From Syntrophaceae bacterium (GTDB taxonomy: Bacteria > Desulfobacterota > Desulfomonilia > Desulfomonilales > Desulfomonilaceae), in the NCBI GenBank assembly GCA_031292235.1, contig JARLHM010000083.1, positions 1-35,261 on the forward strand: 35,261 nt of DNA. The letters are read 5' to 3'. Positions 1 to 35,261 of the stretch are shown piece by piece. The first letter of the stretch is position 1; every line of letters starts with the position of its first letter. The translations under genes were made by a program, and so were the position numbers. Below the pieces are notes generated by a model. It was given only the letters and a program-made list of their open reading frames with translations. It did not search any database and was not told where the DNA came from.

Positions 1-1
1 A

Positions 2-763
2 TTATGCCTCTTTAGGGCGAGCGGACGGATTCGAGCCGGCAGTGTGATCAAGTTAAACGATGGTGTTGACCTGGTTTTTCAGAAATCCGTCGGGCCCGGT
101 AAGGCCCTGTTAACATTTCCTGTAAGTGAACTCGATTTCCTGAATTTCTTGATGAAGTACGGTTCACCACCATTGCCGCCCTACATAAGACAGGATCCTA
201 GTCTGAACGTCGATGCCAAAAAGCGTTACCAAACTGTCTACGCAAGGGTTCCTGGCTCCATAGCGGCGCCGACAGCGGGCCTCCATTTTACGGATCAAAC
301 CATTCTTGCCTTGGAGAAGAGGGGAGTGAAGATACTCAGGATTACCCTGCACGTGGGCCCTGGCACATTTATTCCCATAAGGCGCAGGGATATTAGACTT
401 CACAAAATGGAGCCTGAATCATATTGCATACCTGATTCCGCCGCTGACTTCCTTGATGAATGTGTGCAGTCCCAGCGGCGAATCATCGCTGTAGGGTCGA
501 CTTGTCTTAGGGCGCTGGAAGCGTCTTACAACCCGGATAAAGGCTTCACTAAAGGACTGCAGACTACAGACCTTTTCGTCTCACCGGGTTACAAATTCAA
601 AGTCGTAAAAGGAATGGTAACCAATTTTCATCTGCCCGAATCCACTCTCCTAACGTTGGTCTGCGCATTCGCCGGAACCGAAACTATATTAAATGCCTAT
701 AAGATGGCGATTTTGAACAACTATCGGTTCTATAGCTATGGAGATTCGTGCTTTATTCTTTGA
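2..763 (+). CDS. queA: S-adenosylmethionine:tRNA ribosyltransferase-isomerase, 5' end cut by window edge
   Basis: QueA transfers the ribosyl moiety of S-adenosylmethionine to 7-aminomethyl-7-deazaguanine in tRNA, making epoxyqueuosine in the queuosine pathway in the cytoplasm. The frame is open from the window edge, so the GTG at 44 is internal, not a start. About 254 of the usual 340-350 residues are present. Family signatures are clear: PLPPYI followed by YQTVYA, then APTAGLHF, TLHVGPGTF, VGSTCLRALE, VTNFHLPESTLL and the C-terminal YRFYSYGDSCFIL. The protein stops a few residues after that motif, which makes it slightly short at the C-terminus. No tgt gene follows, so it is not in the queA-tgt arrangement seen in many bacteria. 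Identification is secure. Confidence 0.96.
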   Translation, partial: LCLFRASGRIRAGSVIKLNDGVDLVFQKSVGPGKALLTFPVSELDFLNFLMKYGSPPLPPYIRQDPSLNVDAKKRYQTVYARVPGSIAAPTAGLHFTDQTILALEKRGVKILRITLHVGPGTFIPIRRRDIRLHKMEPESYCIPDSAADFLDECVQSQRRIIAVGSTCLRALEASYNPDKGFTKGLQTTDLFVSPGYKFKVVKGMVTNFHLPESTLLTLVCAFAGTETILNAYKMAILNNYRFYSYGDSCFIL

Positions 764-1140
764 TATTATTATGGTTTTAGGCCCCAAAAAAAGGCGGGAC
801 CCCCTCCGGGGCATCGGGTAGGACGCTTGGTGAGAATCTACGGAAGGTATATTTGGTAGGACTGATGCAGGTGCGCAACTTCTAGTAAGATATGAATTAT
901 TTGTCAAGAGTTTTTTATAAAAAATGGTCATGTCATTGTTAAAACAATGAATAATGTGTCAGCAACTAAACAAATGTTAAGTTATCTCAGTAAAATCGTT
1001 TATGAAATAGACTGGTGGCGCCTTGGCGCAGATAAATTTAAGTGATGCGGTAGCTTAAAATCAAAGTTGGCTTTAATGAGATGAAATATCATCCTGGTAT
1101 TGTTTAGTCTTAGGACCAACAAATTGACGAAGGGACGCAA
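764..1140. other. Non-coding stretch after queA
   Basis: About 380 bases without a convincing gene. A G/C-rich patch near 785-815 contains a short CCCC/GGGG fold but no proper intrinsic terminator for queA. The stretch becomes AT-rich around 890-970 and holds a perfect dyad at 933-950, listed separately. Reading frames in this area lack ribosome-binding sites and recognisable composition. Confidence 0.5.
933..950. promoter_or_regulatory. Perfect inverted repeat, operator-like
   Basis: The arms TCATTGTT and AACAATGA are perfect complements separated by AA. They sit in an AT-rich intergenic stretch about 190 bases before a possible small plus-strand ORF. The size and centre resemble a dimeric repressor site, but no promoter could be confidently aligned with it and no regulator gene is adjacent. 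Confidence 0.35.
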
Positions 1141-1284
1141 ATGGATTTGATTAGGGAAGAACTCTTCCAAAAGATGATATTCTCCCACTTTTTGAGAAAT
1201 CAGGCCGCGTCACTGACTTCGGTAACGATTTCAACGATATGTGAAGCGGCGCTAAAATATTGTAGGCAGGGACTGATCCGCTAA
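1141..1284 (+). CDS. Possible small protein (47 aa), unrecognised
   Basis: An ATG follows GAAGGGAC by about four bases and opens a 47-codon frame that ends in TAA just before the convergent acyl-CoA synthetase gene. The peptide begins MDLIREELFQKMIF and ends KYCRQGLIR. It has a mixed amphipathic composition with no membrane segment, and two cysteines near the C-terminus. I do not recognise a family. The points in favour are the ribosome-binding site and the natural-looking composition. The points against are the short length and lack of any known homologue. It could be spurious or a remnant of a longer gene. Confidence 0.3.
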   Translation: MDLIREELFQKMIFSHFLRNQAASLTSVTISTICEAALKYCRQGLIR

Positions 1285-1290
1285 TGCGTT

Positions 1291-1962
1291 TTAATTTAGG
1301 ACGATTAGGGCGTCTACAGCGACCGGTAAGTCTTCCCGGATTATAAGAGGGTTTATATCAATCTCCTGAATCCTCTCGTTCTCCAGACCCAACCGCCCTA
1401 GATTGATCAATATTTGCTCCAAACTGTCCAGATTTACGGGAGGCATTCCCCTGAATGAACCCAGAAGCTTATGGCCTTTTATTTCATGAATCATTTCGAT
1501 GGCGTCATTTTTCTCCAATGGAGCGACACGAAAAGATACATCATCAAGCGCCTCCGTAAAGATCCCACCTAGGCCAAACATCACACAGGGTCCAAATTGT
1601 GGGTCACGTGTCATTCCAACCATAAACTCTCTTTTACCCTTGGCCATCTTTTGAACCAGCGCCGCCCCCTCCCCGAGTTTGGCGATCTGATTCATAATTT
1701 GTCTGAATGCTTCGACAGCCTCCTCTTGCGTCTTTATATCCAATCTGATCAAGTCAAGGTCAGTTTTATGGGTAATGTCCGGCGCGCAAGCTTTGACTGC
1801 GACTGGAAACCCCAGATTCTCAACCGCGGATTTAAGTTCAGACTCATTCCGCGCTAACATTTCTTCAACTACAGGTATGTCGTAACAGGACAGGACGAGC
1901 TTGGACTCGTGTTCCGAAAGGGTTTTTCTGCCTTGAGACAAAGCCATTTCTATTACATCCAT
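1291..1962 (-). CDS. Acetate/acyl-CoA ligase (ADP-forming), beta (ATP-grasp) subunit
   Basis: This is the ATP-grasp subunit of ADP-forming acyl-CoA synthetases, which interconvert acyl-CoA + ADP + Pi and acid + CoA + ATP and conserve energy by substrate-level phosphorylation. The 223 residues match a beta subunit over its whole length: an N-terminal LSEHESKLVLSCYDIPV stretch, VKACAPDITHKTDLDLIRL, a LVQKMAKGKREFMVGMTRDPQFGP strand-loop, the glycine-rich FGLGGIFTEAL and the terminal EIDINPLIIR. The start ATG is preceded by AAGGAG with seven bases of spacing, and a sigma70-like promoter lies just upstream. No alpha (CoA-binding) subunit is adjacent, so its partner must be elsewhere. The substrate acid cannot be told from sequence. 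Confidence 0.9.
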   Translation of the reverse strand: MDVIEMALSQGRKTLSEHESKLVLSCYDIPVVEEMLARNESELKSAVENLGFPVAVKACAPDITHKTDLDLIRLDIKTQEEAVEAFRQIMNQIAKLGEGAALVQKMAKGKREFMVGMTRDPQFGPCVMFGLGGIFTEALDDVSFRVAPLEKNDAIEMIHEIKGHKLLGSFRGMPPVNLDSLEQILINLGRLGLENERIQEIDINPLIIREDLPVAVDALIVLN

Positions 1963-1984
1963 TTATTACTCCTTTTCAAATTTC

Positions 1985-2013
1985 ACTATATTTTGATTTA
2001 GATAATGATTCAA
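1985..2013 (-). promoter_or_regulatory. Sigma70-type promoter of the acyl-CoA synthetase beta gene
   Basis: On the minus strand TTGAAT and TATAGT are separated by 17 bases. The -10 ends about 22 bases before the start codon, leaving room for the AAGGAG ribosome-binding site. The spacing is ideal and both hexamers match the consensus at four or more positions. Confidence 0.6.
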
Positions 2014-2404
2014 CTATATTGAACCTCGTAAAAAAGTTCTTGATTCCTATCAATTAAACGTTTAGAGGTAAGAATAAGGAACAGCGAAAAGGGGAGTGAA
2101 TTTATCAAAATTCCTTGTAATTCCTTAAATCGGCGTTTAGAATCAGATTCGTTCTTGAACCCTTGAAAAACAATTATCCCTGGCATAGCTGAAATTGACT
2201 GGGAGGCGTGTTTACAATATTTGAGAAACGCGTTCGGTCGTCGTAACAAATGTGGCGGCTTTAAATGGGATTAACTTTGAAATCCTGTTTGAATCGCTTT
2301 TGTGATATGCAGCGGATTAGCTGTATTTCAAAATACGGAACCGTTAACATTGAAAATTTATTTTGTTGAAACATGTAGCGCCACGTAGGCGTGAGGAGAG
2401 GAAC
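2014..2404. other. Divergent intergenic region
   Basis: About 390 bases between two divergently transcribed genes. A 79-codon minus-strand frame here starts with TTG, has no ribosome-binding site and no recognisable content, so it was left out. A candidate promoter for the rightward gene is at 2195-2223. Confidence 0.5.
2195..2223 (+). promoter_or_regulatory. Candidate promoter for the 2405 gene
   Basis: TTGACT and TATTTG are spaced by 17 bases. The -35 is good and the -10 is weak. It would give a leader of roughly 175 bases before the ATG at 2405. Confidence 0.3.
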
Positions 2405-3145
2405 ATGCCCAAGAAACCTCCCAGACGGGATCCAATAATAGTTTACAAAAGAGAGGAAAAGGGGCTTAAGCCTTTTTTACAGGGAGCCAGAGGCCTTAGA
2501 TTTGGACCGACTCCTCAGAAACCCAAAAAATTTAAAGAGCCCAAAGTGGTCGTCCCTGAAAAGGTGCGTCAGAATCTGGCCAACCTTGAGGAGATCAATA
2601 ACTTTCCATCTCCTGAAAGGGAAATTGCCAAAGCCTGCTATTATATGTGTTTCCTGGTCCATGAAACCAAAACGACTACAGATCTTTTCCCGCTAAAACA
2701 CAATGTGCTTGAAAAGATTTTTAAGAGCGGGCACAGTTGTCTGACTATAAACTATGTGCGTCGCGGAGACAGAGAAGTCTACACACTGTCCCCGGAGGCG
2801 AAAAAGAAGTGGGAGAACGAAACTAATTCCAACAAACATCACATCAGGATGTATCTGACGCAAAAATGTAAGATTGACTACGAGGAAGGATACTTCGATC
2901 TTTACCACTTCCACGTTGTTATGGAACCTTTCAGATTTACCTTTTATCTTCCGATTCATCAGGCGCCCTGGATTGACAAGAGGCGTATTTCGAAAAGAAA
3001 GTTTCATTATCCTCAAACAGTTGAATATGGCCTGGTGCGGGGCAAAGTGATAACGACTTCCCGTAAGGCGACCATGGTTCCAATAGAAGAGATACGCGCT
3101 GAATTCCAGAAACTTCTTGACGTCGAGATTACCAAGAAGAAATAG
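2405..3145 (+). CDS. Unrecognised basic protein (246 aa)
   Basis: I do not recognise a family. The start is placed at ATG 2405 because GAGGAGAGG lies about four bases upstream, whereas the longer frame from 2363 has no such site. The first 60 residues are strongly basic and proline-rich (MPKKPPRRDP..., PTPQKPKKFKEPK) and probably disordered, as in nucleic-acid-binding tails. A folded part follows from about residue 75 (EREIAKACYYMCFLVHET), then a segment rich in aromatic residues and histidine (YFDLYHFHVVMEPFRFTFYLP) and a lysine-ending C-terminus. There is no signal peptide or membrane span. It is transcribed alone, with divergent and widely spaced neighbours. A cytoplasmic nucleic-acid-associated role is only a guess from charge. 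Confidence 0.7.
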   Translation: MPKKPPRRDPIIVYKREEKGLKPFLQGARGLRFGPTPQKPKKFKEPKVVVPEKVRQNLANLEEINNFPSPEREIAKACYYMCFLVHETKTTTDLFPLKHNVLEKIFKSGHSCLTINYVRRGDREVYTLSPEAKKKWENETNSNKHHIRMYLTQKCKIDYEEGYFDLYHFHVVMEPFRFTFYLPIHQAPWIDKRRISKRKFHYPQTVEYGLVRGKVITTSRKATMVPIEEIRAEFQKLLDVEITKKK

Positions 3146-3194
3146 CCTGAAACCTACCATAGGTAATAGTCGCCGCGGTTCCAACAAATTATGA

Positions 3195-3232
3195 TCTGCT
3201 AAAATTCGGAGGTTTCACCTCCGAAAAGCAGA
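3195..3232. terminator. Two-part hairpin downstream of the 2405 gene, possible terminator
   Basis: An inner nine-base-pair stem (TTCGGAGGT with ACCTCCGAA, loop TTC) is enclosed by a second six-base-pair stem (TCTGCT with AGCAGA), separated by an A-rich internal loop. It lies 50 bases after the stop codon of the preceding gene. The plus strand has no T-run after it. On the minus strand the inner stem is followed by TTTT. It may act as a weak terminator or an RNA 3'-end stabiliser. Confidence 0.45.
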
Positions 3233-3376
3233 AGTATCGAACCTTATTGGCCTAAAGGCGCCCCGTTGAATCATCATGCGCCGTTTCCCTGACCTATTCC
3301 GTCCTGTATGCTGAAAAACCCGAAGATAGCATGCTGATTTTCACATGTTTGATAGGTCTTTTGTTAAAGGAGGGCG

Positions 3377-3408
3377 GGGAGACCCCGGTGCGCGCATCGA
3401 GGTCTCTC
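3377..3408. ncRNA. Strong hairpin, possible structured RNA element
   Basis: GAGACC pairs with GGTCTC. After one C/A mismatch, CGGTG pairs with CATCG (one G-U) and closes a CGCG tetraloop, and the outer stem can extend by two more pairs. The hairpin is flanked by purine-rich runs on both sides, more GC-rich than the surrounding DNA. It is not followed by a T-run, so it is not an obvious terminator. No Rfam-type family was recognised. It could belong to a small RNA or a leader of prmC, whose start is about 190 bases downstream. Confidence 0.35.
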
Positions 3409-3599
3409 GGGAGGGGTAGAATGCGGCTATTATTACGGACAATATGTCTTCAAAATGGTTCCTATCTATGGACCCAGCGTACAAATCGTTTTAATCGCAT
3501 CCTGCAATTTGCGGGTGTCTTAATAATAAATGTTGTGGAAACGCGTCAATGTCTGTGACGTTATATTCCTTGAAGAAAGATGGGCATTAAAATAGAATT

Positions 3600-4475
3600 A
3601 TGCGAGAAACAGTCAACAAAAGGGTAATCTGGACAGTTAGGGACGTTCTCAAATGGACCTCCGAATATCTCAGGACAAAAGGATGCGACTCTCCCCGATT
3701 GGACTCCGAATTATTGTTGGCCCATACCCTTGGTATCGACAGACTCCGGTTGTTCTTGGATTATGACCGCCCACTTAGCGACAAAGAGCGTAAAAAATAT
3801 CGCGAACTCGTGCGAAGGAGAGCCTCCAGAGAACCGGTGGCTTTAATCACGGGTAAAAGGGAGTTCTGGTCTCTCCAAATAACGGTCAATCCGGGAGTTT
3901 TAATCCCCCGTCCGGAAACAGAAATTCTTGTTGAAGTAGTTCTTGATCAATGCAAAACTCTAACAGGTTGTTCGGTTCTAGAAATTGGTTGCGGGTCCGG
4001 CGCTGTCTTCTGCGCTATATCGAGTGAACGCCACGACATTGAGTTGTACGCATGTGATATTTCTTTGTGCGCCCTTAGTTGCGCTTCCATCAACGCGTCA
4101 GTTAGCTCGAGCGTAAACCGTGTCCATATCTTCGCCTCCGACCTTCTCGAATCTGTTCGGTCAGGCCCTGTTTTCGACATAATCTTTTCCAATCCGCCTT
4201 ACATCCCTTCCAGTCTTATAGACAACCTAGAGCCGGAAATCCGGGAATTCGAGCCATGTTGTGCGCTCGACGGCGGCATCGATGGTCTAGCAACCATAAG
4301 GCGGTTGATTTCTGGGTCGAGAAATTGTTTGAAACCAAAAGGTAATTTGATATTGGAAATCGGGGATCAACAATCTGAAGAAGTTGAACGCTTGTTGAAA
4401 TTGAATGATTTCTCAGAAATCCGAACCTATACTGATCTGAGTGGTAAAATTCGTGTGTTAAAGGCGGTTCTGTAA
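3600..4475 (+). CDS. prmC: Peptide chain release factor N5-glutamine methyltransferase
   Basis: PrmC (HemK) methylates the glutamine of the GGQ motif in release factors RF1 and RF2, using S-adenosylmethionine, in the cytoplasm. The 291 residues match the family length of about 280-290. The N-terminal helical substrate-binding domain (LLAHTLGIDRLRLFLDYDRPLSDKE) leads into REPVALITGKREFW and IPRPETEILVE (about residues 101-112). The methyltransferase motif I is LEIGCGSGA (about 127-135) and the catalytic NPPY is at 198-201. The ribosome-binding site before ATG 3600 is poor. The usual upstream partner prfA is missing, and the gene instead abuts an uncharacterised gene downstream with no gap. Confidence 0.95.
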   Translation: MRETVNKRVIWTVRDVLKWTSEYLRTKGCDSPRLDSELLLAHTLGIDRLRLFLDYDRPLSDKERKKYRELVRRRASREPVALITGKREFWSLQITVNPGVLIPRPETEILVEVVLDQCKTLTGCSVLEIGCGSGAVFCAISSERHDIELYACDISLCALSCASINASVSSSVNRVHIFASDLLESVRSGPVFDIIFSNPPYIPSSLIDNLEPEIREFEPCCALDGGIDGLATIRRLISGSRNCLKPKGNLILEIGDQQSEEVERLLKLNDFSEIRTYTDLSGKIRVLKAVL

Positions 4476-5108
4476 TTGCGATTCATTTTAATTGGTTTTG
4501 GGAAATTTGGACGGCTGTCTTTTGATAGACTTAGAGCTACCTTTGTGGATGCTGAGTTTATAATTGTGGACCCAAGTATAGAACAGAGTTCGGTTATTTC
4601 TGATGCCAAAATCAGGCCAATTCCCGCTGGCGGCGTTGAATTCCTCCTAAATTATGATCAGTTGTCCGAAACCGACTTAATCGTTCCAGTGGCGCCGTTG
4701 CATATCGCTGGGGCCTATATTGGGGCCTATTACAGCGGGTCCGAATATTCAAGCTTACCTGTAGGACTGGCTGACCACTTTAAAAACCTTTGGTTAATTG
4801 ACCATGCGACACTCTGTGTGAGCAACGCAAATTTCATTTGTCCGGATGACTGCCCGGAAGGCGATACCTGCACAATAACTGGCGAACGACGCATGCCGAT
4901 GTACGAGAAGATCGAGTGTCTAAAATTTCCGGGTTTTGAGATACGCGTCATAAGAAGCTTTCAGTTGGCGCCAGGCGTTGGCGGGTACACTTTAGGCTCT
5001 CTGATATCAATTAGGGATTCTGTCGCTTCGGGCCAAAAATACGTCATAGCCACTTCTTGTAAATGTCACGCCATCCTTTCCGCAATTAGAGTGGGACTTA
5101 AGAATTGA
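4476..5108 (+). CDS. Unrecognised cysteine-rich protein with Rossmann-like N-terminus
   Basis: I do not recognise the family. The frame begins with TTG immediately after the prmC TAA, so translation is probably coupled. Residues 1-31 (MRFILIGFGKFG... FIIVDP) look like the first beta-alpha-beta of a nucleotide-binding Rossmann fold, with GFGKFG in place of GxGxxG and an acidic residue at the end of strand two. The middle is hydrophobic but lacks a clear membrane span. Cysteines cluster at 114, 122, 126, 132 and 148, with CKCH at 195-198, and the segment CPDDCPEGDTC recalls a metal or iron-sulfur site. A redox or metal-binding role is inferred only from this. The length is 210 residues. Confidence 0.75.
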   Translation: MRFILIGFGKFGRLSFDRLRATFVDAEFIIVDPSIEQSSVISDAKIRPIPAGGVEFLLNYDQLSETDLIVPVAPLHIAGAYIGAYYSGSEYSSLPVGLADHFKNLWLIDHATLCVSNANFICPDDCPEGDTCTITGERRMPMYEKIECLKFPGFEIRVIRSFQLAPGVGGYTLGSLISIRDSVASGQKYVIATSCKCHAILSAIRVGLKN

Positions 5109-5133
5109 CTGTAAAATGAAGCCGGGGGGTCCC

Positions 5134-5162
5134 TTGACTATTCTGTGAGCAGCGTTTAGTTT
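5134..5162 (+). promoter_or_regulatory. Candidate promoter of the TPR gene
   Basis: TTGACT and TAGTTT are separated by 17 bases, starting 26 bases after the previous stop codon. A start site near 5169 would give a leader of roughly 33 bases before ATG 5202. Confidence 0.45.
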
Positions 5163-5201
5163 TGGTTTTAAACTAATTATTTTTCATTGGATGGTGACAA
5201 G

Positions 5202-5843
5202 ATGACCGTAAACTCAGACAATCAAATTCCTAAGACCGATTTGTTGGATGGCGATACGATTGAGGATATAGAGAGAAAACTGGCTCAGAACCCGGATTCG
5301 GCAAACTTGCATTACAATTTGGGATTAGCTCTTGTACGCTCTAAGGATTGGGACAGAGCCACAGCGGAATTCCGTTCCGCTATGAAACTCAAGCCTGGAA
5401 TGCTCGAAGCCAGGGTCAATATCGCGGGCATATTGCTCCAGAAAGGTGATTACGACGGCTGCATAGAAGAAAGCTTGAAAGCCCTCGAATTCAGGCCGGA
5501 TCTTGTCGAGGCATGTATAAACATCGGTATAGCGTTTAGCCACAAAGGGGGGCTAGATCAGGCGCAAAAGAGCTTTGAAAAGGCCCTGACCATAGATCCC
5601 AAATCAGTAGTCGCCCTCTTAAACCTCGGAAACATCTATCTGTCGTGGGGCAATCTCGAAAAGGCCATAGAGCATAACTTTAGAGCGATTCAACTGAAAC
5701 CAGAATTCGGAATGGCTCATAACAACCTGGCTGTGTCATATTTCCAGAATCACGAAATTGAAAAAGCTAAAATTCACGCTCACAAAGCTATAAGCTTGGG
5801 GTATGATGTTCATCCGGAGTTCCTAAAACAACTTGAAAATTAG
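5202..5843 (+). CDS. Tetratricopeptide repeat protein
   Basis: TPR proteins form helical scaffolds for protein-protein contacts. From about residue 30 to the end there are about five tandem 34-residue repeats with the expected pattern, for example LHYNLGLALVRSKDWDRATAEFRSAMKLKP, ARVNIAGILLQKGDYDGCIEESLKALEFRP, INIGIAFSHKGGLDQAQKSFEKALTIDP and LLNLGNIYLSWGNLEKAIEHNFRAIQLKP. There is no signal peptide, so it is probably cytoplasmic. I prefer ATG 5202 over the TTG at 5187 because GGTGA lies at suitable spacing before the ATG. It has its own promoter candidate and faces a convergent gene downstream. The partner is unknown. Confidence 0.9.
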   Translation: MTVNSDNQIPKTDLLDGDTIEDIERKLAQNPDSANLHYNLGLALVRSKDWDRATAEFRSAMKLKPGMLEARVNIAGILLQKGDYDGCIEESLKALEFRPDLVEACINIGIAFSHKGGLDQAQKSFEKALTIDPKSVVALLNLGNIYLSWGNLEKAIEHNFRAIQLKPEFGMAHNNLAVSYFQNHEIEKAKIHAHKAISLGYDVHPEFLKQLEN

Positions 5844-5872
5844 ACCGGAGATCAAGGGGATTTTTAAGAGTT

Positions 5873-5903
5873 GAGGACTTTGGCTACATATGTCAAAATC
5901 CTC
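5873..5903. terminator. Hairpin between convergent genes, weak terminator candidate
   Basis: GAGGACTTTG pairs with CAAAATCCTC with a single mismatch around an 11-base loop that itself contains ACATATGT. It lies between the convergent TPR gene and the 5928 gene. Neither strand shows a strong T-run after the stem, so termination efficiency is doubtful. Confidence 0.3.
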
Positions 5904-5927
5904 CATTCCAGTTAATAAATCCGATTG

Positions 5928-7658
5928 TTATTGGGCGCGCTCCATAAAAAAGCGAATAGCAGCTTTCTTTTTAGAGGCTGGTAGGCTTTTATAAAAGCTG
6001 TTTAGTTCATTTGACGAAAATTCCAGCTCAAATTCTCCGTTGCTACTTTTGTCAGCTTTTGGAGGCAAGTGGCTAGACACAGAATCAAGAAACGGGCCAA
6101 TTTCTGAAACGGACAGAGATCTGACTTCCCGCTTCACGAATTTGGGATCCATGGCCCAAGCTTCGAAGAATAGATCCGGAAAGAATTCCGCCCTTATACA
6201 CGATTGAAACAAAATCTTCCGGATTCTGAGGCTTCCATCCCTGAACTCAACTAAAGCCTGTCCCCGGTCCAATTGAGGTGGCGCTACAGCCCGTAAGACC
6301 CCACACTGATCTATTTCCGGAAGCGAAGCCAATGTTTCCAGGTCCTCCAACTCAAGAGAAATAACAGCAATGGCCTCTTTGATTTTTGGGACTATTGCTT
6401 TAATTGAGTCGTTGTCCATGCATTCCAACAGGTCGATGAACTCGGGGCCTGAGAATTCTCCTAAGCGGACGTATTCGCCAAGCATTTTCTGGTGCGGCCT
6501 CAAGTCATGAAAAAGCCTGATAACCTGGTCCGGGGTGAGGGATTCCCAAGGCAAATGCTCAACCACATTTTGAAGGTCTGTTACAGGTAATCCGGCCAGT
6601 CTCTCGACTAACGTCTCAAACTCAAACTCATCAAATCCACCGGACGCCGTAACTAGCTGTTCAAGCTCATCGAGTTTATCGGAAAGTATAACAATGCGCT
6701 CCCACCTTTTAAAGAATATCGCAGGAGAAGGAGAAGATACTGTCTTCCAATCATTTACAATCGTAGTCACCATTTTCTGAATTGTTCTAATGATCTCTTT
6801 GGCTAACAGAGAAGCTTCATCCTCACTCATGCCATGGCCAAGTTCATGAATTACGTCAATTACAGCTCCCTCGATCTGAAATGGAAAAGGTTCCTCGACT
6901 AGATTCCAGTCTATGGATTCCAAGAACTCTCTGATTTCAAGAACACTCAAGGCTATTGGGGTTTTTGTCTCCAAATAGCCTGAGATCACCAAAGTATTTA
7001 TTAGAGCCTCTCGAATCGAATCAACCTCTGACAGGTTTTCCGCAATAACAAAAGGTGAACGATTGAGCATCTTGAAAGGAAGCGCATCCTTAAGTTTTAG
7101 GATAAATTGGTAACGATTCAACTCAGACTCATAGTATTCCAAGATAGACAATGATGTGAAAAGATCGTCTTCAAGAGTCAGAGATTTTATCGAATACAAT
7201 TCTCCTTCATTAAAAACACTCATCTTGGCAAGAGTTTGACATGCCAACTCACTCAAACAGTCGTATTCCTTACTATTAACAAGTATTTGGATTCGGTCGT
7301 TGAGGAGAAGCTTTTTCCACTCATTCCTTAGGCTCACGATCCTCGTGTACGCCAACCTGAATAAATCGACAGGGGTTAAATCCATTAGGTAAGCTACTCC
7401 CTCATCGATTTCTCCTTTGCTCTTGATCTCAAGCCCGATGCTGACAAGCTTGAAGACCGTTTGCTGGACCTTAGCCAATTGTTCGACAGACCTAAAATCA
7501 ATCTCATTCTGTAAAACATATTTGTTGGCCATGGCTACAGAAATACGAACAATTTCGTCTGCTCTTTCGTGAGCCAATTTGCCCTGCTGAATCCCACGTT
7601 CAACAACTCTGGCAATAAACGATTGCTCATCATGAATTACGAGACCGAATTTTTCCAT
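5928..7658 (-). CDS. Unrecognised large acidic helical protein downstream of efp
   Basis: I do not recognise a named family. The frame opens with TTG at 7667, but ATG 7658 (MEKFGLVIHDEQSF) looks the better start, ten bases after the efp stop; neither has a strong ribosome-binding site. The protein is about 576 residues, rich in Glu, Asp and Leu, almost certainly mostly helical, and without signal peptide or membrane span. It contains leucine-rich stretches such as LVERLAGLPVTDLQNVVEHLPWESLTPDQVIRLF and a HELGHGMSEDEAS segment. This is not a credible HExxH zinc site, since the sequence reads HELGH without the glutamate placement. The tight spacing suggests co-transcription with efp. Function is unknown; a role near translation is inferred from context only. 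Confidence 0.75.
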   Translation of the reverse strand: MEKFGLVIHDEQSFIARVVERGIQQGKLAHERADEIVRISVAMANKYVLQNEIDFRSVEQLAKVQQTVFKLVSIGLEIKSKGEIDEGVAYLMDLTPVDLFRLAYTRIVSLRNEWKKLLLNDRIQILVNSKEYDCLSELACQTLAKMSVFNEGELYSIKSLTLEDDLFTSLSILEYYESELNRYQFILKLKDALPFKMLNRSPFVIAENLSEVDSIREALINTLVISGYLETKTPIALSVLEIREFLESIDWNLVEEPFPFQIEGAVIDVIHELGHGMSEDEASLLAKEIIRTIQKMVTTIVNDWKTVSSPSPAIFFKRWERIVILSDKLDELEQLVTASGGFDEFEFETLVERLAGLPVTDLQNVVEHLPWESLTPDQVIRLFHDLRPHQKMLGEYVRLGEFSGPEFIDLLECMDNDSIKAIVPKIKEAIAVISLELEDLETLASLPEIDQCGVLRAVAPPQLDRGQALVEFRDGSLRIRKILFQSCIRAEFFPDLFFEAWAMDPKFVKREVRSLSVSEIGPFLDSVSSHLPPKADKSSNGEFELEFSSNELNSFYKSLPASKKKAAIRFFMERAQ

Positions 7659-7668
7659 TTGGACCAAT

Positions 7669-8229
7669 CTAGCGAGCGCGCTCGATATATTTTCCTGTAC
7701 GGGTATCTATCTTCAAAACATCTCCTTCATTTACAAAGAGTGGCACCTGAACAGTCATACCTGTTTCCAGCGTCGCCGGCTTGGTAGCTCCAGCCGCTGT
7801 ATCTCCTCGTAATCCAGGATCGGTTGTCGTCACGGTAAGTTCAACAAATATGGGAACCTCCACACCAATAGGTTTGGCGTTGTGGAAAAGGACAGTGACA
7901 TTGACATTTTCTTGGAGGTAATTTTTGGCGTCACCCAGGTTCTGTTCGACCAAAAATAACTGCTCATAGGTTTCACTATCCATAAAGTGATATTCCCCTT
8001 CACTTTCGTAGAGAAACTGCATCTGCTTTTCCTCGAGGTCCGGTTTGTCGAGTTTCTCGCCTGACCTGAAAGTTCTGTCAATTACATTTCCTGTAAGCAG
8101 ACTCTTTAAAGTCGTACGGACAAATGCCCCACCCTTGCCAGGCTTCACATGCAAGAAATCCGCGATTGTAAATGGTTCACCGTTAATTTCGATTTTGAGC
8201 CCTTTTCTGAAATCTGAGGTTGAATACAT
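7669..8229 (-). CDS. efp: Translation elongation factor P
   Basis: EF-P binds between the P and E sites and relieves ribosome stalling at polyproline stretches. The 186-residue length is typical. The N-terminal KOW-like domain contains VKPGKGGAFVRTTLK, in which Lys32 is at the loop tip that carries the post-translational modification in many bacteria. The middle and C-terminal OB folds include DRTFRSGEKL, VEVPIFVELTVTTTDPGLRGDTAAGATKPATLETG and VPLFVNEGDVLKIDTRTGKYIERAR. No modification enzyme (epmA, epmB, earP or similar) is in the window. It lies between a peptidase gene and the 5928 gene on the same strand. The ribosome-binding site is a weak AAAGAAAG. Confidence 0.97.
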   Translation of the reverse strand: MYSTSDFRKGLKIEINGEPFTIADFLHVKPGKGGAFVRTTLKSLLTGNVIDRTFRSGEKLDKPDLEEKQMQFLYESEGEYHFMDSETYEQLFLVEQNLGDAKNYLQENVNVTVLFHNAKPIGVEVPIFVELTVTTTDPGLRGDTAAGATKPATLETGMTVQVPLFVNEGDVLKIDTRTGKYIERAR

Positions 8230-8286
8230 CTTTCTTTAGAAATAATCCTCGCTTTCGTATCGATTTCCGCTATTGCGGACGCGCGT

Positions 8287-8312
8287 GTCTAATTATTTAA
8301 TATAATTAAGAC
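8287..8312. promoter_or_regulatory. AT-rich inverted repeat upstream of efp
   Basis: GTCTAATTAT and ATAATTAAGAC are inverted copies that differ by a single extra base. They lie about 60-85 bases before the efp start, in an otherwise AT-rich stretch where an efp promoter would be expected. It could be an operator or simply an AT-rich promoter element. Confidence 0.3.
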
Positions 8313-8415
8313 CTAATAGATTAAAACCCCATCGCGTCTTCAGAGGCTATTTTGGGCAATGTGCGTCAGAGGAATGACCACAAAACATCCAATTCTTCAA
8401 AAACCTTCCCCTTGG

Positions 8416-9507
8416 TCATGCTACAGTGATGAGACTCTTCGAAGCTCCGGATAGAATTTCCGGGCCAGTTGATGAAAGATAAACCAAACTTTCGAGGCGT
8501 ACTCCTCCAAATCCTTCGATATAAATTCCCGGCTCGATTGTAAAAACCATCCCGGAATCAATTACTGATACCGATTTAGGCGCCAGGTAAGGAGCTTCGT
8601 GAACCTCGAGACCAACTCCATGGCCAAGACTGTGAAGGAAGTACTTGCCGTACCCGGCCTTCGAAATTGTCTCTCGAGCCACTCTATCCGCGTCTTCAGC
8701 CCTGATTCCTGGTTTGATCGCTTCTATAGCGCGGTCATGAGCATCCTTGACTACCTGATGAATTTTCAATTGTTCAGGGTGCGGTGCCCCTACGACACAG
8801 GTTACGGTTTCATCACTACAATAACCTGATATAATACACCCATAATCAATTACTACTAAGTCACCAGACTGGATAATTTTCTCCGTGGGACTACCATGCG
8901 GTAAAGCGCTCCGAACACCTGAAGCGACAATAGTTTCAAAAGACTCAGCAGACGCTCCTCCAAGTTTAAAAAGAGAACCAAGCCGACCAGCGACTTCAGA
9001 TTCCGATTTTCCGGAAATCCCGCTTTCCAATAGTTGTTCACAAGCCAACGACGCAACTTGGGCCGCCTTCTTGATCATTTTCAATTCCGACCCATCCTTG
9101 ATTATCCTGAGGTCTGCCAATTCCTGAGCTTTAAATGAGACTACTTCAATTTCTTTGGCGGCTCTCTTAAGCGCTGACACATAATCAAAACTGATCCTGT
9201 TTCCTTCTACCCCAAGACGCCTAACTCTGAGCTTTCTCATGACTTTAACTACGGACACGATCTTCCCCCGCGTTATATGGACCCTAAACTTTGGGGACTC
9301 GATCCTTGATTGTATCTTATAACGACCGTCTGTAAAAAGGTGTAGCCGGTCTTCATTAATCAGAATAGCCGCGTCGGATCCGGTAAATCCAGACAAATAT
9401 CTCAAATTCGTTGATTGCGTGATTTCCGAGGTGTTAAGAAGAACCGCGTCTAGCTTAAGCTTCTGAAGTTTTCGTCGAATCAGAGCTATGGGGTCTAGTG
9501 GAAACAT
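8416..9507 (-). CDS. Xaa-Pro aminopeptidase/dipeptidase, M24 family
   Basis: M24 metallopeptidases hydrolyse peptide bonds next to proline with two divalent metals. The 363-residue protein has the N-terminal creatinase-like domain (LRYLSGFTGSDAAILI, LFTDGRYKIQ) followed by the pita-bread catalytic domain. The five metal ligands are in place: Asp221 (VVIDYG), Asp232 (YCSDETV), His296 (LGHGVGLEVHE), Glu325 (FTIEPGIY) and Glu339 (VRLES). His204 in LPHG is also conserved. The last ligand motif reads RLES instead of the usual RIED. Residues fit a PepP/PepQ-like enzyme, but aminopeptidase and prolidase cannot be separated here. Location before efp on the same strand is a common arrangement. It is probably transcribed from its own promoter after the atp terminator. 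Confidence 0.93.
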   Translation of the reverse strand: MFPLDPIALIRRKLQKLKLDAVLLNTSEITQSTNLRYLSGFTGSDAAILINEDRLHLFTDGRYKIQSRIESPKFRVHITRGKIVSVVKVMRKLRVRRLGVEGNRISFDYVSALKRAAKEIEVVSFKAQELADLRIIKDGSELKMIKKAAQVASLACEQLLESGISGKSESEVAGRLGSLFKLGGASAESFETIVASGVRSALPHGSPTEKIIQSGDLVVIDYGCIISGYCSDETVTCVVGAPHPEQLKIHQVVKDAHDRAIEAIKPGIRAEDADRVARETISKAGYGKYFLHSLGHGVGLEVHEAPYLAPKSVSVIDSGMVFTIEPGIYIEGFGGVRLESLVYLSSTGPEILSGASKSLITVA

Positions 9508-9532
9508 TTATCTATCGCAGCTTTCGTGATGG

Positions 9533-9560
9533 TTTGTAACAGATTAATATCTCAGCACAA
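9533..9560 (-). promoter_or_regulatory. Weak promoter candidate for the M24 peptidase
   Basis: On the minus strand TTGTGC and TACAAA are separated by 16 bases, directly after the atp terminator and about 25 bases before the start codon. The hexamers match only partly, but the position between a strong terminator and a gene makes a promoter likely. Confidence 0.35.
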
Positions 9561-9562
9561 AT

Positions 9563-9611
9563 AAAAAAGCCTCGACATGTGGTTGAAATGTTCGACCATG
9601 CCAAGGCTTTT
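9563..9611 (-). terminator. Intrinsic terminator of the ATP synthase operon
   Basis: Read on the minus strand, AAGCCT pairs with AGGCTT, CATG with CATG and TGGT with ACCA, forming a long interrupted stem with a short loop, followed by a run of T residues. It begins about 25 bases after the atpC stop codon. Confidence 0.85.
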
Positions 9612-9635
9612 GGATAGGATAAAAATAATCAGGTA

Positions 9636-10049
9636 TCAATTGCCTCCGACAAGTGAAATCTTTGTCCTGGCAATTTTGACCCTGTTCGACATCCTCTCGT
9701 ATTCCGTTGCGTTTTCAACGGCGTCAATTTCTAGGAGTTGTTTTTCCAATATAGCCAACTCCTCAGTCGCCTGAGCCTTATCAATGGATTCGGCCGCATG
9801 GGCTTCTTCCACCAACACCATGACGGAATCTTTCAAAACCTCACAGAACCCTGACCCGACAACATACTTCACAAACCGGTCAGATTCCAGATAAGAAAAT
9901 ACTCCAGGTTTGATGAACGTCAACATGGGCGTATGACCTGTAAGAACACCAAATTCACCCATCACACCCGGCGCTATAACTTCCTCCACCATTTTATCCA
10001 ATACAATACCACGTGGAGTCACCAATTCAACCTTGAACTTTTCAGCCAT
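9636..10049 (-). CDS. atpC: F1F0 ATP synthase subunit epsilon
   Basis: Epsilon is part of the central stalk and regulates ATP hydrolysis. The 137 residues show the N-terminal beta sandwich (FKVELVTPRGIVLDKMVEEVIAPGVMGEFGVLTGHTPMLTFIKPG) and the C-terminal two-helix domain (EEAHAAESIDKAQATEELAILEKQLLE). It is the last gene of the atp cluster, 13 bases after atpD, with AGGAG upstream of the ATG, and is followed by the intrinsic terminator. Confidence 0.96.
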   Translation of the reverse strand: MAEKFKVELVTPRGIVLDKMVEEVIAPGVMGEFGVLTGHTPMLTFIKPGVFSYLESDRFVKYVVGSGFCEVLKDSVMVLVEEAHAAESIDKAQATEELAILEKQLLEIDAVENATEYERMSNRVKIARTKISLVGGN

Positions 10050-10062
10050 GAAGCTCTCCTGA

Positions 10063-11559
<1,497 letters not shown>

Positions 11560-11574
11560 TTAGGGAGAGCCGGA

Positions 11575-12432
11575 CTAACCTTTGAGGGCTTCCGCCCCGC
11601 CGACGATCTCCATCAACTCTGTTGTAATCGATTCCTGACGTTTTCGGTTGAGTTTCAACGTCAACTTGTTAATCATTTCACCTGCATTGGTAGTCGCGGC
11701 TTCCATAGCAGACATCCTGGCGCCATGTTCACTGGCGACGGAATCCAGTATGCCGGTGAAAACCTGCACCTGGACATATCGGGGAAGAAGCTCCTCGAGC
11801 AGTTCTTCCTCTGAAGGCTCATACAAATACCCTCGTCGAGGCTTCCAACCTTCCTCTTCCGGAGCTATTGGCAGAAGTCTCCGAAGCGTCAATGACTGAG
11901 TGACAGCAGATCGGAAACTGTTGAACAGTAAATAGACTTCCTGAAATTCCCCAGAAAGAAAATTCTCCGTGGCAATCGAAACAATTCGTCCAGCTAGATC
12001 ATAGCTGACTTTGTTCATAACATTGTTAAATTTTTCGATGATTGGTATCTGACGCCTGCGAAAGTAGTCATTACCCTTGCGTCCAACCGTTACAAAATTA
12101 ATCTGAACACCTTTGGTCTTCATCTCATTTACAAAGGATTCAGCACGACGCTGCAAATTCGTATTAAATGCTCCGCATAACCCCCGATCGGCGGTCACAA
12201 GTATCAGAAGCGCCTTCTGAACCGGCCGTGACTCAAGCATCGGATGCGCCTTTGTCCTCGCTGCCAGAGACATCATGACTTCACGCATCTTCTCCGAAAA
12301 GGGCCTGGCTGCTTTGATCGCCTCTTCAGCCCGGCGCAACTTAGCAGCCGCAACCATTTTCATGGCCTTCGTGATCTTCTGGGTGTTCTTGACACTGGCT
12401 ATGCGTTTACGAATATCTCGTAGACTTGCCAT
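11575..12432 (-). CDS. atpG: F1F0 ATP synthase subunit gamma
   Basis: Gamma is the rotating central shaft that couples proton flow to catalysis. The 285-residue protein has the N-terminal helix signature MASLRDIRKRIASVKNTQKITKAMKMVAAAKLRRA and the C-terminal helix with MSAMEAATTNAGEMINKLTLKLNRKRQESITTELMEIVGGAEAL. The central Rossmann-like domain includes LLILVTADRGLCGAFNTNL. A GAGG site sits five bases before the ATG. It lies between atpA and atpD with gaps of about 60 bases on each side. Confidence 0.98.
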   Translation of the reverse strand: MASLRDIRKRIASVKNTQKITKAMKMVAAAKLRRAEEAIKAARPFSEKMREVMMSLAARTKAHPMLESRPVQKALLILVTADRGLCGAFNTNLQRRAESFVNEMKTKGVQINFVTVGRKGNDYFRRRQIPIIEKFNNVMNKVSYDLAGRIVSIATENFLSGEFQEVYLLFNSFRSAVTQSLTLRRLLPIAPEEEGWKPRRGYLYEPSEEELLEELLPRYVQVQVFTGILDSVASEHGARMSAMEAATTNAGEMINKLTLKLNRKRQESITTELMEIVGGAEALKG

Positions 12433-12494
12433 TTCGACCTCATTCCCTGCGGACTAAATCCGGATGTTAATACACACCAAGCTTGTTCCAAACC

Positions 12495-14562
<2,068 letters not shown>

Positions 14563-14566
<4 letters not shown>

Positions 14567-15147
14567 TTCATACCCCCGACTCTAACGAGGTAATCCTCGA
14601 CGATTCGCTTGCGATCTTTCTCGGAAATCTTTTCACGAATCATTGTTTCGGCCATTTGCACAGCCAATTCTACCGCCTCGTTCTTCAGGGTCTCTCTGGC
14701 CTTTCTAACTTCTTGTTCGGCAGTCATTTTGGCTGATTCGACCACGGCTAGGGACATTCTTTCAGCGTTGGCCATGACCTTTTCGCTGTCAGACTCCGCA
14801 GCTTTCCGCAATTCAACCCGCATACGCTCCAGTTCTTTTTCCATGCCTGCGATTTTTTCCTTATATTCCGCCAACAATCGCAGAGCTGTCTCGCGTTGTT
14901 CCACCGCTTCCGCAAGATCCTTCCTGATCTGGTCCTTGCGCTCAACGAAAAAGGTAACTAGGGGTTTCTTAACGAAGTAAACGAGGATAGCGACAAGCGC
15001 CAGAGTGTTAATAACTCTCCACATCAACAGCCATGGGGTCCAAGTTGACTCTTCTCCCCCGCCAGAGGAAGCGTTTGCTATTGTCACGGCCCCCAGTACA
15101 AAAATTAACAGAAAAGCGAGATTCTTAAGGACTTTTTTGAAATCCAT
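14563..15147 (-). CDS. atpF: F1F0 ATP synthase subunit b, with extra N-terminal hydrophobic segment
   Basis: Subunit b is the membrane-anchored peripheral stalk. The 194-residue protein has two hydrophobic stretches: residues 1-27 (KNLAFLLIFVLGAVTIANASSGGG) look like a cleavable signal peptide ending near ANA, and residues about 36-60 (WTPWLLMWRVINTLALVAILVYFVKKPL) are the normal membrane anchor. The rest is a long charged coiled coil. The double N-terminus is seen in some Deltaproteobacteria and is atypical compared with E. coli b. The start ATG overlaps the upstream b' stop by one base (TGATG). Confidence 0.94.
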
Positions 15148-15572
15148 CAGATGGCCCTCCCCAGTATCTTCTCCGAAATGGATTGCGCTAGGGGCGCCAT
15201 CTCACCCTTAAGGGCCGCTCGTGCCTTTTCTGACTCCGCCTGAATGGACGATTTCATATCATCCACAATGCGAGCCGCTTCGATTCGAGCCTTTTCAAGA
15301 ATGTCCGCTTCACTTTTTTTTGCCTCAGCAAGCAACTCAGCCTTTTCTTTGCCGGCTACCTGCCTAGCCTCGATCAGCGCCTCCTGGTGTTTCATCTCTT
15401 GCTCCAGAACCTCAGCGTCCAACTGTGAAGCCTTGTCCCGGTCGGCTTTAATTTTGGATTCTCTTTCCCGTATCTTAGCCAGCACCGGTTTGTACAACAG
15501 GGAGTTGAGGAGGAGTAAGAGAATCAGGAAATTGATCAGCTGAATAAACAGAGTGAAATTTACATTTATCAC
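15147..15572 (-). CDS. atpF': F1F0 ATP synthase subunit b' (second b-type subunit)
   Basis: A b-type stator subunit that pairs with the adjacent b to form a heterodimeric peripheral stalk. One membrane segment (about residues 5-30, FTLFIQLINFLILLLLLNSLLYKP) leads into a coiled coil rich in Glu, Lys and Ala and ends near SISEKILGRAI. The longest frame starts with TTG at 15593, but GTG 15572 (MINVNFTLFIQ) is preferred: it has AGGAG nine bases upstream and gives the usual family N-terminus. It is the first gene of the atp cluster. Genes for a (atpB) and c (atpE) are not next to it. Confidence 0.93.
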   Translation of the reverse strand: MINVNFTLFIQLINFLILLLLLNSLLYKPVLAKIRERESKIKADRDKASQLDAEVLEQEMKHQEALIEARQVAGKEKAELLAEAKKSEADILEKARIEAARIVDDMKSSIQAESEKARAALKGEMAPLAQSISEKILGRAI

Positions 15573-15704
15573 CGGTTTGATCTCCTGATTCAAGAAGTTT
15601 GTCGCCCACTTAGCACGACTATACCCCGTGTCACGCTAGAGGGCGCCTTCAATCTGATTTTTTTGGCAAGGATATTTTTTGGACCCAGACTTTAAGTGTC
15701 ATAT

Positions 15705-15734
15705 TTTCTAACACCCCGGGCTAAAGGGTGTCAA
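15705..15734 (-). promoter_or_regulatory. Promoter of the atp operon
   Basis: On the minus strand a perfect TTGACA is followed after 18 bases by TAGAAA. Transcription would start near 15698, leaving a leader of about 125 bases before atpF'. The spacer contains half of an ACACCC/GGGTGT inverted repeat that overlaps the -35, which could be an operator or an attenuating hairpin. Confidence 0.55.
15711..15732. repeat. Inverted repeat overlapping the atp promoter
   Basis: ACACCC and GGGTGT are separated by about nine bases (CGGGCTAAA), lying between the -35 and -10 of the atp promoter and directly after the bactofilin gene. On the plus strand the stem is followed by CAAGAATTTTTT. No plus-strand gene needs a terminator here. 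On the minus strand it could terminate bactofilin transcripts weakly. Confidence 0.4.
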
Positions 15735-15772
15735 GAATTTTTTCGTACTGAAACTGGGTCCGAAGGTGAGAT

Positions 15773-16282
15773 TCAGCGATTCTGATCTGAAGCCGGCTCC
15801 TCAACTGATTCCCCATTTGAAATATTGTCCGGGGATTCATAATTGGGTGGCCAGGCTTGGGCTGATATCACTTCAATCGATCCTGCTTCAAGTCCTTTTT
15901 CGTCCGAACCACCTAGCAATTCCGGCATGTCCGGTTGAAACGACGCCATAGAACATGTGCCTTCGAAAATGACGCCCTCTTCAATAACCAAACTCGGCGT
16001 CTTCAAATGCCCAAAAACCTTCGCAGGAGGAAACAGCTCAATTTTTTCCGTCGCAGTGACGTCTCCGCGCACCTCACCGGACACCTTCAATATGTTCGAA
16101 TGAATTTGAGCGTGGACAATTGAGTCGGAACCGATAACTAGGGTCCCGCGGCTGATGATTTCCCCTTCAAATTGCCCATCTAAGTGAACTATCCCAGAGA
16201 ACGACAGCTTACCGGTAAACTCGGTTTGCGAACCTAAAAATCCTGTTACTGCGTCACTCTTTGTCTTTCTGAATCGGAGCAT
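15773..16282 (-). CDS. Bactofilin (polymer-forming cytoskeletal protein)
   Basis: Bactofilins polymerise without nucleotide into filaments that locate cell-wall and other machineries at the membrane. The right-handed beta-helix core runs from about residue 12 to 105: AVTGFLGSQTEFTGKLSFSGIVHLDGQFEGEI, then GTLVIGSDSIVHAQIHSNILKVSGEVRGDVTATEKIELFPPAKVFGHLKTPSLVIEEGVIFEG, with the typical repeating glycines and aliphatics. A flexible acidic tail of about 60 residues follows. The start is moved from 16354 to ATG 16282 because GGGAGGG lies four bases upstream. It sits 190 bases after rodA and before the atp operon, linking it to envelope growth genes. Confidence 0.93.
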   Translation of the reverse strand: MLRFRKTKSDAVTGFLGSQTEFTGKLSFSGIVHLDGQFEGEIISRGTLVIGSDSIVHAQIHSNILKVSGEVRGDVTATEKIELFPPAKVFGHLKTPSLVIEEGVIFEGTCSMASFQPDMPELLGGSDEKGLEAGSIEVISAQAWPPNYESPDNISNGESVEEPASDQNR

Positions 16283-16475
16283 GTGCCCTCCCTGTATTAC
16301 CGGCGCAATTGTCTCTGGTCGAAGGGCCGGTCGCGACTTCCTTAACACAGCCACAAATCAACTTCAAGAAATAATTGAAAATTGTTTCCTTCTTATCGAT
16401 AAATTCTAGAAAATTAATTTGTTTAGGCCTCAAATTCTAAATCTGCCTTCATGAAGTTACGCGAAAAACTACAAT

Positions 16476-17606
16476 CTAGCGCGAAAACCTCCTGGAACTG
16501 ACCGAAGTCAAGATCGCTGTCACAAGAAAAGACGATAACAGAGACGACCCACCGTAACTTACAAAACTCAAAGGGACCCCAACTACAGGAACGACCCCCA
16601 TGACCATAGCCACATTTATGGCCACGTGCCAAAAAATTATTGAAATACAGCCTACTGAAAGCATTGTTCCGAAATCGTCTCTCGCCCTGCCGGATATCGC
16701 CAGCCCACGAAGCATAAAAGCCATTAACAACACAAGGATTGTCATGCAGCCGACGAACCCCCACTCTTCAGACAGGACGGCAAAAATAAAATCTGTATGT
16801 TTCGCAGGCAGAAACATCAACTGGTTTTGTGTGCCCTTCAAAAACCCCTTTCCAAATAATCCTCCCGACCCAACGGCGATCTGGGACTGTATTATTTGAT
16901 ATCCAGCTCCTAAGGGGTCCAGGTCAGGGTTCAGAAAAGTCATCAGTCTTCTTTTCTGATAATCCAGGAGCAGATATTTTCCACCAAAATAGATCAAAGG
17001 AAAACTAACGAGTGTCAGACCGAGGATGGTTGTCCATATCCGTTTCGTCAAACCTACGAACATCATCATTGATATTGCGACGAGGAATAAGACTATGGCT
17101 GTTCCAAGGTCCGGCTGAGTAGCCACAAAGATGACTGGCACAATAACCAGGCCCAGGTTCCTAAATATTTCCGTCCAATCAGTTAGAGGTCCGCGTCTTC
17201 TGTCGCCAAGACTCTTCGCAAGGACTATTACCACAGACAGTTTAGCAAACTCTGATGGCTGAAAACGCATAAAACCGAGGTCGATCCAACGTCGAGATCC
17301 GGCGGTAACCCTTCCAAATATGGAAACTGATATCAGCGCAACCAGTATAAAGATGTAGATCCATAGTCCCCATCTTTCCAAGATACGATAGTCAACAAAC
17401 GAAAATAGGATCAAGAGGACGATCCCTAGACTCAGCCACGCGGCCTGCTTGATCACCAAGGACCTGCCAACACCGCCCATCGGAATCGCCGCGCTATAAA
17501 TAAGGACAATTCCTATAATCGCCAAGATTATGCCATCCAGGCACAAAAACCATTCAAACTTCCGAACTGAGTTTAGAACACCTGAATCCAGATAAGTCTT
17601 AGACAT
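16476..17606 (-). CDS. rodA: Rod shape-determining protein, SEDS peptidoglycan glycosyltransferase
   Basis: RodA polymerises glycan strands for lateral wall growth together with PBP2. The 376-residue protein has about ten predicted membrane segments and the SEDS motifs: SAGSRRWIDLGFMRFQPSEFAKL, PDLGTAIVLFLVAISMMMFVG, and the late HTDFIFAVLSEEWGFVGC and GVPLSFVSYGGSSLLSSFL. The length is normal. The ribosome-binding site is only AAAGATT. It follows mrdA by 49 bases, as usual in the mre-mrd cluster. Confidence 0.97.
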   Translation of the reverse strand: MSKTYLDSGVLNSVRKFEWFLCLDGIILAIIGIVLIYSAAIPMGGVGRSLVIKQAAWLSLGIVLLILFSFVDYRILERWGLWIYIFILVALISVSIFGRVTAGSRRWIDLGFMRFQPSEFAKLSVVIVLAKSLGDRRRGPLTDWTEIFRNLGLVIVPVIFVATQPDLGTAIVLFLVAISMMMFVGLTKRIWTTILGLTLVSFPLIYFGGKYLLLDYQKRRLMTFLNPDLDPLGAGYQIIQSQIAVGSGGLFGKGFLKGTQNQLMFLPAKHTDFIFAVLSEEWGFVGCMTILVLLMAFMLRGLAISGRARDDFGTMLSVGCISIIFWHVAINVAMVMGVVPVVGVPLSFVSYGGSSLLSSFLVTAILTSVSSRRFSR

Positions 17607-17655
17607 TGAATCTTTAATCTTTCGAATTTAATGTCGCTTTCCGGGATTACCCTGC

Positions 17656-19497
17656 TCATTCCCGAGGATCACCCGGATCGGGGAGCCCGTAATATCTGCA
17701 AATTATCTTTCTTGCGAGAGGGGCCGCTGTCTTTCCTCCTCCACCTCCATGTTCTATGACTACCACAACCGCAATCTTTTTAGGCTGATTATCAACAAAC
17801 GCCACAAACATCGCGTGTGATCTTTCATGATATGGGATGTCATCATCAGACTTTGTTTTTTCTCTGGCGCTGATAACCTGGGAAGTGCCTGTTTTTGCAT
17901 AAACACTTAACCCAGGAATCCTACATTTGCGACCAGTGCCGGATTTATCCTCAACCACATCACGCATGGCTTTTCTAATCAGAGACCAGTTGTGAGGGTC
18001 TGGATTCATCTTCCACCTAACTACCGGCGTTTGCTGAAAAATTGCTGAGCCGTCCCTAGATCTGATCTCCTCAACCAAATATGGCCTCATTACGTTTCCA
18101 CCGTTGTCCAATGCAGCGGTCATCATGGCGAGCTGGATAGGCGTTGTCAGAGTATAGCCCTGCCCTATGCCGATTGTGACATTCTCGCCATCCTTTACAA
18201 ACGTCCCATAATTCCTTTCTTTCCAGAAATTTGTAGGAATAAGGCCCGGCAATTCTTGGGACAATTCCAGCCCGGTAGGTTTTCCCAGACCAAACAGGGA
18301 CGCGTACTTGGCCATCCTGTCGGCGCCCAATTTTAAACCCAGTTCGTAAAAATACACGTCGCAAGATTCAACTATTGCTCTGTGAAAATTCACACGGCCG
18401 TGACCATGCTGCTTCCAACACCTGTAAACTTGTCCCCCAAGCTCCATTTCGCCAGAACAAAAAATGTTCCGGTCCGGTGTTATGACTCCCTCGGAAAGCC
18501 CGGCGAGCGCCGTGACCAGTTTAAATGTACTGGCCGGCGGATAAAGCCCTCTTATGGATCGGTTTTCCAAAGGGTGAAGAGGATCGCTGTTAAGGGACTT
18601 CCAGTTGAGTTCTGAAATAGACGGGGAAAATAAATTCGGATCATAACCCGGCTTGCTCACCATCGCAAGGACACGCCCCGTGTCAGGATCTACAACTATA
18701 ACAGACCCCGCTCTCTCCGTGAATTTATCTTCGACGAATTTCTGAAAAGAAGCGTCTATGGTAAGTACAATATCGGCTCCGGACTTTGCCGGTTTCCTCG
18801 TAAGGCTCGCCAGGTGACGACCCTTGGCGTCGATTTCGATCTGTTCCCAACCTTCTTCACCCCTAAGATAAGTCTCATATTCTCGCTCTATACCCGTTTT
18901 GCCCACGTAGTCCCCCGGTCTATAACCGACTCGTCCAACCTTCTCCAGTTCAGGGCTCGATATTTCCCCTGTGACTCCAATCACATGGCAGAGAAGGTCC
19001 CCACACGGATAATACCTGTATGGCCACGCATCGAGAGATACGCCTTTCAATTCATGCGAATGCGCCTTTATAAGTGAAACTTCTTCCAAGCTTATGTTCT
19101 TTTTGATCGGAAAAGACATGAATCTTGGGGCAAGCAAGCTTTTCTCAATAACACTTCTCATTTTTTCCGGAGAAAACCCTAACACATCAGAGTAGGTTTC
19201 GATGATTTCCCGCCCGCTTTTTATAGTTCCAGGAACAATCGATAAGGTGAAACTGGGGCTATTTTCCGCAAGGGCTTTGCCGTTCCTGTCAAGGATAGCG
19301 CCTCGAGGTGGGGATAAGCGCAGTAATCTAATCCTGTTCTCAATCGCCATATCGTCAAAGGATTCCCCCATGATTAGTTGAAGACTCCAAAGCCGAATTA
19401 GGAGAATCGCCATTACGATCCAGACAATCGAGGAAAAGATTACTACACGGGACTTGTAATAATCCTGAGGGACAAGATTGCTGCGCAGCTCCGCCAC
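17656..19497 (-). CDS. mrdA: Penicillin-binding protein 2 (elongation transpeptidase)
   Basis: PBP2 cross-links peptidoglycan during elongation, anchored in the inner membrane and acting in the periplasm. One N-terminal membrane span (VVIFSSIVWIVMAILLIRLWSLQLI) precedes the dimerisation domain (PPRGAILDRNGKALAENSP) and the transpeptidase domain with Ser323 in ASTFK, SCD at 378-380 and Lys535 in KTGT. The start is moved from the TTG at 19521 to GTG 19497: this overlaps the mreD stop as TAGTG, and GGAG lies seven bases upstream. The usual 600-650 residue length is kept (613). Confidence 0.96.
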   Translation of the reverse strand: MAELRSNLVPQDYYKSRVVIFSSIVWIVMAILLIRLWSLQLIMGESFDDMAIENRIRLLRLSPPRGAILDRNGKALAENSPSFTLSIVPGTIKSGREIIETYSDVLGFSPEKMRSVIEKSLLAPRFMSFPIKKNISLEEVSLIKAHSHELKGVSLDAWPYRYYPCGDLLCHVIGVTGEISSPELEKVGRVGYRPGDYVGKTGIEREYETYLRGEEGWEQIEIDAKGRHLASLTRKPAKSGADIVLTIDASFQKFVEDKFTERAGSVIVVDPDTGRVLAMVSKPGYDPNLFSPSISELNWKSLNSDPLHPLENRSIRGLYPPASTFKLVTALAGLSEGVITPDRNIFCSGEMELGGQVYRCWKQHGHGRVNFHRAIVESCDVYFYELGLKLGADRMAKYASLFGLGKPTGLELSQELPGLIPTNFWKERNYGTFVKDGENVTIGIGQGYTLTTPIQLAMMTAALDNGGNVMRPYLVEEIRSRDGSAIFQQTPVVRWKMNPDPHNWSLIRKAMRDVVEDKSGTGRKCRIPGLSVYAKTGTSQVISAREKTKSDDDIPYHERSHAMFVAFVDNQPKKIAVVVVIEHGGGGGKTAAPLARKIICRYYGLPDPGDPRE

Positions 19498-19997
19498 TAG
19501 GCCGCTCCAATGAGTCTGCAATAACCTTTCCAGGAGCTATCCAGAAGAGGTTTCAAGAGTATCAGACATAGAGACGTTGAAATAGTTTTCACAATTACAA
19601 ATTTCATGATCACGGGTTCAAACAGGATTTGCCCTCCAAGCCAACGGGCCACGAAGACAATACAGAAAGAAATGAAACATGTGAGAATCGTGATGGACCA
19701 ACTCAGTCCAAAACTCTCTACGTCGAAATTCAAGCTGATGTACGCCGAGAACATGAAAGCGGCGAGATATATGACAGGAAATAGCCCCAGCGGGGCGCCG
19801 GACAACAAATCTTCAACAATCCCTAGAAAAAAAACCGAAAAGAGTCCGGATACGTAGTCACCCTTGAGTCCGATCCAAATGACTAACAAAAGCTCCAAAT
19901 CAGGCTTGTAATCAGGGGGAAAGATCTGGCCTAACACGCAACACTGGACAACTAACAGCGACACACCAACAACAGCAAAAAAAATCAGTTCCTTCAA
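19497..19997 (-). CDS. mreD: Rod shape-determining protein MreD
   Basis: MreD is a small polytopic membrane protein of the Rod complex. The 166 residues contain about five hydrophobic segments, including LLLVIWIGLKGDYVSGLFSVFFLGIVEDLLSGAPLGLFPVIYLAAFMFSAYI, in which the GxxxDLLSGxPxG motif is the family signature. It starts with TTG and its first bases overlap the mreC stop (TTGA), and it ends in a TAGTG overlap with mrdA, indicating translational coupling along the operon. Confidence 0.93.
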   Translation of the reverse strand: MKELIFFAVVGVSLLVVQCCVLGQIFPPDYKPDLELLLVIWIGLKGDYVSGLFSVFFLGIVEDLLSGAPLGLFPVIYLAAFMFSAYISLNFDVESFGLSWSITILTCFISFCIVFVARWLGGQILFEPVIMKFVIVKTISTSLCLILLKPLLDSSWKGYCRLIGAA

Positions 19998-20839
19998 TGT
20001 TTGCTCTCTAAACCGGGCTCTATAGAAAATCCCCCCTGAATACCGAGTATTACAACTACTTCTTCAATTTCTGAAAGCTTTGCGGCCGGGGTCACAACAG
20101 CCTCCAAAAACAGACCATGCTCAGATGATCTGATGGACTGAATCATTCCCACTATCAGCCCTCTTGGAAATATCCCATCTAGGCCCGAAGTTACGACAAG
20201 GTCTCCTTCCTTGATTTGCGCTCCCTTGTTCACATATTGAAGCAAACAGGAGTAAGAATAGGACCCGCTGAGCAATCCCCTATCACGAGTCCTCTCTACC
20301 CGGCAGTCCACGGACATGCCGGGATCTGTAATCATCATTACTTGAGCCATCACGGTCGAGGATCTGCTTATCTTGCCTACAATCCCTTCTGGAACAGTTA
20401 CCGGCATATCCGGCAGCACGCCGTCATCGGACCCTTTGTTGATCAGAACAGTCCTAAAGAATCCTGAAGCGTCTTGACCAATTATTTGAGCGACCAGGGT
20501 TGGGAAATCAAGTCTACTTTTGAGTTCAAGGACTTTTGTCAATCTCTTGTTCTCGAGTTCCTTTTCTCTTAAAGATACAATTTGGGCGCGCAACCTACGA
20601 ACTTCTTGAGTCAAGTCCCTGTTTTCTCGGCCAACATTGACCAGCCACAAATATGAATTGAATAGACCCGCTGCCCTTTCCTGAATAAAAGTCACGGTCT
20701 GGTTGATCGGCTTGAAAACAGAATAAATCACGCTCATGAAGGTCCCACTCTGTCCTTTTTCAAAAGATGAGAAAAGCATTATGAGACCTAGGCTCACTAG
20801 GATGACCGCTATGATTAAATCTCTTATGGATCGAGGCAT
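19994..20839 (-). CDS. mreC: Rod shape-determining protein MreC
   Basis: MreC is a bitopic inner-membrane protein whose periplasmic part scaffolds PBP2 and RodA. The 281 residues show one N-terminal span (LIIAVILVSLGLIMLFSS), a coiled-coil segment with NRDLTQEVRRLRAQIVSLREKELENKRLTKVLELKSR, and the beta-barrel part ARIIGQDASGFFRTVLINKG-like (here AQIIGQDASGFFRTVLINKG), GIVGKISRSSTVMAQVMMITDPGMSVDCRVERTRDRGLLSG and DLVVTSGLDGIFPRGLIVG. It lies 160 bases after mreB. Confidence 0.96.
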   Translation of the reverse strand: MPRSIRDLIIAVILVSLGLIMLFSSFEKGQSGTFMSVIYSVFKPINQTVTFIQERAAGLFNSYLWLVNVGRENRDLTQEVRRLRAQIVSLREKELENKRLTKVLELKSRLDFPTLVAQIIGQDASGFFRTVLINKGSDDGVLPDMPVTVPEGIVGKISRSSTVMAQVMMITDPGMSVDCRVERTRDRGLLSGSYSYSCLLQYVNKGAQIKEGDLVVTSGLDGIFPRGLIVGMIQSIRSSEHGLFLEAVVTPAAKLSEIEEVVVILGIQGGFSIEPGLESKH

Positions 20840-20998
20840 ATAAAAAGGGCGGATAACTGATATCAGAAATTAAAACCATCCGCAAAAATTGACGAATGGA
20901 GTCCAAGACAGGGGCTGAAAAATATGGGGTCCAGAATTGATGACATTAGCTTCATTGTAAACTAAGCAATCCGTTACTGCGCAACCTTATGCGCTTGT
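20840..20998. other. mreB-mreC intergenic gap
   Basis: A 159-base gap on the leading side of mreC. Read on the minus strand it holds TTGCGG and TATCAG at 17-base spacing, which could be a secondary mreC promoter, but the match is weak. No terminator is visible, so mreB transcription can run into mreC. Confidence 0.35.
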
Positions 20999-22036
20999 TT
21001 AGGCCCTCATTAACACATCCCGGTATAGATCGAAGTTTTCAAATACGATCCCGGAGCCAAGAACCACAGTTGAAAGAGGATCATCAGCCACAACCACCGG
21101 GAGGCCGGTTTCCCGTCGTATTACCTCGTCAAGGTTTTTCAATAGCGAACCCCCTCCAGTCAAAACAATTCCACGATCTACTATATCGGAGGCAAGTTCC
21201 GGAGGTGTCTGCTCCAAAGCCGTTTTTATCGTCTCCAGTATCGCTCTGACGGGTCCTGAAATTGCCTCTGTGACTTCACTGGACCGTAATGGTATGACTT
21301 TGGGGACACCGGCTATGAGATCACGTCCTTTCACTTCGATAACCATTTCGTCATTTGTATGGCAGGCGCTCCCAATCAGCATCTTGACCATTTCACCGGT
21401 CCTTTCGCCAATGAGCAAACTGTATTTGTGCTTCACATATTTTATTATGTCACTATCAATTTTGTCCCCAGCTACTCGTAGAGACTTGGCGTAAACGATG
21501 TCAGACATTGATATGACAGCCACTTCGGTTGTTCCTCCCCCGATATCTACTATCATATTGGCGGTAGGCTCTGTGATTGGAAGATTAGCGCCTATTGCTG
21601 CGGCAATCGGTTCCTCAATCAAATAAACATCACGCGCTCCCGCGCTTTCGGCGGCTTCTCGCACTGCCCGCATTTCCACCTGAGTGACACCAGCAGGCAC
21701 ACATACGATTATTCGCGGTTTCACGAACATCCTGCGCTTGTGAATGCGAAATATGAAGTGCTTCAACATGGCTTCAGTCACTTCGAAATCAGCGATCACC
21801 CCGTCTTTCAGTGGACGTATAGCCTTAATGTTGTCCGGCGTACGCCCAACCATTTTTTTTGCGTCAGTCCCTACAGCCACAATTCTCGGACCACGTCTCA
21901 GGTCCATCTTGACAGCCACGACAGACGGTTCAGACAAAATGACCCCTTTACCGCGGACGTAGACGAGAGTATTGGCCGTACCCAAGTCTATCGCCATGTC
22001 GTTAGAGAAAATTCTCGATAGCCAGTTGGAGATCAT
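20999..22036 (-). CDS. mreB: Rod shape-determining actin homologue MreB
   Basis: MreB polymerises under the membrane and directs the elongation machinery. The 345 residues are normal. Actin-fold signatures are present: DLGTANTLVYVRGKG (phosphate 1), VIVCVPAGVTQVEMRAVREAAESAGARDVYLIEEPIAAAIGANLPI, IVDIGGGTTEVAVISMSDIV (phosphate 2) and GIVLTGGGSLLKNLDEVI. The short N-terminal MISNWLSRIF is the membrane-contacting amphipathic segment. It is the first gene of the elongation cluster, with a purine-rich AGAAGAAAA before the ATG. Confidence 0.98.
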   Translation of the reverse strand: MISNWLSRIFSNDMAIDLGTANTLVYVRGKGVILSEPSVVAVKMDLRRGPRIVAVGTDAKKMVGRTPDNIKAIRPLKDGVIADFEVTEAMLKHFIFRIHKRRMFVKPRIIVCVPAGVTQVEMRAVREAAESAGARDVYLIEEPIAAAIGANLPITEPTANMIVDIGGGTTEVAVISMSDIVYAKSLRVAGDKIDSDIIKYVKHKYSLLIGERTGEMVKMLIGSACHTNDEMVIEVKGRDLIAGVPKVIPLRSSEVTEAISGPVRAILETIKTALEQTPPELASDIVDRGIVLTGGGSLLKNLDEVIRRETGLPVVVADDPLSTVVLGSGIVFENFDLYRDVLMRA

Positions 22037-22082
22037 TTTTCTTCTAAAAAACCAATTCTTTTAAACATGAATAAGCGATTGG

Positions 22083-22111
22083 ACAATAACAGACACTTAG
22101 ACGTCGATCAA
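22083..22111 (-). promoter_or_regulatory. Candidate mreB promoter
   Basis: On the minus strand TTGATC and TATTGT are separated by 17 bases, about 47 bases before the mreB start. This fits a promoter in the divergent region between mreB and the PpiD-like gene. Confidence 0.45.
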
Positions 22112-22202
22112 GCGTCCTAATTGATCTTATATTGTTAAGGAGCGTCCTGTCTTCAAAAAAAACTGGAAACATTGTATGAATAAAGCTTGAGAAGCGTCTC
22201 CA

Positions 22203-22231
22203 TTGACTTAAAGATCATATGATCCTATTAT
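22203..22231 (+). promoter_or_regulatory. Promoter of the PpiD-like gene
   Basis: TTGACT and TATTAT are separated by exactly 17 bases. The -10 lies inside the longest reading frame from 22219, so a transcript starting near 22238 cannot use the upstream ATG. This supports GTG 22270 as the true start. Confidence 0.65.
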
Positions 22232-22269
22232 CGCATCTCGAAGATTGCCCCTTCAGAAAGGAGAAGCCT

Positions 22270-24174
22270 GTGCTGGACATGATGAGGCGACACGCCAGCT
22301 CTTGGATAATCAAAGTTGCGCTCGGCGGAATTATTATCGTTTTCATTTTCTTTTTTGGATGGGGTGGACCAACAAATAGAGATCATGACTACGCTGCTAA
22401 GGTCAATGACCAAGTCATTGGTTATGATCATTTTTATAATACCTATCAGACAGAGGTAGAAAAAATCCGTCTAAGATTCCGGGATGCCATGCCTCCCGAT
22501 CTTCTGGAACGTCTAAATTTGAAAAAGAACGTTCTTGATCGCATGATAGATCAACAAATCCTTATTCAGGAGGCCAGTAAACTTGGTTTGTTTGTTAACG
22601 AATCTGATGTAAGAAACCAAATACTATCCGATCCTAGTTTCCAAAGAAACGGCGGTTTCGATCCGGAAATTTACAAGATGTATCTCAGTTCGGTCAAGAT
22701 GAGCCCTGACACTTACGAGCAAACATTAAAGCAGGAATTATTGGCGGAACAGGTCGCTGAGCTTATAACCAACTCTGTAAAGACAGACCCGAAAGAACTT
22801 CGAACGCTTTGGCATTTCCAAAATGACAAGATGACTCTCAAACTTCTAGTCGTAAAGCCAGATGAGACAAAAGACAAATCGACTGTTGATGAGAAGGCTT
22901 TGGAGAACTATTTCAAACGAAATGAGTCAAGGTATCAAATCCCGGCTTCGGCCAAAATAGATTATGTTTGGTTTTCGTGGAAGGACCTCCTCAAAGATTG
23001 TGTGGTAACCGATGAAGATGCTGAAGCCTTTTACAAACTGAACCGGAAGGAATTTGTTGTCCCGGAGAAAGTTAAAATTGGTCAGATCTTGTTAAAAGTC
23101 CCGGAAAAGGCTTCGGACCAAGAAAAGGAAGCTATCAAGGAAAAGGCCTCCAAAATGGAACAGGAGTTAAAAAACGGCGCCAACTTTCAGAAACTCGCCA
23201 AAGCCAATTCTGAGGATCAAACCACTGCATCAAAGGGGGGCGATTTAGGTTGGGTCACAAGAGGCTCACTGGATCCAAAGATCGAAGAAGAGGCGTTCAA
23301 ACTGAACAAAGGTGAGATTTCACCGCCGATTTTTACGGATCACGGCTATCACCTGATCCTTGTTCAGGACAAAGTTGACGAGTCCGACAAGCCATTTCCC
23401 GAGGTTAAAGACGAAATTGTCCAGCGTTTGAAAGAAGAGCAGGCCAAGAAAAAGATAGGGAAATTCGCTGATGATTTTTACGAACAGGTCTATAGGTCGG
23501 AAAATCTGCCGGGACAGGCCAAGAAATTTGGGTTAAAGGTCGAAATAGCTGATTCAATCACCAAAGAGAGTGGTATCCCTGGCGTAGTTGATGACCCGAA
23601 TTTTTCCCAGGAAATATTTGAATTGAAAACGGCTGAAGTTTCAAAATTGTTACACAATGGAGACAATTACCTTGTTGCCCAGCTCCTGGAAAAAATGCCG
23701 GAGAGAATTCCTTCTCTTTCCGAAGTTAGAAGCCTTGTAGTGATGGATTATCATAAGGACCAGGCCATGGCGGCTGCGGTAAAAAAAGCGGACGGATTGA
23801 TCGCAGCTATAAGCAAGGATTTGGCGGAAGCGGACAATATCGCCAAAGAAAACAACTTGACTTGGGAGACATTAGATCCAGTTTCAAGAACCGCCGGCTT
23901 CGTTCCGCAGCTCGGCAAATCGAACCAAGTGTCAGAAATGCTGACGTCAATATCCCAAGCGTCTCCTGTGTACCAGACACCCATTACTACATCTACCGGG
24001 GTAGCAATAGTCAGATTGGCAAAAGTTGATCCTGCAAGCGAAGAGGACTATGAAAAGGGGGCGACCGAATTCAGAAACTGGGTGTTGGAAGTACGCAGAA
24101 CGGAATTTTTAAAGGGATGGTTAAGAATGTTGCGTGATCGATCGAATATTGATATAAACCAAAAACTCCTGTAG
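22270..24174 (+). CDS. PpiD-type periplasmic chaperone with peptidyl-prolyl isomerase domain
   Basis: An inner-membrane-anchored folding factor acting on exported proteins in the periplasm. One N-terminal span (WIIKVALGGIIIVFIFFFGWGG) is followed by a SurA-like helical chaperone domain (VNDQVIGYDHFYNTYQTEVEKIR to about residue 180), a parvulin domain near 265-380 (KIGQILLKVPEKA... FQKLAKANSEDQTTASKGGDLGWVTRGSLDPKIEEEAFKLNKGEISPPIFTDHGYHLILVQDK) and a C-terminal chaperone half. I set the start at GTG 22270, with AAGGAG six bases upstream and downstream of the promoter -10; the ATG at 22219 would lie before the transcription start. The length is 634 residues, as in PpiD. Confidence 0.93.
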   Translation: MLDMMRRHASSWIIKVALGGIIIVFIFFFGWGGPTNRDHDYAAKVNDQVIGYDHFYNTYQTEVEKIRLRFRDAMPPDLLERLNLKKNVLDRMIDQQILIQEASKLGLFVNESDVRNQILSDPSFQRNGGFDPEIYKMYLSSVKMSPDTYEQTLKQELLAEQVAELITNSVKTDPKELRTLWHFQNDKMTLKLLVVKPDETKDKSTVDEKALENYFKRNESRYQIPASAKIDYVWFSWKDLLKDCVVTDEDAEAFYKLNRKEFVVPEKVKIGQILLKVPEKASDQEKEAIKEKASKMEQELKNGANFQKLAKANSEDQTTASKGGDLGWVTRGSLDPKIEEEAFKLNKGEISPPIFTDHGYHLILVQDKVDESDKPFPEVKDEIVQRLKEEQAKKKIGKFADDFYEQVYRSENLPGQAKKFGLKVEIADSITKESGIPGVVDDPNFSQEIFELKTAEVSKLLHNGDNYLVAQLLEKMPERIPSLSEVRSLVVMDYHKDQAMAAAVKKADGLIAAISKDLAEADNIAKENNLTWETLDPVSRTAGFVPQLGKSNQVSEMLTSISQASPVYQTPITTSTGVAIVRLAKVDPASEEDYEKGATEFRNWVLEVRRTEFLKGWLRMLRDRSNIDINQKLL

Positions 24175-24187
24175 AATTTTTTCGTGC

Positions 24188-24215
24188 AATCCCTACAAGG
24201 GGTTGATAATATTTT
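24188..24215 (+). terminator. Weak terminator candidate after the PpiD-like gene
   Basis: AATCCCT pairs with AGGGGTT (one G-U) around a three-base loop, followed by a short AT-rich tail with TTTT. It lies 13 bases after the stop codon and before the tRNA promoter. Confidence 0.35.
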
Positions 24216-24234
24216 CTGCAGTCACGCTATACAC

Positions 24235-24263
24235 TTGACATTAACTCAGCCCGCTGTTAATCT
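24235..24263 (+). promoter_or_regulatory. Promoter of tRNA-Gly
   Basis: A perfect TTGACA and TAATCT are separated by 17 bases. The predicted start lies only a few bases before the mature tRNA 5' end at 24272. Confidence 0.6.
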
Positions 24264-24271
24264 TTGGTTAT

Positions 24272-24347
24272 GCGGGCATAGCTCAGTTGGTAGAGTGCAA
24301 GCTTCCCAAGCTTGATGTCGCGGGTTCGAGCCCCGTTGCCCGCTCCA
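24272..24347 (+). tRNA. tRNA-Gly (anticodon CCC)
   Basis: A complete cloverleaf can be drawn by eye. The acceptor GCGGGCA pairs with TGCCCGC, the D arm is GCTC/GAGT, and the anticodon stem CAAGC/GCTTG closes the loop TTCCCAA, giving anticodon CCC. The T arm is GCGGG/CCCGT with loop TTCGAGC. The variable loop has five bases, U73 is the discriminator and CCA is encoded. It reads GGG codons. It has its own promoter and terminator and lies just before the rimP operon. Confidence 0.95.
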
Positions 24348-24364
24348 GAGAGTGGTTTTTTGCC

Positions 24365-24394
24365 ACCCGGGTTTTTCATAATCCCGGGTTTTTT
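24365..24394 (+). terminator. Intrinsic terminator after tRNA-Gly
   Basis: ACCCGGG pairs perfectly with CCCGGGT around an 11-base loop, followed by a run of six T residues. It lies 18 bases after the tRNA and only about 25-40 bases before rimP. Confidence 0.85.
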
Positions 24395-24402
24395 ATTATA
24401 AA
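24373..24402 (+). promoter_or_regulatory. Possible rimP operon promoter overlapping the terminator
   Basis: TTTTCA and TATAAA are separated by 18 bases, with the -35 in the terminator loop and the -10 just after the T-run. A start near 24409 would leave only about nine bases before TTG 24418 but about 27 before ATG 24436. The -35 is weak. Confidence 0.3.
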
Positions 24403-24435
24403 CAACACGCGATCAGGTTGGCGCGTAAAAAGGAA

Positions 24436-24951
24436 ATGGTTACAAACCGTAAAATTCTGTCGGATCTGTGGACCATGATCGAGCCTGTGCTTGAACCTGA
24501 CGGGATCGAGTTGGTTGAAGTAGAATATTTACTTTTAGGAGGCTCCTGGACCTTGAGGCTATACATCGACACTCCCAATGGAGTAACTATCGATGATTGC
24601 GCAATGGTTAGCAGACAAATCGGCGCCTTGCTCGACATGGAAAACCCGATAGATCATCGCTATAACCTGGAGGTTTCTTCTCCGGGGATAAATCGGGTCA
24701 TGAGGAAACTTCAGGATTTTGAACGATTTTCCGGACGACAGGCCTGGATTAGAACTACGCATAAGATTGACGGCCGAAAAAAATTTTCGGGCGTGCTGAG
24801 AGGAACGCTGGACACTACTGTGCTAATGGAATTGGGAAATGGAGTTGTCGAGATCGACGTGGAAAATATAGAGAAAGCTTATCTAGAGACGCCGCCGGAC
24901 GAAATTTTGCAGCAAGGCCTTCACAAAAAGGCGTTTAGCGTGGGAGGGTGA
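24436..24951 (+). CDS. rimP: Ribosome maturation factor RimP
   Basis: RimP assists 30S subunit maturation in the cytoplasm. The protein shows both domains: N-terminal DLWTMIEPVLEPDGIELVEVEYLLLGGSWTLRLYIDTPNGVTIDDCAMVSRQIGALLDMENPIDHRYNLEVSSPGINRVM and the C-terminal SH3-like part with the RPL motif replaced by RVMRKLQDFERFSGRQ. The start is uncertain: a TTG at 24418 would add six residues (MARKKE). I prefer ATG 24436 because the tRNA terminator and a possible promoter lie so close upstream, but the AAGGA before it is too near to be ideal. It is the first gene of the nusA-infB operon. Confidence 0.92.
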   Translation: MVTNRKILSDLWTMIEPVLEPDGIELVEVEYLLLGGSWTLRLYIDTPNGVTIDDCAMVSRQIGALLDMENPIDHRYNLEVSSPGINRVMRKLQDFERFSGRQAWIRTTHKIDGRKKFSGVLRGTLDTTVLMELGNGVVEIDVENIEKAYLETPPDEILQQGLHKKAFSVGG

Positions 24952-24953
24952 CC

Positions 24954-26279
24954 ATGGGAAGTTTGGACCGAATGATTGATCAAGTGGCCAAAGAGAAGGG
25001 AATTTCGAGAGATACCTTAGTGGAGGCCCTTGAGGCGGCGCTGGTTTCGGCAGCTAGGAAGAGGTTTGGTCCGAAGGTCGAACTGGAAGCGCAATACAGC
25101 GATTCGACTGGAGAAATCGAGGTCTTTCGTTTCAGAGACGTTGTGGCTGAGGTACAAGACGACAGCGTCGAAATTGACCTCGAGACGGCACGGCAGGAAC
25201 TTGATCCCGATGCCGAAATTGGTGATCAGCTAGGCGAAAAAATTGAGGCCGACACGTTTGGTCGCATTGCGGCTCAAACCGCCAAACAGGTCATTATCCA
25301 AAAAGTTAAGGATGCTGAACGGGAGAATATATACGCTGAATATAAGGACCGGAAGGGTGACATAGTTACTGGTATCGTGCAACGATTTGAAAAGAAGAAC
25401 ACCGTTGTGAATCTTGGCCGGGCAGAGGCCATCCTACCTCTTACCGAACAGATCCCCAAGGAAACTTACCGTCAAGGTGACAGAATACGGGCCCTCATTA
25501 TTGATGTCAAACGGACCCAGAAGGACCCTCAAATTATCCTTTCAAGGTCTGATCCTTCTTTTCTTGTAAAGCTTTTTGAACAGGAAGTCCCAGAGATTGC
25601 CGAGGGTATCGTAAAAATCATGTGCGCGGCCAGAGAACCCGGTCAAAGGGCCAAAATCGGTGTGAGGTCTACTGACGCTGATGTTGATCCAGTAGGCGCT
25701 TGTGTAGGTATGAAAGGGTCCAGGGTTCAATCTGTCGTTCAGGAACTCCGTGGCGAAAAAATCGACATCATACCGTGGAATGATGAACCCGCAAGGTTCG
25801 TTTGCAATGCCCTTCAGCCAGCGCAGATTTCCAAAGTCATCATAGATCAGATTTCCAGCACGATGGAAGTGATAGTGGATGATGAACAACTCTCCCTGGC
25901 GATTGGAAAGAAAGGTCAGAATGTAAGACTTGCAGCCCGATTGACCGGTTGGAAAATAGACGTCAGGAGCGAATCCAAAGAGGAAAAGATCACCGGAGAA
26001 TCATTTGAGCGTTTGCTGGCCGTGCACGGGATGGATGAAGAGACTGCAACCATTCTTTTCGATAATGGATATAGGAACCCGGAAGACATCGCCCGAGCCT
26101 CGATAGCGGAATTGACAAGTTTTATGGGAATAACCAATGAAAAGGCCTTGATGTTACAGGAAGGCGCGAACGAATACCTGGCAAGTTCGCCGGAAACGAG
26201 CGCGGAAGCTGAAACCGATGACGAGATTTCCGCTGAATCTCAGGACAATGAAGATGACTCAGCGCAGGCTACGGCCTGA
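24954..26279 (+). CDS. nusA: Transcription termination/antitermination factor NusA
   Basis: NusA binds RNA polymerase and nascent RNA and modulates pausing, termination and antitermination. The domains are in order: N-terminal RNAP-binding domain (about 1-125), S1 (about 130-200, GDIVTGIVQRFEKKNTVVNLGRAEAILPL), KH1 and KH2 (about 225-345, VDPVGACVGMKGSRVQSVVQELRGEKIDII and LAIGKKGQNVRLAARLTGWKIDV) and a single C-terminal helix-hairpin repeat (FERLLAVHGMDEETATILFDNGYRNPEDIARASIAEL). The start is placed at ATG 24954, with GGGAGGG five bases upstream, rather than at the GTG 24948 overlapping the rimP stop. The acidic tail ends in DNEDDSAQATA. Confidence 0.98.
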   Translation: MGSLDRMIDQVAKEKGISRDTLVEALEAALVSAARKRFGPKVELEAQYSDSTGEIEVFRFRDVVAEVQDDSVEIDLETARQELDPDAEIGDQLGEKIEADTFGRIAAQTAKQVIIQKVKDAERENIYAEYKDRKGDIVTGIVQRFEKKNTVVNLGRAEAILPLTEQIPKETYRQGDRIRALIIDVKRTQKDPQIILSRSDPSFLVKLFEQEVPEIAEGIVKIMCAAREPGQRAKIGVRSTDADVDPVGACVGMKGSRVQSVVQELRGEKIDIIPWNDEPARFVCNALQPAQISKVIIDQISSTMEVIVDDEQLSLAIGKKGQNVRLAARLTGWKIDVRSESKEEKITGESFERLLAVHGMDEETATILFDNGYRNPEDIARASIAELTSFMGITNEKALMLQEGANEYLASSPETSAEAETDDEISAESQDNEDDSAQATA

Positions 26280-26333
26280 CAGTTTACCGGAAAACTGGCC
26301 CAGCGCTGGTTGTCTAACCGGATTGACCATAAG

Positions 26334-26594
26334 ATGAACCGTGGCCATGTTCCAATCCGAACTTGCGTCGGATGTCGGAGTAGACGACCGGCCGTTGAAA
26401 TGATACGAATGCAAGCTCAAGACAAAAAGCTGATATTGGCCGATAACAAAACGAATTTTGGCGGCAGAGCCTGTTACATCTGTCCACTCGTTAAATGCGC
26501 TGAAAAGGCCTTTAAAAAAGGACGACTCGAAAAAGCCCTGAGGACTGAAATTGAAATAATTCCTTCAGTGGAGAGCATTTTTAAAAAGGCTTAG
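26334..26594 (+). CDS. rnpM: YlxR family RNA-binding protein (RnpM)
   Basis: Members of this family (YlxR, recently named RnpM) bind RNA and, in Bacillus subtilis, modulate RNase P. The 86 residues contain the signature IRTCVGCRSRRP, followed by a lysine-rich middle and NFGGRACYICPLVKCAEKAFKKGRLEKALR. A TTG at 26310 would add eight residues, but ATG 26334 gives the usual N-terminus. It lies between nusA and infB, the conserved place for this gene. Confidence 0.93.
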   Translation: MNRGHVPIRTCVGCRSRRPAVEMIRMQAQDKKLILADNKTNFGGRACYICPLVKCAEKAFKKGRLEKALRTEIEIIPSVESIFKKA

Positions 26595-26610
26595 AAAAAG
26601 GGGTATGCGG

Positions 26611-29553
26611 ATGACCATTTTGACCGTTGATGACCTGGCGAGAGACTTAAAGGTCAAAAACGAAGACTTACTCAAGGAATTAGTTACTATGGGTTACGAG
26701 GTTGATGGACCTGAAAGCTCTCTGGTCACTGATGATCCGGCAGCTCTGAGGACTCATCTCGTATCCGCTCTCCCCCAAAGAGAGATAGTCGAAAAACGTA
26801 TAAGAGCTACCGTTATCAGAAGACGTACCAAAAACGCTCCAGTTCAGGAATTCCAAGAAGAGTCAACTATGTCCCCAGAAACAGTAGCTACTGAATTCGA
26901 AGAGCCTTATGAAACGACTGAGAGTCTACTAGAGGCCGCAAAACTCACTCCAACATTTGAGGTACCGGAAACCAAGAAAACTCAACACAAAACCAAGCGT
27001 CACGAACCAGCACGGATAATAGAAATGGCGCCTTCCAAGCCCCCGCAAAGTTCGGCCGTTGTCGCCCCAATTCCAGGGGAAGCGTCCGCTCCTCAGCGCC
27101 ATGCGGCGATGACCGTGCAACAACAGGCTAGAGGCGCCGTCTCACAAAGCCCCAAACTTGAAAGAGAATCTGCGCCCACCTCTCTTAAACACGAGCCATC
27201 GGGAAAAGAACTTCCGGTTGAAATTGAAAAGGGAGGGCAACGGATTGAGACTCATGAGGCCCTTAAAATTGACGAGTCCGAACCGGCGACACGATCAGTC
27301 ACCTCGGTCGAAGAACAACGAGAAATAGACGACAGGGCCGCAAAGAAAAGGAAAAAGAAGGACAAACGAATTCAACCGGCCCAAATCATTGGCAAAGTGG
27401 AACTCAAAAAGGAGCCGCCTCAGCGTGCTCCCGAGAGACCAAGTCCTCGGCCTCAATTCGTTGAACCGTCAAGGTCCAGGCCTGCAGGGCCACCAACTGG
27501 ACCAAGGCCTCGTGGCCCGGAGCCCTCGGCACGTCCAACCGTCAGACCTGAGATTACGACTCGCCAATTCGTTCCGGAAGCGCCGATTGATGAAAAGAAT
27601 CGCGTGAAAAAGCGTAAGGACAAAAAGGGGCGAGTAATCGACGAACGGCCTGAAGAAGATAAGGCTAAGGCGATACATAGACGCAAAGAAGTAGTCAACG
27701 TTTCCGATCTTTACGATGATAGACACAGAGGTGGACGTCGAGGTAAAGCAAAAAAAGCCAGACTCAAGAAAACTGAGATCACCGTACCTAAAGCCATTAA
27801 GCGGCGTCTCAAGCTACCTGAAACAGTCACGGTTTCTACCCTTGCTCACAAAATGAGTGTCAAAACTGCTGAAGTTATCCATCATCTTTTGCCGTTAGGC
27901 GTAGCAGCGGGAATGAATGAAATCCTAGATTTCGACACCGCAACGCTCGTAGCTAGTGAATTTGGATTTGAAACCGACACCAGTCGGCCTTCCGAGCAGG
28001 ACTTGCTTCCCTCCAAAATACTTGATACCGAAGAAAACCTCGTTTCCCGTCCTCCCGTTATTACGGTAATGGGACACGTCGATCATGGCAAAACATCTCT
28101 TCTGGATCGTATTAGATCAACACACGTTACGGACCAGGAAGCTGGAGGAATTACCCAGCATATAGGCGCTTATAAGGTTACGGTACCCCGAGGAGAGCTG
28201 GTTTTCCTTGATACACCAGGTCACGAAGCATTTACTGCCATGAGAGCGAGAGGGGCACAGGTCACTGACTTTGTCATATTGGTTGTGGCAGCGGACGACG
28301 GGGTCATGGACCAAACAAAAGAAGCCATAAACCATGCCAAGGCGGCCGGCGTTCCAATCCTGGTCGCAATCAACAAGATTGACAAACCAGAGGCCGACAG
28401 GGACCGCGTCTTACGTGAACTCAGTGAATACAACCTAATACCCGAGGCATGGGGAGGGGACACCCTCTTTGCTGACGTTAGCGCAAAAACCGGCCAGGGG
28501 GTCGATGAGATATTGGATCTGATATTGCTCCAGGCTGAAATAATGGAGCTACGATCAAATCCAAACAAACGAGCTACTGGAACCATTGTTGAAGCGAGAC
28601 TGGATAAAGGCAAAGGCCCTATAGCGACTGTCCTTGTAAAGGAAGGAACACTAAAATTGGGGGACCCATTTGTCGCAGGCATGCACTTCGGTAAGGTCCG
28701 CGCAATGCTTGACGAAGAAGGTAAAAACGTTACTGAAGCTACTCCTTCTACCCCTGTTGAGATACAAGGATTTTCTAGTGTTCCTGACGCCGGCGAGATA
28801 CTTATGGTCGTTGAGGAAGAAAAACTTGCCCGACAAATCGGGGCTCAACGAATCATCAAACATCGTGAAGACGAAGCGGCTTCTACTAGCCCCGCCTCTC
28901 TCGAAGAACTCATAGCGCGCATGCAGACCGAAGAAGTCAAGGAACTTAACTTGATTTTAAGAGGAGATGTCCAAGGTTCTGTCGAGGCGTTGAAAGAAGC
29001 CTTGTTGGGAATTCCATCTCAGGAAATCAAGCTCAAGGTAATTCACGGAGGCGTCGGAGCAATCAATGAATCCGATATAATGCTGGCCAGCGCGTCTAAG
29101 GCTATCGTCATTGGGTTCAATGTTCGCCCCACCCCCAAAACAACCCAGTTGGCGGAACAGGAAAAGGTAGATGTACGACTTTACACCGTGATTTATGACG
29201 CGATCGAAGCTGTTCGTCGAGCCATCGAAGGTATGCTAACGCCAATTGAAAAGGAAACAGTCGTTGGCCGCGCCGAAGTGCGTCAGACATTCCAGGTTGG
29301 CAAGACAGGAGTTATCGCAGGTTGTCATGTGGTTTCCGGTAAGATCGAAAGATCCAATCAAATAAGGCTGCTTAGAGACAATGTGGTGGTCCATCAGGGA
29401 AAGATATCCTCCATGAAACGCTTTAAGGATGATGTTAAAGAAGCGTTGGAAGGATATGAATGCGGCATAAGCATAGAGAATTACCGGGATATGAAAGTTG
29501 GCGATGTAATAGAAGCTTTTGTAGTAGAGCGTGAGTCAGCGAAACTTGTGTGA
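26611..29553 (+). CDS. infB: Translation initiation factor IF-2
   Basis: IF-2 is the GTPase that brings initiator tRNA to the 30S subunit and promotes subunit joining. The start is placed at ATG 26611, seven bases after AAGGGG; the in-frame ATG at 26605 is too close to that site. An N-terminal IF2_N fold ([29 protein letters not shown]) is followed by a long Pro/Lys/Glu-rich, probably disordered region to about residue 390, then a second IF2_N repeat and the GTPase domain: GHVDHGKTS (about 488-496), [19 protein letters not shown] and SAKTGQG. Domains II, III and IV follow ([35 protein letters not shown]). The full length is about 980 residues. Confidence 0.98.
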
Positions 29554-29619
29554 TTATATGCCGCCTTTAGCCAAGCCGACAGAATATTGTTGAATTGGAT
29601 ATTGTGTCACTAAGATTTC

Positions 29620-29919
29620 ATGTTTGTAGGAATCGGTTTACTAAAAATAGTGATCCATCAATCTTCTTCCTTAAAGGAGAAGCGCCAGGTAGTAAAAAGT
29701 ATCCTCGGGAAGGTTCGCTCCAAATTCGATGTCTCAATAGCTGAAGTCGAGGACAACGACAAATGGCAAAAATGTTCCCTGGGAATAACGGTAGTTTCAA
29801 ATGACTCAGGGCATGCTCATAAAATGCTCGAGACAATTGATGAATATGTCGAGAACTTGTACCTGGCTGAGGTAGTCAGCTTTTCCGTTGAAATTATGCC
29901 ATTTGGGGAATTTCATTAA
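29620..29919 (+). CDS. ylxP: DUF503 family protein (YlxP-like)
   Basis: A small conserved protein usually found between infB and rbfA, of uncertain function. The 99 residues show the family pattern: FVGIGLLKIVIHQSSSLKEKRQVVKSILGKVRSKFDVSIAEVEDNDKWQKCSLGITVVSNDSGHAHKMLETIDEYVE. No membrane span or signal peptide is seen. It is 66 bases after infB with a poor ribosome-binding site. The gene order supports the call. Confidence 0.92.
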   Translation: MFVGIGLLKIVIHQSSSLKEKRQVVKSILGKVRSKFDVSIAEVEDNDKWQKCSLGITVVSNDSGHAHKMLETIDEYVENLYLAEVVSFSVEIMPFGEFH

Positions 29920-30073
29920 ATCCCGGTTCTTCGGGTCGGAGTCTTAAGCCCTTAGGAATATCTGACAATCCCTGGAAACCTCTCCTATACTGACCAGTTG
30001 TGCGGACAAACTCCATATCGAGCCAGTTTCGTGATTTTGTATCACTAGCCGGATCAAGGAAAGTAGCAAACCA
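29920..30073. other. ylxP-rbfA gap
   Basis: A 154-base gap within the operon. A short CCCG/CGGG hairpin near 29922-29936 is the only structure seen. There is no clear promoter or terminator. Confidence 0.35.
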
Positions 30074-30433
30074 ATGCCGCAATTCAGGAAAAAGCGAGTA
30101 TCAGAACTTTTGAAACAGACAATATCCGACATTCTCACTCACAACATTAAGGATCCCAGGGTCTCGGGGGTTACAATAACAGATGTATTGATGAGTTCTG
30201 ATCTAAAATCCGCCAGGGTGTATTTCTCAAGCTTAACCGATGGTAGGATGGACGATCATCTTCAAGGATTGGCTAAAGCCGAAGGATTCATTCGTCATCG
30301 GCTGAAGGAAGAATTGGACCTCAAATATATTCCCATATTGACCTTTTTTTATGATTCCTCCTTTGATTATTCAGTCAAGATTTCCAAGCTGCTAAAGGAA
30401 ATAGAATCAACTACGGTCAACGAAAATGACTGA
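30074..30433 (+). CDS. rbfA: 30S ribosome-binding factor RbfA
   Basis: RbfA binds immature 30S subunits and helps 16S rRNA 5'-end processing. The 119 residues match the KH-like family: QFRKKRVSELLKQTISDILTHNIKDPRVSGVTITDVLMSSDLKSARVYFSSLTDGRMDDHLQGLAKAEGFIRHRLKEELDLKYIPILTFFYDSSFDYSVKISKLLKEI. AAGGAAAG lies upstream of the ATG, slightly far away. The last bases overlap the start of the next gene by eight bases. Confidence 0.97.
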   Translation: MPQFRKKRVSELLKQTISDILTHNIKDPRVSGVTITDVLMSSDLKSARVYFSSLTDGRMDDHLQGLAKAEGFIRHRLKEELDLKYIPILTFFYDSSFDYSVKISKLLKEIESTTVNEND

Positions 30434-31397
30434 ACAAATAGCTGAAATTATAAATAAACACGACAATTTTTTAGTGATTACCCATATTAATCCCGATGGT
30501 GACGCAATTGGGTCACTTCTCGGGATGTATTCGGCTCTAAGGGAAATGGGCAAAACCGCTTTTCCTGTCCTTGGAACAAAATTTCCGGCGCTGTTTGAAT
30601 TCTTGCCAAGTAAAAATGATGTTCTCATAGGTTTGGATTCGCTCAATTTTAATCCCTCATACATAATTTCTTTGGATGTCGCCGCGGAAGATCGAATCTG
30701 TCCCCAAGTTGACAGCTTGCGTAAATCAGCAACGCTGGTCAATATCGACCACCACCCCACCAACCCTGGATACGGGGACATTAATTATATTCAGCCGTAT
30801 GCCAACTCTACAACTCAACTAGTATACGAGATACTTGACAAGGCGGGTCATCCACTAAGTGTCGACGTGGGAAAATGTTTGTATACAGGGTTAATTACGG
30901 ACACCGGCTGTTTTAAGTTCGCAGGTGTAACAAGCAAGACCTTTGAACTTGCCGCCAAACTTCTGGAACCAGGTGTTGATAATTACGAGATCACCAGACA
31001 TCTTTTCGAAGAATTTGCGTTGTCAAGGTTGGTTCTTGAACGGTTAATGCTTGAGCGGATAGAAATTCTCCTGGAGGGGAAACTGGTCCTTAGTCATTTG
31101 GACCTTGAAGATTTTAAGGAAATCGGGGCAGACCTGTCAGAAGGAGAAAATCTCGTTAACAGGCTTCGTGAAACTCGAGGGGTTGAAGTCGGTGGGCTGA
31201 TCACCAAACTGTCGGACAATCTCTGCAAGGCCAGCCTCAGATCCAAGGGACTAATTGACGTTTCGGCAATCGCTTCAGAATTGGGTGGAGGCGGACATCG
31301 CCGCGCGGCCGGGATCAAAGCGTCCATGTCTCCACAGAAGTTGCGAATCAGGCTGTTCGAACTTATAGGCACAGCCCTTAGCCTTTCACAAAAATAG
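30426..31397 (+). CDS. nrnA: DHH/DHHA1 family phosphoesterase, NrnA-like oligoribonuclease
   Basis: NrnA degrades short RNA oligonucleotides and often pAp in bacteria lacking Orn. The 323 residues contain the DHH metal-binding motifs HINPDGDAIGS (20-30), the DHH box IDHHPTNPGYGDINY (107-121) and TGLITDTGCFKF, and the C-terminal DHHA1 part with GGGGHRRAAG near residue 288. The ATG overlaps the rbfA end by eight bases, giving tight coupling. It is the last gene of this operon in the window; truB, rpsO and pnp, which commonly follow, are absent. Confidence 0.95.
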   Translation: MTEQIAEIINKHDNFLVITHINPDGDAIGSLLGMYSALREMGKTAFPVLGTKFPALFEFLPSKNDVLIGLDSLNFNPSYIISLDVAAEDRICPQVDSLRKSATLVNIDHHPTNPGYGDINYIQPYANSTTQLVYEILDKAGHPLSVDVGKCLYTGLITDTGCFKFAGVTSKTFELAAKLLEPGVDNYEITRHLFEEFALSRLVLERLMLERIEILLEGKLVLSHLDLEDFKEIGADLSEGENLVNRLRETRGVEVGGLITKLSDNLCKASLRSKGLIDVSAIASELGGGGHRRAAGIKASMSPQKLRIRLFELIGTALSLSQK

Positions 31398-31420
31398 GGC
31401 TATGAATTCTTAACACTCAC

Positions 31421-33838
31421 TCAGCACATGTCAGGCCGGCAATCCGAAAAGAGCGGTAGAATTCTTTGACGCTCCATTGAAACTTCCGGAAAACTCGGAT
31501 TGGAGGCAAGCGCCGCACTTATCGCTTCCCCAACGTCACTAACGAAATGCAGAATAAGCCCTTTGGTAACATGATCCGGAAAAGATCTAACATCGGGAAA
31601 ATTCTTGGAAGGCAGAATAATTTCTCTCACTCCGGCGCGTCGTGCCGCAAGGAGTTTTTCCTTGATTCCACCAACGGGGAGGACTCTACCGTGTAATGTG
31701 AGTTCACCTGTCATTGCCACATCCCGTCTGACCGCAGTGCCCGTGAAAAGTGAAGCGAGGGCCACGGCGATTGTCACACCTGCTGACGGCCCATCCTTGG
31801 GGATTGCCGCTGATGGCACATGCACATGAAGTTCAGTATTCGAGAAACGTTTCTTGTCCAGTCCAAAGCTTTCGCATGCGTGCCTCAGGTAACTCAAGGC
31901 CGCCCGCGCGGACTCTTGCATCACATCCCCCATGTTACCCGTCAGTATCAATCCAGTACGACCACCGAAACCTGTGACCTCAACAAAAATGATCTCTCCA
32001 CCGTTTTCAGTCCAGGCGAGGCCTGTTGCAACCCCTACCCTGTCCGTTTCCTCAGCGAGTTCTGAATAGTACTTCCGTGCTCCCAATAAATCCTCGATCA
32101 TGGCCGGATCTACAGATTTTTTCAGGGGCTGCCCCTGGGCTATCCTTAGTGCGATTTTCCTACAAACAGAATTTATTTCCCTCTCAAGATTCCTTACACC
32201 AGCTTCTCTGGTATAACCGTTAATCAGTTTCCTGGTGGCTGAGGACTCAAACGTGATGTTATAGTCTTTAACCCCATTTTGCTCTTGCGCCTTAGGGATG
32301 AGAAACAGTTCAGCAATTTTTTCTTTTTCTTCGTCCGTATAACCGGAAATTCGAATCGTTTCCATACGGTCCTTGAGCGCATGCGGAATGGAATCAACCT
32401 GGTTTGCGGTGGCGATAAACATGACCTTGCTGAGATCAAAAGGTATATCCAGATAGTGGTCCATGAAACTGGAATTTTGCTCAGGGTCAAGCGCCTCCAA
32501 AAGAGCGCTGGCAGGGTCTCCGCGGAAGTCCTGGCCGACCTTGTCGATCTCGTCCAGCATGAAGACCGGGTTGCTTGTCCCGGCCCTTCTGATTTCCTGG
32601 ATGATTCTGCCTGGCATAGCCCCAATGTAGGTCCGCCTGTGACCACGTATTTCGGCTTCATCCCTAACGCCACCCAACGAAACTCGAACAAACTTTCTCC
32701 CCATTGCTCTGGCGATTGAACGCCCCAGGGATGTCTTGCCAACTCCCGGTGGGCCGACAAGACAGAGAATTGGCCCTCTGTTGTCAACCTTGAGCTTGCG
32801 AACAGCCAAAAACTCCATAATGCGTTCTTTGACTATTGCGAGATCATAATGGTCCAGATCAAGCATCCTTTGGGCCGTCACTATATCCAGATGATCTTGG
32901 GTAGTTTTGTCCCAGGGCAAGCTAGTCAGCACATCTACATAGGTCCTTGAGACTATATGCTCGGGAGAATGTTGCGGTATCCGCTCAAGACGCTGGATCT
33001 CCCTGGTTACGGATTCAGCCACGTCAGGAGGCATACCAGTTTCACGTACTCTTAGTTGGAATCCTTTCAGTTCGGCTGCGTTAGGGTCATCGTCCGAACT
33101 GAAATCCCTTTGGAATGTCTTGAGTTGCCGCCTAGTCTCAGAACCTGACGGTCTTTTGAAGCCGACTGACGAGGCCAAGGGCTCAGTAGAGACTATCGGT
33201 TTACTAACGAAGTTATCTATATCAGCCTTGAAATAGGCCATAGACTTGCGCAATCTCGCTATGGGATCCAGAATTTCGAGGAGGTCCTGCTTGGATTCCG
33301 ATTTGATGGACACCTGAGACCCGATAAGGTCTGCCAACTCCCCAATATCTCGGGCTTGTTCGATGGATTTCAGCATCTGAAGATTTACGGTTTTCCCTAG
33401 GATCTCCACCATTCTGAACTGGCTCACAACACCTGCGACCAAGGCGTCGTGGAAATCACTCTCACATGTTTTCTCTTCCACTAGTCCGACTTCGGCTGTC
33501 AAATAGGGATCATCTTTTACCTTGCTGATTAGACAAACTCGGCACAGTCCTTCAGCCACAGCCCTTACCCCTCCGGTTTCGACTGATACTATCTTTTCAA
33601 CTCGAGCAAGGACACCTACCGGCGAGAGTTCTTCACTCCAGATACCAAATCGGCTTCGGGATTTTTGATAAAAAAGGCCGACCAGATTAGACCCACCCTG
33701 TAGGGATTCCGCTAATTTGACCACTCTGGCGCCCTTTAGAAATAGGGGAATCACGATGTGTGGGAATATGACCATATCCCGGAGGGGCAATATCGGCACA
33801 ACCGTGGGGAATTTGCCCACCGATTTTATAGATTTCAT
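31421..33838 (-). CDS. lon: ATP-dependent protease Lon
   Basis: Lon is a cytoplasmic AAA+ protease that degrades misfolded and regulatory proteins. The 805 residues comprise the N-terminal LON substrate-binding domain (PILPLRDMVIFPHIVIPLFLK), a coiled-coil helical segment, the AAA+ module with Walker A GPPGVGKTS (Lys368) and Walker B VFMLDEIDKV, and the serine-lysine protease domain with catalytic Ser685 in KDGPSAGVT and Lys726 in GGIKEKLLAA. The length is typical. It is convergent with nrnA, 23 bases away, and has its own promoter upstream. Confidence 0.98.
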   Translation of the reverse strand: MKSIKSVGKFPTVVPILPLRDMVIFPHIVIPLFLKGARVVKLAESLQGGSNLVGLFYQKSRSRFGIWSEELSPVGVLARVEKIVSVETGGVRAVAEGLCRVCLISKVKDDPYLTAEVGLVEEKTCESDFHDALVAGVVSQFRMVEILGKTVNLQMLKSIEQARDIGELADLIGSQVSIKSESKQDLLEILDPIARLRKSMAYFKADIDNFVSKPIVSTEPLASSVGFKRPSGSETRRQLKTFQRDFSSDDDPNAAELKGFQLRVRETGMPPDVAESVTREIQRLERIPQHSPEHIVSRTYVDVLTSLPWDKTTQDHLDIVTAQRMLDLDHYDLAIVKERIMEFLAVRKLKVDNRGPILCLVGPPGVGKTSLGRSIARAMGRKFVRVSLGGVRDEAEIRGHRRTYIGAMPGRIIQEIRRAGTSNPVFMLDEIDKVGQDFRGDPASALLEALDPEQNSSFMDHYLDIPFDLSKVMFIATANQVDSIPHALKDRMETIRISGYTDEEKEKIAELFLIPKAQEQNGVKDYNITFESSATRKLINGYTREAGVRNLEREINSVCRKIALRIAQGQPLKKSVDPAMIEDLLGARKYYSELAEETDRVGVATGLAWTENGGEIIFVEVTGFGGRTGLILTGNMGDVMQESARAALSYLRHACESFGLDKKRFSNTELHVHVPSAAIPKDGPSAGVTIAVALASLFTGTAVRRDVAMTGELTLHGRVLPVGGIKEKLLAARRAGVREIILPSKNFPDVRSFPDHVTKGLILHFVSDVGEAISAALASNPSFPEVSMERQRILPLFSDCRPDMC

Positions 33839-33907
33839 GATTTAGGCACACCCATCCCTTGGAACTTCTTGAGCTTCACTAATTATTAAAAAGGATTTCT
33901 GACGTGT

Positions 33908-33936
33908 AACATATCAAATTTCCAAGCAAAAGTCAA
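33908..33936 (-). promoter_or_regulatory. Sigma70-type promoter of lon
   Basis: On the minus strand TTGACT and TATGTT are separated by exactly 17 bases. The start would fall near 33901, giving a leader of about 60 bases before the lon ATG. It does not resemble a sigma32 promoter. Confidence 0.6.
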
Positions 33937-33966
33937 TATAGTCCCGAAAACAAGATCAACTGAGTC

Positions 33967-33982
33967 TGGATATTCGTATCCA
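33967..33982. promoter_or_regulatory. Perfect inverted repeat upstream of the lon promoter
   Basis: TGGATA, TTCG and TATCCA make a six-base-pair perfect hairpin with a stable tetraloop about 30 bases upstream of the lon -35. It could be an operator or an incidental stem. Confidence 0.35.
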
Positions 33983-34157
33983 TTATTAAAAATCTAATCA
34001 AAACAAAAATATTGCCCTGCATGCCTAATAAATGACATGAGGTTTAGTTAAGATGTTGGGCCAAGTCGATTTAACGGACCATTTGAGATGTGCTGGGTTA
34101 TAAATAAAGGAAGATACTAGAGCGCAGCTTGAAAATTAGTTTTCCATCTGATTTTGG

Positions 34158-34829
34158 TTATCCGGTTTCGTCGTCAGAAAATATGCCTTTTAGATCTTCT
34201 TCGCTGAAAACTTCAAGCATTGTCAATTCCTGAAAGAACGAATCTCGGTCACTAAAAAGGATAGTCTTGTATTCGAGGGATGATGCGCGAGCTATGTTGC
34301 CGGGGTTATCATCAATCAAGAGGCAAGATTCCGGAGAAACTCCCAATATTGAAGCCACGTCCGAAAAGACCGAGATATCCCGCTTGCCATTTCCGAGATG
34401 ATACGAATTAAATACAGCGTCGAAGCGGCCGCAAAAATGGCTTCTTGCGTCCAATTCATCCAACCAGTTTGTTTGATCACTCAACAGGGCGACAAAATAG
34501 CCTTTGAATCGTAGTCTATCGACAGTTCTGAGCATCCAGGGCCGGAGTTTGAATCTGTGAAGGATTTCCGTTCGCATATCAAAGTCGGAGATCTTGATCC
34601 CGGTTTCTTTTCTGATGGCGTTCCAATAATCTGTCTCAGAAGCTTTTCCAACTATGTATCCGGTTGCATAAATGGCTCGCTCCGCTATTTCAAAGAACTT
34701 TTGCGGTTCCAGATTAGACGCGGCTCCTATGGCCATGAGACCTTGTTTGAAACCTTCTTCCGCCAAAACCCCGCCAAAATCAAAAAACACAGCCTCAATC
34801 TCTTGACTTGCCTTTTCCGGGAAATTCAC
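34158..34829 (-). CDS. HAD-superfamily hydrolase, class IA-like
   Basis: HAD proteins are mostly phosphatases that form a phospho-aspartate intermediate. The 223 residues contain motif I FFDFGGVL with nucleophile Asp17, motif II LLSDQT, motif III Lys in NGKRD and motif IV LLIDDNPGNI. The residue two after the nucleophile is Gly19 rather than the Asp that acts as general acid in phosphatases, a pattern seen in YihX-like and epoxide-hydrolase-N relatives. The start is GTG with GAGG four bases upstream. The substrate is unknown. It is transcribed away from the terminal gene, separated by a 260-base divergent region. Confidence 0.88.
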   Translation of the reverse strand: MNFPEKASQEIEAVFFDFGGVLAEEGFKQGLMAIGAASNLEPQKFFEIAERAIYATGYIVGKASETDYWNAIRKETGIKISDFDMRTEILHRFKLRPWMLRTVDRLRFKGYFVALLSDQTNWLDELDARSHFCGRFDAVFNSYHLGNGKRDISVFSDVASILGVSPESCLLIDDNPGNIARASSLEYKTILFSDRDSFFQELTMLEVFSEEDLKGIFSDDETG

Positions 34830-34858
34830 TGCGCCTCTATCGAAAAAAAAATATTTTA

Positions 34859-34880
34859 GTCAATTAATAGACAAATTGAC
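34859..34880. promoter_or_regulatory. Perfect inverted repeat overlapping the divergent promoter
   Basis: GTCAATT and AATTGAC are perfect seven-base arms with an eight-base spacer. The right arm ends just before the -35 of the rightward promoter and overlaps a TTGACA. Its location suits a repressor or activator of one or both divergent genes. Confidence 0.45.
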
Positions 34881-34881
34881 A

Positions 34882-34909
34882 TTGATTAAATTAACGAATT
34901 GTTTATAAT
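34882..34909 (+). promoter_or_regulatory. Promoter of the terminal gene
   Basis: TTGATT and a perfect TATAAT are separated by 16 bases. A consensus TTGACA six bases further upstream has too long a spacing (22). The predicted leader is about 175 bases long. Confidence 0.55.
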
Positions 34910-35002
34910 TCCAACCTTGTATTTAAGTCAACACCTGCGTCCGATTTGGTGTGGGCAGCTCCAGTCGGGCTCGTTACATTCTTGAACCAGGCGAAATGAT
35001 TT

Positions 35003-35016
35003 CTTGTCTAGACAAG
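35003..35016. promoter_or_regulatory. 14-base perfect palindrome in the leader of the terminal gene
   Basis: CTTGTCTAGACAAG is perfectly self-complementary. It lies about 90 bases downstream of the promoter and 74 bases before the start codon. It could be an operator that blocks elongation or a dimerisation site in the leader RNA. Confidence 0.45.
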
Positions 35017-35089
35017 TTAGGTCATATTTTAGAAGGGGGAGAACAAAAGGAGTTCTTCTCGCGAAATTCACAATTAAGGAGTGCAAAGA

Positions 35090-35261
35090 ATGATGGATCG
35101 TGAAGGCATGGCAGCGCCGAATTTTAGTCTCCGAAAAGAAGACGGAGCATCCGCTTATAGTTTCATGGGGTTTTTGATCCTAGGAATTATTGCCATAGTC
35201 ATAGTATTCTTTTTCCCTTGGGGACAAATGTTAAAAGGTGGGCAAAACCCTGAATTGGTAG
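35090..35261 (+). CDS. Unrecognised membrane protein, 3' end cut by window edge
   Basis: The ATG at 35090 has AAGGAG eight bases upstream. The first 57 codons read MMDREGMAAPNFSLRKEDGASAY, then one hydrophobic segment SFMGFLILGIIAIVIVFFFPW (about residues 25-45), then GQMLKGGQNPELV to the edge. A basic-acidic cytoplasmic tail of about 24 residues precedes the span, so a single-pass or N-terminally anchored inner-membrane protein is likely, with the rest outside. I do not recognise the family. It has a long, palindrome-bearing leader and a good promoter. Confidence 0.65.
   Translation, partial: MMDREGMAAPNFSLRKEDGASAYSFMGFLILGIIAIVIVFFFPWGQMLKGGQNPELV

Follow-up and report, generated by a model that had tools for sequence, protein, structure and literature searches.

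Gene X, an open reading frame at positions 4476-5108 of the forward strand of the window (the whole 35,261-nucleotide stretch of DNA that was analysed), encodes a 210-aa product, protein X. We propose, with a confidence somewhat short of even, that this product is a metalloprotein, free-standing and NAD(H)-binding, whose metal site is probably of the Fe-S type, and that it would serve anaerobes using C1 and corrinoid chemistry as a redox or maturation factor. The Rossmann half of the protein is ordinary, and in the predicted structure the novel part is the C-terminal Cys/His domain, whose fold was unmatched among PDB chains. The features of this locus, with the evidence for each, are the following.

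3600..4475, + strand: prmC, given as context and outside the gene X family (TIGR03534, 266 bits; adjacency survey).
4461..4478, + strand: SD-like AAGGCGG within the prmC 3' end, the prmC stop TAA (4473-4475) and the abutting TTG (sequence; likewise in loci L021-L024).
4476..5105, + strand: gene X, TTG start, TGA stop codon at 5106-5108, 210 aa (relatives; dN/dS).
4476..4715, + strand: Rossmann nucleotide-binding half, residues 1-80, with GFGKFG at 7-12, acidic D32, P71 and H76 (profile, fold, conservation).
4773..5105, + strand: C-terminal domain without a matched fold, residues 100-210 (modelled alone by AF2, pLDDT 92.7; no PDB match).
4839..4871, + strand: C122-P-D-D-C126-x5-C132 loop, residues 122-132 (C122, C126 and C132 in 98/98 X-bearing genomes).
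5058..5069, + strand: C195-x-C197-H198 turn in a predicted beta hairpin, 188-194/198-205 (C197 and H198 in 98/98, C195 in 95/98; DSSP of the model).

Relatives of protein X showed 27-88% identity to it, and the dN/dS of gene X was approximately 0.36 (0.059/0.164) and 0.30 (0.160/0.532) against two relatives, a third giving no computable dS. Together with the residues that are kept across the family (see below), these values indicate that gene X is a real gene, beyond chance. Its upstream neighbor is a genuine PrmC, with a TIGR03534 score of 266 bits versus a cut-off of 199. The original prediction placed the TTG of gene X right after the prmC stop, and the sequence confirmed that this start codon abuts the prmC TAA; the accompanying description of the two genes as fused in translation was mistaken, as a stop codon parts them. 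The AAGGCGG stretch lies ahead of the gene X start in the window and in loci L021-L024, and this SD-like stretch makes translational coupling from prmC to gene X plausible. In the window's family, translation of gene X probably takes place on the prmC mRNA, an arrangement that would reflect operon organisation and not a shared function. A sequence search for signs of a mobile-element origin gave no plasmid match to protein X. Elsewhere in the window we observed a 579-aa protein at 5928-7667 (- strand) with a DUF6178 match (2.6e-9), an ORF at 7669-8229, EF-P-like by inspection, that lies one base from it, and a tRNA gene at 24272-24344 (+ strand; Rfam).

The distribution of gene X was evaluated in 394 genomes of the window's phylum, with a minimum completeness of 90 and with the window's own 83% genome included. 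A profile search at E<=1e-40 identified gene X in 98 of these 394 genomes, at 99 places, G300 having two. At the looser threshold of E<=0.001, 144/394 genomes were matched, and the weaker matches inspected among those listed were short and confined to the Rossmann part. The E-values in this search left a gap from 7e-48 to 4e-16, the latter being a second place in G404 where gene X is split by a stop. Relatives were also present in 20 of 60 related genomes and at 66 loci of a wider contig collection, which was scanned with patterns containing CPDDC. One of these loci, L047, is labelled Aenigmatarchaeota archaeon and matches the deltaproteobacterial locus L046, so that it is probably misbinned. 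Homologues of protein X occur in Dethiosulfatarculus sandiegensis (L071) and Desulfatitalea alkaliphila (L080). In the phylum of the genome that carries locus L053, that genome was the sole one of 199 to match at E<=1e-15. Apparent fusions of gene X in G212 and G349 were rejected as chance open frames, because the long frames add only Arg/Pro/Gly-rich residues that do not look like coding sequence.

When the phylum sample was divided by dsrA (E<=1e-80; 204 genomes) and cdhC (E<=1e-30; 250 genomes), gene X was present in 72/159 genomes with both genes, 16/91 with cdhC only, 8/45 with dsrA only and 2/99 with neither, counts that are uncorrected for phylogeny and by which it is rare where genes for both CODH/ACS and dissimilatory sulfite reductase are absent. 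With the curated dsrA cut-off (200 genomes in total), and likewise uncorrected, dsrA was found in 80 of the 98 X-bearing genomes versus 120 of the 296 others. Gene X is not an obligate sulfate-reduction gene, since 18 of the 98 genomes that carry it are without dsrA. We also rejected it as a strict Wood-Ljungdahl marker, as its tie to cdhC and dsrA is an association only, uncorrected for phylogeny; 162 of the 250 cdhC genomes were without gene X, and 10 of the 98 X-bearing genomes were without a cdhC match.

A profile built from 20 relatives matched the Rossmann domains of KefC, KtrA and TrkA at E-values of 0.001-0.005. TrkA_N (PF02254) was matched by 12 of the 20 family members (best 3.3e-5), and protein X searched alone gave zero Pfam matches. 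In the VIA fold comparison the top row was KefC (9emb; Z 7.6, 2.1 A, 70 residues within residues 1-80), tied with other rows. Both marks of NAD(H) Rossmann proteins, a GxGxxG-type loop and an acid ending strand 2, were present: position 32 is Asp in 79 and Glu in 19 of the 98 X-bearing genomes, and is thus acidic in 98/98. Where Rossmann strand 2 ends in an acid, NADP is a less likely ligand than NAD(H) or an adenosine compound, and the presence of this acid in all 98 genomes suggests NAD(H), pointing to an N-terminal half that would bind NAD(H) and not NADP. The Rossmann-like nucleotide-binding start proposed originally is borne out by these matches and by glycines 7, 9 and 12, which, like G167 and G169, were found in 98/98 X-bearing genomes. 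P71, R139 and S161 were each kept in 97/98 genomes, and Q163 in 97/98 distinct rows. The NAD(P) Rossmann dehydrogenases (GAPDH, homospermidine synthase and UDP-sugar epimerases) are like protein X in the nucleotide-binding half, with weak profile and fold matches, but no common catalytic domain was found, and the C-terminal half of protein X was unmatched.

The window protein has cysteines at residues 114, 122, 126 and 132 and the sequence C195-K-C197-H198 near its C-terminus. The original prediction combined a cysteine cluster at 114-132 with this CKCH, and asked whether the four to six cysteines are conserved in homologues. Most of this cluster stood: C122, C126, C132, C197 and H198 were kept in 98/98 X-bearing genomes of the phylum and C195 in 95/98, so that four cysteines are invariant and all six Cys/His residues occur in 95/98 genomes, with the remaining three (G262, G332 and G363, which have Ser at 195) keeping five of the six. 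C114 did not stand, being Cys in just 5/98 genomes and in 9/98 rows of an overlapping sequence set. By this conservation, the actual motif is C-x3-C-x5-C plus (C)-x-C-H rather than the earlier four-cysteine run. The six residues were also invariant across the 68 sequences of alignment A2, from which L067 (where L018 lies) was excluded because a contig end cuts it. The start codons of relatives were set by rule, and some N-termini may be off. An earlier count of distinct rows had found all six residues in 98/98 rows covering the sites, two of 100 rows having been dropped because the sites were uncovered. Because part of that set came from the scan with patterns containing CPDDC, the residues were recounted per genome in the 98 genomes found by the profile search, and this count is preferred. 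As four cysteines and the histidine never vary, the recount left the weight given to each explanation as before.

In the model of protein X, DSSP assigned residues 122-132 mostly to loop and placed C195-C197 between strands 188-194 and 198-205, in a knuckle-like hairpin. The conserved ligand set of Cys and His expected of Fe-S or zinc proteins is present, and we infer that these residues would bind metal jointly. The model itself was confident, both for the whole protein (AlphaFold; pLDDT 95.6, pTM 0.90) and for residues 100-210 modelled alone (AF2; pLDDT 92.7). Foldseek searches of the PDB with the full model, and with residues 100-210, returned nothing at E<=1e-3; a profile of residues 100-210 matched no PDB sequence at E<=10, and a viral fold library gave no match at E<=1e-3. 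The best VIA score for residues 100-210 was Z 3.5 (946 chains), and the weak ketosynthase-like rows (Z up to 3.5) are not counted as a sign of kinship. Pfam gave its best matches to these residues at E 0.02-0.04, in between 1 and 4 of the 68 members, and these were unconvincing. Membership of protein X in Pfam, NCBIfam or PHROGs families was rejected, with nothing below E 0.2 (NCBIfam best 0.21, PHROGs 0.44, Pfam none). The parts of the literature that were accessible held no recognisable account of protein X, and the string 'CPDDC' appeared in them only in an unrelated context. The gene X family, carried by sulfate reducers and kindred anaerobic bacteria, is apparently undescribed, and the expectation that no well-described family would be confidently matched held in the Pfam, NCBIfam, PHROGs and PDB fold searches.

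We considered whether the Cys/His residues might instead form a structural zinc site in an NAD(H)-dependent dehydrogenase or reductase of small metabolites, with R139, S161, Q163 and the PGxGG loop as a substrate pocket, an explanation that we regard as a real possibility, if a rather unlikely one. R139 and S161 (97/98 genomes), Q163 (97/98 rows), G167 and G169 (98/98 genomes) resemble an active site, and knuckle-like Cys pairs, as in the predicted hairpin, are also typical of zinc sites. However, zinc sites more usually show a C-x2-C than a C-x3-C spacing, the restriction of the gene to anaerobic lineages suits an Fe-S protein better, and no good match to a dehydrogenase family was obtained, the best being GAPDH-type matches of single members (4.9e-4 and 0.0013).

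A decidedly unlikely alternative is that the cysteines bind no metal but serve as thiol-disulfide or persulfide carriers, for which NAD(H) would be the reductant. The cysteines are closely spaced, C195 is replaced by Ser in 3/98 genomes, and many of the hosts metabolise sulfur, as judged by dsrA in 80/98. The invariant H198 next to C197, together with the four cysteines that never vary among the 98 genomes, suits a metal site better, however, and the 18 genomes without dsrA also argue against such a carrier.

The resemblance of residues 1-80 to KefC, KtrA and TrkA, with KefC at the top of the fold list (although tied), could mean that protein X is an RCK/TrkA-related sensor of nucleotide or redox state that governs potassium transport, and at locus L053 the next downstream gene is trkA-like by inspection. 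Residues 1-80 share with the RCK (KTN) domains of TrkA, KtrA and Kef a GxGxFG loop, an acid closing strand 2 and the Rossmann order, but protein X alone misses the Pfam model PF02254, and its second half is an unmatched Cys/His domain. TrkA_C was absent among the seven families matched by 20 members (E<=0.1), the 210-aa chain contains no transporter or channel portion, and L053 had the sole trkA-like neighbor noticed. In the window there is no K+ transporter beside gene X and no linkage of the trkH/ktrB type, its neighbors being prmC and a TPR protein. We regard this explanation as highly unlikely.

The adjacency of gene X to prmC was limited to one part of the family. In the 60 related genomes, prmC was upstream of gene X at 17 of 20 loci, comprising 17/17 X-bearing loci of f1 (the window's own taxonomic family) and 0/3 outside f1; one f1 genome, G015, is without gene X. 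The spacing was mostly abutting or overlapping, with frames at least 127 bases apart in L014/L032. Among the 66 pattern-scan loci, prmC was beside gene X in 14, all with the f1 arrangement and largely from Desulfomonile/Desulfomonilaceae, and a phmmer search detected no prmC anywhere in the other 52 loci, several of which are shortened by contig ends. The recurrence of prmC adjacency, which the original prediction wanted checked in other Desulfobacterota, thus stood within f1, but as a trait of the whole family it failed outside f1, and a PrmC-linked function for the whole gene X family was rejected on this basis. In 10 of the 66 pattern-scan loci, an ORF related to the 260-aa ORF at 2363-3145 (+ strand) of the window, which has no Pfam match, lies upstream of prmC.

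Outside f1 the neighborhoods of gene X were varied. RNase P RNA (rnpB) was just upstream in five of six other loci scanned (L031, L036, L038, L046 and L050, not L058), and downstream in loci of this type lie genes that clustering and inspection mark as yggT- and DUF167-like. Other neighbors were yggS/maf, HAD and TIM-barrel genes, and ispA/nth (the last by inspection); a NAGPA phosphodiester glycosidase was directly upstream in L139, L149 and L150 (Pfam), and a similar gene by inspection in L138, L057 and L059. A Pfam tally of 138 of 140 near neighbors from 39 pattern-scan loci, which leaves out two neighbors that were >900 aa or beyond the limit, showed no common partner and no B12 family among the best 25 of 114 families, Maf being the commonest with eight. 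Neighbor genes were delimited simply by taking the longest ORF, a crude rule that gives spurious antisense ORFs in high-GC contigs. A role for protein X in translation termination is unlikely because prmC adjacency is confined to one bacterial family, and we give very little credence to an assisting role toward PrmC or the release factors, for which the mostly abutting or overlapping prmC in 17/17 X-bearing f1 loci would speak, since prmC was not beside gene X in 3/20 related-genome loci (all non-f1), was undetected in 52/66 others (some short), and is to our knowledge near-universal, versus gene X in only 98/394 genomes of the phylum.

A different context was seen in f9, another family of the phylum sample, in which gene X was at most about 1.4 kb from a B12-binding (PF02310) or URO-D (PF01208) gene in 7/7 X-bearing genomes; roughly estimated, the probability of such proximity by chance in a single genome is about 2.6% (26 such genes in the 4.4 Mb of G164). 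The partners were of three types: a MeTr-type protein with a corrinoid protein, URO-D alone, and methylmalonyl-CoA mutase. By Pfam, the neighbors in L131 and L133 were B12-binding and Pterin_bind proteins, with URO-D added in L131 and DUF1638 in L133, and those in L134 were URO-D, C_GCAxxG_C_C and DUF6125; in L132 and L136 they were methylmalonyl-CoA mutase and epimerase by inspection. Six of the seven f9 genomes are without dsrA, G164 being the one that has it. Single cases elsewhere were a MetF-like gene beside L041 and CobO-like and DUF1638-like genes beside L085 (names by inspection). DUF6125-like genes lay directly beside gene X in f9 at L134, L135, L136 and L121 (Pfam-confirmed in L134); in L121 (G300:C89) the two gene X copies, with the DUF6125-like ORF between them, are clustered with a URO-D-like and an arginase-family gene.

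In four non-f9 genomes, picked partly after their context was seen, a B12-binding gene was 2.4 kb from gene X in G098 and 3.5 kb in G404, and among the matches listed the nearest B12/C1 gene on the contig was approximately 13 kb away in G062 and none was on the contig in G422, so that in two of the four no B12/C1-family gene lay closer than 10 kb on the contig. An HMM scan for B12/C1 genes around gene X took its seeds from near neighbors and was insensitive further out, and its results therefore give no near/far contrast. The B12/C1 context comes mostly from f9, a single family that was examined after URO-D had been seen in L121, and several of its loci share descent. The three genomes with Ser at position 195 (G262, G332 and G363; loci L134, L135 and L136), which keep the other five Cys/His residues, all belong to f9, and f9 may thus not speak for the subfamily of the window. 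For these reasons we treat the B12/C1 context as a lead and not as proof.

Under the explanation that we prefer, protein X would be soluble and free-standing, a metalloprotein of anaerobes that binds NAD(H) and in which the Cys/His residues would hold a metal near the nucleotide pocket, more likely as an Fe-S center than as zinc, with the four cysteines C122, C126, C132 and C197 as the putative Fe-S ligands. Electrons might then pass between NAD(H) and a target, or the redox state might be sensed, and protein X might serve in trans in the reactivation or maturation of oxygen-sensitive C1/corrinoid enzymes, both of these steps being proposed more tentatively than the metal site. The C1/corrinoid target is a minority extension of the metalloprotein explanation. 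In its fullest form, which we consider unlikely, protein X would be a new kind of Fe-S redox factor, linked to NAD(H) and with a Cys/His domain not seen before; it would reactivate the corrinoid and CODH/ACS enzymes of complete oxidisers among the anaerobes, or bring these enzymes to maturity, and its gene would be a core gene, standing free, across much of the Desulfobacterota. The RACo/RamA-type corrinoid activators, which carry ASKHA-type ATPase or ferredoxin domains, resemble protein X at most in role, as possible redox helpers of corrinoid enzymes (which the B12/C1 neighbors in f9 might suggest); unlike them, protein X and its relatives showed no ferredoxin or ASKHA-type domain among their Pfam matches.

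Gene X is thus an apparently undescribed, highly conserved gene in roughly one in four of the phylum's sampled genomes (98/394), many of which have dissimilatory sulfite reductase genes. It is also tractable, in that its product has 210 residues and is confidently modelled, the C-terminal domain is unmatched and the ligand set is clear. If the C1/corrinoid link is true, anaerobic one-carbon metabolism would gain a redox or maturation factor that has been missing from it.
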